From contig NZ_AFNU02000005.1 in the NCBI RefSeq assembly GCF_000215935.2, positions 62,001-126,000 on the forward strand: a stretch of 64,000 nucleotides of DNA. The letters run 5' to 3'. A program made the position numbers and the translations under genes. Each line of letters starts with the position of its first letter. The stretch's first letter is position 1. This document shows, in pieces, positions 1-64,000 of the stretch. This stretch comes from Haloplasma contractile SSD-17B. GTDB lineage: Bacteria > Bacillota_I > Bacilli_A > Haloplasmatales > Haloplasmataceae. The notes beneath the pieces were generated by a model, which saw nothing but the letters and a program-made list of their open reading frames with translations, was not told the origin of the DNA and searched no databases.

Positions 1-321
1 TAATAGTGTTTCAGCTTCCTCAAATTGACCATTCGCTATTAATCCACCAGCCTTTGTAACTTCTATAAACAGTTTATAGCGCATATTTTTGCCTGTATGC
101 GTACGTTCAATATAGTCTAAAAACGCAGGTGGATCACATTTCTTATTCAACAAATTGATTAATTTTAAATTTCGTCTTATATTGATTCCAAAGAACAAAA
201 ATAGGATGATTATAAAGGTTAGGATCCCACTTAAATACACATTCACCTCAAGTGTTCTTAGTACTGCCATGATTACAAGCCCAATTAATATTACAACTAG
301 TTTAGTACTAGTATTTCTCAT
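1..321 (-). CDS. Small membrane protein, 3' part beyond window edge
   Basis: The frame opens at an ATG (319-321) preceded by GAGG at a usable distance and stays open to base 1, so the C-terminus lies outside the window. The 107 visible residues begin MRNTSTKLVVILIGLVIM. Two hydrophobic stretches (about residues 8-22 and 29-47) look like membrane helices. A charged basic segment and a helical tail follow, and the tail (GQFEEAETLL) resembles a TPR-type helix. A plus-strand frame over the same bases has no ribosome site and is a shadow. I do not recognise the family; a two-helix membrane anchor with a cytoplasmic TPR-like domain is an inference. Confidence 0.55.
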   Translation of the reverse strand, partial: MRNTSTKLVVILIGLVIMAVLRTLEVNVYLSGILTFIIILFLFFGINIRRNLKLINLLNKKCDPPAFLDYIERTHTGKNMRYKLFIEVTKAGGLIANGQFEEAETLL

Positions 322-389
322 CTATAAAGCCTCATTTCTCTTCTAATCTTTTATTTTTACTACAACTTATTTCTAGATCTCTTGTTCAG

Positions 390-1298
390 TTAATCAAATT
401 TAAAATAGTGTTTCAGCTTTAAAACTTTCTGTTCAAATACCCCGTTATCAAGCTGCTCTACAGGTATTTTTGCCCATGAAGGAAATTGATCACGCTTATA
501 GGCCTCCTTTAATACAAATAAATCCGCCAATACATCATCAAGAATAACTTCACCTTCATTACACTGTGGATAACATGCTAGAAAGAGAGATTTAGCGTTC
601 CCTTTTAAAGATGATACAATGTTCCTTACATCACTATATCTATATCCCACTCCCAGAAAGTTATAGTCAAACATGATGACCTCCGATTCATCTTTTGACA
701 CAATAAAATTCGTATAGTAAAAGTCATTATAGGTTAAAGTTGACGTATAGGATTTAGATTGCGCTATTAGATCATCGAAATGATTAATCAGTATGTGCCA
801 GTATTTATAATGATTGGTTCCAGTTTTTGTCATAATGTCTGTAATTACATTCTTAGTCAATTCATTGTATTCATTATATAGTGACGCTTTCTGCTCCGGA
901 TTTTGTTTTAAATAGATTCTACCTTTCTTATGAAACTGTGTATACCATGCGACTAAACCCCTTGCTACATTTTCATTTTCTAAATCGGATTCAAATCCGA
1001 GTCGATAGGTTTCACTTTGTTCAATGTCCTCTAAAATAATAGACTGATCAGTCATACTGATTACCGGTATAGTAGGAATCTCAAGTTCAATTAAAAGGTT
1101 ATAATAATCGAGTTCCCTTCTAAACTCATTCTTTTCAAAATACTTAATTACATAACTAGTACTCGTCGTTATAATTCTATATACATATACTCCATTTTTA
1201 CTTCTGATTTCATTTAGTTCACACTGAACATCTTTAAATTTTAAGTGCTTCTTAATTTCAGTTCTAAGTATTGCCCTAATATCTTGTTCTAAATTCAT
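390..1298 (-). CDS. Aminoglycoside phosphotransferase-like kinase (APH/choline kinase fold)
   Basis: 302 residues, the usual size for an APH-fold small-molecule kinase. The ATP lysine is probably K52 in YVIKYF. The catalytic loop is YNDFYYTNF (D192, N197), where the usual His of HGDxxxxN is replaced by Tyr-Asn. The metal-binding Asp is D211 in MFDYNFLG. Start ATG follows AGGAGTG. The family phosphorylates aminoglycosides, choline, homoserine or similar hydroxyl groups; the substrate cannot be read from sequence. The next gene upstream on the same strand (1499-2401) is another APH-like kinase, about 200 bases away, and a double acetyltransferase follows, so this is a small block of modifying enzymes. 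The relaxed HxD motif leaves full activity uncertain. Confidence 0.72.
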   Translation of the reverse strand: MNLEQDIRAILRTEIKKHLKFKDVQCELNEIRSKNGVYVYRIITTSTSYVIKYFEKNEFRRELDYYNLLIELEIPTIPVISMTDQSIILEDIEQSETYRLGFESDLENENVARGLVAWYTQFHKKGRIYLKQNPEQKASLYNEYNELTKNVITDIMTKTGTNHYKYWHILINHFDDLIAQSKSYTSTLTYNDFYYTNFIVSKDESEVIMFDYNFLGVGYRYSDVRNIVSSLKGNAKSLFLACYPQCNEGEVILDDVLADLFVLKEAYKRDQFPSWAKIPVEQLDNGVFEQKVLKLKHYFKFD

Positions 1299-1498
1299 AG
1301 CACACTCCTAAACATCAACATATAGTGCTGATAATATTAAACGATCAGGTTCCCCCAAAAATATATTCTGTTGTTATAAAAAACATCTAATCTCCTTTTT
1401 AGTTTAAAAATAGAGTTTTTTTAGCATATTTTTTTATAAAATTGAATTTTCACCATCTATTTTACAATAGTGAATATCCCATCATTTAAACTTCAAGG

Positions 1499-2401
1499 TT
1501 ATACTAGAATGAACTGTATCAGTTCTTTCAATTCATATAAGGAATCTAGTTCTTTTAACGACTTATTCTTATATTTCTTCAATAATAGTTTAGCAAAATC
1601 CCCACCAAAATCATGAATTAGTAGTCCTTTATAGACGAGGTCTACAACTTTTTCTTTATTTTTAAAAAATGCTTTTATCATCACTTTGTCACAATCAAAC
1701 AAATCAAATAGAATTGGAGGGTATTCATAGTAGCTAGGCGCAATTGTACTATCCGCAAAGTCGATTATATACACGTCACCGCTTTGGTTCATCATAACAT
1801 TTTCAGCAGTTAGGTCTCCGTGAACATAGACACTTTCTGATAAATCTATGTTTTCTAGTTCTCGTTTTAATTCCTTCTGCACGCGCATATTTGCTTGTTC
1901 CCATCTTCCTCCGTTTATGACTCGTTCCTTTATAGACTGATTGCAATACATATAATTAGGTGTTTTATTCAACCGATTAACTATATTACTGAAATCGTTA
2001 GCGAATTTTATTTTCTGTTCTTGATTTAGTTTGATTCTAATTTTTCCTACTTCATTAGCGTCGATAAACTCAAGTACCATATACTTCCATACATAGTTGT
2101 CTGTTATAGAACCCGCCGTTACTAATCGTGGTGTACGAACTCCCAAGTTCATTGCTCGGGTAATAGAACTCTGTTCAGTATTAAAGTCATCTTCCTTCCA
2201 TAACTTTACCTCATCTGGAACAAAGATTTTTACTATAAAGTCATTCACTTTAAACACTGCATTCGTTCCTTTAGTGACATTCTCGATTTGTCTAACGTCT
2301 CCTAATTGTTCTTGTATAAAAATACGGTTAATTAGTGGTTTAAAATAATCAATATCCTGAAATACTTCACACCATCTGTTCCAATCTAATGAATCATTCA
2401 T
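1499..2401 (-). CDS. APH-family phosphotransferase with canonical catalytic loop
   Basis: 300 residues from the ATG at 2401. A GTG nine bases upstream is in frame, but the AGGTGA ribosome site fits the ATG better. The catalytic loop is VHGDLTAENVM (about residues 193-203) and the metal site is IIDFAD (D214), both standard for aminoglycoside/choline-kinase-like phosphotransferases. A lysine in VKIF near residue 58 is the likely ATP contact. Unlike its neighbour at 390-1298, all catalytic residues are intact. It shares direction with the GNAT gene at 2435-3418, whose stop lies about 33 bases upstream of this start, so co-transcription is likely. Substrate unknown; resistance function is possible but not shown. 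Confidence 0.8.
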   Translation of the reverse strand: MNDSLDWNRWCEVFQDIDYFKPLINRIFIQEQLGDVRQIENVTKGTNAVFKVNDFIVKIFVPDEVKLWKEDDFNTEQSSITRAMNLGVRTPRLVTAGSITDNYVWKYMVLEFIDANEVGKIRIKLNQEQKIKFANDFSNIVNRLNKTPNYMYCNQSIKERVINGGRWEQANMRVQKELKRELENIDLSESVYVHGDLTAENVMMNQSGDVYIIDFADSTIAPSYYEYPPILFDLFDCDKVMIKAFFKNKEKVVDLVYKGLLIHDFGGDFAKLLLKKYKNKSLKELDSLYELKELIQFILV

Positions 2402-2434
2402 GTCTGTCACCTATCATATTTTACCTATCATATT

Positions 2435-3418
2435 TTACGCTTTTTTAAAGCGCAAGTGATTACGTTCGTCTATACGTCTTATTAACCCATACGAATATGG
2501 TTTGAAATGTTTTAACCAGTATGAACGTCCCTCTAGATTTGCCGTCTCAAAATCAGTTGAACAACGCTTTAATCCATTTTCCTTTGCCCACAAAAGCGCT
2601 AGATTTATTAATCGAGACATAATATGTTTCCCTCTGAATTCAGGAAGTACATAAGCACCATTAATTCCCAATGTTTCCCCATCTTGTAACTCATCCTGGT
2701 TTATTTCAGTTGTATTTGTTTTTAAATAACCAATAATTTGATTGTTCTGTTCTGCAATCCATAAATTATTCGACTCTTTTAGGGTCCAGTCTAAATACTC
2801 CTTTATTAGGTCGCTATCCTCTTCATCATCAACCGTTAAAAATATAGGTGCAGATTTTAGATGCCTCTTAATACCCTGTAACAAACTTACCATTCTAGGT
2901 ACATCATAAGGATTCGCCTGCCTTATTGTAATGTCATCTTTTATGTCGGGTAATGGAATGCAATTTAGATCTCGAACTGCATCAATCACTAACAGTCCGA
3001 AACCATTATAAAACCACGTGTTAAGTGTATCGTAATCACCATTATATACTAGCATACAGTGCGTATAGCACTCTTTATTGGTCCATCTCATAGATGCCTC
3101 TTTATATAATAAGTTATAAATTTTACTCTGGTCATAACCAACTTTCACACCATGCATATGTGGTAGTGATAAAGCACCTCTTACTGTCCCCTTAAATTCA
3201 TCGATATAGTAAGCAGTAATGAATCCAACTACTTTTCCATCTATAGTTGCTACTATAAAATGATTTGGATTTAATTCAGTGATGATCTTCTTAATAATCT
3301 CTCTATTCTCATATTTATCCGATAATAATGGAAGGTTTTCACGTGCTTTTTGGTAATTCATTTTAACAATCGATATTACGTCTTCGATTTGATCTTGCAT
3401 TAAATTAGTAAACTTCAT
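2435..3418 (-). CDS. Tandem GNAT-domain N-acetyltransferase
   Basis: 327 residues, about twice a single GNAT domain. The N-terminal half (residues 1-150) contains HFIVATIDGKVVGFITAYY, a GNAT beta4-like segment, and the C-terminal half (160-320) contains LWIAEQNNQIIGYLKT followed by the acetyl-CoA loop VLPEFRGKHIMSRLIN. Only the second half has a clear R/Q-x-x-G-x-G/A-like pyrophosphate loop (FRGKHIM, degenerate), so the first half may be structural. Start ATG follows GGAGGATGAGAG. It is probably the first gene of a run with the APH-like kinases downstream. The acceptor substrate is unknown. Confidence 0.78.
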   Translation of the reverse strand: MKFTNLMQDQIEDVISIVKMNYQKARENLPLLSDKYENREIIKKIITELNPNHFIVATIDGKVVGFITAYYIDEFKGTVRGALSLPHMHGVKVGYDQSKIYNLLYKEASMRWTNKECYTHCMLVYNGDYDTLNTWFYNGFGLLVIDAVRDLNCIPLPDIKDDITIRQANPYDVPRMVSLLQGIKRHLKSAPIFLTVDDEEDSDLIKEYLDWTLKESNNLWIAEQNNQIIGYLKTNTTEINQDELQDGETLGINGAYVLPEFRGKHIMSRLINLALLWAKENGLKRCSTDFETANLEGRSYWLKHFKPYSYGLIRRIDERNHLRFKKA

Positions 3419-3504
3419 ATACTCTCATCCTCCAAGCTTCATCTTTCACTAACTAGTATACCAAATATATCCATTAATTTCAGTTAAATTCTAACTATTT
3501 GCAA

Positions 3505-3532
3505 TAAAAAAGACCACACATTTCGTGTAGTC
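3505..3532 (-). terminator. Intrinsic terminator after 3556-3852 gene
   Basis: On the minus strand an eight-base stem GACTACAC / GTGTGGTC with a five-base loop is followed by TTTTTTATT. It lies just downstream of the stop of the small gene at 3556. Confidence 0.75.
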
Positions 3533-3555
3533 ATTTTGCTTAATAAACCTGTTAT

Positions 3556-3852
3556 TTATTTCCCCATTTTTCCCATAAACTTCATAGCCATTTCAAGACC
3601 ATTTACCAGTTCCTTTTTTACTCGAGCTAAATTCTGTTCTTCCGTTCCTTTTTTTACCGTGATTCTACAGATATTTTTACCTATCTCTAGTTTAACAAAT
3701 TCATCTTTTATTACGTCAACGACAGCTTTTTTTAGAGATTGTCTAATCTTCTGTTCCTGTAAATAGGCCTGATACTTTGGCTGAACGGATACTAAAATCC
3801 TCTTTTCATCATCAAACTTAACATATTTAATAAATTGATTTGAAACACTCAT
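3556..3852 (-). CDS. Conserved-looking small protein of unknown function
   Basis: 98 residues from an ATG at 3852; AAAGGA sits nine bases upstream, so the TTG three codons earlier is not needed. The protein is soluble and basic, with a predicted beta hairpin (KRILVSVQPKYQ) followed by helices and a Lys/Met-rich end (EMAMKFMGKMGK). No signal peptide or membrane segment. It is a lone gene with its own terminator. I do not recognise a family. The high Lys content would suit nucleic-acid binding, but that is only inference. Confidence 0.6.
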   Translation of the reverse strand: MSVSNQFIKYVKFDDEKRILVSVQPKYQAYLQEQKIRQSLKKAVVDVIKDEFVKLEIGKNICRITVKKGTEEQNLARVKKELVNGLEMAMKFMGKMGK

Positions 3853-4040
3853 TATACTCAATCCTTTCTATATTTTTACATAAATCATCAAATCTTGATT
3901 CTTCTATTAGTATATTCAACATTTAATATATCAAGTGTACATATTTTGGAAAACATAGTAACTGTATAAATTGATTACCAATATAATCTATTATAACATA
4001 CACAAGTCTGAAAATTGATACGATGGTTTAATTAATGTGA

Positions 4041-4069
4041 AAAGACCACTAAATTATAGAGTGGCCTTA
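4041..4069 (-). terminator. Terminator after DUF2935 gene
   Basis: AAGGCCACT / AGTGGTCTT stem (one mismatch) with a nine-base loop and a short TTTT run on the minus strand, 12 bases after the stop at 4081. Confidence 0.65.
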
Positions 4070-4080
4070 AGTTAGTAATA

Positions 4081-4851
4081 TTATTTTAATGCTTTAACTC
4101 GGTACAGATAATATTGTTCCTCTCTTATCATATGACCAGGTGCTAATGGTGTAAGAGAACCTGTACCGTAAACATTGCACCCTTTTCTTAGTTTTTCTAT
4201 TTTTTCTAAATAACAAATAAAATCATCTAATGTATGTTCTACTTGACTATTAAAATGTCTTAGGGCTCCATTGTTTAATCCTATACGCTCAAACATCTTA
4301 TACATTTCAAACGCCTTTTTAAACAAGCCATCAAACTTTTTGACAAACTCATCTGCTTCTTTAATATAGGAAGTTTCGACTGCATCCAGATCTGAAGCGA
4401 TAAAACTAGCATGCCCCGATGCATCAGGCAACCAGATTTTGTGAAGGCGTAGATTTTCTAACGTATGGTCATATGACACGGTCCCGTCCGCCAGACATAA
4501 TACCAGGTAAAACTCCATTGCCTCATTGATCATATGATTCACAAATGAAGGTGGCATTCCTAGTTTAATCTCACATTTCATTAGTCTCGCCATTAGTGTT
4601 TTTTTAAATTCTATAAACCGCATTAAAGCTATCTTATTTTTACTAATAAGGCCTTCAACCTGTTCAACAGATAATTGTCCGTTTGATTCACCTACTTCAC
4701 TATGAAGTTCCTTGAATAAATCCATATAATATGCAGCACTTTTTATCACATCTGTTTCATTAGGTGAAAGATTGGTATACTGAAATTCAGCATGATCACG
4801 CATAATTTCTGTCCAAAACCTTATTTCCTTAATAATATCTAAATCATACAC
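4081..4851 (-). CDS. DUF2935 family protein
   Basis: 256 residues, starting at a GTG with AGGAGG eight bases upstream. The opening EIRFWTEIMRDHAEFQYTNL matches the recurring signature of the DUF2935 family, helical-bundle proteins common in Bacillus and clostridia (established by memory of the family, not by a search). A second copy of the fold probably covers residues 130-250 (SGHASFIASDLDAVE). His and Glu residues in such bundles could bind metal, as in ferritin-like folds, but this is inference. No membrane segment. Monocistronic with its own terminator. Confidence 0.72.
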   Translation of the reverse strand: MYDLDIIKEIRFWTEIMRDHAEFQYTNLSPNETDVIKSAAYYMDLFKELHSEVGESNGQLSVEQVEGLISKNKIALMRFIEFKKTLMARLMKCEIKLGMPPSFVNHMINEAMEFYLVLCLADGTVSYDHTLENLRLHKIWLPDASGHASFIASDLDAVETSYIKEADEFVKKFDGLFKKAFEMYKMFERIGLNNGALRHFNSQVEHTLDDFICYLEKIEKLRKGCNVYGTGSLTPLAPGHMIREEQYYLYRVKALK

Positions 4852-5322
4852 AATAAATCCTCCTAATCCATTTTCTATATACTATATGATAAATGTTTAG
4901 AAGTGGTTAAAGTAGTTTATTAATAAATTTAGTCTTGTCTAAATAAAAAACGCAATGATTACCCCTCTTAAAGGTTAATCATTACGTTATCATGTGCCTA
5001 AAGACTAAACTCTAATATCATAATACTCAACTTCATCACCGTAGTACTTGCTTTTATTAACATCACTATATTAGTAATAAAGTTTATACCTAGAATAATG
5101 ACTAGGACCTTGGTTAATAAATCAGTAGATTTAATTACTAGGAGAAAAACCAATTAATGGTGAAGAAATAATAGTTGAAATTTGTTTTATTTGAATTCAA
5201 GTGAAGAATGACGTCATCGACACACATTGTCTTTAATTCGATCAATCATGCTATTTTTTTCAAAACATGAACATCACCGATTATATTGCCGTCCATATCA
5301 GTATTTCCCTTTGTAGTCATCG
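4852..5322. other. Intergenic stretch with orphan terminator
   Basis: No convincing gene. It holds a good minus-strand terminator (4943-4988) that lies 335 bases beyond the chromate transporter stop, too far to be an ordinary read-out signal. A 24-codon frame on the minus strand (5246-5320) begins MTTKGNTDMDGNIIGD and overlaps the transporter stop region; it may be a small coupled peptide or a chance frame. The stretch may be the remains of a lost gene. Confidence 0.4.
4943..4988 (-). terminator. Orphan intrinsic terminator
   Basis: Minus-strand stem AACGTAATGATTAACC paired with GGGTAATCATTGCGTT, followed by TTTTTATTT. No gene ends close upstream of it. Confidence 0.7.
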
Positions 5323-6558
5323 TTAACTAAGAAATAACCAACCATAGATTACTCCGTATATTAAAGCACCTATTATAACAAATACTGGGTGTACTTTAAA
5401 CTTTTTAAGTAACACTAAACTTAATAACGCCATGATAAGGGTTTGAATAACGTTTAGACCACGTGCAGCATCGTAGAAGAAATTAAAGGCTAACATTCCA
5501 AGTAACACTGCAATAGTAGGTTTAACATAATTTGATAACCGTTTTACCCTAGGAGAATCTTTATGTTTAGTTAATAAATTTAACAAAATAATCATTGCAA
5601 TTAATGACGGTGCCACCATTGCAAAAATACCAACTGACATACCAATAAGACTACCGATTACTCCATCTACAGCTCCTACGTCAAAACCAACATATCCCGC
5701 TATCTTAGTTGCTGTAACACCCGGTAATGTATTACCCAGTCCAATGATTTCAGCAAATCCCTCATCTGATAACCATCCATACCGTTCAACTACTTCTGCT
5801 TTAAATAATGGGATTGAAGCAGGTCCTCCACCAAATCCAATGATTCCTGGGATAAAGAAGGCGAGAAATATTTTGACATAGTCATTTCCACCTGCTAGAC
5901 CAACTGTTCCTAGAGTAGGTACAGACATCACATCGAACTTAAACAGTAAGCCAACTGTTAATAACATTACGAAAATTGCACTCCCTACAAAGAGCGCCTT
6001 GCGGTCTTCCTTTGGTCTGAAGAAAGCAAATAGTAATAAAGGAAGAATGACCATCCCTGGATGGAAATTAAGTGGTATGAGTAATATCCCACTTAATACG
6101 ATCAATAACATCGTGACCGGTATTCCCACGGTTTTTTCCGACTTTTTGTAAAACTGCCATGTTAATAATGACATTAAAATACCAACAACAGGTAACACTG
6201 CTAATTTTAACCCAATAATTCTTGGGTCTTCACTATTTAATGAATCAAGTGTTAGTAATAAAGAAATCATTAACATTAATGAAGGCAAAATAATCCCTGC
6301 TAAGCCACTTAATATACCAAGTATTCCTTTGACTTTATAGCCTACGTAACCAGCCATTTTTGTTTGCATCGGTCCAGGTAACATATGCATAATAGATAAC
6401 ATATCTGAAAATTCATCTTCAGTCATCCATTTAAAGCGATCCACGACCTCTTTATGAAACAATGGAATGGTAGCAGATCCGCCACCATATCCAAACACTC
6501 CAATTTTAACAAATGCAATAAACAATTGATGTAATTTATTATTCTTGTTTTTTACCAT
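5323..6558 (-). CDS. chrA: Chromate transporter, fused two-domain ChrA type
   Basis: 411 residues and about ten hydrophobic segments. Two homologous CHR domains are in tandem: FGYGGGSATIPLF...LPGPMQTKMAGYVGYK in the first half and FGGGPASIPLF...LPGVTATKIAGYVGFD in the second. This is the long, fused form of the CHR family, which exports chromate or similar oxyanions through the cytoplasmic membrane. The start overlaps the stop of the gamma-glutamyltransferase gene by seven bases, so the two are translated together. In Bacillus subtilis the split halves ywrA and ywrB lie beside the GGT-like gene ywrD, so this pairing is a conserved neighbourhood (established knowledge). The real substrate in this pairing is uncertain and may not be chromate. 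Confidence 0.88.
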   Translation of the reverse strand: MVKNKNNKLHQLFIAFVKIGVFGYGGGSATIPLFHKEVVDRFKWMTEDEFSDMLSIMHMLPGPMQTKMAGYVGYKVKGILGILSGLAGIILPSLMLMISLLLTLDSLNSEDPRIIGLKLAVLPVVGILMSLLTWQFYKKSEKTVGIPVTMLLIVLSGILLIPLNFHPGMVILPLLLFAFFRPKEDRKALFVGSAIFVMLLTVGLLFKFDVMSVPTLGTVGLAGGNDYVKIFLAFFIPGIIGFGGGPASIPLFKAEVVERYGWLSDEGFAEIIGLGNTLPGVTATKIAGYVGFDVGAVDGVIGSLIGMSVGIFAMVAPSLIAMIILLNLLTKHKDSPRVKRLSNYVKPTIAVLLGMLAFNFFYDAARGLNVIQTLIMALLSLVLLKKFKVHPVFVIIGALIYGVIYGWLFLS

Positions 6559-8165
6559 GAAGCAATTGCACCATCCGTTCTAGATTCTGTTCCACCAACA
6601 AGCACACCTGTATCTGGATTCCTCCAAATAATCTGTCCTCGTCCGAAACTTCCTGAATTATGTTCTACCTTCATCATGTGTCCCTTTAATGCTAAAGCAG
6701 ATACAAGATGATTTGCCATACTTTGTTCTACTGTTACTAGTTTATCCTTCATCCATTGCCATCGTGGTGAATCAAGTGCAGCCTGTGGATTTAGACCAAA
6801 GTCGACCACATTCATAATCACTTGCATGTGACCTTGTGGTTGCATAAATCCACCCATAACACCAAATGGTCCCACTGGTTTGTTATTTTTCGTTAAAAAA
6901 CCAGGGATAATTGTGTGATAGGGTCTCTTCTCTGGCTCTAAGGCATTATCGTGTTCTTTATCCAGTGTAAAATTATGACCACGATTTTGTAGTCCGATTC
7001 CAGTACCTGGAACAACTAATCCAGATCCGAATCCCATATAATTACTTTGTATGAAGGATACCATGTTCCCTTCACCATCGGCAGTCGCTAAGTAAACCGT
7101 TCCCCCTTTAGGTGGTTCACCAGCGGTTGGCATTAACGCCTCCTCACCGATTAAATCCCTTCGTTCTTTTGCATAATCTTCTGATAAAATACTATCAACC
7201 GATGCATTCATAAAGTTTGGATCTGTAATGTATTTTTGACCGTCAGCAAAAGCTAACTTCATTGATTCTATTTGTTTGTGAAGTGTATCTACAGTATCTT
7301 TTGCTTTAAACTCAAATCCTTTTGCAATGTTTAATGCTTGTAAAGCAATTAGTCCCTGTCCATTAGGTGGAATTTCCCAGACATCATATCCACGATAATT
7401 GACTGAAATTGGATCAACCCATTCTGGTTGGTAATTCTCTAAATCTTCTTTTCGAATGAAGCCATTATATTGTTTTGAGAATGCATCAATCTTATCGGCA
7501 AGTTCTCCCTTGTAGAATGCATCCCCCCCTGTTTCTGCGATTAAGCGTAATGTTTCTGCATGTCCTTTAGACTTCCAAATATCTCCTGCTTTTGGAAGTC
7601 TACCTCCTGGTATAAAGGTTTCAAACCAATGCTTGAATTCATCCCCTTTTAATACTTTAGAATATCCCTTATATGCTCGTTCCCAGTAATACGCGAGTGT
7701 TGGTGATAATGGATAGCCCTCCTCAGCATAACGAATAGCAGGCTCTAACACCTCAGTCAATGGTAGTTTCCCAAACTTTTTAGAAAGTTCTGCCCAAGCC
7801 GATGGTACCCCAGGAACTGTTACGGGTACAAATCCAAACGTCGGAATCTTCTCATGACCTAATTCCTTAACCTTATCAATACTTATTGATTTAGGCGAAT
7901 ACCCACTTGCATTAAGACCATGAAGCTCGTCCTTCGTCCATACAAGTGCGAACGCATCTCCACCAATTCCGTTTGAAGTTGGTTCTACAACCGTCAGACA
8001 AGCTGCAGTAGCAATTGCTGCATCGATTGCATTCCCTCCCTTTTTTAATATATCAAGTCCTGCCTGTGCAGCTAATGGCTGAGATGTTGCTACCATTCCA
8101 TTTTTAGCATACGTCGCAGTACGCTTTGCAGGATATGGATAATAATGTGCATCGTTATTAAACAT
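6552..8165 (-). CDS. Gamma-glutamyltransferase family (YwrD-like) Ntn-hydrolase
   Basis: 537 residues, normal length for the family, which is made as a precursor and cuts itself before a threonine that then acts as nucleophile. The expected cut is between G355 and T356 in PKGGTVYLATADGEGN. The substrate loop GFGSGLVVPGTGIGLQNRG follows. No signal peptide is seen, so the enzyme is probably cytoplasmic, unlike exported Ggt. Family members hydrolyse gamma-glutamyl amides or cephalosporin-like acyl groups. It leads a two-gene operon with the fused chromate transporter (overlap seven bases). Start ATG follows GGGAGGAG. The YwrD assignment rests on gene order and lack of an export signal. Confidence 0.88.
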   Translation of the reverse strand: MFNNDAHYYPYPAKRTATYAKNGMVATSQPLAAQAGLDILKKGGNAIDAAIATAACLTVVEPTSNGIGGDAFALVWTKDELHGLNASGYSPKSISIDKVKELGHEKIPTFGFVPVTVPGVPSAWAELSKKFGKLPLTEVLEPAIRYAEEGYPLSPTLAYYWERAYKGYSKVLKGDEFKHWFETFIPGGRLPKAGDIWKSKGHAETLRLIAETGGDAFYKGELADKIDAFSKQYNGFIRKEDLENYQPEWVDPISVNYRGYDVWEIPPNGQGLIALQALNIAKGFEFKAKDTVDTLHKQIESMKLAFADGQKYITDPNFMNASVDSILSEDYAKERRDLIGEEALMPTAGEPPKGGTVYLATADGEGNMVSFIQSNYMGFGSGLVVPGTGIGLQNRGHNFTLDKEHDNALEPEKRPYHTIIPGFLTKNNKPVGPFGVMGGFMQPQGHMQVIMNVVDFGLNPQAALDSPRWQWMKDKLVTVEQSMANHLVSALALKGHMMKVEHNSGSFGRGQIIWRNPDTGVLVGGTESRTDGAIASW

Positions 8166-8242
8166 ACGTTAATCTCCTCCCTGTTACTATAGTATTATAA
8201 AGTATCATACCATATTTTAGATTTTTTTTTAATAATTAAGAT

Positions 8243-8290
8243 AAAAAAGTCGATTCTCATCTTGCTACTAGTTTAAAGATTAGACTTTTT
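8243..8290 (-). terminator. Terminator after CHY zinc protein gene
   Basis: AAAAAGTC at one arm and GACTTTTTT at the other, with a long 30-base internal part; T run on the minus strand just after the stop at 8301. Confidence 0.55.
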
Positions 8291-8300
8291 AAAATTCACA

Positions 8301-8633
8301 CTATTCTATTTCAAAATATAAATGATAATGCGCTTTACATCCTTTATTAAAATTTGATTCACAATTTGGACAAATTGAGTCACAAGCCATGTATTGTTTA
8401 ATAGTGAGCTCCGTTCCGCATACACCGCATAATATAGCTTTCTCATAATATTCATCCTTTGACCATACAACAGCCTCATGAGTGCTTAATTCATTATGAC
8501 ACTTAATACAAGGATAATAGGTATCACAGCACTTAAACTTAATCGCAATGACATCTTCTTTCTTATGATAATGCGTACATCTCGTATTTTGATCGACTTC
8601 TATACCAATCACTTCTCTACTATGAATGTTCAT
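8301..8633 (-). CDS. CHY-type zinc finger protein
   Basis: 110 residues with the Cys/His pattern of the CHY zinc finger: CTHYHKKEDVIAIKF near residues 19-33, then CCDTYYPCIKCHNE, CGVCG and CDSICPNCE. Ten or more Cys/His ligands would hold about three zinc ions. In eukaryotes the domain is part of RCHY1/Pirh2; bacterial stand-alone versions are of unknown role, perhaps metal handling or redox sensing. Start ATG follows AAGGAG. It is monocistronic, downstream of nothing on its strand for 180 bases. Confident family, unknown function. Confidence 0.85.
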   Translation of the reverse strand: MNIHSREVIGIEVDQNTRCTHYHKKEDVIAIKFKCCDTYYPCIKCHNELSTHEAVVWSKDEYYEKAILCGVCGTELTIKQYMACDSICPNCESNFNKGCKAHYHLYFEIE

Positions 8634-8816
8634 ATATAGCTCCTTTACTTCTTTATTTCATATATTAAAATATAGTACTATATTATCTGTTTTTTCATAA
8701 TAATTCAATTTAAATTTAATACTTCAAAAACTAATTATTTACATCATTTGTTCTTTTTGATACTATTAAGGATAAGAGAATATATTTAACAACTATGAGA
8801 GGATGAGGTGTGAATA

Positions 8817-9251
8817 ATGAAACGATATTTACCAGTTATTATCACTTTTATTAAAGTGACATTCTTTATAACTCTGTTATATCTTTTAATCTATGGATTC
8901 GTATATTATGTATTTGAAAAAGAATTGTTTAGATTAACCCATTCAATTCTATTTATACTTGCGTTTAGTGCATTATCAACCTTTAGATATAAAGACATTG
9001 AATTAGAAGTCAAAACAAAAAACGGTTATGACTATACAGATGAATTAATTGACATCTTGAAACACAATACTTTATTTAAATTTAAACACAATGAACATAA
9101 TACGATTACGATCGATCCATCTATTATCGATCGTTTGTACACAGGAAAAACAATCATTCATATTAAACAAGATACCATACTATTTAAAGGGCCTAAATCG
9201 TATGTCTACAGAATTATAAAACATCTTGACTTAGTTGAGAGAAAACGTTAA
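8817..9251 (+). CDS. Small membrane protein of unknown function
   Basis: 144 residues. Two hydrophobic helices (about residues 8-30 and 38-52) lead into a soluble C-terminal domain of about 90 residues. That domain has beta-rich segments (IELEVKTKNGYDYTDELIDILK; TIIHIKQDTILFKGPKSYVYRIIKHLDL). GATGAGGTG precedes the ATG. It stands alone, divergent from the CHY gene, and ends in a strong bidirectional terminator. No family recognised. Confidence 0.65.
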   Translation: MKRYLPVIITFIKVTFFITLLYLLIYGFVYYVFEKELFRLTHSILFILAFSALSTFRYKDIELEVKTKNGYDYTDELIDILKHNTLFKFKHNEHNTITIDPSIIDRLYTGKTIIHIKQDTILFKGPKSYVYRIIKHLDLVERKR

Positions 9252-9281
9252 AAAAAAGCTTCCAAAATGGAAGCTTTTTTT
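9252..9281. terminator. Bidirectional intrinsic terminator
   Basis: AAAAAAGCTTCC-aaaat-GGAAGCTTTTTTT. A-run and T-run on both sides serve the converging genes at 8817-9251 and 9331-9999. Confidence 0.88.
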
Positions 9282-9330
9282 CTTGATTTATATCATTATA
9301 TTTTCATATGCAATAACTCCTATACATCAT

Positions 9331-9999
9331 TTAATCACATGCTAACCCACAAGTGCATCTCCTTTTACCAAACATCATTGAATACGAATAATTTAATTCA
9401 GTATTGACCTTCTCTACTTCTTCAGCAAATTCTGCCTTATCTATTGGCAATTCTTTTAATTGATATGCTTTTTCCTGTGTATCAATGAGTGCACCAGGAG
9501 GGATAAACCGGTTATCAGGGACTTTTACACCACTTGTGATCACTGCTCCAGGTGAAACATAGACGCCATTACCTAACCTTGTATTAAATACAATTGCTTT
9601 AAATCCAACAAAGCATTGATTCCCTATAACACAGGGTCCATGAACTAAAGCATCATGCGCAACTGACACCCTTTTTCCAATGTAAATTGAATAATCAGTA
9701 TTGCCGACTTTCAATCGTTCATTCTTTAATCCATGTAGAATTACACCGTCTTGGAGATTAGAATATGGTCCTATATAAAATGGTGTTCCCTCATCTGCAC
9801 GAACCGATACATTTGGAGCAACGTAGACTTGTTCATTAATTGTAACATCTCCTATAACACTTGAAAATGGACCTATGAAAGCTGTTGAATCAATTTTAGG
9901 AAAAATAGGTACAGGGTTAAATGATGTGATTGGATTTTTACTGATATAATATACAAACGAATTATACGGTCCCTGTGGATAACTATTATTTGAATACAT
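9331..9999 (-). CDS. Cam-type gamma-carbonic anhydrase with Cys-rich tail
   Basis: 222 residues. Left-handed beta-helix hexapeptide repeats run from about 33 to 165. The sequence closely tracks the archaeal Cam enzyme: SVRADEGTP (R67, E70), LQDGVILHGL and VAHDALVHGP. The zinc ligands H89, H115 and H120 are all present. The acidic loop that carries the proton-shuttle Glu in Cam is shortened here, as in CamH-type members. The enzyme would interconvert CO2 and bicarbonate as a trimer. No clear signal peptide, so cytoplasmic. The last ten residues, RRCTCGLACD, add three cysteines (C215, C217, C221) that I do not know from Cam. Start follows AAAGGTGG. Confidence 0.87.
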   Translation of the reverse strand: MYSNNSYPQGPYNSFVYYISKNPITSFNPVPIFPKIDSTAFIGPFSSVIGDVTINEQVYVAPNVSVRADEGTPFYIGPYSNLQDGVILHGLKNERLKVGNTDYSIYIGKRVSVAHDALVHGPCVIGNQCFVGFKAIVFNTRLGNGVYVSPGAVITSGVKVPDNRFIPPGALIDTQEKAYQLKELPIDKAEFAEEVEKVNTELNYSYSMMFGKRRCTCGLACD

Positions 10000-10656
10000 A
10001 TTTTGCTTACCACCTTTAAATTTAAATGTTTAATCAGTTTAATAAACGTCTGTTCGTGAATGACAAGCATCTCGAAGTCGCAATGCCCATTGTATTATTT
10101 GAGAAAAAACTCCATCCCTACACGATAACTTCGATATTGATAAAACTAACAAGCGTAAGTGAGTGTTTTTTTAAAGATCGCGTACACTGTCATTCATACT
10201 CACATCAGTGGTTGCTACATTTCTGAACTCCAATGCATCGTATTATTTATATAAGCAAATTTAGATTTACACACTTCATAGATTATATATCGACTAATTT
10301 AATTTATATAATTACTACTAAAATAGATTCTCCAAGTATACGATTAAGAGCTTCCTTAAGTAGCGCCTCCCATAAAACCGTTTGTTTGCTCCTCCTATAC
10401 AATGGCACCTTTATACGAATCCAGCTTGAACAATAATAGGATAGGCTAATTAACTATTAATCTATTTATTATATGTACATTTAGCTAGAATGTTATTTTA
10501 TTTAGGATTTTTTTCTTTGGATTATATCAACATTCTTACCGCTCGATTAAATCTTGATTCTTTTTTGTTATTTGACATTTGTCACATACCACTCTTAATA
10601 CTCGTGGTAAAATAATCACATAATAAAAAAAATCTAGTTAAAGGTGGTTATTAATT
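10000..10656. other. Intergenic stretch, no clear gene
   Basis: Two plus-strand frames here lack ribosome sites and look like chance. On the minus strand, 10325-10440 is open in one frame (WIRIKVPLYRRSKQTV and onward) and reads like old coding sequence with no start; I cannot name it. The last 100 bases hold the promoter of the NifU operon. Confidence 0.4.
10572..10601 (+). promoter_or_regulatory. Promoter of nifU operon with two overlapping palindromes
   Basis: TTGACA (10572-10577) and TAATAC (10596-10601) with an 18-base spacer fit a sigma-A promoter. The perfect palindrome TGACATTTGTCA covers the -35, and ACCAC-N11-GTGGT brackets the -10. Both are placed where a repressor would act. The regulator is unknown. 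Confidence 0.5.
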
Positions 10657-10887
10657 ATGAGTAATAATGTAGAACAACAAATTAAAGAGGCAATTGAACG
10701 AATGAGAGGATTTATCCAGCAAGATGGTGGAGATATACGCTACGTAAAATTTGAAGAAGGAATCGTTTATGTTGAAATGTTGGGTGCGTGTCAAGGGTGT
10801 GCAGCACTTGATACAACGTTAAAAGATGGTGTTGAATCAATATTAGTTGAAGAAATTCCTGGCGTAATTGCTGTTGAACAAATATAA
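10657..10887 (+). CDS. NifU C-terminal domain Fe-S scaffold (Nfu type)
   Basis: 76 residues, the length of a stand-alone Nfu domain. The cluster-binding CxxC is C45 and C48 in GACQGCAAL. Such proteins hold and hand over [Fe-S] clusters to apo-enzymes in the cytoplasm. AAAGGTGG precedes the ATG. It is the first gene of a five-gene operon (gap 44 bases to the next gene). In that setting it probably supplies clusters to, or takes part in, the metal-cofactor process of the genes behind it. Confidence 0.9.
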   Translation: MSNNVEQQIKEAIERMRGFIQQDGGDIRYVKFEEGIVYVEMLGACQGCAALDTTLKDGVESILVEEIPGVIAVEQI

Positions 10888-10931
10888 AAAGAGAGAATCT
10901 CAATCATTAAAATATAAAATGAGGTGGAAGT

Positions 10932-12128
10932 ATGATTAATAAACGTATGACAATTGAGGAAATTGTAACAAAACATCCAAATCTGATTGAAACGTTTGAA
11001 TCAAAAGGATTTAAGGGACTTAATAATAAAGCAATCTTAAAACAAGTTGGTAGGTTACCACTTGAAACTGTGTTAACGAATAAAAAAATGAACGTTGATG
11101 CCTTTATAGCATTATTAAATGAATCATTTGCCAAAGACCAAGTCACAGATGTGACACTTATGGAAAAAGAAAAAAAGGAAAACGCAATAAATATATCAGG
11201 TTTATTACCTTGTCCTGTTCGTTTACCTCTTCTTGAAATCTTAAATGAACATAAAAATATTGACAATATAAACTATGAACTTAAGGCGGCAGCGGAAGGA
11301 TTAGACTGGATTAAAGAAGAGGTCATGAATGCTAAAACTGAGGATGATTTGGCAGATGTCTTTATCTCAGCTGGTTTTGACTTATTCTTTGAAGAAGATT
11401 TAATGAAAAAGTTCAAGAACCAAAATGTATTTAAGGATTATACAGGATTAGATGACTATAACACAGACTTTGAGAATAAAGATATTTCACTAAAAGATCC
11501 TAGTGGTGACTATTCAATGCTTGCCGTTGTACCTGCCGTATTCCTTGTCAATAAAAAGGAACTCGGAGATAGACCCGCTCCAAAAACATGGAAAGATTTA
11601 CTTGATCCAATGTATGAAAAATCTATTAGTTTACCAGTTAGTGACTTTGACTTATTTAATGCAATCTTAATTCATTTATATAAATATTATGGTGAAGAAG
11701 CTGTTGAAAAATTAGGTAAAGGACTTGTAGAAAGTATGCATCCTGCAGAGATGGTTAAATCGGATAAACGCAAGACAAAGAAAAAACCAGCAATCACGAT
11801 TATGCCTTACTTCTTCACTCGTATGGCTCTTCCTGGTGGCGTAATGGAACCAGTATGGCCGGAAGATGGTGCTATCATATCACCAATCTTTATGTTAACG
11901 AAAAAAGATAAGAAAGAGCAAGTTGAATCAATCGCTAAACTATTTGCATCCAAAGAGGTTGGAGAAATATTTGCTCATAAAGGATTATTTCCATGTGTAA
12001 ACAAGGAAGTTGATAACCGAATAGAAGGTAAAACATTCAAATGGATTGGATGGGATTACATCAATAACAACAACATCGGTGAAATCTTAAGAAATTGTAT
12101 GGAGTTGTTTGAGAAAGGAATGAATTAA
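10932..12128 (+). CDS. Cytosolic ABC substrate-binding-like protein with N-terminal DUF1858-like domain
   Basis: 398 residues. Residues 1-65 (MTIEEIVTKHPNLIETFESKG and onward) form a small helical domain like DUF1858. The remainder is a type II periplasmic-binding-protein fold of the Fe3+/spermidine class: LAVVPAVFLVNKKELGDRPAPKTWKDLLDP is the family's hinge signature, and DGAIISPIFMLTKKD follows. There is no signal peptide and no lipobox, so it is predicted to stay in the cytoplasm, which is odd for this fold. GAGGTGG precedes the start. It lies between the NifU gene and the GTPase gene (one-base gap). It may bind a metal complex or anion inside the cell. No permease gene is near. Confidence 0.78.
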   Translation: MINKRMTIEEIVTKHPNLIETFESKGFKGLNNKAILKQVGRLPLETVLTNKKMNVDAFIALLNESFAKDQVTDVTLMEKEKKENAINISGLLPCPVRLPLLEILNEHKNIDNINYELKAAAEGLDWIKEEVMNAKTEDDLADVFISAGFDLFFEEDLMKKFKNQNVFKDYTGLDDYNTDFENKDISLKDPSGDYSMLAVVPAVFLVNKKELGDRPAPKTWKDLLDPMYEKSISLPVSDFDLFNAILIHLYKYYGEEAVEKLGKGLVESMHPAEMVKSDKRKTKKKPAITIMPYFFTRMALPGGVMEPVWPEDGAIISPIFMLTKKDKKEQVESIAKLFASKEVGEIFAHKGLFPCVNKEVDNRIEGKTFKWIGWDYINNNNIGEILRNCMELFEKGMN

Positions 12129-12129
12129 T

Positions 12130-12822
12130 ATGGATTTAATTACAGTATCAGGTCCACCGTCATCGGGAAAAACATCGGTGATAATTAAGACCATTGAAAG
12201 TTTTTTACAACGTGGAGTTAAAGTCGGAGTTGTTAAATTCGACTGTCTATATACAGATGATGATGAATTATATGAGAAGATTGGCGTACCTGTTAAAAAA
12301 GGATTATCAGGTTCACTCTGCCCTGACCACTACTTTGTATCGAACATAGAAGAAGTAGTTGAATGGGGAAATAAAAAAGGATTAGATTTATTGATAACGG
12401 AAAGTGCCGGACTATGTAACAGATGTTCACCTTATATTAAGGATATAAAAGCAATCTGTGTTATTGATAATCTGAGCGGAATCAATACTCCGAAAAAAAT
12501 CGGTCCTATGTTAAAGAGTGCTGACATGGTTGTTATTACGAAAGGTGACATCGTATCACAAGCTGAACGTGAAGTATTTGCAATGAAAGTTCAAAGTGTT
12601 AACCCTAAAGCTACGATTATGCACATTAATGGATTGAATGGACAAGGGGCTTATGAGTTATCGACCCTAATGTATGATAAAGATCAAAATATTATTACAC
12701 TAGAAGGTAGGCGTCTACGTTTCTCTATGCCTTCTGCTCTATGCTCTTATTGTTTAGGAGAAACTCGTATTGGTAAAGCCCATCAAATGGGTAACGTCAG
12801 AAAAATAGATTTGAGTGATTAA
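12130..12822 (+). CDS. G3E-like P-loop GTPase with Cys pairs (HypB/CobW relative)
   Basis: 230 residues. Walker A is GPPSSGKTS (8-16). Walker B runs into a cysteine pair, LLITESAGLCNRC (C96, C99), a layout like the metal-binding region of HypB-type metallochaperones. TKGD (137-140) stands for the NKxD base-recognition motif. A second pair CSYC (C205, C208) is followed by GETRIGKAHQMGN. C39 and C64 add further thiols. The family uses GTP to insert Ni, Co, Zn or other metals, so a metal or cluster delivery role is inferred. It starts one base after the previous stop and ends one base before the ABC ATPase start, so the genes are tightly coupled. Confidence 0.78.
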   Translation: MDLITVSGPPSSGKTSVIIKTIESFLQRGVKVGVVKFDCLYTDDDELYEKIGVPVKKGLSGSLCPDHYFVSNIEEVVEWGNKKGLDLLITESAGLCNRCSPYIKDIKAICVIDNLSGINTPKKIGPMLKSADMVVITKGDIVSQAEREVFAMKVQSVNPKATIMHINGLNGQGAYELSTLMYDKDQNIITLEGRRLRFSMPSALCSYCLGETRIGKAHQMGNVRKIDLSD

Positions 12823-12823
12823 T

Positions 12824-13843
12824 ATGCCAAGCATAAAACAATTAAAAGAATTAACCATTAATGAGTTATTCGATAAATATCCGTATAGTAAAGACTTTAT
12901 GTTAGATCATCATATTCCATTTGAAGGAAAAGAAAATCTAATCGTAGATGAAGTACTCGATACTATCGATGAAGAACATGCAGAAGATCAAGCGATTGAT
13001 GTGGAAAAATTTAAAGAACAATTGATTGAGTATATCAACCTAATGTTATCCTTTTTAGGAGAAGAAGATGAAAGTCAGACTGAAGTTACTATATTACCAG
13101 GTTTTTATAAAGATGGATCACGTGAAAACTATGATCGGCTTACAATTAAAAGTGGAGAAATAATTTGTATCGTTGGACCCACTGGTAGTGGAAAGAGTCG
13201 TCTCTTAGCAGACATCGAGTGGGCTGCGAATTATGATACGCCAACTAAACGTACCGTATTAATTAATGGTAATACACTAGATACAAAAGAACGCTTTTCT
13301 TCTAGTAATAAGCTAGTGGCTCAATTATCACAAAATATGAACTTTGTTATGGATTTAACAGTAGAGGAATTCTTAGACTTACATGCCACAAGTCGTCTAG
13401 TTGAGAACAAAGAAGATGTCATAATAAGTATCTTTAACAAAGCAAACGAACTTGCCGGAGAACAGTTCAAGTTAACGACTCCAATCACGAGTTTAAGTGG
13501 TGGTCAGTCTCGCGCCTTAATGATTGCAGATACAGCTATTCTTTCTAAGTCACCAATTGTTCTAATTGATGAAATTGAAAATGCCGGTATTGACCGAGAA
13601 AAGGCTTTAGATTTATTAGTTTCTGAAGATAAAATCGTATTAATGGCGACTCATGACCCTATACTTGCCTTAATGGGTGATAAGCGTATCATTATAAATA
13701 ATGGTGGAATTGAAAAAATAGTAGATACCACTGAGGATGAATTGAACATATTATCAAAACTAAAGCGTCTAGATCGCATTATGTTAACTATGCGAAACAA
13801 GCTGCGCTATGGTGAACAATTAGAATTTGAGGAGGAAATTTAA
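12824..13843 (+). CDS. ABC-type ATPase with N-terminal DUF1858-like domain, no permease partner
   Basis: 339 residues from the ATG at 12824; a GTG three codons earlier overlaps the upstream stop and is less likely. Residues 1-75 (LTINELFDKYPYSKDFMLDHH and onward) are a helical domain that resembles the one in the neighbouring substrate-binding-like protein. Walker A is GPTGSGKS (118-125), signature LSGGQ (224-228), Walker B VLIDE (246-250), H-loop H277. All catalytic motifs are intact. No transmembrane gene is in the operon, so it may work as a soluble ATPase, as in Fe-S or cofactor assembly, and not in transport. The start of the Cys-rich gene follows its stop by one base. Confidence 0.82.
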   Translation: MPSIKQLKELTINELFDKYPYSKDFMLDHHIPFEGKENLIVDEVLDTIDEEHAEDQAIDVEKFKEQLIEYINLMLSFLGEEDESQTEVTILPGFYKDGSRENYDRLTIKSGEIICIVGPTGSGKSRLLADIEWAANYDTPTKRTVLINGNTLDTKERFSSSNKLVAQLSQNMNFVMDLTVEEFLDLHATSRLVENKEDVIISIFNKANELAGEQFKLTTPITSLSGGQSRALMIADTAILSKSPIVLIDEIENAGIDREKALDLLVSEDKIVLMATHDPILALMGDKRIIINNGGIEKIVDTTEDELNILSKLKRLDRIMLTMRNKLRYGEQLEFEEEI

Positions 13844-13844
13844 T

Positions 13845-14084
13845 ATGCATGAAGGATGTAGTGGATCATTTGACAATGGACGTCAAATGGTAGACAAAGT
13901 TAGAATGATGGGATTTAGTGAAGGTGTCCTACCAATACCACATGAAATTAAGTGTGAATGTGGCGAGACATTTGAAATGGAATTCTTTGAAAGCAACTGT
14001 CCAAACTGTAACATGGTATATGGTGTGACTCCTTGTAGTGCTCATGACCCAAGTAAGGTTATGCCTGCAGGAATTGATTACTAA
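13845..14084 (+). CDS. Small Cys-rich zinc-ribbon-like protein, last gene of nifU operon
   Basis: 79 residues from the ATG at 13845. The strong GAGGAGG at 13829-13835 fixes this start; an in-frame codon at 13827 overlaps the ribosome site and is rejected. Cysteines are C5, C37, C39, C52, C55 and C64. The segment CECGETFEMEFFESNCPNC reads like a knuckle-type zinc or Fe-S site, and MHEGCSG at the front plus TPCSAHDP near the end look conserved. No membrane segment. I do not know a named function. As part of the operon it may be a metal carrier or a substrate for the GTPase and ATPase. Confidence 0.75.
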   Translation: MHEGCSGSFDNGRQMVDKVRMMGFSEGVLPIPHEIKCECGETFEMEFFESNCPNCNMVYGVTPCSAHDPSKVMPAGIDY

Positions 14085-14102
14085 CACTAAGAGTAGCGAA
14101 CG

Positions 14103-14140
14103 AAAAGGGTATCTCTCATTAAACTGAGATACCCTTTTTC
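14103..14140. terminator. Terminator of nifU operon
   Basis: AAAAGGGTATCTC / GAGATACCCTTTTT with a ten-base loop. It also faces the converging gene that ends at 14159. Confidence 0.9.
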
Positions 14141-14158
14141 ATTTTATTATGACTTTAT

Positions 14159-15163
14159 CTAATTGCGATCTTTTATAAGCTCAATCAATTTTCTATGTAA
14201 GATTTCCTCTTCTTCACTAAAACGCTTGTTTAGCTCATCTAACACTTCATATTTCTGCTTACTTGGATTCTCTATTAGTTTTCGATCTAATTGTTTTAGT
14301 TTATACGTTTCTATACTGTCGCCATCATATACAAATGCGAGTGCCTCTTTAAGTATTGAACACACACTACTTGCTCCAATTTCCTCTAAGCAACGTATCG
14401 TCTCAAAGGCAAAATAACCACTTGAGATGTAAAAGTACTGTGAAAATCCGTTAGTGGTAACTTCTAATATTAAGCGTTCAATTAGGAAAACACAACATAA
14501 ATCTGGATCGAGTTCTCTTAATATTACCTCTTCATCATGACCGGTTCGATTTCCTATTTTATTCAGTACATATAAGTAAATTTCAGTAACTAGATGGTCA
14601 TCCTCTACTGAAGTGAAATCGAGTTCTTCTTCATCTTCATCATATGACTCATCTTCTAATAAATCTAGTGTATCATCATAGTTTACATTATTATTAATGC
14701 CTTGCGATGAATTTAATAACCCATTTACAAATTGTTCGTCAATATTTAAGCCATCTAAATTTAATGATGAGAGTGAGCGATAAGAAATAATACCTTTTAT
14801 AATTGCATATAAGAGCCAAAGACCAAGAATTACAAGATAAATCACCGTGTGATCATAAGCAAAGAAAAATAAAAATATAATTCCAAATAGATCGATTAAA
14901 TAAAAGGATTCTAGTTTAAAATTCAATCGAACTTTATTATTAGATGCATTCACTTTCTTATAAATGGATACTGTTTTTAAAACTATAATAAACGTTGCAA
15001 TCATAATTTTAGCTATTAGAACCCCACTTGACTCATTTCCCTTAAAGAACAGTACCATGAAAATTGCTGCAAGAATCGTACATGAGAACATGACAAACCC
15101 TTTAACTAAATTCATTAGTAATGTTAACAGTAACATCTTCCTTCCAAGATTTAAATTATCCAT
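14159..15163 (-). CDS. Membrane-anchored DUF4375 (DMP19-like) protein
   Basis: 334 residues. Four hydrophobic helices lie at about 13-40, 47-66, 86-104 and 106-126. A very acidic linker (DESYDEDEEELDFTSVEDD) follows. The C-terminal domain (190-300) includes EVTTNGFSQYFYISSGYFAFETIRCLEEIGA, which matches the pattern of the DUF4375/DMP19-like domain (nGGf.qyf.ns.g....e....leeiGa). In other proteins this domain is soluble and is thought to mimic DNA or mediate protein binding. Joining it to a four-helix membrane part is unusual in my experience. AAAGGGG precedes the ATG. No operon partner. Confidence 0.62.
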   Translation of the reverse strand: MDNLNLGRKMLLLTLLMNLVKGFVMFSCTILAAIFMVLFFKGNESSGVLIAKIMIATFIIVLKTVSIYKKVNASNNKVRLNFKLESFYLIDLFGIIFLFFFAYDHTVIYLVILGLWLLYAIIKGIISYRSLSSLNLDGLNIDEQFVNGLLNSSQGINNNVNYDDTLDLLEDESYDEDEEELDFTSVEDDHLVTEIYLYVLNKIGNRTGHDEEVILRELDPDLCCVFLIERLILEVTTNGFSQYFYISSGYFAFETIRCLEEIGASSVCSILKEALAFVYDGDSIETYKLKQLDRKLIENPSKQKYEVLDELNKRFSEEEEILHRKLIELIKDRN

Positions 15164-15926
15164 TCAAAAAACCCCTTTATATAGTTAATATAATTATTAG
15201 TAAAACCACCGATCAAATACTATTTTACATGTGGATCACAATGAATACGTATCTACAGTATTTAACTTTCCGTAAAGTGAGAATCTAGGCTAAGATACTA
15301 TAGTGTATGAATTGATTCTTTATCTTGTGTATCTGTCCTGCGTTCCTTTACTTTATTTTATACTATACGTATACTCCTACATTCTAAATTTTATGTAGTC
15401 ATTATAATATAAAGTACAATCTATTAATTCTAATCGAAAATATAATACATCAATCTGTTCTTTCTAATAATAATACACCCTCTATTTAACTATTATAATG
15501 ATCTGCACGGGAGTTTCCTTCATATACTCAGCATTAAAATAAAGGCTCTGTTAGCGAACTGTATTGTTATTAAATTCATCATAAAGAGCCACTCTACCTT
15601 TTAAAAGTAAGGTAATTACAGTTATAAGTTATATATGACAGTGTTTTCTTTTGTTTATAATTATAAATTATATCCTTTATAGAAAACACGAGAGTAATAG
15701 TGTTTTGCAAGACTTTAATTTAATATCCTATACAAAAATCACGTAGATGACGACCTATAGCGATAGAGTTTTCGTTTAATATTTAATGTGTATTGAACCA
15801 TTTATACAAAAAGCTCGCAACAGGATTCACTACCACGTGGGAAATAAAAAGGCCAATATACTCTCTGATGTAGTATTGGCCTAAAAAAAATGTCTAATGT
15901 CTATCCCTTTTTATGCTTTTACAGGT
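15164..15926. other. Long intergenic stretch, hairpins only
   Basis: No gene recognised over 760 bases. There is an inverted repeat GGCTCT...AGAGCC (15544-15590), a short one TACCTTTTAAAAGTAAGGTA (15595-15614), and the terminator of the GNAT gene (15850-15882). TATAGAAAACAC and TAGTGTTTTGC lie near 15677-15707 as a partly complementary pair. A small RNA is possible but unsupported. Confidence 0.35.
15850..15882. terminator. Terminator after GNAT-SDR operon
   Basis: AGGCCAATACTAC / GTATATTGGCCT-like stem with A-run on one side and T-run (TTTTTATTT on minus) on the other. Confidence 0.82.
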
Positions 15927-16469
15927 CTATTGCTTCTCTAAATAATCCTTCACTTTATTCAAACATTCAAATAGAACTCCATCTTCCCATTTACCATTTA
16001 CCTTTATAACATCATGTGCGCGCCCGATGAATTCAAAACCATTTTTAATTAGTACAATCTGTGATCCGATATTATTAGGTGAAGTACCCGCTTCGACTCG
16101 ATGTAAGTTATAGTTATTAAACGCTTCGTTCAATACAAGTTTTACCGCCTGTGTAGCATATCCTTTTCCATTATGCTTCTCAGCTATTCGAAATCCTAAC
16201 TCGGCTTTTTCAAAAATACCACGTACAATGGAGAATAAATTTACTCTCCCTACTAATTCACCCTTTTTATTTCTAATCAGATACATATAACATAGTCCTG
16301 CATCTTGTTCTTCTTCTATCTCTTTAACAATATGAACAAGATTTTCTTTAGAATAATACGACTCTTTGCGTCCCGGTATCGAAGATTCAAAAAATAACCG
16401 ATTTTCTTTCTCGAATGTTAGTAGTTCATCTATATGCTTAGTAGACAGTAATTCAATCTTTACATTCAT
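15927..16469 (-). CDS. RimJ/RimL-type GNAT N-acetyltransferase
   Basis: 180 residues from the ATG at 16469. AAAAGGAGAG seven bases upstream decides this start over an in-frame ATG at 16490, which lies inside the ribosome site. The family signature is ELGFRIAEKHNGKGYATQAVKLVLNEAF (acetyl-CoA loop NGKGYA), followed by NNYNLHRVEAGTSPNNIGSQ and VLIKNGFEFIG. These enzymes acetylate alpha-amino groups of ribosomal proteins or small molecules. It is the second gene of a two-gene unit after the SDR gene (gap about 17 bases). Specific substrate unknown. Confidence 0.85.
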   Translation of the reverse strand: MNVKIELLSTKHIDELLTFEKENRLFFESSIPGRKESYYSKENLVHIVKEIEEEQDAGLCYMYLIRNKKGELVGRVNLFSIVRGIFEKAELGFRIAEKHNGKGYATQAVKLVLNEAFNNYNLHRVEAGTSPNNIGSQIVLIKNGFEFIGRAHDVIKVNGKWEDGVLFECLNKVKDYLEKQ

Positions 16470-16486
16470 ATACAAGTCTCTCCTTT

Positions 16487-17341
16487 TCATTTATTAACAG
16501 ATAGTCCTGTCATTTCTTCGCTTAATTTCCATAGTTTTTTTGCGGCTTCCTGGTCATACGAATTCTCAGAGGACTGAACCTGCTTTTTCCGAATAAAATA
16601 CTTACCACTTACTCCTTCTATCTCATCAGACATCGCTAAGTAGATTGCGGTTTCTGCTCCTTTTTCAGGAGTGTTAAAAAACGGTTTTAATATCCCTGTT
16701 ATAAACTTACCGAACCCTGTATCTCTGTTTATGCCTATACTTGTAGCGACTGCACCTGGATGAAGACAGTTTACTGTAACGTTAGTATCCTTTAGGCGAC
16801 TTGCAAGTTCATACGTAAACATAATATTTGCAAGTTTCGACTGAGCGTAGGCTCTAAATATTCGATAATTTTTTGTAAGGTTGACATCATCAAAATAGAT
16901 TTTACCTGACTTATGTGCACCTGATGACACATTAACAACTCTTGATGGTTGACTCGAAATTAATAAGTCCAGTAATAAGTTTGTTAGTAAAAAATGACCT
17001 AGGTGATTGACACCGAACTGCAGTTCATACCCATCGACCGTTTCATGACGCCCTGGTAAAATCACACCCGCGTTATTTATTAGAACATCCAGGCGATCGT
17101 ACCTCTTTTTAAATTCTGTCACAAAGTCGTGTATACTCTGCCTAGAACCCAAATCACATAACATAAACTTAACCTTGTTATTTTTAGTAATTTTTTTAAC
17201 TTCATTAAAAGCCTCTTTGCCTCTTGATTGATTTCTACACAACATTACCACATTGGCTCCTGTCTTAGCTACTTCTATAGTGGTAGCCTTACCCATCCCT
17301 GAGTTGGCACCTGTTATAATGACGACACTATTTTCATTCAT
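16487..17341 (-). CDS. Short-chain dehydrogenase/reductase, retinol dehydrogenase-like
   Basis: 284 residues with a full classical SDR set: TGANSGMGKA cofactor loop (11-20), CDLGSR, NNAGV, and the catalytic S...YAQSKLAN (Tyr/Lys). The long form with VDGYELQFGVNHLGHFLLTNLLL resembles retinol/protochlorophyllide reductase-like SDRs. The Arg after the Gly loop (CRNQSRG) suggests NADP(H). AAAGGAG precedes the ATG. It is the first gene of a unit with the GNAT gene behind it. Substrate unknown. Confidence 0.87.
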   Translation of the reverse strand: MNENSVVIITGANSGMGKATTIEVAKTGANVVMLCRNQSRGKEAFNEVKKITKNNKVKFMLCDLGSRQSIHDFVTEFKKRYDRLDVLINNAGVILPGRHETVDGYELQFGVNHLGHFLLTNLLLDLLISSQPSRVVNVSSGAHKSGKIYFDDVNLTKNYRIFRAYAQSKLANIMFTYELASRLKDTNVTVNCLHPGAVATSIGINRDTGFGKFITGILKPFFNTPEKGAETAIYLAMSDEIEGVSGKYFIRKKQVQSSENSYDQEAAKKLWKLSEEMTGLSVNK

Positions 17342-17798
17342 AACGTTCTCCTTTTTTAGACTATATACCTAATCATGTAGAGTCGTACTCCACTATTTAT
17401 TAAGTTTAGTATATCACTATTACTCCTTCTTTTCATTAATGGAATCCGTTTTTTATATAAATTCATTATTAGCATAGCAGTTCTAAAAAACATATTCTTA
17501 ACATTAGGACTCATAGCTGTTATTCCTATGCACTATTAAACATGTCCGTAATGATTACTTTGTTTATTATCTAGTGACACAATCAAGATGAAAATAAATT
17601 ATAGATTGTAATTCAACAATGATAAAACTAAAACATGTATTAAATGATTATATAAACAATACCATCATGATCGAAAAGAATAAAATCAAAAAATGACCTC
17701 CGTAGAATACAGAGGTCATTTATTAAAAAGTTCATTATATTTAGTTTTATTAAGAGTTTAGTAAAACTTCGAAGGATTTTAATCGATTTAATCGTTAC
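17342..17798. other. Intergenic stretch with flavodoxin terminator
   Basis: No gene seen. A hairpin ATGACCTC...GAGGTCAT at 17692-17720, flanked by A- and T-rich runs, lies about 80 bases after the flavodoxin stop on the minus strand and is probably its terminator. Confidence 0.55.
17692..17720. terminator. Hairpin terminator downstream of flavodoxin gene
   Basis: Stem AAATGACCTC / GAGGTCATTT with an 11-base loop. A TTTGATTTTA run follows on the minus strand. Confidence 0.6.
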
Positions 17799-18230
17799 TT
17801 AAGCGCTAGCTAATTGTTCTCCGAGTTCCTTACATTTTATCAAATCATCTTCTTCAGGTGTTAAATTAACAATAAGACCCTCAGTCACTAGACTAGCTCC
17901 GTATTCTTTCATTTGATCTTCAAAATCTTGCATCCATTCACCGTCTCCCCAATCGTATGAACCAAACAATACGACAGGTTTATTGTCAAAATCAACTTCC
18001 TCTAGTGAATCGACGAACGGTTGCATAAACGCTTCCTCTAAGTTTTCTGCTCCCATAGAAGGACATCCTAATGCAACTAAATCTGCACTAATTACATCCT
18101 CGCTTGTTGCTTCTTCTACGCTAAGAAGTTCTACCTGATCTCCGTTTACCTTAGCACCTTCTGCTACTGATTGTGCCATCATTTCAGTATTACCTGTACC
18201 ACTCCAGTAAATCACAACTATATTTTTCAT
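17799..18230 (-). CDS. Flavodoxin
   Basis: 143 residues, typical short-chain flavodoxin. The FMN phosphate loop is SGTGNTEMMAQ (10-20). GCPSMGAENLEE (55-66) and FGSYDWGDGEWM (88-99) are the isoalloxazine-contact loops with Trp/Tyr. It carries one or two electrons in the cytoplasm and replaces ferredoxin when iron is short. GGAGG lies before the ATG. A perfect Fur box sits 219 bases upstream, between this gene and the divergent GATE-domain gene, so iron repression of one or both is likely (inference). Confidence 0.93.
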   Translation of the reverse strand: MKNIVVIYWSGTGNTEMMAQSVAEGAKVNGDQVELLSVEEATSEDVISADLVALGCPSMGAENLEEAFMQPFVDSLEEVDFDNKPVVLFGSYDWGDGEWMQDFEDQMKEYGASLVTEGLIVNLTPEEDDLIKCKELGEQLASA

Positions 18231-18448
18231 ATATATTCCTCCAAACGTATTTTAAACGATCTTATATTGACATTGATTACACTTATTCAGGAGACTATTG
18301 AATAAAGAAACCTAATTTTCCCTAATATATTAGTTTAGTTTTAGTAGTAGTAAAACTTAATATTAATAAAAACGTTTAATCGAAACGGACATGAATATGT
18401 TTGGTTACATATTACTTTCAAAATCTCCTGAAAAAGCACTTATGTAAA

Positions 18449-18463
18449 TGATAATGATTATCA
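18449..18463. promoter_or_regulatory. Fur box (perfect 7-1-7)
   Basis: TGATAATGATTATCA is an exact match to the Bacillus Fur 7-1-7 consensus TGATAATnATTATCA, and the flanks extend the symmetry (TATGTA...TACATA). It is 139 bases before the GATE-protein start and 219 bases before the divergent flavodoxin start. PerR boxes differ at the outer positions (TTATAAT), so Fur is preferred. Confidence 0.85.
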
Positions 18464-18601
18464 CTACATAAATTAGTTTACCATATCTAGAATATTATGT
18501 AAAATTATATGATAATAAACATTCATGGTACTATTAATTAACTTGTAACACCATCATTTAACTGATAAAATAATTGGTATGAACTATTGAGGGAGGAACC
18601 T

Positions 18602-19609
18602 ATGGATCAAAAAAATAAACTATTTAAACAAGCCTTACAAAATATTATTAAAAATACATATAAACATGCTAAAAAGACGATCCTGTTTATGTTAAAAATA
18701 ATTATTCCAATTACATTTGGAGTCATGTTATTACAATATCTTGATTTAATTAAATATGTTACATTCATCTTTGAACCACTCATGAAATACTTTGGTCTAT
18801 CAGGAGAAGCAGCACTTGTTTTAATCACATCTAATCTCATTAATATATACGGTGGCCTGGCTGTTATGGCATCATTAACCTTTTCCGTAAAGGAAGTTAC
18901 AATACTAGGGGTTATGATCCTATTCTCCCATTCGTTGATTGTTGAAGTTGCCATAATTAAGGGACTTAACATCTCGATCAAAAAGCAGTTATTTATACGG
19001 ATTGTTTCTGCGCTCATATCTGGAGTTATCTTAAACGTATTAATTGGAGACCATTATTCTGAAATAGCGAATAATCGTGTTACCATTTCAAAAGAGATAC
19101 CACCTTTTTCACTCGAGAGTTTTCCTATATTTTTTCATTGGTTTAAAACACTAATGGTTGATTATTTTCTTAATATTGTGAATACTACGTTTAAATTAGT
19201 ATGGATTATTACAGCTGTCTTATTTGGACTCGAAGTTTTAAAGGAGTTTAATGTCCTAGACAAACTCAATAACATTCTATTTTATTTTACAAAGCATCTC
19301 GGTGTGTCTAAGTCTGCTACGTCATCATTATTGATTGGACTCTTCATTGGAATCACATACGGTGCAGGAGCTATTTTAATTCACTATAAAGAAGGTAAAA
19401 TGAATAAAAAGGATGTCTTGCTAGTAACAACCTTTCTACTGTTGTGTCACGCTATTGTTGAAGATGTATTCTTATTTATTCAAGTAGGTGCCGTTCCTTG
19501 GATCTTAATTACCTATAAGATTGCCTTTGCAATTATTGTGACATTTATCTATAATCTAATATTATCGAGAAAATCAGATTTACAGAAAGGATTTAATTCC
19601 CAACAATAA
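18602..19609 (+). CDS. Nucleoside-recognition/GATE-domain membrane protein, likely Fur-controlled
   Basis: 335 residues from the ATG at 18602; GGGAGGAA at 18591 sets this start over an in-frame TTG inside the ribosome site. About eight membrane helices form two similar halves: PLMKYFGLSGEAALVLITSNLINIYGGLA and KHLGVSKSATSSLLIGLFIGITYGAGA. This doubled pattern is the GATE (nucleoside recognition) fold, found in concentrative nucleoside carriers, SpmA/SpmB and the FeoB core. The Fur box upstream suggests a role in iron or siderophore movement and not in nucleosides, but this is inferred from regulation only. Single gene with its own terminator. Confidence 0.75.
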   Translation: MDQKNKLFKQALQNIIKNTYKHAKKTILFMLKIIIPITFGVMLLQYLDLIKYVTFIFEPLMKYFGLSGEAALVLITSNLINIYGGLAVMASLTFSVKEVTILGVMILFSHSLIVEVAIIKGLNISIKKQLFIRIVSALISGVILNVLIGDHYSEIANNRVTISKEIPPFSLESFPIFFHWFKTLMVDYFLNIVNTTFKLVWIITAVLFGLEVLKEFNVLDKLNNILFYFTKHLGVSKSATSSLLIGLFIGITYGAGAILIHYKEGKMNKKDVLLVTTFLLLCHAIVEDVFLFIQVGAVPWILITYKIAFAIIVTFIYNLILSRKSDLQKGFNSQQ

Positions 19610-19632
19610 CCTGTAAAAGAGATAAGCAACTA

Positions 19633-19672
19633 GAGAAAATCATTTCATTTCATGTGATGTTTTTCTTTTTTT
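19633..19672 (+). terminator. Terminator after GATE-domain gene
   Basis: AGAAAATCAT / ATGTTTTTCT stem with a long loop, then TTTTTTT. Confidence 0.65.
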
Positions 19673-19848
19673 CACTCTATTTATACGTCGAATTCTTCTA
19701 ATATTAACCGCTTGTTACTCATTATTATAAAGATCTGTAAAATGTCTTGTAAAAATTTTAACTGCAAGCTGATCAAAACCTTCATATATTGTATGATTTA
19801 TATAATTAAGTGAAAAACTAATTAAATAGATTAAAAGGAGGTTTTCCG

Positions 19849-20028
19849 ATGGATGCAAGACGAGCAGAGGAAATTATTGCTTCTCGTGATACGATAAGTG
19901 TAGTATATAATGGTTTTGATATTTACTTGGAAAAAGTAAATAATAAACAAGGAACAGCATCAATTCACTTTATTGATCAACCCGATAAAAAGCAAATCGT
20001 ACCTTTAAATGATTTAATTGAATACTAA
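19849..20028 (+). CDS. sspH: Small acid-soluble spore protein, H type
   Basis: 59 residues, MDARRAEEIIASRDTISVVY and onward, ending NDLIEY. The layout R-A-x-E-I/L, then V-x-Y-N-G-x-x-I-Y-I/L, then a short acidic C-terminal helix matches SspH-like minor spore proteins. AAAGGAGG lies eight bases before the ATG. A strong terminator follows 22 bases after the stop. H-type SASPs are made in the forespore in Bacillus and relatives. This indicates sporulation ability or ancestry. Family is clear by pattern; no database search was run. Confidence 0.82.
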   Translation: MDARRAEEIIASRDTISVVYNGFDIYLEKVNNKQGTASIHFIDQPDKKQIVPLNDLIEY

Positions 20029-20050
20029 CACTACTTTTCATTATAAAAAT

Positions 20051-20089
20051 AAAAGGATCAGTTATTTTTAGAATAACTGATCCTTTTTT
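20051..20089 (+). terminator. Terminator after sspH
   Basis: AAAAGGATCAGTTAT / ATAACTGATCCTTTTTT, seven-base loop, near-perfect 15-bp stem. Confidence 0.92.
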
Positions 20090-20268
20090 AGATTAATATG
20101 CCTTTACCTTAAACTAGGTATTAAGCATACTTTCCATGTGAGAACACATCAATACATAATTCAGTACTCATTTCAGAATAGATTACGAAGAGCAATTTAA
20201 ATAAGCATAGATCTCAATTTTGCTATTAACATATAACACGTACTTATATTAAGCTTTATCCAAATAAA

Positions 20269-20302
20269 AAACAACACTTGTAGTATTTATTTGTGTTGTT
20301 TT
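20269..20302 (-). terminator. Terminator after YczE-like gene
   Basis: Minus strand AACAACAC / GTGTTGTT with a 14-base loop, then TTTTATTT, nine bases after the stop at 20311. Confidence 0.7.
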
Positions 20303-20310
20303 CAACCTAT

Positions 20311-20940
20311 CTATTTATTTGCTAAACGTTTAACATCTATTTCCTTGATAAATTTCATATAAAATCCAATTCCAGGGCCTATTACAAATGTAATAATTAT
20401 TGTCCCCAGTGAAAGTGCTCCAACTCCAATTCCAGCAGCAAAACCAAATATCAAAGCAGTTACCGCAAATGAAGTTTCTATACTAGTTTTTATAAGTGCA
20501 ACAGAACCTTTTGTCTTTTCTACTAAGATAACAAGCAAGTTATCCATAGGGCTCAGTGGTAACTTGGACTGAATAATAAATGTTACTCCTAGAGGTAATA
20601 ATACTACTGCACTTCCAAAGAAAAAGACTTGTATACCAAGTTCTGTGGTTTTCGAAATAATTTCTAACCATATATTGACACCAGCACTAACTACACCTGT
20701 TAACAAATACCCAACAATATATATTTTCCTTGGTTTTAAAATCATTGTGATAATATATACCATAAAGATTGCTATATACATAGAAGTTCCTGGTTTTATA
20801 TTGACTAATTTTGATAAATTATAATATAGTGCATCAAATGCTCCTGCACCTAGTTCCGATCGTAATGATAGCGATATTCCCAAAGACAATATTGCTGATC
20901 CGATTAAGTAATACGTTAATCTCTTAAATAGTTTGTCCAT
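20311..20940 (-). CDS. YczE/YyaS-type integral membrane protein
   Basis: 209 residues, five or six hydrophobic helices. The opening GSAILSLGISLSLRSELGAGAFDALYYNLSKL and the later PLSPMDNLLVILVEK fit the YczE family (repeats with an L-G-x-x-x-x-D motif; D36 and D133 are the equivalent acids). In Bacillus YczE affects surfactin/lipopeptide production, but molecular function is unknown. AAGGAG precedes the ATG. The broken PadR regulator gene lies about 200 bases upstream on the same strand; it may once have controlled this gene. Confidence 0.72.
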   Translation of the reverse strand: MDKLFKRLTYYLIGSAILSLGISLSLRSELGAGAFDALYYNLSKLVNIKPGTSMYIAIFMVYIITMILKPRKIYIVGYLLTGVVSAGVNIWLEIISKTTELGIQVFFFGSAVVLLPLGVTFIIQSKLPLSPMDNLLVILVEKTKGSVALIKTSIETSFAVTALIFGFAAGIGVGALSLGTIIITFVIGPGIGFYMKFIKEIDVKRLANK

Positions 20941-21144
20941 TTTACCTGTCTCCTTTTTTTACTACCTCCGCTATTATAACATTGATTTCACTTTTTTTAC
21001 TACAAATATTGATCAATATAATAATTTTACATATGTAGTTAAACTAAACAAAAGATGCCTCTGTAAAAAACAGTAGACATCTATTAGTATATGTAGGTTC
21101 TTTCTCTTAAATAATATATATAGTTGTTTATTTTAGAAATGAAA

Positions 21145-21471
21145 TTACTGATCAATCAGTTCATTCAAAATACGCTGTGCACTTTTAAAACTATCTCGCT
21201 TTAGATTCAGGTATTCTTTTTCTTGTGGTGTGATACTATAGTATTTCCGTTTCTTCTGGTTCTCTCCTTCTTGCCAACACGATGTAATGTAGCCAGCCTT
21301 TGTTAGACGTTTAAAGGCCGTGTACAACGTTGCCTCTGTTAAGGTAAATTGATCCTCTGTGGCTTCAGCAATTGTACTATTAACCTTGTATCCATATGAG
21401 TCTTCTTTTTCTTAGATGAATACTATTTAGAGGTTAAGTACATATACTTATTGATTAATCTTCTCTTCCAT
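21145..21471 (-). pseudogene. PadR-family regulator, broken by three in-frame stops
   Basis: The frame starts well: AGGAGG then ATG at 21471, reading MEEKINQ. TAA stops follow at codons 8, 15 and 20, after which the same frame continues EKEDSYGYKVNSTIAEATE...TLYTAFKRLTKAGYI and ends at 21145. SYGYKV and LYTAFKRLTKAGYI are the core winged-helix signature of PadR. About 108 codons in all, the right length for a short PadR protein. The three in-frame stops with no reading-frame loss suggest point mutations; a start at a TTG (21327) would give only 60 residues without the first helix. Likely non-functional. Confidence 0.72.
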
Positions 21472-21531
21472 ACTAACCTCCTAAAGTACACCTAATCTGT
21501 CAAGGTATATATAAGTTTGTGGTATAAAATA

Positions 21532-21563
21532 AAAAAAGCACTATGACAGACCATAGTACTTTT
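21532..21563 (-). terminator. Terminator after UPF0316 gene
   Basis: Minus strand AAAAGTACTATG / CATAGTGCTTTTTTT with a six-base loop. Confidence 0.85.
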
Positions 21564-21569
21564 GAATAT

Positions 21570-22106
21570 CTATTTATTATTTAGTTTCTTTCTCCTAGCC
21601 TTTTTCATTGCATTAACTAAAAAGCCACCTTTAAATTGTCTAGCTTCATATGAAATAATAAAAGCCCTTGGTTCATATTCTTCGATCAAATCTAATAGTT
21701 CATTTTCTCTACTTCGTTTTGTTAAAATATCTAGTCTGTACCGTTTACTATCTCGTCCTTCTCCTTCAGACACCGTTACTCCAAATCCCTGCTCTCGTAG
21801 TTTATTAATTAGCTCCATATTTTTATTCATTAAATTGGCTACGATATTGTTATATCCAATTGCTAACTTGTTCTCTACAGCTCCACCAACTAGGATACCA
21901 ACCCCAAATCCTAGTGCATAAACCACCATTGCAATGACACTTTGATCACCACTAAATACTAGTGATAGACCAAATACATAAATTAAACTTTCTAAAAAAC
22001 CAAGCATTGCTGCAAATGTCGTCATATTTTTAACCATAAAGATGGTTCTTAACGTTAGGATTGGGACATAAGCGAGTTGTAGTAGTATGATTAATATTAT
22101 TTGCAT
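21570..22106 (-). CDS. UPF0316/DUF2179-type membrane protein
   Basis: 178 residues from the ATG at 22106; AAGGAG seven bases upstream decides this over a TTG nine codons earlier, which overlaps the ribosome site. Three membrane helices cover about residues 1-80 (with TLRTIFMVKNMTTFAAMLGFLESLIYV). A DUF2179 soluble domain (about 95-165, GVTVSEGEGRDSKRYRLDI then RAFIISYEARQFKGGF) follows. The family is widespread in Bacilli and clostridia with unknown function; DUF2179 is thought to be a small ligand-sensing domain. Single gene. Confidence 0.83.
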   Translation of the reverse strand: MQIILIILLQLAYVPILTLRTIFMVKNMTTFAAMLGFLESLIYVFGLSLVFSGDQSVIAMVVYALGFGVGILVGGAVENKLAIGYNNIVANLMNKNMELINKLREQGFGVTVSEGEGRDSKRYRLDILTKRSRENELLDLIEEYEPRAFIISYEARQFKGGFLVNAMKKARRKKLNNK

Positions 22107-22312
22107 CAAAACACTCCTTAAATAAAAATTCAATGAGTTTATAATAACATATCTTCTATAAATTTGTTAATAAATTGTACTTAATTCTTGATTAATATAA
22201 AGGCACACACTTTCTTTGTAATAAATAATAATATAAATTGAGAAAATACTGTACATTTCTTTATAATTTCCATAAAATAGAAATAACAATAAGTATACTG
22301 TGAGGTGTTAAA

Positions 22313-22684
22313 GTGCTTGTATTATTAAAGAAGAAAAATAAATTTAATACATTATATTTAACCTCATTTGTGTGTGTTTTTTTGTATCAGCTTTTCCGTT
22401 TTTTCACTTTGACACCACCACTTGATGAAGCAGTTATCAGAACACACAGTACTGATCATCAATTTAATCTTATTTTTTACTTAGTGCTTATTTTAATAAT
22501 TATTTCGTTCTTTATACTTTTAATTTATTTACCTACTCTTCTAATTATAAAAGTACATATTTCAGTTTCCTTATTAAAAATCCCTCTACTAATAACGATT
22601 AACCAGGAATCTACTGCTAATAAAGACTTTTCATTCTCAATTAGAAAGAAGGTTTATAAGTATTACTGCGTGTTTAGATGTTGA
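22313..22684 (+). CDS. Two-helix membrane protein of unknown function
   Basis: 123 residues with a GTG start and GAGGTG ahead of it. Hydrophobic helices lie at about 12-31 and 51-80. The short extracytoplasmic part holds RTHSTDHQ. The C-terminal 30 residues are basic. No family recognised. The next gene starts 46 bases on in the same direction and is also a membrane protein, so the two probably form one transcript ending at the 24292 terminator. Confidence 0.5.
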   Translation: MLVLLKKKNKFNTLYLTSFVCVFLYQLFRFFTLTPPLDEAVIRTHSTDHQFNLIFYLVLILIIISFFILLIYLPTLLIIKVHISVSLLKIPLLITINQESTANKDFSFSIRKKVYKYYCVFRC

Positions 22685-22730
22685 AAACTCCTAAGTATTT
22701 AAATCTAAAAATTATTTAGGAGGGATTAAT

Positions 22731-24287
22731 ATGAAACATAAACATCATTATATATTATTTATTATTTTAACGTGTTTCAATAGTGTATTTTTCTTTAGTA
22801 TTATGTTTATTATGCCAAATATAATGGAACATGACCCTAGTGAAGCAGTTGTTCCAGTCACAATCACTTTTACATTTCTAATGTCAGTTTATTTTAATAT
22901 CTATTATCTTCTAGAACTATTATTTTCAGACATAGTTACAGATTCAGATTATAAAACTGTGTTAAAAAAACGTATGCTAAAAATTGTTATAGCAATCTGC
23001 TTCATTATTTTGATTGAATTTCTTTTTCAGCCATACTTCTTCTATCAATCACTCTATATATATGTTAAGAATAGTTTTATATATCTAAACTTATTAATCG
23101 TAATATACTACATAGGTAAGATTGTATATGATCAAATTTTCGAACGGTATTCTGTTAGTTCAAGTCGAAAAAAAATAGTTAATCTCTATTTTCTAATCTC
23201 AGTAGTATGTCTACTGTTAATAATCAGCAATATGCATCTCTACTACATCGATCATTATACAATACCGCCACTATATGGCTGCTCTTACTATGACACCGAC
23301 CTTCGTCTTATATACAACTCTCAGTATGAAGGGACCTGCCCAGATCTAAAAAATCTAACAATAAGTGAGACAGACAATGGCAGTGAACTTTCATTTACGG
23401 TCTATGAGGAAGTCTATGAATCTGATCAAGGTAACACTACCATGAAACATACATTCGATTCTAATATTAAATACCACTATGATTCAGACGGTCGTGTAAC
23501 TGACTATAGAATTGAGGCCTTTAATCGTACATATAACTTAAACAATAGTTTAGATAGTCTAATTGAAGTATCTCACCTTTCAAAACAGATCAACAATACT
23601 TACGATACAAATATATTTACATCTATTCATACTACAGCAGAAACTTTTACCAATAATCAAGTTCAACTAAATAGTGTGACTAGTAAATTAGAATATAACA
23701 GTATCTATAATCAAAAATCCTCAAAAGAGGCTACTGTTGAGGTAACTGTTAAAGATTTATCTCAGTCTATTGATGGAATGAATTTATATTACGTTTCAAT
23801 ATGGGACTTAGGTGAACCCGAATACTATATTACTAGAATACGTGATAACAAACAGTTAACGATTTATTATTTCATGAATAATGAAATTCAAAAACATATA
23901 AATAATGCACCTAAAGAAATTTACCAATCACATTATAATTCAGAGGCTATAATACACCTACTTAGAACAGTCTATTATAATAATAAAACTTATCATAGCC
24001 GTGTGTTCGATAATCAAATCACAATGACCTCAAAAGATGAAACTTATCAGATTACAAGCACTCTATTAAAAACAGATTATGGGTATATACTAAAGCATTA
24101 TAATCATAAACGTGATGAACTTGGACGATATTACAAGTACGATGGAATTTATAGCTCTAACGCAACAATACCATATAACTCGTTATCGATTCCTTTAAAG
24201 TCAATAAACGACTATAGCAATAATCTCTATAACATTAGTGAGGCATCAGTGATCTACCAAAAGAATCCATTAATTTTCGAAAAATAA
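22731..24287 (+). CDS. Five-helix membrane protein with large extracytoplasmic domain
   Basis: 518 residues. Hydrophobic segments at about 7-29, 42-65, 84-101, 115-134 and 150-168 are followed by about 350 polar, Asn/Tyr-rich residues likely outside the cell. That domain contains beta-type segments (ELSFTVYEEVYES; EATVEVTVKDLSQ; HSRVFDNQITMTS). I do not recognise it. AGGAGGG precedes the ATG. It appears to be the second gene of a two-gene unit. Possible roles are sensing or surface interaction, without direct support. Confidence 0.62.
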   Translation: MKHKHHYILFIILTCFNSVFFFSIMFIMPNIMEHDPSEAVVPVTITFTFLMSVYFNIYYLLELLFSDIVTDSDYKTVLKKRMLKIVIAICFIILIEFLFQPYFFYQSLYIYVKNSFIYLNLLIVIYYIGKIVYDQIFERYSVSSSRKKIVNLYFLISVVCLLLIISNMHLYYIDHYTIPPLYGCSYYDTDLRLIYNSQYEGTCPDLKNLTISETDNGSELSFTVYEEVYESDQGNTTMKHTFDSNIKYHYDSDGRVTDYRIEAFNRTYNLNNSLDSLIEVSHLSKQINNTYDTNIFTSIHTTAETFTNNQVQLNSVTSKLEYNSIYNQKSSKEATVEVTVKDLSQSIDGMNLYYVSIWDLGEPEYYITRIRDNKQLTIYYFMNNEIQKHINNAPKEIYQSHYNSEAIIHLLRTVYYNNKTYHSRVFDNQITMTSKDETYQITSTLLKTDYGYILKHYNHKRDELGRYYKYDGIYSSNATIPYNSLSIPLKSINDYSNNLYNISEASVIYQKNPLIFEK

Positions 24288-24291
24288 TAAA

Positions 24292-24327
24292 CAAGGAGCA
24301 TCTCATTTAATTGAGATGTTCCTTGTT
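24292..24327 (+). terminator. Terminator after 22731-24287 gene
   Basis: AAGGAGCATCTCA / TGAGATGTTCCTT with a six-base loop, then GTTTTC. Confidence 0.82.
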
Positions 24328-24340
24328 TTCATATCGTTAC

Positions 24341-24375
24341 AAAAAAGCATCCAACCGATATCTGTCAGATGCTTT
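24341..24375 (-). terminator. Terminator after dbpA-ywbE operon
   Basis: Minus strand AAAGCATC / GATGCTTTTTT with a 15-base loop, nine bases after the ywbE stop. Confidence 0.72.
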
Positions 24376-24383
24376 CTAAATAT

Positions 24384-24578
24384 TTATTCTAATATTTCTT
24401 TAACTCGACCTACTATTCTACTTTCAAGCATAACCTTAATTCCATGAGGGTGTGTGCCAGAATTAGTCAGAATCTTGTTCACAATTCCTTCAGTCAATTT
24501 ACCCGTACGTTGATCTTGTTTCTGCACGACTTTTACCTTTGATCCTATTTTTATATCGTCTCTTCTTGTACCATTCAT
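24384..24578 (-). CDS. ywbE: YwbE-family (DUF2196) protein
   Basis: 64 residues, normal for the family. Hallmarks are GTRRDDIKIGSKVKVVQKQDQRTGK, TEGIVNKILTNSGTHPHGIKV and a closing GRVKEIL. The fold is a small SH3-like barrel and the function is unknown; RNA binding has been proposed for similar barrels. AGGAGGAGG precedes the ATG. It starts 23 bases after the dbpA stop, so it is co-transcribed with the RNA helicase, which fits a ribosome or RNA role (inference). Confidence 0.86.
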   Translation of the reverse strand: MNGTRRDDIKIGSKVKVVQKQDQRTGKLTEGIVNKILTNSGTHPHGIKVMLESRIVGRVKEILE

Positions 24579-24601
24579 TTGAAACCTCCTCCTATAAATC
24601 T

Positions 24602-26050
24602 TTATTCTAAAACCTTACTAACTCTTCGCAGTCTACCTTTTAGAGGTTTCTTCTGCAAGGACTTATGGACTAATTCGCCTTTATTATTAAGTATTTCTAC
24701 AAACGTTGATATATCAAGTATATTAATAATTCCAATATCATCTTTTGTAACACCATCTATATTACAGAGTGTTCCTACGATATCAACAGGACGCATTTTT
24801 TGTTTTTTGCCTGCATTGATGTGAATTTTCATAATATCTTTATTTAGTTCAGCACCTTTTTCTTCTCTAATCTCTGGTCTCGTATTAATAGTTTTATTGA
24901 ATGCTGATTGAGCGTTTTCTACAGCACTGATCCCAGGACGATCTTTAACAGGTATTGATCGTTCTATATACTGTTCAATATCTTTTAACGATTCACGTTC
25001 ATTTCTAGTTACAAATGTTATTGCTTTTCCTTCTCTACCAATACGACCTGTACGCCCAATTCGATGAACGTAACTTTCCTTTTCGCGTGGCAAATCGTAA
25101 TTTATAACGAGAGATATATCGTCAATATCAATGCCTCTTGCTGCAACATCAGTTGCTACTAGGTATCTAAAGTATCCTAGTTTAAAGTCATTCATTACTC
25201 GTTGTCTGTCACGTTGCTCCATTCCACCGTGGATGGTTTCACAGGTTGACTTGATACTAGTCATCTCTTCATTTACGTCGTCAACCATTTGTCTAGTATT
25301 ACAGAATATAATACAACTATCAGGGTTTTCCACAACTAATAAATCATTTAAAAGTGAGTTTTTGTCGCGGCTATTTCTTACCTCATAGCGTTCTTGAGTG
25401 ATTCGGTCAATCGCTGAGCTTTCTGATTCTATTTCAACACGTAGCGGTTTGTTCATGTACTTTTTACATAGCAACTCTATATCCTTAGGCATAGTCGCAG
25501 AGAATAGCATCGTTACACGATCTTTAGGAAGATTCGTAATGATGGTCTCTATTTGATCAACAAATCCCATATTTAGCATTTCATCCGCTTCGTCAATCAC
25601 AAGGTATTTTATTTCGGATAAGTCAATTGTCCCTCTTTCAATATGGTCAATCGTACGTCCTGGCGTACCAACTACTACATGTGACTTTTGTTTCAATTGC
25701 TTCTCCTGTTTTTCAAACGAGTCTTTACCAAAGACCGCGGGAACTTTTAACCGTTTATATCGTCCTATATTAAAAAAGTCATCTTTTACTTGCATAGCAA
25801 GTTCTCTTGTTGGAGTTAACACTAAAACTTGTGGCTTATTTTCTTCCCATTCCACAAGTTCAGTTAACGGAATCGCAAATGACCCTGTTTTTCCACTTCC
25901 TGTTTGGGATTTTACTATGATATCTTGCTTTTTTAATATAACTGGTATTACTTCCTGTTGTACCTTGGTAGGGTTACTAAAATTTAGAAGTTCTAGAGCT
26001 TTTAGAATATCCTCACTAAGGTTATACGTTGTAAATTTTATTTCATTCAT
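24602..26050 (-). CDS. dbpA: DEAD-box RNA helicase DbpA/YxiN
   Basis: 482 residues. It has the Q motif (FSNPTKVQQEV), motif I SQTGSGKT, PTRELA, DEAD, SAT, and motif VI HRIGRTGR, then a C-terminal DbpA RNA-binding domain (about 400-475, KMRPVDIVGTLCNIDGV). DbpA binds hairpin 92 of 23S rRNA through that domain and helps assemble the large ribosomal subunit. All ATPase motifs are intact. GAAAGAG lies ahead of the ATG. It is followed by ywbE. Confidence 0.93.
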   Translation of the reverse strand: MNEIKFTTYNLSEDILKALELLNFSNPTKVQQEVIPVILKKQDIIVKSQTGSGKTGSFAIPLTELVEWEENKPQVLVLTPTRELAMQVKDDFFNIGRYKRLKVPAVFGKDSFEKQEKQLKQKSHVVVGTPGRTIDHIERGTIDLSEIKYLVIDEADEMLNMGFVDQIETIITNLPKDRVTMLFSATMPKDIELLCKKYMNKPLRVEIESESSAIDRITQERYEVRNSRDKNSLLNDLLVVENPDSCIIFCNTRQMVDDVNEEMTSIKSTCETIHGGMEQRDRQRVMNDFKLGYFRYLVATDVAARGIDIDDISLVINYDLPREKESYVHRIGRTGRIGREGKAITFVTRNERESLKDIEQYIERSIPVKDRPGISAVENAQSAFNKTINTRPEIREEKGAELNKDIMKIHINAGKKQKMRPVDIVGTLCNIDGVTKDDIGIINILDISTFVEILNNKGELVHKSLQKKPLKGRLRRVSKVLE

Positions 26051-26163
26051 TTTATCAACTCTTTCTATATTTTTTACTATAACTATTATTCGATATATTG
26101 GTCTATTTTATGTTTAAATAATTTGAGTTCAACTCATGGCACGCAATACTTTTTTCTCAAAAC

Positions 26164-26187
26164 AAAAAAGTGCATCAAGCACTTTTA
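26164..26187 (-). terminator. Terminator after menA-like gene
   Basis: Minus strand AAAAGTGC-ttgat-GCACTTTTTT, six bases after the stop. Confidence 0.85.
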
Positions 26188-26193
26188 TAGTCT

Positions 26194-27141
26194 TTAAACT
26201 AACTGGGTCAAATATCCGATCCCAATTGTTACAATTAAGAGAGCATTTTGAATTAAGAAATTTTTAACAGATAATTCAAAGGTCTCTTTTTTACTCTGAT
26301 TTCGATCAAAGATTTTAATATGCTTTTGTACGATGATGAATGTTAAAACAGTCACTACGGATACAAGCGGTAATACGCCTAATCCTAATGCTAGTATTAT
26401 AGAAACAAACCCAATATAATATAGGACTTTAAATAAACTTAAAGCATTCTTTTTACCAATATAAATAGGTAAGGTATAGCGTTTATTTTCAATATCATCC
26501 TCAATATCACAGATGTTATTCGCTAGCATTATATTAGCAATTCCGACTACAGCAGGAATTGATATTAGTAAGACTTTTAAAACTTCAACTATCTCCATGT
26601 CAATTGATAACGTACTATTTACGAATGTTACATCAATCATACTTTGATTATGAATGTATGCTGCAATGAATGGAATGATAAACCCCATGAATCCACCAGA
26701 GAAAATTTCACCAAATGGTGTTCTTGAGATTGGAACAGGACCAAATGAATATAGGATACCTACTGCAAATGATAGTGCTCCAAGCAGTAAAACCACAACA
26801 TTTGTATTAATGGCGAGTAATATCCCAAATACAGTTGCAATTATAATCAGTATAAAAATCGTTACCACTACTGTTGATTCTTTAAGATTGTCTCTGACAA
26901 TAGCATTATGACTTTCATATCCGTAACCTTCTTTTTTAATTGCTTTTTTATAGTCAATGTAATTGTTTATAGTGGTAGTTGCCATATCAATACACAACAG
27001 TGATATTAGCATGTATAAAAAATTCGTTACATTAAATGACTCAAAATGATATAAAGCATATACCGTACCTAGTAAAAATGGCGTGATGCTAGCAGCCTTC
27101 GTTTGGATCTCAACCAATTTCAAAAAACTCTTGATCGACAT
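26194..27141 (-). CDS. UbiA-family prenyltransferase, MenA-like
   Basis: 315 residues and eight or nine membrane helices. The two Asp-rich prenyl-diphosphate sites are INNYIDYKKA (first, with one Asp only) and NNICDIEDDIENKRYTLPIYIG (second, the MenA form N-D-x-x-D-x-x-x-D-x-x-x-x-K-x-x-L). MenA joins 1,4-dihydroxy-2-naphthoate to a polyprenyl chain to form demethylmenaquinone in the membrane. The weakened first motif leaves the acceptor open. GAGGAGGAG precedes the ATG. No other menaquinone genes are close. Confidence 0.78.
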   Translation of the reverse strand: MSIKSFLKLVEIQTKAASITPFLLGTVYALYHFESFNVTNFLYMLISLLCIDMATTTINNYIDYKKAIKKEGYGYESHNAIVRDNLKESTVVVTIFILIIIATVFGILLAINTNVVVLLLGALSFAVGILYSFGPVPISRTPFGEIFSGGFMGFIIPFIAAYIHNQSMIDVTFVNSTLSIDMEIVEVLKVLLISIPAVVGIANIMLANNICDIEDDIENKRYTLPIYIGKKNALSLFKVLYYIGFVSIILALGLGVLPLVSVVTVLTFIIVQKHIKIFDRNQSKKETFELSVKNFLIQNALLIVTIGIGYLTQLV

Positions 27142-27546
27142 AACCGTTCTCCTCCTCTTACTTCACAGTGATTCTATATTAGTCTCAACCTATCATATTA
27201 TATCAGATAATTTAATTTATTACGATAAGTGAATGTATATTATTAATTATTATATCCATCCAATTCCATTAAAAACTATTTTATTTCTGTAATTTAAACG
27301 TAGTAGGGAAAAGAAACAAACCCTAATGAAGTAAGTCTGTATGACTATGGCATGTATGTGTACGATATGAATAAAAAAACAAACAGCTAACACTTGTTTG
27401 GTTTTTATACTATTATTTTTCGTTTCAGGGACGAAAGTAATTATAAAAACGCAAAAAATCGTATTTTTAAATAAGAATTTATAGTAGGACTAATACTATT
27501 TATAACAAAAAGACACCCAGTTCAAATTAGGTGTCTAATTTCTGTA
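27142..27546. other. Intergenic stretch with short coding remnant
   Basis: A plus-strand frame (27307-27390) encodes 27 residues, GKETNPNEVSLYDYGMYVYD and onward, with no start codon, directly followed by a hairpin CAAACA / TGTTTG and TTTTT. It looks like the tail of a lost gene with its terminator. I cannot name it. The terminator of the DUF4190 gene lies at 27510-27537. Confidence 0.4.
27510..27537 (-). terminator. Terminator after DUF4190 gene
   Basis: Minus strand AGACACC / GGGTGTCT with a 13-base loop, then TTTTTG. Confidence 0.75.
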
Positions 27547-27801
27547 TTATTGTGTTGCAGCATTAAATCCCATTATTGCCCCAAGTACCATATTAATAAC
27601 TGTGACAATTAAGAAAATAATACTTAACACCAAACCTGCAATCGCCATTCCTTTTTTCTCTGTACTCTTTAGTCCCTTACTACTGAATACAATCCCAACA
27701 ATTGTTAAAGGTAGGCCAATAAATGGTAAGAACCATGCAACAATTGAAATAAGACCAAGAATAAATCCTGTTAAAGCATTTGAATTTGCTTTTTCATTCA
27801 T
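27547..27801 (-). CDS. Small DUF4190-like membrane protein
   Basis: 84 residues. NALTGFILGLISIVAWFLPFIGLPLTIVGIVFSSKGL followed by KKGMAIAGLVLSIIFLI is the two-helix DUF4190 pattern (Gly-rich, A-I-A-G-L-V-L). A third hydrophobic stretch runs to the end. Function unknown; many copies occur as accessory membrane proteins. GGAAGGGATG precedes the ATG. Directly upstream on the same strand is a broken kinase gene (27878-28320). Confidence 0.75.
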   Translation of the reverse strand: MNEKANSNALTGFILGLISIVAWFLPFIGLPLTIVGIVFSSKGLKSTEKKGMAIAGLVLSIIFLIVTVINMVLGAIMGFNAATQ

Positions 27802-27877
27802 AACTAATTCATCCCTTCCAGATATTGTTTTATATATCTATTTTATCACTTTTCCACAAAATGGGCAATATAATTAG

Positions 27878-28320
27878 TTATAGTCCCTTAATGACTTCTA
27901 TACGTTCATCTACTGTAAGGTCGCTCTCTAACTTTAAAACAACACAGTTTACTTTTAACAACCATTCTCTATGAAGTTTCTTACTTCTCATTTTGAGTTT
28001 CCCTTATCATAAAGTGAAGCCCAGTCAAAAATTCGAGAAAAGACTTATAGCGGTTTCCAACAGGTTCGATGTCTCTTCCATACCGTTTTCTTTCTCATTC
28101 TATAAAACTAATCTCTTCAGGCTTATATAAATAAACGACTAAATCAAACTTAGTAATAATCTCTCTTTACGTGTTCGCTTTTTTGAAAGAGGTTCCTTTG
28201 TAGGTAGCAAGTAGTAGTCATTAGGATCTAAATGTACATATTATTGTTCTTTTGATAAGCTTTTCCTAGTGTTGATGTAAAAGAACCAGATGCTCCTATG
28301 ATATGAATTCGATTAATCAC
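27878..28320 (-). pseudogene. Degenerate P-loop nucleotide kinase (adenylate-kinase-like)
   Basis: A good ribosome site (TAGGAG) and GTG at 28320 begin VINRIHIIGASGS, a P-loop of the shikimate/adenylate-kinase-like AAA_18 proteins (the expected GASGSGTS/TT). Frameshifts and stops then break the frame. Pieces recognisable in other frames include LPTKEPLSKKRTR, EEISFIE/ERYGRDIEPVGNRYK, FDWASLYDKGNS, and a last open piece MRSKKLHREWLLKVNCVVLK ending at 27878. The order and spacing match one 150-residue kinase. At least three lesions are needed. No frame over 60 codons remains, so it is dead. Confidence 0.72.
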
Positions 28321-28535
28321 ACGAAATCACTCCTATTTTAGATTAATGTATGGTAAAATGTCCCTATGCATTTTTCATTATATCATCTATCGTTATTACT
28401 TATGTAACCTTTTATATTGGGTTTTAATAAACTAATAATGGAAAAAGACAGTATCTATTAGTGTTTTCTGGGGGGATAAAATTAACAATCTATTATACTT
28501 AACTTAATATCATAAGATCTGGGGGGATCATTATT

Positions 28536-29411
28536 ATGCTGGGGTTTGGGAACATTTTTTATTACTTAATGTTTATCTTTTTTATGTTTAATATTACTGT
28601 TCTTTGTATGTATTTTTTAAAAAATAAAAGTGATGTATTTGTTCATCGTTTTATTTTCATTATATTATTATCAGGATTTTTATTGCATTTTTTAAAGTTA
28701 CTATTTGAACCTTATTACAGTAACTTTCCTTATTCAATACGAAGTGCAACCTTCGAAAACATCTGTGCAGTTAGTACACTTTTATTTCCATGGTTTTATT
28801 TGACTAAAAGTAAGTGTTTAAAAGATTACATGATTGTGATTGGAATGATTAGTGGACTTGGAGCCGTTTTATATCCATTTCAGTCAGTTGGATTTACAAC
28901 TATTACCTTTGATATTGTAAGATTCTATTATGCGCATTTTATTCTGTTTTTAGCTCCATTTCTAATGCTTTATACAGGTTACTATCAATATAGTATTAAA
29001 GGTATTTTTATAGTTCCGTTTATCTTCTATGGTATCCTAGTTCTAATTCTTACAAATGAACTTATTTTGATTGCACTTGGGTTTGTTAATGGAGATCTAA
29101 CAACATTACTCGACCCAAATAGTCGTAATATGGCCTTACTATTCGGACCAAACAATCAACTTGCAAGATATGAATGGATCTATTCACCTTTTGTTCCTGA
29201 GATGTTTATGTCGGTGCCACTCGGTAATAATGCAGGTAATGCAATGTATTGGCCGCTCATATGGATGATTATCCCATCTTATATCTACATTGTGCTAAGC
29301 GGTATAATCATAGATCGACTTATATATGTCTTTAATAGAAAACGGGTAATCCTACCATTATTATCTGATGAGATACCGAATTTAGAATTGTCAAAGGGTA
29401 AAATAATCTAA
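28536..29411 (+). CDS. Polytopic membrane protein, possibly YwaF/TMEM164-like
   Basis: 291 residues, seven or eight hydrophobic helices spread along the chain. RFYYAHFILFLAPFLMLYTGYY near the middle recalls the H-F-x-x-x-x-P-x-x-x motif of YwaF/TMEM164 proteins, and NNAGNAMYWPL comes late. I am not certain of the family. GGGGGG precedes the ATG. The same CTGGGGGGAT block also occurs about 50 bases further upstream (near 28470) without a start codon close behind, which is unexplained. The gene ends with a bidirectional terminator. Confidence 0.6.
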   Translation: MLGFGNIFYYLMFIFFMFNITVLCMYFLKNKSDVFVHRFIFIILLSGFLLHFLKLLFEPYYSNFPYSIRSATFENICAVSTLLFPWFYLTKSKCLKDYMIVIGMISGLGAVLYPFQSVGFTTITFDIVRFYYAHFILFLAPFLMLYTGYYQYSIKGIFIVPFIFYGILVLILTNELILIALGFVNGDLTTLLDPNSRNMALLFGPNNQLARYEWIYSPFVPEMFMSVPLGNNAGNAMYWPLIWMIIPSYIYIVLSGIIIDRLIYVFNRKRVILPLLSDEIPNLELSKGKII

Positions 29412-29462
29412 TAATTAAGTATGTCGGTGTATAATGTATATTATTACATAGATAAATTATAT

Positions 29463-29502
29463 AAAAAGAGGAGATTAATGACTAAATTAAACTCCTCTTT
29501 TC
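29463..29502. terminator. Bidirectional terminator
   Basis: AAAAGAGGAG / CTCCTCTTTT with a long AT loop, between two converging genes. Confidence 0.72.
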
Positions 29503-29513
29503 CTCTTTATTCG

Positions 29514-30559
29514 TTATAAATGGCTTTCAAGTATCTTTTTAATTTTTAACACTCTAAATGTAGATTCGATTTCATACGCTCTTTTCTTTCGTCTATTCTC
29601 ACCTAAACTCATATGTCGACCCAATACGTAACATCCTGCTCTTTCTTGCAGTGCCTCTTTTGGTAGACTATAGGCACCTATATCAGTAATGTACTCTTGA
29701 ACCTTACTATAAGCCTTCTTGAACCATGGATGGACCGTTGCATGCTTAAAGTGTGACATTAGTTCAAGTCTTTGCAAAACTTCTGCACTCATCTGTTCAC
29801 AGTTCGGTAATTTTGCATCCCAACCCATGGCATAATAGTGCCTGTCACCATTCACTAATATACCGTATCCATTATCTAGTCTCTCATATTCTGGATCAAG
29901 AATATAATCAATTATACACTCAATTTTCTGTTTTGTTTTATGGTCTTCTGTTTCAATCATTACACTTAATCCATACAAGTCATAGATTAATGGAAATCTG
30001 AAATTTCCATCTTTATATAATTTCTGTTTAATTACTCTTCTATTTTTGAATGATGAAGGTAATCCTTTGTATTTCGTCTCTGTATCATAAATATCATAAT
30101 TTTTTTCTTTAGTAAACTGGTAAAGGGTATCTAATCGATTGTGAATAAACTCCACTATCCACTGATCACGAATTCCTGATTTATATAAGAAAGGTATGAT
30201 TATTATATCAATAAATTTTGAAAAAACATGTTCATTTTCAAAAACTCTTTTTTGAAGTCGATTCAGAACACTTTACATAATACGATCAAAAGGACTCATA
30301 CCGCTTTTTACACCAAAATCTAGAAGCATTGGTAATGAATTTTCTAGATGATGATTGGTAGAACCGTGGACACCGTTAAAGTCATAAAGCTTATCTTGAC
30401 TCTGTAGTTGCTTTATTCTATTCTTTGTTTCTTCATATTGTAGCATTTCTTTTTTGGCTTTCTTTATTTCTCCATCATTTCCTTTAGTTAATTCTGTTAG
30501 TAACGATATCTGATTACTGGATTTCCATTATCTAATAAAAACGTGACCAAATCGTTCAT
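29514..30559 (-). pseudogene. Alpha/alpha-toroid (prenyltransferase-like) protein, frameshift plus stop
   Basis: The original start is an ATG at 30559 with GAGGTGGAG ahead, reading MNDLVTFLLDNGNPVIRYR. A one-base loss then shifts the frame; it resumes as LLTELTKGNDGEIKKAK, passes NGVHGSTNHHLENSLPMLLDFG, meets an in-frame TAA after SPFDRIM, and continues as QWIVEFIHNRLDTLYQF to 29514. Joined, about 345 residues. GNPVIRYRLLTEL and HHLENSLPMLLDFG resemble squalene-cyclase/prenyltransferase repeat proteins of unknown function. The open part alone (213 codons, GTG at 30155) has no proper ribosome site. Two lesions make a dead gene or sequencing errors. Confidence 0.68.
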
Positions 30560-30659
30560 ACATCTCCACCTCTAATTTCTTCAAACTTCCAATATGTATT
30601 ATAATTTAGGAATACCTTAAATTAATAGCTTCCTTTTTTTACCACTATGATAATATGTA

Positions 30660-30690
30660 AAAAAAGATTGTCAAAAGACAATCTTTTTAG
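30660..30690. terminator. Terminator after zinc-ribbon gene
   Basis: AAAAAGATTGTC-aaaa-GACAATCTTTTT, perfect 12-bp stem, minus strand use. Confidence 0.9.
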
Positions 30691-30695
30691 ATTTA

Positions 30696-30896
30696 TTATC
30701 CAATAAACCAGTCTGCAATATTTGATCCCATACCTGATTTCTTTTTATAGATTTCCGTATAGCCACACTTCGTGCAACTTACCGTAACAAATTTCTTATT
30801 TTGGATATCAAACATCTTTGCTAAAGCACCACCAGTTGCTCTCATTTGATCCTGTTCGTAGTCTGTATGACCACATTTTACACACTTATATTCCAT
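30696..30896 (-). CDS. Zinc-ribbon protein (COG3478-like)
   Basis: 66 residues with two CxxC knuckles: CVKCGH (C5, C8) and CTKCGY (C41, C44). The segment GGALAKMFDIQNKKFVTVSC is typical of the short zinc-ribbon proteins annotated as nucleic-acid binding. The usual length is 60-70. Start ATG follows AGGAGG. Single gene with a strong terminator. Exact role unknown. Confidence 0.85.
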   Translation of the reverse strand: MEYKCVKCGHTDYEQDQMRATGGALAKMFDIQNKKFVTVSCTKCGYTEIYKKKSGMGSNIADWFIG

Positions 30897-31027
30897 AATA
30901 AACCTCCTATAATCTAGATAATACTATTATATCATAGAATTTGGTAAAAGATTCATTAATTGTGTTACTATTTAGTCGGTATTATACCTTTTTCATTAAC
31001 TTTTATTTTAAGTAATATGGTGAGTGT

Positions 31028-31558
31028 TTACGCAACTTGACGTGTACTTAAATAGGATTCATCTTCTCCATACAGTACGGTAAACGTTTCATAGTGGTCA
31101 TTTGTATAGTAAATAAGACCATCATTTGAATAGATTATCCGTTCTTTGCCTCTACTACCACCAGTGTAGTTTACATCACATTCAAAATAAATACGATTAT
31201 TAATGGTTTCTAGCACCTCTTCTTTATTATAAAAGATGTCACCACCAATACTTATTTTTTCGTTTTGTTCTAAGATGTTTTCTTTACTGTTAAAAAACCC
31301 TATTTTGATGGCTTCTCTCTTTGTGATGTAGTTATTCGGTAACCGTCCATATGTACGTAAGTACAACGCAACTTGATCTTTTTCCGTGTACAAACCATCT
31401 TCATCAATGTCTTGTTCATCAGATTCTTTGGTTAGTTCAGAGGTCTCGCTTTGGTTTTTATCCTGTTTCGTAAGTATCTCTACAAAATTGGAATCAACTG
31501 AACCGCCAAAGAAGGATAGCGATAGTATTAAGGTTAAATAATATAAAATCTTTTTCAT
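31028..31558 (-). CDS. Exported barnase-type ribonuclease
   Basis: 176 residues. A signal peptide (MKKILYYLTLILSLSFFGG, then acidic linker to about 55) leads to a barnase domain (60-165): RLPNNYITKREAIKIGF, ISIGGDIFYNKE, CDVNYTGGSRGKERIIYS and TNDHYETFTVLYGE. Catalytic residues of barnase map to K80 (K27), E126 (E73), R136/R140 (R83/R87) and H155 (H102), all present. It cuts single-stranded RNA after guanine outside the cell. An extra 12 residues follow the usual end. No barstar-like gene is adjacent, although barnase is lethal inside the cell. GAGGG precedes the ATG. Confidence 0.9.
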   Translation of the reverse strand: MKKILYYLTLILSLSFFGGSVDSNFVEILTKQDKNQSETSELTKESDEQDIDEDGLYTEKDQVALYLRTYGRLPNNYITKREAIKIGFFNSKENILEQNEKISIGGDIFYNKEEVLETINNRIYFECDVNYTGGSRGKERIIYSNDGLIYYTNDHYETFTVLYGEDESYLSTRQVA

Positions 31559-31813
31559 CTTACTAACACCCTCTTATAAGCTAGGTTATATCTGAATACT
31601 TTTATTATATCATAATTTTGTTGTTTTGTTTTATTTTTTTGTTTACATTAACTATTTTATTCATAACATGACTATAAAATGAATGACACTCTACAGTTGA
31701 CTGGTTAATCACTTTTTTAACTGCCTACTTCCACTTCTCAAATAAGTACGAATTATGCTATACTATAGTTGAGATGATATATAATTTAGCGTGACATATG
31801 AGGCGAGGTATAT

Positions 31814-32695
31814 ATGAGAACTGAACAAGAAATGTTTGACTTAATTTTAAATGTTGCAAAAAATGACGAACGTATACGGGCTGTTTATATGAATGGTTCA
31901 AGAATAAATACAAATATTCAGAAAGACATCTTTCAAGATTATGATATAGTCTTTGTTGTTACCGAAACGAAGCCATTCATTGAGGATGAAAATTGGATTA
32001 ATGTTTTTGGTGAATTACTTATGGTTCAGGAACCTGACAAAAATGACCACGCGATCGGTATGGATGTGAATTTTAATCTTTATTATGGCTATCTAATGCT
32101 ATTTAAAGATGGTAACCGAATCGATCTACATTTAGAAACAAAGGAGGCAATGTTAGCTGAATATGGAATAGACTCATTAACTCTGCCATTACTAGATAAG
32201 GATCATTGTCTCCCTCCTATTCAACAACCATCTGATATAGACTACTGGGTAAATACACCAACTGAACCACTATTTACTAGGAACTGTAATAATTTTTGGT
32301 GGTGTATTCAAAATGTGGCTAAAGGCATTTGGAGAAGGGAATTACCGTTTGCAAAACAGATGTTTGATCGTGTCATTAAAGACCTACTTGATGAAATGGT
32401 GTCATGGTGGATTGGTTCTCAACACGGATTTGAAATCTCTGTTGGCAAAATGGGTAAATATTTCGAAGACTATCTACCTGAAGTATATTGGAACTTATAT
32501 AAACGCTCTTATTCGGATAGTAATTATAATCATTTGTGGGACTCTGTATTTGCCACATGTGACTTATATCGTCTACTATCAAAAGACATTGCAACCCAAT
32601 TTAAGTTTAAATACCCTATAAAAGATGACAAGAATATGACTGAATTTTTAAAACATATACGGAGCCTCCCACACGATGCAGAGGGAATTTACTAA
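31814..32695 (+). CDS. aadK: Aminoglycoside 6-adenylyltransferase (AadK/ANT(6) family)
   Basis: 293 residues, family length. The nucleotidyltransferase motif is MNGSRINTNIQKDIFQDYDIVFVV (GS then DxD, residues 25-48). ENWINVFGELLMVQEPD and NFWWCIQNVAKGIWRRELPFAKQMFD are also characteristic of AadK. The enzyme adds AMP to the 6-hydroxyl of streptomycin. GAGGCGAGG precedes the ATG. Single gene with a very strong terminator. Chromosomal AadK homologs are common in Bacilli and often give low-level streptomycin resistance. Confidence 0.92.
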   Translation: MRTEQEMFDLILNVAKNDERIRAVYMNGSRINTNIQKDIFQDYDIVFVVTETKPFIEDENWINVFGELLMVQEPDKNDHAIGMDVNFNLYYGYLMLFKDGNRIDLHLETKEAMLAEYGIDSLTLPLLDKDHCLPPIQQPSDIDYWVNTPTEPLFTRNCNNFWWCIQNVAKGIWRRELPFAKQMFDRVIKDLLDEMVSWWIGSQHGFEISVGKMGKYFEDYLPEVYWNLYKRSYSDSNYNHLWDSVFATCDLYRLLSKDIATQFKFKYPIKDDKNMTEFLKHIRSLPHDAEGIY

Positions 32696-32712
32696 AACTA
32701 GTTTTTTATATA

Positions 32713-32751
32713 AAAGCCGAATACTGACCATTAAATCAGTATTCGGCTTTT
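32713..32751 (+). terminator. Terminator after aadK
   Basis: AAAGCCGAATACTGA / TCAGTATTCGGCTTTTT with a seven-base loop. Confidence 0.93.
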
Positions 32752-32822
32752 TCATATGCATAGAGATTTCACTACCGTCCCTCTTTTTAGTACTACCCAT
32801 TCAGTTACGTGTTTACATATAT

Positions 32823-33626
32823 TTACTTAATTACTTTCTTCCAGTATCGATACACATCTCCACCAAACTTTGACTCATAGTGCGAATACTCGAATCCAAG
32901 TTCCAGCATCTCTTGTATAGGTCCATCCTTCTTACGTTCATCCTCACCAGGGCAATCAATGATATAACCGCCTGACTTAAGTACACGACAAAGTTCTTGA
33001 TATTCTTTTTCATAGTCATCTCCAATTACATGACCTGACATAATAATATCAAATGAATCATCTTCAAACGGAATGGATTGAATGGTTCCATCAACAACAA
33101 ACAGATTATTGACGTTTAATTTCTTTTGCTTCTCTCGTAGATAATATCTAAGTCTCTCACCCGGTTCAACAGCATAAACATACTTCGCATGCGGTGCCAC
33201 TGCAAAGGCCAAGCGTCCTGTACCACTACCTAAATCGAGAACTTTTTTATCATTAAAATCTGTAATGGATAAAATTCTCTCTTTTTCCCAGCCTGTAATG
33301 TATGTAAGCTCATCCATAATTTCAGGATATGCATATACAATCATAGTGTCTAATAAGTTGATGATATAGAGTTCGCTTTCTCTTACTTCATCTTTAGATA
33401 AACTCTTAGAAACTTCTTTTACTAATCCCTCAAAATGATTCTTACATTCCGGACACTTTTCAGAAAAATACCATAATACAGCAGGATTATAAGCTAGTGC
33501 TATCCCTAGATGCTTTTTTGATTCTAATCCTTGTAGATTTTCTTTAATCACTCTAATAAAATGATCATCAAGTAATAAAAAACTATTAAACGGATACTCC
33601 TCTGGATTAATCCAATTCATTGACAT
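32823..33626 (-). CDS. Class I SAM-dependent methyltransferase
   Basis: 267 residues from the ATG at 33626; GGAGGGG ten bases upstream overlaps an earlier in-frame ATG (33644), which is therefore rejected. The SAM site VLDLGSGTGRLAFAVA (about 135-150) is followed by YAVEPGERL, IQSIPFEDDSFDIIMSGHV and a C-terminal LCRVLKSGGYIIDC. The N-terminal 110 residues contain a CPEC pair (KCPECKNHFEG) and are not part of the methylase fold. Acceptor unknown. Alone between converging and same-strand genes. Confidence 0.83.
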   Translation of the reverse strand: MSMNWINPEEYPFNSFLLLDDHFIRVIKENLQGLESKKHLGIALAYNPAVLWYFSEKCPECKNHFEGLVKEVSKSLSKDEVRESELYIINLLDTMIVYAYPEIMDELTYITGWEKERILSITDFNDKKVLDLGSGTGRLAFAVAPHAKYVYAVEPGERLRYYLREKQKKLNVNNLFVVDGTIQSIPFEDDSFDIIMSGHVIGDDYEKEYQELCRVLKSGGYIIDCPGEDERKKDGPIQEMLELGFEYSHYESKFGGDVYRYWKKVIK

Positions 33627-33736
33627 AATATTTAACCCCTCCATATTAATTTATATATGATAACTATATCTTTTTACTTTTAACTGTTAAAGTTAATCTT
33701 TGATTAAATTTGTTTGTTCCTACATTTATATTGAAG

Positions 33737-34456
33737 TCACATCAACTTTTTTAGCATCTCTACAACCCTGTCAACAACCTCATGCCATAGCCTCTCACCT
33801 AACTCTTTACTTGCATGAGTAGGATCACCTATAACACCCGTACTTGAATACTCACTAAAATCTAGATTCGGATCTGTCCAATCTGGCTCCTTACTATTCG
33901 GATCTTTGATTCGATTGATTCGTATATCGTCAGGGTGTTTATATAGAGCAATTGATGTAGTAAAGCTATCTGCATGACCACCCGGTATATTGCTCCCTCC
34001 ACACTTACACCATACATCATAAAAAGGGTGATTTAGTGTTAATACATTACATTCTTTATAGTAGTAGTTAAATCGATCCATTACCTGATCAACTTGATGA
34101 CCTCCACAACCACGCCATATAATTAGTTTTTTAAATCCTTGTTCTGATAGTGAAATAAGTACAGAATAAATGACCTCTTCATACACCTCCTGTGGAATAT
34201 TTATGTAGCCACTTCCGAAGTTTTTGTGCTCTTTAGTTGGTCCAAATGGAATTGCAGGTAGTACTATTGTTTTTATACCGTACCGCTTACTTGCTTTATC
34301 AGATACATCTTCCATAAGTTCTTCAGCGAACCATGTATCAAAATCTACTGTAGCATGCGGTCCTTGCTGTTCAGTACAACCTGTTGGTATAATCGCTATA
34401 TAGTCTTCTTTTGCTTTCTCTGCTATTTCTAAATACGTTAATTTACCATATTTCAA
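33737..34456 (-). CDS. Creatininase-family amidohydrolase
   Basis: 239 residues, TTG start with AGGAGTG ahead. Metal site pattern: IPTGCTEQQGPHATVDFDTWFAEE (E, H, D ligands near 26-40), FGPTKEHKNF, GSGYINI, and WRGCGGHQVDQV in place of the common GHGGN. The family hydrolyses creatinine, FAPy, or mycofactocin-type amides with two metal ions. The altered GCGGHQ loop means that the substrate is uncertain. It follows the deaminase gene (34515-34901) on the same strand, gap about 58 bases, so a nucleobase or nucleoside salvage pair is possible. Confidence 0.82.
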   Translation of the reverse strand: MKYGKLTYLEIAEKAKEDYIAIIPTGCTEQQGPHATVDFDTWFAEELMEDVSDKASKRYGIKTIVLPAIPFGPTKEHKNFGSGYINIPQEVYEEVIYSVLISLSEQGFKKLIIWRGCGGHQVDQVMDRFNYYYKECNVLTLNHPFYDVWCKCGGSNIPGGHADSFTTSIALYKHPDDIRINRIKDPNSKEPDWTDPNLDFSEYSSTGVIGDPTHASKELGERLWHEVVDRVVEMLKKLM

Positions 34457-34514
34457 GTTTCATCACTCCTGTTTTCATGCCACATGTGTATTTAAATTGT
34501 TTTACTAATAGAAA

Positions 34515-34901
34515 CTAATCTTTCCAATAATTTGGAATCAGTTGATTTAAATTTACGACTTCATCTTTTGATATAATAACTTTTGTATCCCTGTTTTCTT
34601 TATCTAATTGCATCATAATCTCCCGACATCTACCACAAGGTGCTAGTATACTACGCTTACCGACTGCAACAATCATCTCAATCTTTGTTTCTCTATTTTT
34701 TAACATTTCAGCTATAGCCGAATGTTCAGCACAAAATCCAATCCCACATGCTAAATCAATGCAAATCCCCGTATATATATTTCCTTTTTGTGTGATCAAA
34801 GCTGCACCCACACTACCTGCATCTAAATCATCTTCACTTAATGTGAATTTACCCTGTACTGAACTTGCAAACTGAATTAATTTCTCCTTTGTTTCGATCA
34901 T
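34515..34901 (-). CDS. Cytidine/blasticidin-S deaminase-like zinc enzyme
   Basis: 128 residues. The zinc site is CAEHSAI (C, catalytic E) and PCGRCRE (two Cys), the three-Cys pattern of tetrameric cytidine deaminases. GSVGAALITQKGNIYTGICIDLACGIG and the late VNLNQLIPNYW fit both cytidine deaminase and blasticidin-S deaminase types; the second is favoured slightly by the IVAVGKRSILAPCGRCRE segment. It would convert cytidine or a related base analogue by hydrolytic deamination. GGAGGAGGG precedes the ATG. Likely co-transcribed with the creatininase-like gene. Confidence 0.82.
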   Translation of the reverse strand: MIETKEKLIQFASSVQGKFTLSEDDLDAGSVGAALITQKGNIYTGICIDLACGIGFCAEHSAIAEMLKNRETKIEMIVAVGKRSILAPCGRCREIMMQLDKENRDTKVIISKDEVVNLNQLIPNYWKD

Positions 34902-35275
34902 ATTAATACCCTCCTCCTAGGTTATATTATGAGTTTATCTAAGCATTAAGCCCCCCCTATAAAGAGTACTCACAGCCTAACAATTCATTGTTTTTAAATA
35001 ATATTAGTTAACCATCTATCTCATCAGATAACGTTATATTAATTATATATGATACATTAACTAATGTAAATAAATGGCATATGTATATCCATAAAGAAAG
35101 AATTCTATTTAATGGCTAATCGCATGTTATGAAGTTACCTATTAGTTTTATAACTCCATAGTGTTATACTCGCACGACTGTTCTACAGATAAATGGCTGT
35201 ATTTAATCGAATGATGTTTACTTAAGACAGAATAGTATAATAATAAGAGTATTAGTTATTTTAGGAGGTCATCAC
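34902..35275. other. Intergenic stretch, upstream of coat genes
   Basis: No gene recognised over 374 AT-rich bases. It must hold the promoter of the two coat genes, but I could not assign sporulation sigma sites with confidence. Confidence 0.4.
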
Positions 35276-35494
35276 ATGAGAGAATTATCAGTTGCTGAAA
35301 TCTTATCCTTATCTAGTATATTAACACTAGAAAAAGACGTTTTAGCTGTTACACGTGTGCTTGTTGATTTCATAACGGAAGATGATCTAAAAAAACAAGT
35401 TGAAGCCGGAATCTTAGATACGGAAGAACGTATTAGAGGTATTCAACAATTTATTGAAGAAAACAAACTTATTGATCAAGAGGAGGCTAACTAA
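35276..35494 (+). CDS. Small protein paired with CotF-like coat protein
   Basis: 72 residues, mostly helical: SLSSILTLEKDVLAVTRVLVDFITEDDLKKQVEAG. The helical layout and the pairing with the next gene are like the small CotF-linked proteins of Bacilli and clostridia. GGAGG precedes the ATG. The stop TAA is directly followed by the ATG of the CotF-like gene, so translation is coupled. Probable spore coat component by context. Confidence 0.6.
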   Translation: MRELSVAEILSLSSILTLEKDVLAVTRVLVDFITEDDLKKQVEAGILDTEERIRGIQQFIEENKLIDQEEAN

Positions 35495-35800
35495 ATGGTT
35501 AATATCTTAGGAAAATTAGCAAAGTCGAAAACGGATATAAACGACCGCATAATTTCCGATAACTTAATTGCCTCTACTGTTGCATCTTCACAAGCATATC
35601 TCAATGCAGTATCTACTTGTGCAACACCTGAACTTAGATCGATCTATTTAACAAACTTAAATCTAATTTTAAATTCACAGTCCACATTAATTAATCTTGC
35701 AATTAATAAAAATTGGATTAAACCTTACGATACTCCGAAAGAGTTACTTAAAAACACCTATAGTCTATCTAAACATCTCGTTGATCAGGAAGAAGACTGA
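35495..35800 (+). CDS. CotF-family spore coat protein
   Basis: 101 residues. NDRIISDNLIASTVASSQAYLNAVSTCATPELRSIYLTNLN fits the CotF pattern (D-x-x-I-A/S-x-D-L, then A-x-T-E/C-x-x-x-P-x-x-R), and the later NWIKPYDTPKELL fits its Y-x-P-Y-D motif. CotF-like proteins are outer coat components made in the mother cell. AAGAGGAGG lies in the end of the preceding gene. A terminator follows. Confidence 0.78.
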   Translation: MVNILGKLAKSKTDINDRIISDNLIASTVASSQAYLNAVSTCATPELRSIYLTNLNLILNSQSTLINLAINKNWIKPYDTPKELLKNTYSLSKHLVDQEED

Positions 35801-35813
35801 AAACTATTTTAAT

Positions 35814-35836
35814 GAAGCCACCAAAAAGGGTGGCTT
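35814..35836. terminator. Terminator after coat gene pair
   Basis: AAGCCACC-aaaaag-GGTGGCTT, T-rich behind on plus; also at the end of the converging DUF402 gene. Confidence 0.85.
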
Positions 35837-36339
35837 TATTTCTTTATATACTGTTGGATAATCTCGTCATTAAAAGGATATTCATTATGTTTAACCTTAT
35901 CTTTTAATCGTTCTAGAGCTTTAACTGCCGCTTCCTTTATCTCATCAGGATACTTATATTTAATACTGTTTGTGTAAAACTCATCTTCATCTAATACATG
36001 CCATTTACCTACTTCTTTTTCTTTAGCTAAGTCTAAGTCTAGATCAACAAAGACAATTTCATGATCATTAAATTCTGGCGGCATGGAAATATTGCAGTAA
36101 TAAGAAACGATCTGTTCTCCCTCAATTTCCATAAGGACGTTATACCATTCATCAAGTTGAAAGTATCCTAAAAAGATTTGATGAAGCGTTCCTTTAATGC
36201 CTTTTGTATGATGAACAAAGCTTCTACCTGGTTTACTTAAGACTACAACATGCTCTTTAGTAAAATCTAGTAGTTCTCCTTCCCATTCATAATGTGGTAG
36301 ATTAGGGTATTTAAGTGCTTTTATTTTAAATTTATTCAT
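35836..36339 (-). CDS. DUF402 protein (nucleoside di/triphosphatase-like)
   Basis: 167 residues. The signature W-x-N-x-x-x-I/E...YYCNISMPPEFNDHEIVFVDLDLDL, then EKEVGKWHVLDEDEFY, matches the DUF402 family. Members with known activity (such as staphylococcal NtdP, FomD) remove phosphates from nucleotides using the Asp cluster VDLDLDL as metal site. AGGGAGG precedes the ATG. Single gene, with the shared terminator at its stop. Confidence 0.83.
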   Translation of the reverse strand: MNKFKIKALKYPNLPHYEWEGELLDFTKEHVVVLSKPGRSFVHHTKGIKGTLHQIFLGYFQLDEWYNVLMEIEGEQIVSYYCNISMPPEFNDHEIVFVDLDLDLAKEKEVGKWHVLDEDEFYTNSIKYKYPDEIKEAAVKALERLKDKVKHNEYPFNDEIIQQYIKK

Positions 36340-36487
36340 ACGTTTCCTCCCTAATTGTTTATAAGAACCTAGTTCATTTATTTATTATAGTTTATCAATT
36401 ATTAGAAGGTATCACAGTCGTATTTTGTCGAAATTTAAATAAATATATGCTTTTAGACAAATAATCCACATGTAAAGATAGTCATTC

Positions 36488-37546
36488 TTATTTGATCTTC
36501 CCATTTCGTTTCGGTCTTTTGCTTCTTAAACTAAACTGGTTTACATTATATGAGGCTATTGATGATATAAATGTTGTTAAAATTACGAATCCAAACAATG
36601 CTGAGGCTATTGACCAGTTTCTACTTAATACACTATTCGGAGTAATATCACCATATCCTACTGCCGTAACCGATATGATTGTGTAATATAATAAACTATG
36701 AAACGGGCTATTGCTAAGAGCAGTGAAGGCGTCATTATTCCCAAGATAAATGAGTACATTACCAAGATATAAACATGATATATTTAGTATTGTGATAATT
36801 AAAAGTAATACCAATACCGAACTAATGGACTTTAAATTTACAACGTATTTCGAGCTTAACGACGTAATAAAAGTAGTGACTGATAAGAGTAAAAACATGA
36901 GCGTTAATAAGAATAACAAGATATAGATATCCTGTCTAAAGTTGTGACCATTAACCTTAATGTAAAATGTTGAAATTGCAACTAAAATTAAAATGATCGA
37001 TCCAATCACATAGATTGCTTTTATTTTTTCTTCTGATACAACTGTATTAATTCGATCTAAAAAAAAGTCTAGAATAAATAGAAATAGGTGTAATATATAA
37101 TAGATTCCTATTATTAGCCAAACATAATAATAGCCAGTAAACTCTGCTTTGAATAATGACATAAGAATAATAGTCAGATACATATAAATTGACAATACAA
37201 TGGATAGGTTATTTTGTTTTTTTTCAATTAAATATAATAAATACCGAATGATTCGATATTCTGAATTATAGACTTTATTTCTTAATACTGGTATCTTTAA
37301 TAATAAAAACAAACAGGATGTGACGAGCAAGAATAAGTTAAACACAATATTATCTATAAACTGTCTAAGACGCTTTAATATTTTTAATTCAAGTACTACA
37401 TAAAACATGATGAAGGCGATCATTGAGTAAATGTAGGATAACATGCTTAACCGATAATAAACAAAATGATTCAATAAAATGATTACTGGGAGTATGGATG
37501 ATTTGATAATCATGAACGCTCTATTTTTAATAAACGTTTTTCCCAT
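36488..37546 (-). CDS. Voltage- or two-pore-type potassium channel (Ion_trans_2)
   Basis: 352 residues, about eight or nine hydrophobic helices, with the pore at the C-terminal end: FHSLLYYTIISVTAVGYGDITPNS, filter TAVGYGD near residue 294-300. One helix and a basic tail (RSKRPKRNGK) follow. The first 260 residues are membrane helices without a clear voltage-sensor arginine ladder. No RCK domain. It conducts K+ through the cytoplasmic membrane. GGAGG precedes the ATG. Confidence 0.83.
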   Translation of the reverse strand: MGKTFIKNRAFMIIKSSILPVIILLNHFVYYRLSMLSYIYSMIAFIMFYVVLELKILKRLRQFIDNIVFNLFLLVTSCLFLLLKIPVLRNKVYNSEYRIIRYLLYLIEKKQNNLSIVLSIYMYLTIILMSLFKAEFTGYYYVWLIIGIYYILHLFLFILDFFLDRINTVVSEEKIKAIYVIGSIILILVAISTFYIKVNGHNFRQDIYILLFLLTLMFLLLSVTTFITSLSSKYVVNLKSISSVLVLLLIITILNISCLYLGNVLIYLGNNDAFTALSNSPFHSLLYYTIISVTAVGYGDITPNSVLSRNWSIASALFGFVILTTFISSIASYNVNQFSLRSKRPKRNGKIK

Positions 37547-37654
37547 ATAAACGTTACCTCCTACAATCTCAAATAGTAATACCTACTTATTATTTAAGTA
37601 ATGTACGAAGATTATTATAAGCTTTTTCATTTTATGTTTTTTTTACACATTTTT

Positions 37655-38122
37655 TCAGAATATGACAATAAGTAGTAGATCTTCAATAGATGATTTATCC
37701 ATAGAATCATCAATAGGTTTAAATCCTACCTTTTTATATACACGAATCGAAGGTTTGTTTTTTACATTTACAGTTAATCTAATGTAATCATGTGTATAAT
37801 TAAATCACTTAACACCATCCTTAATTCCTTGTTGAATAAATTTTACGCTTAATCCCTTGCCTATATAGCTAGGTTTAAGGGCTAGACCTATGGTCATAAT
37901 TCCTGCCGGATTATAATATTCAAATAGGCCTACAAGTTTGTCTCTTAGGAACACCGCATAACCTTCACACATCATTGGTCCTTTAGATGTATTTGTACTC
38001 GAAACATACTGGTCAATATAAGGGTCTAGATACAACCTATCTTTAAAAAAATAATCCTTATAATACCATTCTTTCATCTCTAATGCGTATTTAATATTCA
38101 TTTGTTTAAAATTAAACTCCAT
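37655..38122 (-). pseudogene. GNAT acetyltransferase with in-frame TGA
   Basis: The frame starts MEFNFKQMNIKYALEMKEWY (ATG 38122) and runs through IGLALKPSYIGKGLSVKFIQQGIK, the acetyl-CoA loop. A TGA at 37805-37807 follows GVK; in the same frame the protein continues FNYTHDYIRLTVNVKNKPSI then VYKKVGFKP and stops at 37655. The second part is the GNAT alpha4/beta7 region that the enzyme needs. About 155 residues in all. One nonsense change explains it. TGG is used for Trp and TGA ends other genes, so this is not a code change. Confidence 0.72.
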
Positions 38123-38340
38123 ATTATACAATCCATCCCACTTGCTGTTTTAATTATCTATTACTACGTAGATATAGCTATTAGATTATTGTTCATTTGC
38201 AATATTCTTGTAGTATTCTTAACTATTTGAAAGTTTTTCCATAAAATATAAAAATAGTTACATACTGTTTTATACTTCGTTTATTGTTATACTAAAGTGA
38301 ATATAAACTATTAAAAGCATGACCAAGGAAGGTTGAGACT

Positions 38341-40170
38341 ATGATTACAAGAGAAGCGTTACTGCATATTCCAAAGAGTAATTATTCTTATGGATATGAT
38401 GAGGATACATTACATATAAGAGTTAGAGCAAAAAAAGGTGAGGTAAAAAAAGCAACCTTAAGAATCGGTGATCCCTACATATGGGAAAAAGGTGGAGCTG
38501 AGGGCGGTAACTTAAATGCAGGAGGATACGGATGGGTCTCTGGTGAATTCATTCAAATGACTAAAGAAGTTGAAACAGATTTATACGATTATTTCATTAC
38601 AGAGTATAGACCAACTAAAAAACGTTCTAGATACGCTTTTGTGTTAGAAAATGATGATGAAGAAATTGTGTATGGAGAGAAGCGTATTGAAGTACTAACA
38701 GACGAAAACAGACTTGGTAAACTTCAAGATATCGGAAACTTCTTCTGCTTCCCTTACTTAAATCGAATTGATGTAGCGAATACACCAAAATGGGTAAACG
38801 ACACCATTTGGTATCAAATTTTTCCAGACCGATTTGCAAATGGAAACACTGATCTTGACCCAGAACATGTGACTCCTTGGGGCCAAGACCCAAAACATGA
38901 GGACTTCTTTGGCGGAGACATTCAAGGGATCATCGACAGTTTAGATTATTTACATAATCTTGGAATTAACGGCATTTATTTATGCCCTATCTTTAAGGCG
39001 ACAACCACTCATCGCTACGATACATTAAGTTACTTTGATATTGACCAGTATCTAGGAGATAAAGAAGCATTTAAACGCCTTGTTGATGAAGCTCATAAGC
39101 GCGGTATAAGGATTATGTTAGATGCAGTATTCAATCACATTGGATTCTTTTCTCCACAATGGCAAGATGTTGTTAAAAACAATGAACAATCAAAATACAA
39201 AGATTGGTTCCATATTCACAAGTTTCCTGTTGTAGATCAACCACTAGAGGAACTTAATGGAAACTACCTAAACTATGAAACCTTTGGAAGAGTGGCAAAT
39301 ATGCCTAAAATAAACACAGAGAATCCTGAGGTAATTGAATACTTTCTGGAGGTTGGTCGTTATTGGGTATCTGAATTTGATATCGATGCATGGCGAATTG
39401 ACGTTGCGAATGAAGTCGACCATCATTTCTGGCGTGAATTTAGAAAGGCAGTACGCAGTGTCAAACCTGATGTGTATATATTAGGAGAAATCTGGCATGA
39501 TAGTCTACCTTGGGTAATGGGGGATCAATTTGATGCAGTAATGAACTACCCATTAACTGATGCCATTAATTCATACTTTAGTCGATCATCAATGAGTGCG
39601 GAAGACTTTAAATATGCAGTAAACAAAGTACAGGTGAGCTATCCACTACAAGTTAATGAAGTAACGTTTAATTTATTAGATAGCCATGATACAACGCGTA
39701 TAATTGACATTGCTAATGGAAATATCGATCGAGTTAAACTAGCCTACTTATTCATGTTTACGCAATCAGGTTCTCCGTGTATTTATTATGGAGATGAAGT
39801 TGGCTTAAACGGGTATAAAAAGGAACATGGTTACGAATGGAACAGACAATGTATGATCTGGGATGAAGACAAACATAACAAGGATTTATTCTTATTCGTA
39901 CAAAAATTAATTAAAATTAGAAAAGATCATCCTTCATTACGCTCTACTCATATGGAATGGGTTATGACAGATAACGATACGAACGTAGTGATGATTAAAA
40001 AAGAAACTATTACAATCATTTTTAATAACTCAGAACACGCTAAGTACGTTCACTTACCAGAATATCTAGCTGGTACGACTGTCAATGATTTATTTTCAGA
40101 TAAAAAAACCTCATTAACATCTTCAATTGGATTAAAACCACTTCAATATCTTGTTTTAGAGCAAAAATAA
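38341..40170 (+). CDS. GH13 neopullulanase/cyclomaltodextrinase
   Basis: 609 residues. An N-terminal CBM34-like beta domain (about 1-125) is followed by a TIM-barrel. GH13 catalytic residues are D354 (WRIDVAN), E383 (LGEIW) and D450 (LDSHDT); DAVFNHIG and PIYLCPIF regions are present. No signal peptide, so the enzyme works in the cytoplasm on imported maltodextrins or cyclodextrins. AAGGAAGG precedes the ATG. It stands alone; no sugar transporter is near. Confidence 0.92.
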   Translation: MITREALLHIPKSNYSYGYDEDTLHIRVRAKKGEVKKATLRIGDPYIWEKGGAEGGNLNAGGYGWVSGEFIQMTKEVETDLYDYFITEYRPTKKRSRYAFVLENDDEEIVYGEKRIEVLTDENRLGKLQDIGNFFCFPYLNRIDVANTPKWVNDTIWYQIFPDRFANGNTDLDPEHVTPWGQDPKHEDFFGGDIQGIIDSLDYLHNLGINGIYLCPIFKATTTHRYDTLSYFDIDQYLGDKEAFKRLVDEAHKRGIRIMLDAVFNHIGFFSPQWQDVVKNNEQSKYKDWFHIHKFPVVDQPLEELNGNYLNYETFGRVANMPKINTENPEVIEYFLEVGRYWVSEFDIDAWRIDVANEVDHHFWREFRKAVRSVKPDVYILGEIWHDSLPWVMGDQFDAVMNYPLTDAINSYFSRSSMSAEDFKYAVNKVQVSYPLQVNEVTFNLLDSHDTTRIIDIANGNIDRVKLAYLFMFTQSGSPCIYYGDEVGLNGYKKEHGYEWNRQCMIWDEDKHNKDLFLFVQKLIKIRKDHPSLRSTHMEWVMTDNDTNVVMIKKETITIIFNNSEHAKYVHLPEYLAGTTVNDLFSDKKTSLTSSIGLKPLQYLVLEQK

Positions 40171-40187
40171 TATAAAATACACGATTT

Positions 40188-40221
40188 AGAAGACGACTTC
40201 TCAGACAGGAGTCGTCTTTTT
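40188..40221 (+). terminator. Terminator after GH13 gene
   Basis: AAGACGACT / AGTCGTCTTTTTTT with a ten-base loop. Confidence 0.88.
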
Positions 40222-40240
40222 TTATTGATTATAATCTAAA

Positions 40241-40276
40241 AAAAGAAGCTAACCCTAATTAGGCTGGCTTCTTTAA
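40241..40276 (-). terminator. Terminator after SDR gene
   Basis: Minus strand AAAGAAGCCAGCC / GGGTTAGCTTCTTTTTTT, 50 bases after the SDR stop. Confidence 0.75.
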
Positions 40277-40327
40277 AATGTGTTTTTAATTCTATTTTTT
40301 TGATTAGTGAGGAAGTTATTCATTTTA

Positions 40328-41092
40328 CTATTTCTTGTTTGTTATCGAATTAACAACTTTAGTCGTCACACTTCTTGGTAGAAGTTTAGATGCAATTGCA
40401 CTTAACTTATTTGATTTACCTGGAATAATAACACGTTTTCCGTTCATCAAGCCTTTATACCCTTGTTTTGCTACTCGTGATGCATCCATTGCACCCTTAA
40501 ACATCTTCGTTTCAGAAACACCCGCTACACTACCAAAGTTAGTTTTAGCTGCACCCGGACATAAGGTTGATAGTGTAAGTTTTGTTCCCCTTAACTCCTC
40601 ATAGAGAGCCTCAGTAAACGATAAGACATACGACTTACTTGCAAAGTATACTGCCATAGAAGGTCCTGGTTGAAAGGCAGCCATTGATGCTACATTTAGA
40701 ATTTTTCCTTCATTTCGTTCTTTCATACCTTGTAGGGCATAATGAGTTAACTCAGTTAATGCTCTTATATTTAAGTCAATCATACCCAATTGTTGTTCTA
40801 CATCCAGTTGATCAAATTTCCCATGCAATCCAAATCCTGCATTATTAACTAACACATCAACTGTCAATTCTTTCTCATTTATTTCATCAAACAGATTCTT
40901 AACCGCATCCGGTTTTATTAAATCTTTTTTAATCACCGTAATATTGACTTCAGGAAACTCCTTTTTAATAGCTTCTAATCGCGCTAAACTTCTTGCTATT
41001 AAAATAAGGTTAAAACCATCCCTAGCAAATAATTTAACAAACTCATATCCAAATCCACTAGAAGCACCTGTTATTAATACTGTTTTCTTCAT
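40328..41092 (-). CDS. Short-chain dehydrogenase/reductase (DltE/YqjQ-like)
   Basis: 254 residues. TGASSGFGYEF cofactor loop (7-17), NNAGFG, and the catalytic NVASMAAF...VYFASKSYV (S-Y-K). The group includes YqjQ and DltE-type SDRs. The end LLPRSVTTKVVNSITNKK is a hydrophobic-basic tail that may touch the membrane. AGGAGATGATGG precedes the ATG. Its start is 11 bases from the stop of a truncated DUF1801 gene, so a deletion may have placed them together. Substrate unknown. Confidence 0.87.
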   Translation of the reverse strand: MKKTVLITGASSGFGYEFVKLFARDGFNLILIARSLARLEAIKKEFPEVNITVIKKDLIKPDAVKNLFDEINEKELTVDVLVNNAGFGLHGKFDQLDVEQQLGMIDLNIRALTELTHYALQGMKERNEGKILNVASMAAFQPGPSMAVYFASKSYVLSFTEALYEELRGTKLTLSTLCPGAAKTNFGSVAGVSETKMFKGAMDASRVAKQGYKGLMNGKRVIIPGKSNKLSAIASKLLPRSVTTKVVNSITNKK

Positions 41093-41103
41093 TCCATCAT
41101 CTC

Positions 41104-41364
41104 CTAATAATTATAAAGTCTAAAATAAGGTTTAAATTTCTGTGATGCTATACTTATAAATGGTAAAGGCTCCTCCTTATTACAATTGTACCTCTCCTGG
41201 TAAATTAAGTGAGGTGCCACATATGCAATCATTCCTTCACCTATTGGTTTCTTAAATTCTTCAGGTAAATGACGAAAGATTGTTTCGCGTAACTTTATTA
41301 CTGCTTCTCTTCTTTCACCCTGAAATTGTTTAATATAATCAACCGGTGTTAGAACATTGATCAT
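41104..41364 (-). pseudogene. Truncated DUF1801 protein
   Basis: 86 residues, about 60% of the usual 140-150. The N-terminal half is intact: YIKQFQGERREAVIKLRETI, then IGEGMIAYVAPHLIY and PLPFISIASQK. After QK it ends FKPYFRLYNY and stops, 11 bases before the SDR start. The C-terminal half of the domain is missing, so a deletion, not a stop, is likely. The truncated gene may still be expressed. GGAGTA-like site precedes the ATG. Confidence 0.65.
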
Positions 41365-41408
41365 GTGAAATACTCCTCTATTATGATCTTACTCTAGGTA
41401 TAATAACT

Positions 41409-42512
41409 CTATGATTTATAACTACCTTCATGCTTTAATAACCACTCTTTTCGCCATAATCCACCTTCATATCCAACTAGTTTTCCCTTTGTTCCTACCA
41501 CTCTGTGACAAGGGATTAAGATGGCTATCTTGTTCTTGTTATTTGCATTTCCTATTGCACGACTAGCTTTTTCATTTCCTATTCCTATTGCTATATCCTT
41601 ATAACTTCTTGTTTCACCATAGGGAATATTTGATAGTTCAGTCCACACTTTGCTTTGAAAGGTCGTTCCATTAATCTTAAACGGTAAATCAAAAGTATCT
41701 CTATCTCCTTTAAAATAAGCATTTAATTGGTTCTTAGCTTCTACTAAGATAGGCTCTAATTTCTCTTCATACCGCTTTTCTTTTACAAAACCTAGGCGTA
41801 TAATTTCACCCTGTTCTGCCTGTATTTCAACAAGGCCAATAGGAGACTCAAGGTATGTAACATTGTGTTGTAATAGAACCGTATCAATTAACTTATATTT
41901 ATAAAAGTTTCGTGTTGTGACCTCCCACAAATACAATGAGGCCAATGTATTATACGGAGTGAATTTCTTTTTAAGCTTTTCAAATTGAGTCATAGTTGGC
42001 AAGTTCTTCATATTGTAAAGCCATTTCAATCCCTTTAAAATTGCCAAGTCTTTATAGCTCATGACGTCCTTACGGTTTAGAGAGAAGATTAAAAACATCT
42101 CAGCTGTCCACGTTCCAATTCCCTTTATATAGGTAAGTTGCTCTATAATATCAGCATCTGACATATGAGTAAGCTTCTCGAGAGTTAGATCTCGCTGTAC
42201 AACTGCTCTAGCTATATTTTTTATATACGTAATCTTAGTCCTAGAGAGACCACACGTTCTTAACAATTCGTCACTTGTATATAATAATGATTCCGGTGTA
42301 AGAGTAACAGTTTCACAGAATCGATTCCATATTGCGGTAGCCGCCTTAATCGCCAGTTGTTGATACACAATACTATGGACTAAAGCTATAAAGGGATTTT
42401 TGATATAGTCTCTGTTTATATCTCCTATCGTCTCAATCAACAATTTCATTTTTTCATCTTTAGCTTTTAATCCCTCAATTTCTCGGTCTGTAATTATAAT
42501 CCTCTCATACAT
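41409..42512 (-). CDS. AlkA-like DNA glycosylase fused to Ogt-type alkyltransferase
   Basis: 367 residues, two repair enzymes in one chain. Residues 1-210: HhH-GPD domain with LTYIKGIGTWTAEMFLIFSL (hairpin) and catalytic D155 in SYKDLAI; removes alkylated purines. Residues 215-365: methylated-DNA-protein cysteine methyltransferase with PYGETRSYKDIA, ASRAIGNANNKN and IPCHRVVG (C335 accepts the alkyl group). GGAGG precedes the ATG. The chain joins base excision and direct reversal of alkyl damage. Single gene. Confidence 0.9.
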   Translation of the reverse strand: MYERIIITDREIEGLKAKDEKMKLLIETIGDINRDYIKNPFIALVHSIVYQQLAIKAATAIWNRFCETVTLTPESLLYTSDELLRTCGLSRTKITYIKNIARAVVQRDLTLEKLTHMSDADIIEQLTYIKGIGTWTAEMFLIFSLNRKDVMSYKDLAILKGLKWLYNMKNLPTMTQFEKLKKKFTPYNTLASLYLWEVTTRNFYKYKLIDTVLLQHNVTYLESPIGLVEIQAEQGEIIRLGFVKEKRYEEKLEPILVEAKNQLNAYFKGDRDTFDLPFKINGTTFQSKVWTELSNIPYGETRSYKDIAIGIGNEKASRAIGNANNKNKIAILIPCHRVVGTKGKLVGYEGGLWRKEWLLKHEGSYKS

Positions 42513-42895
42513 ATAAGTGCCTCCATATAGAATATAGTCAATTAACTATTATCTATATTATAGCAAATATACACCATAATATCAGTGCTTTTGATTACAT
42601 GGTCTCGTATTCTATTTTATTTACTTAAATCCTTCTCTTATTTATACGTTCTATGTAAATTTGATTTTAACATGAATAAGTTAACTGGTTACGACTAGGT
42701 TATAAATCCTATTAAAAAGACCTCTTAAAAGAGATCTTTTACTTTAGTCTTAGATATGATTAGTTTTTCGTACTGCTTACTATACTCAGCTATGGCTAAG
42801 CGCAAAACTAATCCACAAAATGATTGAAACTAGTCTACTTCCATCAAATTAAGAAGTAACGTTTTTAAAAAGACTCTAAATGAGGCTTTTCTCTG
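42513..42895. other. Intergenic stretch with one hairpin
   Basis: A hairpin AAAAGACCTCTT-aa-AAGAGATCTTTT (42715-42741) could terminate on either strand and lies 155 bases after the 42896 stop. No gene seen. Confidence 0.45.
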
Positions 42896-44389
42896 TTAAT
42901 CGTATGTATGCTCTTTTTTAAGGACTAAAGCCTTACTATACTCTGACTTATAAGAGAGGGCGAATCCTCCCCAAAAAGTAAATGATGCTAGACTTATGGT
43001 CATACTTATGACAAGACTAAACCACCCTACTTCCAGTTGAGAAGTACTTAGCCTAACTCCCATAGATGTTACGACTGGAAGAAACTCTTTATTAAATAGA
43101 CCATGTATTGATAAGAGTAATTTTATAAGCATTATTCCAACTAAACCAAAACTTATAAATGTTACAGTATCTGAACGTGTTTGCTTCCCAAAATTCATAA
43201 CTATAATGGATAGAAATAGTATGATTCCTATAGAAGTCAATAGCGGTACAAGAATCGTATTGATTATATACAAACGCGTATCCAGGTAAGCTAACATAGG
43301 TAATGTTCTAATAAATAAGAAGATATTTAAAAATAAGAAAGTCATAATTGGCATTATAGGCGATGTCTTTGATTTGAAGAATATAATCTTTATTAACCAA
43401 CTAAACAGAAGAATTTCACCTATTATAATAATAAGTATATAGTTATCGTTACCATGTCTATACAGAGTTAAGAGAGAATACGATCTATTTGATCGACCAT
43501 ATCTCAAACTAATAATATATGTCATAAATAAAAAGTGAGTGATTAAAACACTTGTACCAATAACGAGTAAATATTTCTTTTTAAGACTATTGATTACTAC
43601 GTTATTATTTATTCTAATCATATGCATCGCATCTGAATTTTCATTAAACGATACCGATTTATATGATTTTAAAAATTTTATAAAGAAGAAAAACCAAACG
43701 AATCCAGTAGAATAAGTAAAGATGTTCTCTGTTATGTCACTTAACGTTAAATATCTATAATATTGGTCTACATCGTATACATTAGAGGTTATTATACCAA
43801 TTAGTTTTTCAATCAATAATACCATAGAAAAGCCCAAAGCAATTATATAAAATAGCAAAAAGAGAAACGATAATACATTAAACAATTTTCTAGTTTGGTA
43901 CCCAATCAGTTCTTTATAATTCCTCGCGATCAAATAAACAAATACAAACATAACTAGTTTAGAGGACAAGACGATGGTATTTACAAATATAGATCTAACA
44001 TCCATTTTCCCATGTTTAGTAATTTCAGCAACAGTAATATAAGGTAGATTCAATAGACTATGAATAAATGTAAATAGGAACGTCAGCATCATCACTTTGA
44101 ATAAAATATGTATGAAGAACTCTACCTTTCCATTATTTTTATTGATTAATTTCTTTATAAACACCCATAAAATTAATTGGACAAGCCCTAATGCTACTGA
44201 TGTACTTATACTTTTTAAAAAATAATAATAATGTTGTGCTTGTTCTACAAATACAAACTCAAATTTAATCTCAATTATTATGCTGTAAATGAAACTCATG
44301 AACAAATGTACACCAGGTATCGCTATAAATAACCAAATTAAACGTCCTAAACTATTGGATAGTAACTCACTATACGTTGTTTCTTTCAT
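42896..44389 (-). CDS. Large polytopic membrane protein of unknown function
   Basis: 497 residues from the ATG at 44389 (GGAAGGCGGGGGAG ahead). The frame is open 38 codons further, but that part overlaps the terminator of the upstream gene, so the longer form is rejected. Twelve or more hydrophobic helices are spread over the whole chain, with short charged loops and no large soluble domain. The composition (Ile/Leu/Phe-rich, few conserved-looking charges in helices) does not suggest a known transporter. No family recognised. Confidence 0.65.
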   Translation of the reverse strand: MKETTYSELLSNSLGRLIWLFIAIPGVHLFMSFIYSIIIEIKFEFVFVEQAQHYYYFLKSISTSVALGLVQLILWVFIKKLINKNNGKVEFFIHILFKVMMLTFLFTFIHSLLNLPYITVAEITKHGKMDVRSIFVNTIVLSSKLVMFVFVYLIARNYKELIGYQTRKLFNVLSFLFLLFYIIALGFSMVLLIEKLIGIITSNVYDVDQYYRYLTLSDITENIFTYSTGFVWFFFFIKFLKSYKSVSFNENSDAMHMIRINNNVVINSLKKKYLLVIGTSVLITHFLFMTYIISLRYGRSNRSYSLLTLYRHGNDNYILIIIIGEILLFSWLIKIIFFKSKTSPIMPIMTFLFLNIFLFIRTLPMLAYLDTRLYIINTILVPLLTSIGIILFLSIIVMNFGKQTRSDTVTFISFGLVGIMLIKLLLSIHGLFNKEFLPVVTSMGVRLSTSQLEVGWFSLVISMTISLASFTFWGGFALSYKSEYSKALVLKKEHTYD

Positions 44390-44470
44390 ACTCCCCCGCC
44401 TTCCATTATATATAATCATATCATTGGCTGATACTATTGTACAGGAATATTTTACCACTTTATTACGATC

Positions 44471-44500
44471 AAAAAAAGAGAAGGAACTTCCTTCTCTTAA
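44471..44500 (-). terminator. Terminator after 44515-45270 gene
   Basis: Minus strand AGAGAAGGAA-GTTCCTTCTCTTTTTTT, 15 bases after the stop. Confidence 0.85.
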
Positions 44501-44514
44501 CAATAACGTTCTTA

Positions 44515-45270
44515 TTACTCATTAACTTCATGATCAATACCGAGCCTTGTTGCAATTGACTGAATTTGAATGCGGTCATCAAACATTCTGTCGTCGCGGC
44601 TTGGATTGGATCCTTTTTTAACATTCCAATTTCGTTCGCTATTATTTAACCCATTTACAATATCATAAAACGTTCTGTTTTGATTACTGTTGACTAAATA
44701 AAGTCCCGAATCCTTTGTATTTAAAATATCATAAATTGTTTTTGCCGTATCAATTAGATGTGAACAAGAAGGATACCATTTATTACTTGCTTCAATATAT
44801 CCCTTCTCTTTCACCAGGTTTACTAAGAAATCAACCATATTATTAGAACCAGCCTGATCTCCAATTTGCCATCCGATTCTTACGATGTAGGCATCCTTAT
44901 TTACTTCTTTGATCAATCGTTCGCATTTACGCTTATATAATCCATAGTCATCCTCTGCATTCGGTTCACTTTCTACAGTATAAGGCCCTGAACCAGATTC
45001 TGAGAATACAGAAACGGTACTAGTGAATAAAAATGTGATGTTATTTTGAAAACATATTCTCGCTACAAATTCTGTCATTTCCGGAGATCCCATTCCAATG
45101 TGAAGTAGAAAGTCTGGTTTAACTCTAGTAATGAATTCATACATTGCTTGTTCATTATCAGTCGGTACAACTGATCGGTCCCATGGAATAATTTCAACAT
45201 CATGTTTTTCAAAGTAACTTGCTACTACTGGGGCAACAGTACCATTCATCCCCGTTATGATTGCTTTCAT
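44515..45270 (-). CDS. RmlD-like NAD(P)-dependent epimerase/reductase
   Basis: 251 residues from the ATG at 45270 (AAGGAGG nine bases upstream; an earlier ATG overlaps the ribosome site). The N-terminal AIITGMNGTVAP is a Rossmann loop of the RmlD/dTDP-4-dehydrorhamnose-reductase type. FTSTVSVFSESG and YGLYKRKCE (Y-x-x-x-K) are the catalytic site. YIVRIGWQIGD follows as in RmlD. It reduces or epimerises a sugar nucleotide or similar. No other sugar genes nearby, so substrate open. Confidence 0.8.
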   Translation of the reverse strand: MKAIITGMNGTVAPVVASYFEKHDVEIIPWDRSVVPTDNEQAMYEFITRVKPDFLLHIGMGSPEMTEFVARICFQNNITFLFTSTVSVFSESGSGPYTVESEPNAEDDYGLYKRKCERLIKEVNKDAYIVRIGWQIGDQAGSNNMVDFLVNLVKEKGYIEASNKWYPSCSHLIDTAKTIYDILNTKDSGLYLVNSNQNRTFYDIVNGLNNSERNWNVKKGSNPSRDDRMFDDRIQIQSIATRLGIDHEVNE

Positions 45271-45866
45271 ATTTAACATCCTCCTTGCAGATTATACTCA
45301 TATTATATAATAGATTGTCTATTAAATCCAATCAAAAAAGAAGGGATTAAGCTTCTTAGAATTTACTACCTTTCTATAATTTAATTTTACATTTATTACC
45401 TTCGAGCTTTAGTCAGGTTAAGATTTTCATCGTACAGAGCTTATATAAATTGTTTTTGAAGCTAATAAAAACATTCTGTTTTTATGTAAGAAAAGATAGA
45501 ATTCCTACTATAGCCTGTACAAGCATCATATACATTTAAAATAAGGTTGTTTACAGAATGGACCTATACGGTATCGTAAAATAATCAGTCAACTTAAGTT
45601 TGATTACTCAAAATACAATCATTGCAAGGGAACATTATATAGTGCTGTCAGGTTAGATTTATTATCAACTGATCGGTTATTAGAATTTTCAAGGAAATAC
45701 AGTGCTAAACAGTAATCTTATTTATAAGTGCTTCGGTTTATACCGAAGGATTATTACTTTATCTCTGGGCACATGCCCATTTGGCTCTCGTTTTATAAAA
45801 AGATTAACCATTTTCAAAATATAAAATACACTAACTATAGAATTAGAAAGATAGGGAGGATGTAAT
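45271..45866. other. Intergenic stretch with a coding-like remnant
   Basis: A 56-codon plus-strand frame without a start (45545-45715; GPIRYRKIISQLKFDYSKYN, then TDRLLEFSRKYSAKQ) looks coding by composition but I cannot name it. A hairpin CTTCGG-tttata-CCGAAG at 45731-45748 follows it. Both may be the end of a lost gene. Nothing else seen. Confidence 0.35.
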
Positions 45867-47126
45867 ATGTTTTCATTTGATGAGTCAAATATATTAAAAA
45901 TGGATCCGGATTGTCTCGTTAAAGTTAAATTCCTTAATGAAGACACCGTAACATTAATTTTAGATACAATTGACCTAACCAATCACTATTTGACAGGTGA
46001 CACTACATTAGGGGATACGATGCTTATTTACTTTAAAAATATCAAATCGTTGGAACAGTTAAAGTGTAAAAAAAATACAAATGTTGAGATTAATATATCC
46101 GCAGATTTACCTGACTTTTTTAGACATGTTAATCAAAATGGAAAAGCTTTTTATAATGATCTGAAGCAGTCCTTAGGCTTAGAAGATGTAACGACGGAAG
46201 AACTCAATAATATTATGAATTTACTTTTAATTCGTACCAGTCAAAAATTTCAGCAAATAACTAATCAGTTAGATGAAGTAGGAGAAACTATTAAAGATTC
46301 GATTAAGCCGTATGCCAGTACTCTAAAAAAATCTATATTAAATTTTTATAACAACACTATTCAAGATGATTCTACTAATAATGACTTCGTACAATTTTTT
46401 AATTTACAGGATCTTATTAAAAAGCTTTTTAAAGATGAGGATAAAGAATCAATATTTGGTTTTAAATCAAATGAAATGCCTGATGATTTAACCGATGACT
46501 TTACTGACTCCTGTTCTAATCGTGCTCCAAAAGATATGCATAAAGATCACAATGACTATTCAAATCAAAAAGAACCAAACTCTACATTTGATTTAAATCA
46601 AGTATTTAATATGTTATTTTCTACGGATGAAAGTAAGCACAATGAGGAACCTAAAAAAAGATATGAACCAAATGAAGACGATACACCAACAAGTGACACG
46701 AACGAGCAATATTCAGCACTAGCTGATATGTATAATGTATTCATGAATAATAATGAGACCACTCCTTCTAAAGAAGAAGATGAAATGGTTGAAACTTCAT
46801 CTAATTCGGAATCACCAAAAAATGAGACTGATGACCCGGAACAAGAAGACAAGAAATTTAGTAAGCCAAATAAAAAGCATTCTTTTGACCAAAATGAACG
46901 AATTAATTCAATCTTAAAAAAATTTACACAAGTCAATACTACTACCACAGAGTCGACTGATTCAAAAGAACAACAAGATGCTGATTCCCTCGCTACTGAA
47001 TCTAATCATCCTAAGATGTTTGTAAATGATCTTGTTAATTCTGTATTGAAACAATATATTCCTGATGGTCATACTAAACAAGATGAAACAGTTGAACCTA
47101 AAAACAAAAATCAGAATGAAGACTAG
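45867..47126 (+). CDS. Acidic, largely disordered protein with repeated short helices
   Basis: 419 residues. Residues 1-80 form a beta-rich domain (CLVKVKFLNEDTVTLILDTIDL); 80-180 are helical. The rest is low-complexity, rich in Asp, Glu, Asn, Thr and Lys. At least five short amphipathic motifs are spaced along it: NLQDLIKKLF, DLNQVFNMLF, ALADMYNVFM, RINSILKKF and FVNDLVNSVL. They share a core of acidic/Asn, hydrophobic pairs and a final Phe/Leu. No signal peptide or membrane helix. AGGGAGG precedes the ATG. A scaffold with repeated docking motifs is inferred. No known family. Confidence 0.62.
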   Translation: MFSFDESNILKMDPDCLVKVKFLNEDTVTLILDTIDLTNHYLTGDTTLGDTMLIYFKNIKSLEQLKCKKNTNVEINISADLPDFFRHVNQNGKAFYNDLKQSLGLEDVTTEELNNIMNLLLIRTSQKFQQITNQLDEVGETIKDSIKPYASTLKKSILNFYNNTIQDDSTNNDFVQFFNLQDLIKKLFKDEDKESIFGFKSNEMPDDLTDDFTDSCSNRAPKDMHKDHNDYSNQKEPNSTFDLNQVFNMLFSTDESKHNEEPKKRYEPNEDDTPTSDTNEQYSALADMYNVFMNNNETTPSKEEDEMVETSSNSESPKNETDDPEQEDKKFSKPNKKHSFDQNERINSILKKFTQVNTTTTESTDSKEQQDADSLATESNHPKMFVNDLVNSVLKQYIPDGHTKQDETVEPKNKNQNED

Positions 47127-47133
47127 ATAATAA

Positions 47134-47171
47134 AAGACTCACCACAATCTAAAAATAGATTTGGTGAGTCT
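47134..47171 (+). terminator. Terminator after acidic repeat protein
   Basis: AGACTCACC...AATCT / AGATT..GGTGAGTCT with T-rich end (GTTTTATTTT). Confidence 0.8.
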
Positions 47172-47207
47172 GTTTTATTTTTTATTCCATATTTTTTCTT
47201 TTAAGAA

Positions 47208-47669
47208 CTAGTGCATTTCCTTAGTATACGTAAGTACATAGAAATCTACATGACCCTCTGGTTGCACTTTATTTAAAAGATTGAATCCATGACGCTCATA
47301 AAATTTGTGACTCTCTTCTTTTAAGCATGGTGCTTCTAACGTCCACTTTTTCGCCTGGTCATATTCCTGTTCAATAAATTCAATCGCCTTAGATCCTATT
47401 CCCTGATTCTGATAATCTGGATGAATGAAAATAGATGAAATACCGTAATAGTCTCCAATCCATTCAAATAGATTTATACCTCCGACGATCTTCCCGTCAA
47501 CTTCAAATTTATAATACATCCCTGCTTGAATTTTTGAATAATGCCAATCTACTGTATCAACACCTGTAGGTATAGCTCCTTTTTTTGTTACATCACCTGT
47601 GAATGCTTCAATAGCTATCTGTTTCAGCGTTTCAGCATCTTCCTCTTTTGCAATTGTAATGTTAAGCAT
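47208..47669 (-). CDS. GNAT N-acetyltransferase
   Basis: 153 residues from the ATG at 47669; AAAGGA nine bases upstream overlaps two earlier in-frame starts, which are rejected. SSIFIHPDYQNQGIGSKAIEFIEQ is the acetyl-CoA loop (Q-x-x-G-I-G). FYERHGFNLLN closes the fold. Single domain, family length. Substrate unknown. Confidence 0.85.
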   Translation of the reverse strand: MLNITIAKEEDAETLKQIAIEAFTGDVTKKGAIPTGVDTVDWHYSKIQAGMYYKFEVDGKIVGGINLFEWIGDYYGISSIFIHPDYQNQGIGSKAIEFIEQEYDQAKKWTLEAPCLKEESHKFYERHGFNLLNKVQPEGHVDFYVLTYTKEMH

Positions 47670-48037
47670 ATAACTCATCCTTTCAAATTTAAAAACCATC
47701 CTATTTTTAGATAATAAAAAAGTTTACTCTTATTATGCGTAAACTCGTCGATGTTAGTATTAATTTTGATTATTTCAATGTGAGTATAAAAGTAGCCTTT
47801 CTCATATTGTATGCAGGCACTTTTAATTTATTTCTATTATTATACCACAATGTAGGAATGAATTCACTAAGTTAGCAGGTGAAAACGTTTCATTAGTATG
47901 GAAATATGCTCTCATACACTACCATTTGTTTATATTAATCAATTGAAAAAGCCATTTTAAGAATGAAATAAATGGCTTTTAATCAATTTATTTTTTATCA
48001 CTAGTTCCTTATTAAACCTAATAATAAACATTAGACT
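47670..48037. other. Intergenic stretch with SEC-C gene terminator
   Basis: No gene seen. The hairpin AAAAGCCATT / AATGGCTTTTT (47947-47979) serves the minus-strand gene ending at 48038. Confidence 0.5.
47947..47979 (-). terminator. Terminator after SEC-C protein gene
   Basis: Minus strand AAAAGCCATT-14 nt-AATGGCTTTTTC. Confidence 0.78.
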
Positions 48038-48883
48038 TTATAACGATTCACAACATTTCTTATATTTCTTTCCACTTCCGCAAGGGCAAGGATCGTTTCG
48101 ACCAATCTTCTTTTTACGAAGAGGTTCATTAAACTTAAAGGCTTCTTGACCAATAAGTTTCATATGATGATAATGTTCCTTAATAATCGCTATGAAGTTT
48201 TCATCATTTTTTAAACCTTGCATAATTGAATCCACTCGCTCACTAACGATGCTAGATTCTTCTATAACCGTGGTATGATCATTAAAGTTGTATCTTACGA
48301 TAAACACGTCATCATTTTCTTCAGGTTCACCGTTTTTCATTATATATAATAACACTTCATTACACAAACAATTAGGGTCCATACAGTATGCATCAATAAT
48401 ACTGTATACATCACCTGAATGTTTAAATTGATAAGTAGCTTGATAATCCGATGTGTTAAAAACATCTGAATATAAAATACAGGTACCTTCATTCATTGAT
48501 CGCTTAATTTCATAAGATAGTTTTGATCCTAATTGTTTAACGCCATACTTTTTAGCTTCCTCATAATGGTTCATAAAGTATTCCTTATTTCTATTATTAA
48601 AATTTGAAATGTTCATAATCATTAAGTTAGAGTTAAATCTGTGATCATTGACTATTATATTTGTTGCATCCATTGAGTCAAAATTATATCTAAATGTTAA
48701 GAGAGGATTGTCTAAATTAGAATCATCAGCTGGAAGAAAATCTAAACGAACTTCATTACACTTACTTATACAATAGTATTCTTCAACTATGAGTTTGCCA
48801 ACTCCAATTTGCTCAAAAGCTAATTGCTTGTTCCTATCTAGGCTTTTTTCTATGTCTCGAAAATAATTAATCATTTCACTCAT
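48038..48883 (-). CDS. SEC-C motif protein
   Basis: 281 residues. The C-terminal end [18 protein letters not shown] (about 261-278) is the SEC-C zinc motif (C-x-C...C-C), as in SecA, where it binds zinc and SecB or ribosomes. The first 250 residues are unlike SecA and have no recognised domain; two Cys ([18 protein letters not shown]) might bind another metal. AAGGGAG precedes the ATG. A second, smaller SEC-C protein lies at 61876-62304. Role unknown; protein-quality or translocation link is only suggested. Confidence 0.82.
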
Positions 48884-49122
48884 CTATTTTACTCCCTTAG
48901 TCATTTTACTAATTCTTCTTAACGTTCCATATTATAATTGAAATAGACATATTCTGTCTTTGCCAATATAACATAATAGCACAAATTTATACGATAGATA
49001 ATTAATAATTACTCGAATTACATCCTGACCATCTTGTAGAACTCAGTTCACATAATTAGTTTTATTAGTGTTCGTTCACTTTTTATAAAACGATTAGTTG
49101 AACGGGTTACATGTAATCTAAA

Positions 49123-49815
49123 TTATCTACTTTTATTAACAATGTTCGTTAGTTCGCTTAAACTATATATTTCATAAGTCGGCTTAATGCCATATGAATT
49201 TTCCTTTTGGTGCGGATTAAACCAACACGTATCAATTCCATAGTTGATACCGCCCTGTATATCAGATGTTAAGCTATCCCCCACTATTAATATCTTCTTT
49301 TTATCTATATTATAAGTACGAAGGGCAATTTCAAAAATCTTAGGGTCTGGCTTTGAAACACCTACCTCTTCTGATACAATTATAGATTCGAAATAGTCCG
49401 CAATTATAGACTTTTTTATCCTATGCTCCTGTACAGACTTAAGACCATTAGTTATAATCATTAGCTTAAAACCATTAGATAAGTTTTCCACAAGTTCAAC
49501 ACTATCTTTAAATAAGTATGATCCCTTTGCCAAATGGTTCATATATGCTTTACCAAATATGCTCGCTTCTATATTATAATTTAATTTCCCTAAAAATCGT
49601 GAGAAACGTTCTACTTTTAACTGATTCTGAGTAATGCGACCATCTTCTAATTCCTTCCAAATCGCCGTATTAATCTCCTTATATATGTTCAAATGTTCCG
49701 CTTCGTTATAATCAACGTTAAACTCAAGCATGGTATCCCTAAGCGCAACTCGCTCAGTCTTTTTAAAATCAAATAATGTTTCATCTGCATCAAATATTAT
49801 TATATCGTACTTCAT
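49123..49815 (-). CDS. HAD hydrolase, YjjG/YfnB type
   Basis: 230 residues. Motif I DADETLFDF (D9 nucleophile, D11), motif II ITNG (about 129), motif III/IV KPDPKIF and VGDSLTSDI. The YjjG/YfnB subfamily has the C1-cap AERVALRDTM and dephosphorylates pyrimidine nucleotides (non-canonical UMP/dUMP/TMP). AGAGGTGGG precedes the ATG. Single gene. Confidence 0.86.
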   Translation of the reverse strand: MKYDIIIFDADETLFDFKKTERVALRDTMLEFNVDYNEAEHLNIYKEINTAIWKELEDGRITQNQLKVERFSRFLGKLNYNIEASIFGKAYMNHLAKGSYLFKDSVELVENLSNGFKLMIITNGLKSVQEHRIKKSIIADYFESIIVSEEVGVSKPDPKIFEIALRTYNIDKKKILIVGDSLTSDIQGGINYGIDTCWFNPHQKENSYGIKPTYEIYSLSELTNIVNKSR

Positions 49816-49961
49816 CTTAATCCCACCTCTATTTTTATAATTAGATTATAACATTGTCACATTCTGTATAAAAGCAAAAATATAATAATGTGTCTTCTAA
49901 AACACATATTTAAGTAACTCTTACTTAGATCATTACATTTAACTACAAATACTTTTGCATT

Positions 49962-50009
49962 AAAATACGCCATTACTATTTTTTCTTTATAGTAGTGGCG
50001 TATTTTAAT
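49962..50009 (-). terminator. Terminator with CATTACTA core
   Basis: AATACGCCAtTACTA / TAGTAgTGGCGTATT, minus strand followed by TTTAATG. It lies 14 bases after a lipobox-like remnant, not after an intact gene. Confidence 0.65.
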
Positions 50010-50022
50010 AACTTTTTATAAC

Positions 50023-50200
50023 TTAGTCTTGAATATCTTCTAGAATAACTTTTTGCATAACGTTATTTTTATCCTTATTAAAATTTGAACAACCAGTTAA
50101 ATTGTTTGAAAAGTTAAAAATAGAGACCCTACAAACAATAAACTTTCAAAACTAACCGCAAATAGTTAACCATACTCCCGCTTCCCTTCAAATAAAAACA
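50023..50200 (-). pseudogene. Possible lipoprotein remnant
   Basis: One minus-strand frame runs LLFVGSIFNFSNNLTGCSNF and on to VILEDIQD and stops at 50023, right before the terminator at 49962-50009. LTGC looks like a lipobox. No intact start: an ATG with GGGAG near 50175 is in a different frame (MVNYLRLVLK), so at least one shift is needed. A decayed small lipoprotein is plausible but weak. The rest of 49816-50327 is empty. Confidence 0.35.
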
Positions 50201-50327
50201 TATAGGCTATATAGCAAATCTCTCTTTAAAATTTAATAAAAACTTTATATGAAAACCGTCGTTATAGCCTTTAAATCATAAACCTACGTAGACACTTTGT
50301 TTCATCAATCTCATATCTATATATCTA

Positions 50328-50951
50328 TTACTTCCAATAGTCATCCAAAGCCTCTGGGTACTTATAATTCTTCCTTCTTATCTTAATTATTGCAATCACT
50401 AAAATAATTATTATACTAAATCCAATTGCATATGACCCTATATGCCCAACCATTACCCAAATTAAAGAATTTTCGTTTATACCACCATATGATTGATTGT
50501 CATAACTACTACTTACATATCCACTCAACTCTTCTAACGAAACCAATTCATGATGTCCATTATCTAATGTAACATGATTAACCATTCCACCCTCTATAAG
50601 CTTTATACTGCCAGCATAGACTTCCACTTCCGTGTCACCTTCATTTAATTCTCCCATAATTAGTACTTCTTTACCGACATAATTAGCCAGATCAATTGTA
50701 CACATCCCATGTTCCTTGGAATAAATCGAGAGGTATTGATTAACAGAATTTTTACTATAATTATCTTTTACTTTTAATATTACTCTTTGATTAGATAGTT
50801 TTGAATCAATTGTACCATAAACGAGTATTCGATGATCATGATTTAAATACTGATCAACATCAAGAGATGGAATAAGACATGCATTTGCAGTTTTAGTAGA
50901 AAAGACTAGTAACAAACTAATTATAATTGAAAAAAACAATACTTTTTTCAT
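50328..50951 (-). CDS. Exported, C-terminally anchored protein
   Basis: 207 residues. A signal peptide (KKVLFFSIIISLLLVFSTKTANA) ends before CLIPS, and a C-terminal helix (about 172-193, IGFSIIIILVIAII) and basic tail anchor it. The central part (GTIDSKLSNQRVILKVKDNY...VYAGSIKLIEGG) looks like an OB-fold, and a mature start with Ala-Cys would fit an NTR/TIMP-like domain, which is low-confidence. It lies 170 bases after the sigma/anti-sigma pair and could be its target. No family certain. Confidence 0.6.
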   Translation of the reverse strand: MKKVLFFSIIISLLLVFSTKTANACLIPSLDVDQYLNHDHRILVYGTIDSKLSNQRVILKVKDNYSKNSVNQYLSIYSKEHGMCTIDLANYVGKEVLIMGELNEGDTEVEVYAGSIKLIEGGMVNHVTLDNGHHELVSLEELSGYVSSSYDNQSYGGINENSLIWVMVGHIGSYAIGFSIIIILVIAIIKIRRKNYKYPEALDDYWK

Positions 50952-51122
50952 TTTAAATCACCCCTATATATATATATCTATAAAATTCTACAGATTTATT
51001 ATACTAAAGCCCACATTACAAAGATATGGAACAACTACGAGGTTCCTTTTTGCAAACGAACAATTAGTTTATTTTTAAGTGTTAAGCATCGCTACAATAC
51101 CTAATTAGTTGTTCAATGTCAT

Positions 51123-51404
51123 CTATGTGATCCAATCCATTTTTGTAGTCGATGTTTGAGTCTTATCTGATATTCTAGATTCATAACGATTCTCTGTTTC
51201 AAAAGTACGTATCCCTTTCGATGCATTTGATACAATTGATGTAAATATAAAATAAATAGCAACTGAAATAATTAGGAAAGTCAGGGTTGAAAATAGGATT
51301 GTTTTTACGTTAAATCGACTCCTTTGGTCCTGCTTCATTTCATATATACGCTCCATTATTTTATCAGCTTCATGATCTAATATTTTTTTATCGAAGTCAC
51401 TCAT
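51123..51404 (-). CDS. Small single-helix membrane protein, putative anti-sigma factor
   Basis: 93 residues. A cytoplasmic N-terminal helix (KKILDHEADKIMERIYEMKQ) is followed by one membrane helix (about 35-56) and a polar outside tail. The ATG overlaps the sigma factor stop (ATGA), as is typical for sigma/anti-sigma pairs. The zinc HxxxCxxC motif of ZAS anti-sigmas is absent, and the protein is short, so either a non-zinc type or another regulator. Context is the main support. Confidence 0.62.
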   Translation of the reverse strand: MSDFDKKILDHEADKIMERIYEMKQDQRSRFNVKTILFSTLTFLIISVAIYFIFTSIVSNASKGIRTFETENRYESRISDKTQTSTTKMDWIT

Positions 51405-51937
51405 ACACTTTCCTCCAGTTCTAATTGTATTTTTTTGATTGATCCTTTCAAAATTGAGTAGATTGTTTTAGTCGGAATTCCACATGATTCTGAAATTTCA
51501 TTTACTTCCAGTCCCCCAAAATAATATAATTGCATAACGACTTGATGTTTCTTCTTAAACTTGTTTCTCATTATAGATTGAATTTTATCAATTGTTTCTT
51601 CATTTACTAAATCTCCTAATATGTCCTTATACACAGGGATTTCATCTTCGAGTTCGTCTGTTATTAATTCATTTTTGTATGCTTTTGATCTAAAAAAATC
51701 ATAGCAATAATTAGAGGCAATTGTATAAATCCATGTCTTAAATGATGCCTTCGTTTCATCATATTTTTTGAGGTTATCATATATTTTAATAAAGATTTCC
51801 TGAGTAATATCTAAGCTGTCATCATAATTGATGATTTGTTTCTTAACGAAGTAAAAAATTTGTTCATAATATTCTGATACAACTTCCCGGTATAATTCTG
51901 TATTACCCTCTAATATCTTCTTAATTACATCAACCAA
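51401..51937 (-). CDS. ECF sigma factor
   Basis: 178 residues from a TTG with AAGGAGGG ahead. Region 2 spans about 14-80 (SLDITQEIFIKIYDNLKKYD then FKTWIYTIASNYCYDFFRS) and region 4 about 118-172 (HQVVMQLYYFGGLEVNEISESCGIPTKTIYSILK). No region 3, so extracytoplasmic-function type. It directs RNA polymerase to stress promoters. A GAAAC...CGTATA pair just upstream (about 51951-51975 on minus, 14-base spacer) resembles a SigW-type promoter but with short spacing; autoregulation is possible. Confidence 0.9.
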   Translation of the reverse strand: MVDVIKKILEGNTELYREVVSEYYEQIFYFVKKQIINYDDSLDITQEIFIKIYDNLKKYDETKASFKTWIYTIASNYCYDFFRSKAYKNELITDELEDEIPVYKDILGDLVNEETIDKIQSIMRNKFKKKHQVVMQLYYFGGLEVNEISESCGIPTKTIYSILKGSIKKIQLELEESV

Positions 51938-52251
51938 ACTATCCCTCCTTACCTATGTATACGAAATGTAAGATTGTGTTTCTTAAAAAATACTATAATA
52001 TATTAATTTTTTTGTTATAAAAATTTTTAAATCGAATGTTTATTAATATTATACCACTAATTAATTATGTTCCATAATATGGATAATTTTGATTCTACTG
52101 CTACTATAAACATATAACAGCCATTACTAACCAATTTTTATGGTAGTAATGGCTGTCATAATATTTTAATTAAAAGTAATTAACTTTTTATTATTTTGTA
52201 CTAACCATTTATTTAATATTTGAAGCCCAATACAAGTAAAAGAAATCACCC
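51938..52251. other. Intergenic stretch with CATTACTA terminator
   Basis: No gene seen. The hairpin at 52117-52156 probably ends the minus-strand hydrolase transcript. Confidence 0.45.
52117..52156 (-). terminator. Terminator with CATTACTA core
   Basis: ACAGCCATTACTA / TAGTAATGGCTGT, 13-bp perfect stem; weak T-run on minus. About 95 bases after the hydrolase stop. Confidence 0.6.
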
Positions 52252-53307
52252 TTAATCTCTACTAGACTCAAAAGGTAGATCTAATACTGTATTAATTGCT
52301 TTTATCCATATATGATCGACACGAATACCTTTCACATTACATAAAACAGTAATTACAATTCCTTTCTCTGGAATAAAACCAAAAATCGAGGATACTCCTG
52401 GCTGACCACCTCCATGGTCTACTAAAGTTAACCCGTTATAGTCAGGAGTTATTACAAAGGCATTACCATAGTATGAGTTGTCAGCTATTTTAATATGTTT
52501 ATCCCACATTTTTTTAAGGTTTTCATAACTTATTAAACGTTCACCATTTAAGTAACCCTTATTTACGAATAAATTACCATACTTTAATAGATCAGTTACT
52601 GTTGAGCGTATACCTCCACCAACTTCATAATTTCCTAGCTTTAGCCATGACGTTTGAACTAATTCTTTTTGTTCAGGAGAAAGATTATATAGTGTCGATA
52701 CATTATCAAGTTTATCAATTTCTTCTAAACTCATAGTAGAACGGTACATCTTTAATTTGTTAAGTAAAACATCTGTTATATGCCGGCGATATAACTTACC
52801 TGTTAGTTTTTCAATAATAGCTCCTAATAATAAAAAGGTGTCATTACAATAGTTAAATTTTTCTCCTGGTTTACCAATAATGTCATTAGACTGAGATTTA
52901 ATATAGTCAAGATGTTCGCTAAACTTATTAAGATCTTCATTTCTCTCTAGTGGGCTAAGTCCTGTTGTATGAGTCAGTAAATGATGAACTTTAATTTCAC
53001 TCATATTATCTATTCCCTTAATTTCAAATTCAGGCAGATAATTAATAACCGGGTCTTTTACGAATAATAACCCCTCTTCTTCTAACATTAGTATTGCCAG
53101 TGCAGTAAATGATTTTGTAATTGAAGCAATACCACAAATTGTATCAGGTGTCATGGGTTCATTCGCCTCTACGTTCTTATAGCCAAATCCTGTTTTATAA
53201 ACTGTTTTTCCGTTAATAGAAACTCCTACCGCTACTCCTGGTATGTTTTCAATCTTCATTTTATCATTTAAATAGGTTTCAAATCTCTCCCAATTCAAAT
53301 CTCTCAT
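52252..53307 (-). CDS. Serine beta-lactamase-like hydrolase
   Basis: 351 residues from the ATG at 53307 (AAAGGGA ahead); the frame is open 27 codons earlier but without a ribosome site. SITKSFTALAI holds the S-x-x-K nucleophile, FNYCNDTFLLLG the Y-x-N, and VDHGGGQPG the third motif (HGG for KTG). The family covers class C beta-lactamases, esterases and D-aminopeptidases. No signal peptide, so a cytoplasmic esterase or peptidase is more likely than drug resistance. Confidence 0.88.
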   Translation of the reverse strand: MRDLNWERFETYLNDKMKIENIPGVAVGVSINGKTVYKTGFGYKNVEANEPMTPDTICGIASITKSFTALAILMLEEEGLLFVKDPVINYLPEFEIKGIDNMSEIKVHHLLTHTTGLSPLERNEDLNKFSEHLDYIKSQSNDIIGKPGEKFNYCNDTFLLLGAIIEKLTGKLYRRHITDVLLNKLKMYRSTMSLEEIDKLDNVSTLYNLSPEQKELVQTSWLKLGNYEVGGGIRSTVTDLLKYGNLFVNKGYLNGERLISYENLKKMWDKHIKIADNSYYGNAFVITPDYNGLTLVDHGGGQPGVSSIFGFIPEKGIVITVLCNVKGIRVDHIWIKAINTVLDLPFESSRD

Positions 53308-53446
53308 TCCCTTTCTTTTTATGTTACAATGAATACTTATACTCGTTATCCATATTATACCATATCTATTGCGTAAATAAATGTTCACTTAGCTTTTAGT
53401 CTGTTTGTAATTAATCATTAATACCATCACTTAATAAAATTAATAT

Positions 53447-53483
53447 AAAAAATGTGGTACCAGTCTGGTACCACATTTTTTTA
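53447..53483. terminator. Strong bidirectional terminator
   Basis: AAAAATGTGGTACC-agtct-GGTACCACATTTTTT, perfect 14-bp stem. It lies 17 bases after the fumarase-tail fragment. Confidence 0.9.
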
Positions 53484-53499
53484 AAGATTAATAGAGTCG

Positions 53500-53544
53500 T
53501 TATTCAAACGGATGCACAAACTCATCATCGAGGTCCAAATCTGA
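53500..53544 (-). pseudogene. Fragment of a second fumarase gene (C-terminal tail)
   Basis: About 14 codons, SDLDLDDEFVHPFE and stop, match the end of FumC in this window ([12 protein letters not shown]) in protein and DNA (ATTCAAACGGATGCAC shared). A TAA precedes the fragment. A terminator follows directly. It is the last piece of a deleted fumarase copy or of a local duplication. Confidence 0.6.
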
Positions 53545-53620
53545 TTAACAATAACTTCTCTGATTTTTATTATGCATTTTTGACTGAAACCATACTATTA
53601 CTTAGTAATCTGCTTCACTC

Positions 53621-54304
53621 TTAGTTATACACGACTACATTTTCTACATACTCAGATAGTGTATGCTTTATTCGATTAACTACATGGTCTTGTATGCGTG
53701 TAAACTCAACAGGTATGATCTGCTTTTTGCTATATTTATAGTGTTGTAATGAATACTGCTTTGCGCCTTTAATTAATTCACCTATAACCTTAAAGTCATC
53801 TTCTTTATGATATTCATTCATTATAGTTGTTCTAAATTCATAGTTGATTGATTCTTTAAATAAAAGATTAATTGTTTTTTTAATTTGCTCTATATTAGTA
53901 GTCGTATTCGTAACCTTATGATAAAGAGAAAGCGTACTTTTGATATCCATAGCAATATAGTCTATTAATCGATTTTCTATTAATGTTTTTATGAATTTTG
54001 GATTACTTCCGTTCGTATCTAACTTAACACAATATCCACATTGTTTAGCAAATGTTGCTATTTTATAAACATACTGCCTATGAAGTGTAGGCTCTCCACC
54101 ACTTATTACAACACCTTCTAATTTTCCTTTTCGTTTCCTAAGAAATTGTTTAAGTTGAGTAAAATCCATGGAACTATTATTACATGACACGATATCTTCG
54201 TTATGACAATATCCACAGTTAAAGTTGCAGCCTGATAAAAATATGACACATGATCTTTTTTTAGGATAATCGATAAAGCTAAGTGGTATAAATCCAGCTA
54301 TCAT
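53621..54304 (-). CDS. nrdG: Anaerobic ribonucleotide reductase activase NrdG
   Basis: 227 residues. The radical SAM cluster is CNFNCGYC (C26, C30, C33), preceded by IPLSFIDYPKKRSCVIFLSG as in NrdG. VVISGGEPTLH follows. It cleaves S-adenosylmethionine to make the glycyl radical on NrdD. Gap of two bases from the nrdD stop, so translation is coupled. Both sit under the cobalamin riboswitch. Longer than E. coli NrdG (about 155) and closer to the YjjW/NrdG-2-like length, but gene order supports NrdG. Confidence 0.9.
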   Translation of the reverse strand: MIAGFIPLSFIDYPKKRSCVIFLSGCNFNCGYCHNEDIVSCNNSSMDFTQLKQFLRKRKGKLEGVVISGGEPTLHRQYVYKIATFAKQCGYCVKLDTNGSNPKFIKTLIENRLIDYIAMDIKSTLSLYHKVTNTTTNIEQIKKTINLLFKESINYEFRTTIMNEYHKEDDFKVIGELIKGAKQYSLQHYKYSKKQIIPVEFTRIQDHVVNRIKHTLSEYVENVVVYN

Positions 54305-54306
54305 GT

Positions 54307-56418
54307 TTACCCACGGCTTTCTACAACATATTCTTGACGATCTTTATACTCTTCCTTCTTACCTTTATTAAAGTTTTGTACAGGACGATAAAAACCTACT
54401 ACTCGTGTCCATACCTCAGTCTGTTTCTGACAGTGAGGGCATGTACGTTGTTCTCCCTTTAGATATCCATGATTTATACAAATTGAGAATGTTGGTGTAA
54501 TTGAGAAATAAGGAAGTTTATAATGTTTAAAAACTGTTTGAAGTAGACTTTTAGTTTGTTGTTCATCTGTAATTTGCTCCCCTAAAAATCCATGTAACAC
54601 GGTACCACCCGTATATTTACTTTGTAATTCATCTTGTAAATCTAGCACTTCGAAAAGATCATCACTAAAACCAACCGGAAGATGAGTACTATTTGTATAA
54701 TAAGGTTCTTCGGCACCAGCTGTAATAATGTCTGGATATTTTTTAGTATCAAGCATTGCTAAACGGTAACCAGTCCCTTCAGCAGGTGTCGCTTCTAAAT
54801 TATATAAATTTCCATCATCTTGATAATCTAGTATAGCTTCACGCATAAAGTCTAAGACTTCATTTGCAAAGGTTTGTCCATTTTCTGTAGTAATGTCTTC
54901 GTGATTATTAAAAAAGTTTTGTATGCACTCATTCATTCCGTTAATGCCAATCGTATTGAAATGATTTTTCCAATATTCATTAAACCGTTCATACACTTCC
55001 TCTAAATAATACTTTGAAAATGGATAAAGCCCATCTTGTGTATTCTTTTCAATTATTTTACGTTTTATTTCTAAGACATATCTTGCTTCGTCCATTAGTA
55101 TCTTTAAACGTTTATAAAATTCATTTTTAGTCTTTGCAGTATACCCAATTCGAGGTAAATTAATTGTGACAACCCCGATGCTTCCTGTTAGTGGATTAGC
55201 TCCAAATAAACCTCCACCTCTTTTTCGTAATTCACGATTATCTAAACGTAATCTACAGCACATACTTCTAGCATCCTCAGGGCTCATGTCAGAGTTCACA
55301 AAATTTGCAAAGTAAGGAATTCCATATTTACTTGTCATTTCCATAATTAAGTCAACAACATCATTGTCCCAATCAAAATCAGAATCGATATTATAAGTTG
55401 GTATAGGGAACGTAAAAACTCTACCGGAAGCGTCCCCTTCCATCATCACTTCACAGAATGCTCTATTTATTAAATTCATCTCTTCTTCAAAATCGCCATA
55501 TGTATAGTCATCATGGTGCTCTCCACCAACAATTACTGGTTGATTCTTCATTATTGATGACGGCTTTAAATCCATTGTAATATTTACAAAAGGCGTCTGA
55601 AAACCTACACGAGTTGGTACATTTAAATTATAAATAAATTCTTGCATTGCTTGTTTAACTTGCAGATAGTTTAATTGATCAAACCGAATAAAAGGGGCTA
55701 AATACGTATCGAGAGAAGATACAGCCTGCGCACCTGCCGCTTCTCCTTGTAAGGTATAAAAAAAGTTTACAAGTTGTAAAAGAGCAGTACGGAAATGTTT
55801 AGGTGGCTTACTTTGAACCTTGTTTTTAACACCGGTAAATCCTTTTAACAAGAGTTTTTCAAGGTCCCAACCACAACAGTATGGAGATAATAATCCTAAA
55901 TCATGAATATGTAAATCACCATCTTTATGTAACTTTTTTTGCTCCTCTGTAAAAATATGATTTAGCCAGAAATCTTTTGTGACCTCCGAAACAATATGAT
56001 TGTTCAGCCCTTGCAGTGAATAATCCATATTTGAGTTTTCATTTACTTTCCAATCCGTTTTATTTCTATATTCATCTACCATTTTAGTAACATTAATAAA
56101 AGTACTCTTATCATTTCTTATATGTTCATGTTGATAACGATATCTGATATAATTTCGCGCAACTGTCTTTAAACCTAAATCCATCAATGTTTCTTCTACA
56201 ATATTTTGTATCTCCTCGAGTTCTATGGTTTCATCTTTAATCTTTTGACTTATTTTGAACACCACAACTTGAGTTGCTAACTTACCCTGTTCTTCCGTGC
56301 TATGATGAATTTTGTTGAAATCTTCTACTGATTTCATTGCTTTGATGATCGCAGTTTCAATTTTTCCTTCATCGAATTCTTCGATTTTACCCGAGCGCTT
56401 ACAAACATATTTAACCAT
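54307..56418 (-). CDS. nrdD: Anaerobic ribonucleoside-triphosphate reductase NrdD
   Basis: 703 residues from the ATG at 56418; GGAGG nine bases ahead decides this over an ATG five codons earlier. An N-terminal ATP-cone (about 3-92) is followed by the class III reductase core: HDLGLLSPYCCGWDL, SMCCRLRLDNREL (catalytic Cys), and a C-terminal zinc-type CPHCQ with the glycyl-radical region RVVGFYRPVQNF. It makes dNTPs without oxygen. Expression is controlled by a cobalamin riboswitch with a terminator. Coupled to nrdG. Confidence 0.95.
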   Translation of the reverse strand: MVKYVCKRSGKIEEFDEGKIETAIIKAMKSVEDFNKIHHSTEEQGKLATQVVVFKISQKIKDETIELEEIQNIVEETLMDLGLKTVARNYIRYRYQHEHIRNDKSTFINVTKMVDEYRNKTDWKVNENSNMDYSLQGLNNHIVSEVTKDFWLNHIFTEEQKKLHKDGDLHIHDLGLLSPYCCGWDLEKLLLKGFTGVKNKVQSKPPKHFRTALLQLVNFFYTLQGEAAGAQAVSSLDTYLAPFIRFDQLNYLQVKQAMQEFIYNLNVPTRVGFQTPFVNITMDLKPSSIMKNQPVIVGGEHHDDYTYGDFEEEMNLINRAFCEVMMEGDASGRVFTFPIPTYNIDSDFDWDNDVVDLIMEMTSKYGIPYFANFVNSDMSPEDARSMCCRLRLDNRELRKRGGGLFGANPLTGSIGVVTINLPRIGYTAKTKNEFYKRLKILMDEARYVLEIKRKIIEKNTQDGLYPFSKYYLEEVYERFNEYWKNHFNTIGINGMNECIQNFFNNHEDITTENGQTFANEVLDFMREAILDYQDDGNLYNLEATPAEGTGYRLAMLDTKKYPDIITAGAEEPYYTNSTHLPVGFSDDLFEVLDLQDELQSKYTGGTVLHGFLGEQITDEQQTKSLLQTVFKHYKLPYFSITPTFSICINHGYLKGEQRTCPHCQKQTEVWTRVVGFYRPVQNFNKGKKEEYKDRQEYVVESRG

Positions 56419-56464
56419 TAAAAAAACCTCCAAAAATAAATTTTTACGGAGGATAAGAGTATGT

Positions 56465-56487
56465 AAAAAAACTCATAATTTATGAGT
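56465..56487 (-). terminator. Riboswitch-controlled terminator of nrdDG
   Basis: Minus strand ACTCATaaattATGAGTTTTTTT between the aptamer and nrdD. The flanks (GGATGAGAAGAG and CTCTTATCC) allow a longer alternative hairpin, as expected for a transcription switch. Confidence 0.75.
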
Positions 56488-56522
56488 CGCATTCTCTTCT
56501 CATCCCCAGGAGAAATTAAACA

Positions 56523-56682
56523 GTTATAAGTTGGTAGGTCTTCTGGCTCACGCATCATTCTACATTGACACCTTCCCGCTAAAAGCAGTGGTATATGTCA
56601 ATTCGTCCACGTTTACAGTTGCTGGGACAGCTTAGGTATTTCACCTAATTCCCTATTAAGTCCAATGGACACCAACTTATAA
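56523..56682 (-). ncRNA. Cobalamin riboswitch (AdoCbl type) upstream of nrdDG
   Basis: On the minus strand, P1 pairs TTATAAGTTGG with CCAACTTATAA. The core reads AATAGGGAATTAGGTG, then CTGTCCCAGCAACTGTAA, and the B12 box is GAGCCAGAAGACCTACC (consensus AGCCAGGAGACCTGCC). These are the conserved parts of cobalamin riboswitches in order and spacing. With cobalamin bound, the terminator downstream should form and nrdDG should be off. This implies that the cell has a B12-dependent reductase (class II) elsewhere. Confidence 0.93.
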
Positions 56683-56821
56683 TATTAAATTCTTGTTTAC
56701 TATTCTATATCATATGATTACCTTATTCAAGAACATTCGACATAAATTCTTAATATAAAAAATAATCAAAATGATATCATAGCTTAATACTGATTCTTAG
56801 TATATTACAAACTTTTATAAA

Positions 56822-56858
56822 AGCCATTACTTCCTCATGGTGAGTTTAGTAATGGCTT
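56822..56858 (-). terminator. Terminator after fumC, CATTACTA core
   Basis: AGCCATTACT / AGTAATGGCT with a 17-base loop, minus strand then TTTTATA. 14 bases after the fumC stop. Confidence 0.78.
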
Positions 56859-56871
56859 CTCTTTAGTGTGT

Positions 56872-58254
56872 TTATTCAAACGGATGCACCATCTCATCGA
56901 GGTCCATATACTGTTCGAATTCTTCTTCTGTTAAGTATCCTAGTCTTACGGCCTCTTCTTTTAATGTCGTATCATTTACTAATGCTGCTTTGGCAATCTT
57001 CGCAGCTTTTTCATATCCGATGTGAGGACTTAATGCCGTTACTAACATGAGTGAATTATCCACATGTTCCTCAATAACTGCCCTGTCTGCTTCGATTCCT
57101 ACTACGCATTTTTCATTAAATGAAATCATACTGTCACTTAACAACCTGACGGATTGTAGAAAATTATAAATAATAACTGGTTTAAACACATTTAATTCAA
57201 AGTTACCCTGACTAGCTGCAAACCCGATCGTTGCATCATTTCCAAACACCTGTGATACAACCATTGTTAGGGCTTCAACTTGAGTTGGATTTACTTTTCC
57301 AGGCATAATTGAACTCCCTGGCTCATTTGCAGGAATCGTTAATTCACCTATACCAGAGCGTGGCCCACTTGCCATCCATCTGACATCATTGGCAATTTTC
57401 ATTAAATCGGCAGCAAGCCCCTTTATTGCCCCGTGCACATACGTCAGCTCATCATGACTCGTTAGTGCATGAAATTTATTTTTTGATGTATAGAATGTTT
57501 CACCTGTAATCTTGGTGATTTCTTCTGCTACATACTTACCAAACAGCTTATGAGCATTCAGTCCTGTTCCTACAGCCGTACCACCAATGGCTAAATACCT
57601 TAGATGTTCGCTTGCATCTTTAATCATCATTTCTGATTTTTCTAACATATAGGCCCAGCCACTCATTTCTTGACCAAGTGTTAAGGGCGTTGCATCTTCA
57701 AGATGGGTTCTACCTATTTTGATCACATCATTAAAGGCCTCTGATTTTTGTTCAATTGTATTTCTTAGCTCACGAATTGCCGGAAGCAACCTATTATGAA
57801 CGGCAATAAACGACGCAACATGCATGGCAGTAGGAAACGTATCGTTTGAACTCTGTGACCGGTTCACATCATCGTTTGGATGTACGGCCTCACCTTCCAT
57901 CCCCTCATTACAAAGATGTGCGATTACTTCATTTAAGTTCATATTTGTTTGTGTCCCACTACCTGTTTGCCACACGACTAATGGGAACTGTTCATAGTTT
58001 GAATCTAATTCTTTTCTTAACGTTTGACATACGTTAATAATTTGCTTTCCTTTTGGCTCTTCTAAGTTATCAAGACGCATATTTGCCTTAGCTGCTGATT
58101 CTTTTAAGATTGTGAATGATTCAATTACCTCTTTTGGCATTCGTTCCGTACCAATCTTAAAATTATTTTTACTCCGCTCTGTTTGTGCTCCCCACCATTT
58201 ATCTGCTGATACTTTAACCTCACCCATAGTATCTTTCTCTATACGCTGTTTCAC
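56872..58254 (-). CDS. fumC: Class II fumarate hydratase FumC
   Basis: 460 residues from a GTG at 58254 (AAGGAGG about 11 bases upstream), which gives [15 protein letters not shown], the usual start of Bacillus-type FumC. Longer starts (58266) overlap the ribosome site. [13 protein letters not shown]-like region [34 protein letters not shown] and the signature [16 protein letters not shown] are all present. It converts fumarate to malate in the cytoplasm (TCA). Single gene; a tail fragment of a second copy lies at 53500-53544. Confidence 0.95.
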
Positions 58255-58592
58255 AAGTCTCAACACCTCCTTCTGAGTTCTTATTTTATGTCAATAGTAA
58301 CATTACTTGCTAATTATTTTAATGATTATGCAACCTAATTAAAATAATAGTTTAACTACTAATAATTTAATACATAGTCGAGTGTATTATACAACTATCA
58401 AAAAAGCGGTTTGTTTGACTAAAGAAAGACGTACCCTCTAAATTAAAGGGAATCTAAAAATCCCTGTTCTACCTATTTATAGTTCTATAAATAATCACAG
58501 TTAGGCAGGAAGGGATAGGTCTTCATATTTTATTGCATTATCATCTCAAAGTTTAAATAGTATATTTAGTCTTAAATAATAGTGATTACACA
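58255..58592. other. Intergenic stretch upstream of fumC
   Basis: Holds the fumC ribosome site and presumably promoter; no other gene or strong hairpin recognised. Confidence 0.4.
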
Positions 58593-60176
58593 TTAATCTA
58601 TTACCCTATATGTGAATGATTTGAAATCTGCGTAATTCTTCTGTTGATTAAGATCTTGACATGCCATACCGACAAATGCACCTGTAAATCCCATAGGGGA
58701 TGCATACTCGTCTGATAAAATACTCGTGTCAAAGCTATCCCCAATTTTAACAAACTGTCCGTTACTTTTGTAATAGAATTGACCTTGATCATAGTTTACG
58801 ACTATTTTTAGTGATACCTCATTTGTCTTAATAATTAGAACCTGATTTCCTGTAATAAATGAAAATTGTTTATCATCAAATTTCATCACCATTAATTCAT
58901 TTTGATTATGCTCCTCATTATAGGTCATCATTAAGTAAAATTGATTATCTTCATTATAACGATAAATTAATCCTGCCATTTGCTGAAACGTTTCTGGTTT
59001 AAACTCCAGAGTTGTTTCAGCCTCAAAGCAAAAATGTTGCTGTCTTCTACAAATAATTGCTTGTTCATGTTTCGATAATAAAGATTCTTTCCCGAAGATT
59101 CTTAAAAAACCAGGACGTCGATCAATGCTAAATAGTTCATCACAATAGGGAACTCTTAGTGTTTGAAAGTCAGTCAGAAAGTCATGATTCTTGAACGTAT
59201 AATTATATTCTTTTCTTTCATTTACTGCGACTGACTCCAAGACTTCTATATATGGTGCTGGCTGGTTTATTCCATGTTTTAAGTAAGGCCAGTTATTTTT
59301 CCATACAATTTCTTCAATTGCTGTTTCTCTCCCTAATATACATCGATTACTATTCGGTAGTGGTCGTCCACACAAGTGAGCCATATACCATTTTCCGTCC
59401 TTACTTTGACAGATACTTCCGTGTCCTGCTTTCTGAATTGGATTATCTGTGTTAGATGAAGTCACTAGCGGATTATCTGGATGAACTTCATATGGACCTT
59501 TTATATGTTTGCTTCTTGCAATCGTCACAGCGTGTTGATATGAAGTTCCTCCTTCAGCCGTAATTAAATAGTAATACCCATCCTTTTTCATAATATGTGG
59601 TGCCTCTGTTACACCAAGAGCCGTACCTGAAAAAATCCTCTCAGGTTTTCCAATTAATTTTTTCTCGACCTCATCGTACTCCTGTAATAGTATACCTGTA
59701 AATTGTTTAATTCCCGTTTTTCGATAATCCCATTCCATATTCAGAAACCATTTACGTCCATCATCATCATGAAATAATGATGGATCGAATCCACTACTAT
59801 TTATGTAAACCGGTTTACTCCAAGGTCCCTTAATATCCGTAGCCATTGTCAAATAATTATGGGTATCTTTAAACGGATCTGTTGACCAGTGTTTTACATC
59901 GGTAAAAATTAAATAGTAAATACCATTATGATACGATATTGCAGGAGCCCAAATACCACCAGAACTCGGATTACCAATCATATTTAAATGCTCTTTGGTA
60001 TTCAATGGTCGAGAAATAAGTTCCCAATTAACCAAGTCTTTAGAATGATGGATTTGTACTCCTGGAAACCACTCAAACGTTGAAGTTGCTATATAATAAT
60101 CATCACCAACACAAATCATAGAGGGATCTGGATTAAATCCTTTTAGAATTGGATTATTAACCTTAGTTTTTGACAT
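58593..60176 (-). CDS. xynB: GH43 beta-xylosidase (XynB type)
   Basis: 527 residues, the length of GH43 subfamily 11-like beta-xylosidases. The catalytic base is D17 (FNPDPS), the pKa-tuning Asp D131 (GFDPSLF), and the acid E191 (VTEAPH). The C-terminal beta-sandwich (about 320-525, ending DFKSFTYRVID) closes the active site in this family. No signal peptide: it cuts imported xylo-oligosaccharides in the cytoplasm. AAAGGA precedes the ATG. Two palindromes ahead of the gene may be operators. Confidence 0.92.
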   Translation of the reverse strand: MSKTKVNNPILKGFNPDPSMICVGDDYYIATSTFEWFPGVQIHHSKDLVNWELISRPLNTKEHLNMIGNPSSGGIWAPAISYHNGIYYLIFTDVKHWSTDPFKDTHNYLTMATDIKGPWSKPVYINSSGFDPSLFHDDDGRKWFLNMEWDYRKTGIKQFTGILLQEYDEVEKKLIGKPERIFSGTALGVTEAPHIMKKDGYYYLITAEGGTSYQHAVTIARSKHIKGPYEVHPDNPLVTSSNTDNPIQKAGHGSICQSKDGKWYMAHLCGRPLPNSNRCILGRETAIEEIVWKNNWPYLKHGINQPAPYIEVLESVAVNERKEYNYTFKNHDFLTDFQTLRVPYCDELFSIDRRPGFLRIFGKESLLSKHEQAIICRRQQHFCFEAETTLEFKPETFQQMAGLIYRYNEDNQFYLMMTYNEEHNQNELMVMKFDDKQFSFITGNQVLIIKTNEVSLKIVVNYDQGQFYYKSNGQFVKIGDSFDTSILSDEYASPMGFTGAFVGMACQDLNQQKNYADFKSFTYRVID

Positions 60177-60211
60177 ATTATCATTCCTTTTTTTCTTTGC
60201 TATTTTTATTT

Positions 60212-60284
60212 ATTATACCCTTCATATATCATACTTTAAATATCACCAATTGGTATTTATTGATCATTGAATGAGAGTGCACTC
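60212..60284 (-). promoter_or_regulatory. Promoter and palindromic operators of xynB
   Basis: On the minus strand a TATAAT (60212-60217) lies 36 bases before the start. ACCAATTGGT (60245-60254) sits just upstream of the -35 position and GAGTGCACTC (60275-60284) farther up. Both are perfect 10-bp palindromes. Neither matches the XylR operator that I know. Confidence 0.5.
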
Positions 60285-60412
60285 AAAAAATTCGGTTAAC
60301 ATGCTTTAAATATATACTCTTAGTTCACTTGTTGCCACGACACGCATAAAACTAATAATCCTTCTTCTGTAATATTTTACCACATTTCTTCATTAATTTA
60401 AGCATAAAAAAA

Positions 60413-60437
60413 TCATTACTAATTTGATTAGTAATGA
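60413..60437 (-). terminator. Terminator after TIR/membrane pair, CATTACTA core
   Basis: TCATTACTAA-tttga-TTAGTAATGA, minus strand then TTTTTTT. 40 bases after the stop at 60477. Confidence 0.85.
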
Positions 60438-60476
60438 CCTCATATTTAAACAATCGTTTTTATTTTATTTTTTCTC

Positions 60477-60884
60477 TTATATAAACAGCAATATGAAGGA
60501 AACCATTATTAAAATCGGAATATAAGTTAATACTATTGAACGCGAACATAAGACTACTAGAAATTCAGCGCGCTTCGTTTTCGTTGCTAGTTTAAAATAA
60601 GATAAATCGAACTCTCTATGATCATTAATAAAGGTATAATATTTGTTTCTGAAAATACGTTCTAATCTCAAGTAATAGGTATCAAGTATTGCAAATGTGA
60701 TGACTGGTATATAGATGATTATTAGGTATTTTCCACCCATTAAATGATGAGATGCCAAATATCCAAGCAGTGCTGATACTAAGGTAACAGTCCATCCTTT
60801 TATCAAAAACGAATTCTTTCCCATTCTCGATATAATCTGTTGTAAAAATTCTAAATACTTTAACGTCTCTTCTTTTATCTCCAT
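60477..60884 (-). CDS. Three-helix membrane protein paired with TIR protein
   Basis: 135 residues. Residues 1-25 are a cytoplasmic helix (TLKYLEFLQQIISRMGKNSF), helices lie at about 28-48, 52-70 and 113-133, and the loop YYLRLERIFRNKYYTF is basic. The pattern K-x-x-E-F-x-Q-x-x-I-x-R-M-x-x-N-S-F-x-I-K-G-W is one that I recall from small membrane proteins that sit next to TIR or toll-like genes in many bacteria. The start is 13 bases after the TIR stop and AGGAGGGGG lies before the ATG. Likely the membrane partner (or effector) of a defence module. Confidence 0.7.
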   Translation of the reverse strand: MEIKEETLKYLEFLQQIISRMGKNSFLIKGWTVTLVSALLGYLASHHLMGGKYLIIIYIPVITFAILDTYYLRLERIFRNKYYTFINDHREFDLSYFKLATKTKRAEFLVVLCSRSIVLTYIPILIMVSFILLFI

Positions 60885-60897
60885 GTAGGTCCCCCTC

Positions 60898-61731
60898 CTA
60901 ATAATTGACTACTTTAGAACCGTCATCCTTATTACACCACTCATTAAAGGGAATTAGGTCCTCAATCTTATGTAGAGTACCTTTACATACATATAGCAGG
61001 TCACTATTCTTTTCATAGAGGACTAAACTATACAATGAGTAATACTCCACCCCTTGATAATTAAGCTCTTTCTTTCCTTTCACACCTATAATCGCCACTG
61101 AGTTCTTTGACCCATTAAAGTAGCCTACTTCCCATGGCACCCAAACCGATGTCTTGTAGTTTCGTGTTTTAACGACCAGTAACGATTTGCATTGGTTCAT
61201 TCTAAGTTGTAGTGTTCTAACATTTTTCTTTGTGACAGATGATCGGTTTAAGTTTCGATCAACAATCCAATCAACATATACCTTTAGTTTGTACTTAAGC
61301 GTAAGTAACAAATACACACCATAAACTTTTATCCGGTCCGTAAACGAATGGGATAAGAAGATATCCCATAATTCATTACCTTTATACTTATCTTTAAAAA
61401 TAGCCATAATATTCTCATAATTTGTTTGGTTCATATATGAAAAATCCCTGTACTTATAAAAGTTTTCGACTCTTAAATCAACGTGATCAACATTCCAATA
61501 AACGTAGTCTATTTGATCTATAATATGTTTTATATATTTGGAGTCGATTAAATCCATATTGTATTTCTTAGTAGGGTGCTCCTTTATAAAAGAGTCATCA
61601 TATTTCATAATCACTTTTATATAAATTAGATCAAATAAGTGCTCGATATTATCGTTATTAAGGTTATACCTGTTTAATATCATTTCAACTTCAGTGATCG
61701 TAATCTCTGTTAAATCATGGACTTTCTGCAT
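60898..61731 (-). CDS. TIR-domain protein, putative phage-defence effector
   Basis: 277 residues from the ATG at 61731 (AAGGAGG six bases ahead; an earlier start overlaps it). The first 120 residues are helical and unknown. A TIR domain follows: LWDIFLSHSFTDRIKV (122-137, SHS...D), VYVDWIVDRNLNRSSVTKK (151-169), RMNQCKSLLVV and WVPWEVGYFNG (197-207). E201 in PWEVG is where many bacterial TIR proteins carry W-x-x-E. TIR domains cleave NAD+ or signal on infection. It is followed after 13 bases by the three-helix membrane gene. No phage test is possible here. Confidence 0.8.
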   Translation of the reverse strand: MQKVHDLTEITITEVEMILNRYNLNNDNIEHLFDLIYIKVIMKYDDSFIKEHPTKKYNMDLIDSKYIKHIIDQIDYVYWNVDHVDLRVENFYKYRDFSYMNQTNYENIMAIFKDKYKGNELWDIFLSHSFTDRIKVYGVYLLLTLKYKLKVYVDWIVDRNLNRSSVTKKNVRTLQLRMNQCKSLLVVKTRNYKTSVWVPWEVGYFNGSKNSVAIIGVKGKKELNYQGVEYYSLYSLVLYEKNSDLLYVCKGTLHKIEDLIPFNEWCNKDDGSKVVNY

Positions 61732-61795
61732 GGTTTCCTCCTTATTTCTCATAATCAAACGAAGTACTTAACTATTATATAAGTTTAATAAACAA

Positions 61796-61823
61796 AAAAG
61801 TTCCTAGCAATCGCTAAGAACTT
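61796..61823. terminator. Terminator after 61876-62304 gene
   Basis: AAGTTCTTAGC-gatt-GCTAGGAACTTTTTT on the minus strand; A-run on the other side. Confidence 0.88.
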
Positions 61824-61875
61824 AATAAATACACTATTAATTTTTTGATTATCGCCTTACTTTTAATTATAACTT

Positions 61876-62304
61876 TTAACCACAACACTTCTTATATTTC
61901 TTTCCGCTTCCACATGGACATGGTTCGTTACGTCCTACTTTAGTTTTATTCATGTTTGGATTTTTTGCCTTCTTCAATTCACTTACTGGTTGCGATCGAA
62001 CTTTTATTACAGGATTCTCACCAGCTGCTACTACCTGATAATCAAGAATAAATCGTTCATCATCAGCGTGATTTGATTTCTTATATAATTTAAATAGATC
62101 TATTAGCTCTAACATATCCTCTTGATCAACTTCCTCAAATACGTTTAACACATCACGAATCGCCTTCTCTTTATGCGCTTCTGGTAATAAATCGACGTTC
62201 CATGCACATTGTGCAAAGAGCATCAATAATTCTATTTCATCTTTTTCACCACTATGGTACGGCTCGATCATTTCAATAATGATATCAGATAATTTTTCAT
62301 TCAT
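61876..62304 (-). CDS. Small SEC-C motif protein
   Basis: 142 residues. An acidic helical N-terminal part ([20 protein letters not shown]) is followed by [21 protein letters not shown] (about 122-142), the SEC-C zinc motif. The last part is nearly the same as the C-terminus of the protein at 48038-48883, but the rest is unrelated by eye. AGGAG precedes the ATG. The function is unknown. Confidence 0.82.
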
Positions 62305-62409
62305 CGTATTAACTCCTATATTTTTTATAATAAGTTTAAGTTTTCTTTAACTTATATACAATAGCATAATTTTAAGATTTATACAATGTGAAAAAGCTGC
62401 AGTTCAGGA

Positions 62410-62457
62410 CTACATCACGAGTGATACCATTATTAATACTACCTTAATTTTTTTCAT
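62410..62457 (-). pseudogene. Signal-peptide start cut by stops
   Basis: AAGGGGGTG then ATG: MKKIKVVLIMVSLVM followed by TAG, one codon, then TGA, then TAAFSH-like residues. A good ribosome site and signal-peptide start without a protein behind it suggests a dead exported gene. It lies downstream of the small lipoprotein. Confidence 0.4.
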
Positions 62458-62492
62458 TTGCACCCCCTTGGAAAAATGTAGTACATTACTTA

Positions 62493-62609
62493 TTAGTGTA
62501 TGACACTATATTGTCCGGTCTTCCTTACAGATTCGTCATTTTTTACGTTGGTACAGCTTGATAGTAACACGATGGAGCTTATTAGTAATAATAACTTTAT
62601 TTTCCTCAC
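62493..62609 (-). CDS. Small lipoprotein
   Basis: 38 residues, GTG start at 62609 with AAGGGGTG ahead: MRKIKLLLLISSIVLLSSC then TNVKNDESVRKTGQYSVIH. LLSSC is a proper lipobox, so the product would be cut before Cys19, leaving a 20-residue lipid-linked peptide. It may be intact and short or the head of a truncated lipoprotein. Next to a second, broken signal peptide. The rest of 62305-62824 holds only these and a terminator. Confidence 0.5.
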   Translation of the reverse strand: MRKIKLLLLISSIVLLSSCTNVKNDESVRKTGQYSVIH

Positions 62610-62726
62610 AGTATACACCCCTTAAACTATAGGTACCTTTTAATATAAGTATACTCACAACTTATTGATCAGTCTATGCAATGTCTCTATTTTTTTGCTT
62701 TATACATTGATCCATTAGACAAATAA

Positions 62727-62764
62727 GAGCCCACCCTGTCCTTAACAGTCTAGACAGAGTGAGC
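62727..62764 (-). terminator. Terminator after MMPL gene
   Basis: Minus strand GAGCTCACTCTGTC / GACAGGGTGGGCTC, then TTATTT; 60 bases after the MMPL stop. Confidence 0.82.
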
Positions 62765-62824
62765 TCAAGTTGCTTAATTTATAACAGTAATGTGTTGCAT
62801 AATCGCTATACAATACTTTATTGT

Positions 62825-64000
62825 TTAGTGCGACTTTACTTTTTTCTTCCTACATACAATTCGATCAAATAGGATTAAAAGTTGTGGTAAGAAGAAAATG
62901 ACTAAGATGCATGATATTAATGCTCCTCTTCCGATTAACGTTCCTAAAGCGGCTGTAGAGCTTACGCTAGATACGAATCCAATGCTAAATCCAGATACAA
63001 TTAAGATTCCACCTGATGTTAGAACGGTAGGTAGCGATACATGGATTGCCTTTTTCACCGCATCGTACCGGTTATACGATTCCCTAAATCCTTTATATCG
63101 ACCTGTTACCACGATCGCATAATCAATGGTTGCACCCATTTGGATTGCTGTAACAATGATATAGCCTATAAAAATAATTGGTGTATCGGTTAGTGTTGAA
63201 ATAGAGAAATTAATCCATATTGACCCCTGTATAACTAAAACTAATAGCAAGGGGATCATAATCGATCTAAATGAGATGATTAAAATGAATAGGATTGAGA
63301 TAATCGTAATCGCATTAACGATTAATACGTCCTCATTAAATGAGTCTTTGATATCTAGGATATTTGCTGAATTCCCCAAGATATAATAACTTCCATCGTC
63401 ATAGTATTCGCTTAAATCAGTTCTTAACTCATTGACCAATTCCAGTGCTTCAGGAGCGTCATCCTTTAAGTTAATATTAAACATGATCCTTGCATAATCA
63501 TCACTTTCAAATTGATTAATTGCACTTGTCATTAATTGCTTGTTTTCTTTGATCTGTTCTTTTTGTTCATTATTCAATCCAAATGCTTCAGCATGTTCAT
63601 CCATAAAACGAACCAACTGAATTAATGAATACCTTGGGTTTTCTTCACTCACTGTATAAGTCGCATATAATAACTCGGTATTCGTTTCGTCCAGTTTAAG
63701 CAGGCTCGAGAATGTAGTAACATCTAGCTCTGAATCTGACATCGCAAGTAGTTGTTTAGTACTCGATAATTCGGTTCTTTGTTGTTCATTTAGGTTTAAC
63801 ATTTCAGCTTTATTTAATATGAAGTTAATTGTATCATTTAATTTGATTGATTGAGGCGTATACCCAGTCGAACTTGCATAGGCACCGTAAATTCCTAATG
63901 ATTCATTCTCTTCAAGTCCTAGTGTATTAGCGAATGTTTGTGAATTTATAGGTGTGTTGGATACCGAATATAAATTTAGCACCGATTCAAGTTGTGTGGA
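62825..64000 (-). CDS. MMPL/RND-family membrane exporter, N-terminal part beyond window
   Basis: The frame is open to base 64000; a GTG at 63982 is inside the gene and not the start. The visible 391 residues are the C-terminal half: an extracellular helical loop rich in EN/LNEQQ (about 1-200), then six membrane helices with FRSIMIPLLLVLVIQGSI and GATIDYAIVVTGRYKGF (MMPL signature, D for proton coupling) and LPTVLTSGGILIVSGFSIGF. MMPL proteins export lipids, peptides or drugs using the proton gradient. Substrate unknown. Confidence 0.88.
   Translation of the reverse strand, partial: STQLESVLNLYSVSNTPINSQTFANTLGLEENESLGIYGAYASSTGYTPQSIKLNDTINFILNKAEMLNLNEQQRTELSSTKQLLAMSDSELDVTTFSSLLKLDETNTELLYATYTVSEENPRYSLIQLVRFMDEHAEAFGLNNEQKEQIKENKQLMTSAINQFESDDYARIMFNINLKDDAPEALELVNELRTDLSEYYDDGSYYILGNSANILDIKDSFNEDVLIVNAITIISILFILIISFRSIMIPLLLVLVIQGSIWINFSISTLTDTPIIFIGYIIVTAIQMGATIDYAIVVTGRYKGFRESYNRYDAVKKAIHVSLPTVLTSGGILIVSGFSIGFVSSVSSTAALGTLIGRGALISCILVIFFLPQLLILFDRIVCRKKKVKSH

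What the first reader, a model, noticed from the sequence alone, without database searches (positions are those of the whole stretch)
17799..19609. Perfect Fur box between flavodoxin and a GATE-domain membrane protein
TGATAATGATTATCA fits the Fur consensus at every position. Flavodoxin is a known iron-starvation substitute. The divergent GATE-domain protein, from a fold shared by FeoB and nucleoside carriers, would be iron-regulated too, which hints at a new iron or metal transport role.
Basis: partly seen in the sequence, partly recalled or inferred. Interest (0 to 1): 0.52.

Follow-up and report, generated by a model that had tools for sequence, protein, structure and literature searches.

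The report
Iron-control site by a flavodoxin gene
A bacterium related to Haloplasma carries a real iron-regulator (Fur) binding site between a flavodoxin gene and a two-repeat Gate-domain membrane protein; the site most likely controls the flavodoxin, an ordinary iron-saving switch, while relatives of the membrane protein point to amino-acid-type substrates rather than iron.

Summary
TGATAATGATTATCA at 18449-18463 is a perfect 7-1-7 Fur box between a divergent flavodoxin and a double-Gate membrane protein. The host genome has 4 exact copies at 3 loci (0.22 expected); the other two loci are iron ABC-transporter operons, so the box belongs to a working Fur regulon.

Flavodoxin is a standard Fur target elsewhere. 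The iron role of the Gate protein is not supported: its core promoter, conserved in both close homologues (which lack the box), lies 79 bp downstream of the box; none of 14 other homologue loci has a box with 3 or fewer mismatches; homologues sit beside Lrp/AsnC regulators, glutamate racemase, poly-gamma-glutamate synthase or, across an insertion sequence, glutamate mutase. The host already has two FeoB, one with its own near-perfect box.

Open: the flavodoxin start is farther from the box (218 bp) than the Gate start (138 bp), and flavodoxin homologues also lack boxes (0 of 29), so which gene is controlled is unproven. Invariant His/Glu residues in both Gate repeats leave metal transport possible. 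Verdict: real, mostly ordinary; the Gate family is the better lead.

The parts
18449..18463 (.). Fur box, perfect 7-1-7 inverted repeat TGATAATGATTATCA
18440..18446 (.). left arm TTATGTA of a flanking inverted repeat around the Fur box (partner 18465-18471); meaning unknown
   Evidence: read from sequence; not seen at the other sites listed
18465..18471 (.). right arm TACATAA of the flanking inverted repeat
17799..18230 (-). short-chain flavodoxin, 143 aa; most likely Fur target
   Evidence: PF00258 E 1.7e-21; TIGR01753 157.6 bits over cut-off 123
18475..18503 (-). candidate flavodoxin promoter TTTACA-N17-TAAACT (TG before the second hexamer); the Fur box would cover about +5 to +19 of it; weak, consensus only
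   Evidence: 8 promoter-like sites found, 3.8 expected by shuffling
18543..18571 (+). conserved core promoter of the Gate gene, TTGTAA-N17-TAAAAT with extended -10; starts 79 bp after the end of the Fur box
   Evidence: same architecture 52-59 bp before the start codon in 3 of 3 full-length family members
18602..19609 (+). double-Gate membrane protein, 335 aa, two homologous halves with invariant H110/E115 and H283/E287/D288
   Evidence: PF07670; N versus C half hhalign 93.6%, E 2e-7; 10-sequence alignment

Best explanation
The site is an ordinary Fur operator of a spore-gene-bearing Haloplasmataceae bacterium. With Fe2+ bound, Fur (the product syntenic with spoIIM and xerD) binds the 15-bp box and blocks transcription toward the flavodoxin; when iron is scarce Fur leaves and flavodoxin replaces ferredoxin. 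The divergent Gate gene mainly uses its own conserved promoter 79 bp downstream of the box, is at most weakly affected by Fur, and encodes a secondary carrier for an amino-acid-type substrate (glutamate, gamma-glutamyl or beta-aspartyl compounds are the best guess) rather than for iron. Shown: the box, its excess over chance, the company it keeps in the genome, the conserved Gate promoter, the absence of boxes at homologues, the neighbour genes. Inferred: Fur binding, which gene is repressed, and the substrate.
For: Exact boxes lie only at this locus and at two iron operons: Peripla_BP_2/FecCD-type ABC and SBP_bac_6/FbpABC-type. One-mismatch boxes precede feoAB, a ZIP transporter and superoxide dismutase. 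A Fur protein is present in the order spoIIM-fur-xerD (that B. subtilis has the same order is recalled). Flavodoxin fldX carries a Fur box and is induced in low iron in C. difficile (PMC6311696, passages); fldA is among the most induced genes in Bacteroidetes (PMC10434189, passages). Gate promoter conserved in 3 of 3 with or without the box. No box with 3 or fewer mismatches within 300 bp at 14 of 14 other homologue loci. Lrp/AsnC regulator divergent and adjacent in 4 of 8 fetched plasmid loci. Split pairs adjoin pgsB-pgsC (G423), murI plus nearby pgsBC (G218), murI (G322). G001: glutamate mutase and methylaspartate ammonia-lyase upstream, across an insertion sequence. E. coli yjiH-yjiG-iadA.
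Against: The flavodoxin start codon is 218 bp from the box, farther than at any other site assigned here (12-163 bp), and the Gate start is nearer (138 bp). No strong flavodoxin promoter was found; the candidate scores 9 of 12 and several such sites are expected by chance. Flavodoxin homologues in the class (36-52% identity) also lack boxes: 0 of 29 with one mismatch or fewer, 1 of 29 with two. A weak promoter-like site on the Gate side (TTTACC-N17-TAAAAT, 18477-18505) starts 13 bp after the box. The amino-acid reading rests on neighbours only; own-genome neighbours of the Gate gene give no such hint except a gamma-glutamyltransferase 10 kb away, pgsB is absent from the own genome, and Gate/pgsB co-occurrence over 51 genomes is not significant (3 shared of 7 and 9, P 0.095).
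Confidence: 0.5

Rival explanations
1. One Fur dimer (or a pair on the extended inverted repeat) represses both divergent genes, so the Gate protein is made in iron limitation along with flavodoxin, although its substrate is not iron (for example an organic acid, amino acid or chelator precursor).
For: Central position of the box; Gate start only 138 bp away, inside the 12-163 bp range of other assigned sites; weak promoter-like site 18477-18505 starting 13 bp after the box; flanking 7-bp inverted repeat.
Against: Conserved core Gate promoter lies 79 bp past the box, about -120 to the box centre; both close homologues have the promoter but no box.
Confidence: 0.28
2. The Gate protein is a Fur-controlled iron or other divalent metal carrier, a GTPase-free relative of the FeoB membrane part.
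For: Shared Gate family with FeoB (N-half versus own FeoB2, hhalign 44.6%, E 2e-4); invariant His and Glu in both repeats, H110/E115 and H283/E287/D288, in 10 of 10 aligned sequences, not seen in the E. coli YjiG sequence; Fur box nearby.
Against: No Fur box at 14 of 14 other homologue loci; neighbours are Lrp/AsnC, murI, pgsB, metH, namZ rather than iron genes; the host already has two FeoB, one with a one-mismatch Fur box.
Confidence: 0.07
3. The box serves only the Gate gene and the flavodoxin is constitutive.
For: Flavodoxin start is 218 bp away with no good promoter between; 29 of 29 flavodoxin homologues lack a box with one mismatch or fewer.
Against: Gate promoter conserved without box in relatives; flavodoxins are standard iron-regulated genes elsewhere.
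Confidence: 0.1
4. The box is a chance palindrome.
For: One exact match of the backward control exists in the genome.
Against: About 2e-5 to 5e-5 expected in this 371-bp gap; the remaining exact copies all sit at iron operons.
Confidence: 0.03

Closest known systems
Fur-regulated flavodoxin fldX of Clostridioides difficile and C. acetobutylicum
   Same: Flavodoxin gene with a TGATAAT-type Fur box upstream; induced in low iron and in a fur mutant in C. difficile (PMC6311696, passages read).
   Different: Here the box is 218 bp from the start codon and shared with a divergent gene; iron response untested.
Gate (nucleoside recognition, PF07670) proteins: E. coli YjiG/YjiH, SpmA/SpmB, YlbJ, FeoB membrane part
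   Same: PF07670 match; N half matches the YjiG model NF007811 (29.8 bits, under its cut-off of 111) and E. coli YjiG (hhalign 92.3%); two-repeat design as in FeoB.
   Different: Single fused 335-aa protein without GTPase; conserved His/Glu in both halves that are not seen in YjiG; the own genome has separate SpmA-like, SpmB-like and YlbJ proteins and two FeoB (SpmA/SpmB named by context and Gate match, no NCBIfam hit).
Fused 'nucleoside recognition domain-containing protein' of Proteobacteria and Bacteroidota
   Same: tblastn matches of 22-29% identity over 81-99% of the query in 10 of 11 matching plasmid records (the eleventh, Acetoanaerobium, is a split pair at 38%); same invariant residues.
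   Different: Divergent from Lrp/AsnC regulators or in smpB-metH order, with no Fur box.

Membership tests
Fur operator (Gram-positive 7-1-7 box) | 15-bp 7-1-7 inverted repeat TGATAATnATTATCA | tested here: met
   0 mismatches; genome-wide excess
Fur operator (Gram-positive 7-1-7 box) | host encodes Fur and the same box precedes iron-uptake genes | tested here: met
   (Fur model NF051892 126.6 bits, below its cut-off of 220)
Fur operator (Gram-positive 7-1-7 box) | Fur binds it and iron changes transcription | not testable with these tools
   needs binding assay or RNA data
Fur-regulated flavodoxin | flavodoxin of the short-chain family | tested here: met
   TIGR01753 157.6 bits, cut-off 123
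Fur-regulated flavodoxin | Fur box overlapping the flavodoxin promoter | tested here: inconclusive
   218 bp from start; only a weak candidate promoter beside the box
Fur-regulated flavodoxin | box conserved at homologous flavodoxin genes | tested here: not met
   0 of 29 class homologues with one mismatch or fewer, (30 of 49 listed matches became loci, the window itself one of them)
Gate domain (PF07670) membrane protein | match over Pfam gathering score | tested here: met
   47.4 bits, cut-off 29.6
FeoB ferrous iron transporter | N-terminal GTPase (FeoB_N) and FeoB_C with two Gate domains | tested here: not met
   no FeoB_N or FeoB_C in the 335-aa protein; found in own FeoB2
YjiG (NF007811) | score over the curated cut-off of 111 bits | tested here: not met
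   29.8 bits over the N half only
SpmA/SpmB spore maturation pair | orthology to spmA/spmB | tested here: not met
   own genome has a separate SpmA/SpmB-like pair next to a carboxypeptidase-like gene; halves do not align with it (hhalign under 1%)

The most novel reading that the evidence does not exclude
The double-Gate protein is a GTPase-free metal carrier: two Gate repeats, each giving one His and one Glu (H110/E115 and H283/E287-D288) to a central metal site, drawn into the Fur regulon beside flavodoxin in this lineage. The residues are invariant across Bacilli, Bacteroidota and Proteobacteria (10 of 10 sequences), so a conserved ligand site is likely even if the ligand is not a metal.
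Probability: 0.07. Interest if true: 0.55.

Novelty: new member of a known kind. Interest (0 to 1): 0.25.

Why it matters
As a regulatory site it adds an expected member (flavodoxin) to the Fur regulon of a little-studied spore-gene-bearing family. The wider value is in the Gate family: a fused two-repeat carrier of unknown function with invariant His/Glu residues, next to Lrp/AsnC regulators in Proteobacteria and next to glutamate or poly-gamma-glutamate genes in Bacilli. That gives a concrete substrate class to test for a domain often named 'nucleoside recognition' without assay, and it warns against reading a shared divergent Fur box as evidence of iron transport.

Tried and rejected
Sequence search of solved structures with the family profile found nothing at E up to 1. 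Rfam on 17000-20400 gave only two sub-threshold matches, so no known riboswitch or sRNA in the gap; no intrinsic terminator was found in 18180-18640, so a Fur-controlled sRNA gene in the gap is not supported.

Spore-maturation reading (sspH follows the Gate gene; SpmA/SpmB are Gate proteins): rejected, since a separate SpmA/SpmB-like pair and ylbJ exist and the halves do not align with the pair.

Gate/pgsB co-occurrence over 51 genomes: not significant (P 0.095); only the physical linkage, where both exist (3 of 3: G001, G218, G423), is notable.

Literature: five term combinations on Gate/Fur/YjiH/SpmA/Lrp returned no characterised iron role for this family in the listings; subscription papers are mostly not held. 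PMC12393781 and PMC13160365 (passages) list YjiH-family polymorphisms in gallium-evolution experiments, in the first paper in control and gallium-selected populations alike, so not used. PMC10434189 (passages) lists a nucleoside-recognition protein of Prevotella intermedia 2.1-fold down in low iron, opposite to Fur derepression; whether it belongs to this family was not checked.

Full report
What is there. Window 18449-18463 reads TGATAATGATTATCA, an exact 7-1-7 Fur box, in the 371-bp gap between a flavodoxin on the minus strand (17799-18230; PF00258, TIGR01753) and a Gate-domain protein on the plus strand (ATG 18602, stop ending at 19609; PF07670 over its cut-off, two stretches). The box lies 138 bp before the Gate start codon and 218 bp before the flavodoxin start codon.

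Is it more than chance. A first-order Markov model expects 0.22 exact matches in the 3.40-Mb genome and 2e-5 to 5e-5 in this gap. The genome has 4 exact places at 3 loci and 16 with one mismatch or fewer, against 1 and 5 for the motif read backwards; the Markov expectation for one mismatch or fewer is 7.6. Two exact boxes precede an SBP_bac_6/FbpABC-type operon and one (plus a one-mismatch copy) a Peripla_BP_2/FecCD-type operon. Of the 16 places, 8 are these, the window, feoAB, a ZIP transporter and superoxide dismutase; the other 8 lie inside reading frames or next to genes I could not tie to iron. All 7 same-family genomes show more motif than control. A Fur protein lies between spoIIM and xerD. 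The site is therefore very likely a real Fur operator; binding itself is inferred.

Which gene it controls. For the Gate gene, the two full-length family homologues (59-63% identical; G001 and G004, named Haloplasma contractile MAG and uncultured Haloplasmataceae) share its core promoter, TTGTA[ACT]-N17-TAAAAT with extended -10, 52-59 bp before the start codon in 3 of 3. In the window it begins 79 bp beyond the box, so the box centre lies near -120. Neither relative has a box with 2 or fewer mismatches in the 1.5 kb fetched upstream. Across 14 other homologue loci (2 close, 4 split pairs in Bacilli, 8 fetched plasmid loci) the best match within 300 bp has 4-6 mismatches; several of these genes lie inside operons, and 3 of the 11 plasmid hits were not fetched. 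For the flavodoxin, known biology favours it: fldX has a Fur box and rises in low iron in C. difficile (PMC6311696, passages). But its start is farther from the box than at other assigned sites (12-163 bp), only weak promoter candidates exist, and 0 of 29 class homologues have a box with one mismatch or fewer. Same-family relatives show no flavodoxin with E below 1e-12, and only one weak match to a longer protein at 27% identity, so flavodoxin plus box looks lineage-specific. I favour flavodoxin, without proof.

What the Gate protein is. Its halves are homologous to each other (hhalign 93.6%, E 2e-7). In G218, G322, G407 and G423 the halves are separate adjacent genes. Fused relatives occur in Vibrio, Halomonas, Rhizobium, Nitratireductor, Ponticoccus and Parabacteroides, and a split pair in Acetoanaerobium. 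In 10 of 10 aligned full-length sequences H110, E115, R133, H283, E287 and D288 are invariant. E. coli YjiG is related (92.3%) but its sequence shows no such His/Glu pair. It is not FeoB (no FeoB_N or FeoB_C), and the host has two FeoB, one with a one-mismatch box.

Neighbours. An Lrp/AsnC regulator (PF01037) is divergent and adjacent in 4 of 8 fetched plasmid loci: Ponticoccus, Halomonas and two Vibrio. Parabacteroides has smpB-Gate-metH. G423 has pgsB-pgsC directly after the pair; G218 has murI before it and fumarase and pgsB-pgsC after it; G322 has murI before it; G407 has namZ before it. In G001 an insertion sequence separates the Gate gene from a glutamate mutase/methylaspartate ammonia-lyase cluster, with gamma-glutamyltransferase and pgsB further on. 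E. coli yjiH-yjiG-iadA fits the same theme. These are associations; G004, Rhizobium and Nitratireductor show no such neighbour. Best guess: a carrier for acidic amino acids or their gamma/beta-linked peptides.

Verdict. Metal transport remains possible through the invariant His/Glu residues, at about 7%.

Noticed in passing
window 10932-14084: Operon of a DUF1858 plus SBP_bac_6 protein, a HypB/UreG-like GTPase, an ABC-type ATPase and a small Cys-rich protein with a weak HypA match; no permease ORF in the listed set and no obvious signal peptide on the binding-like protein. Possibly a cytoplasmic metallocofactor insertion system.
   Followed up: no
window 19849-20028; L045, L043, L047: Spore genes in a genome grouped with Haloplasmataceae: sspH in the window, an SpmA/SpmB-like pair, ylbJ, spoIIM.
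   Followed up: partly
L064 1249-2804 (genome G001): An exact Fur box lies between feoA (12 bp away) and a divergent gene that by eye resembles ylbJ (128 bp away): another Gate-type gene beside a Fur box that more plainly serves its neighbour.
   Followed up: partly
window 18440-18471: The Fur box is framed by a 7-bp inverted repeat TTATGTA/TACATAA, off by one base from perfect symmetry, not seen at the other sites compared.
   Followed up: no
window 5323-8165: Gamma-glutamyltransferase (TIGR00066, 364 bits) beside a membrane protein resembling chromate transporters (recalled, not searched), 10 kb from the Gate gene.
   Followed up: no
L104, L108, L052: Recurrent cluster of pgsB (with pgsC in L108 and L052) and, in L104 and L108, AstE_AspA-type lipoprotein-like peptidases; the split Gate pair lies in it in G218 and G423.
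   Followed up: partly
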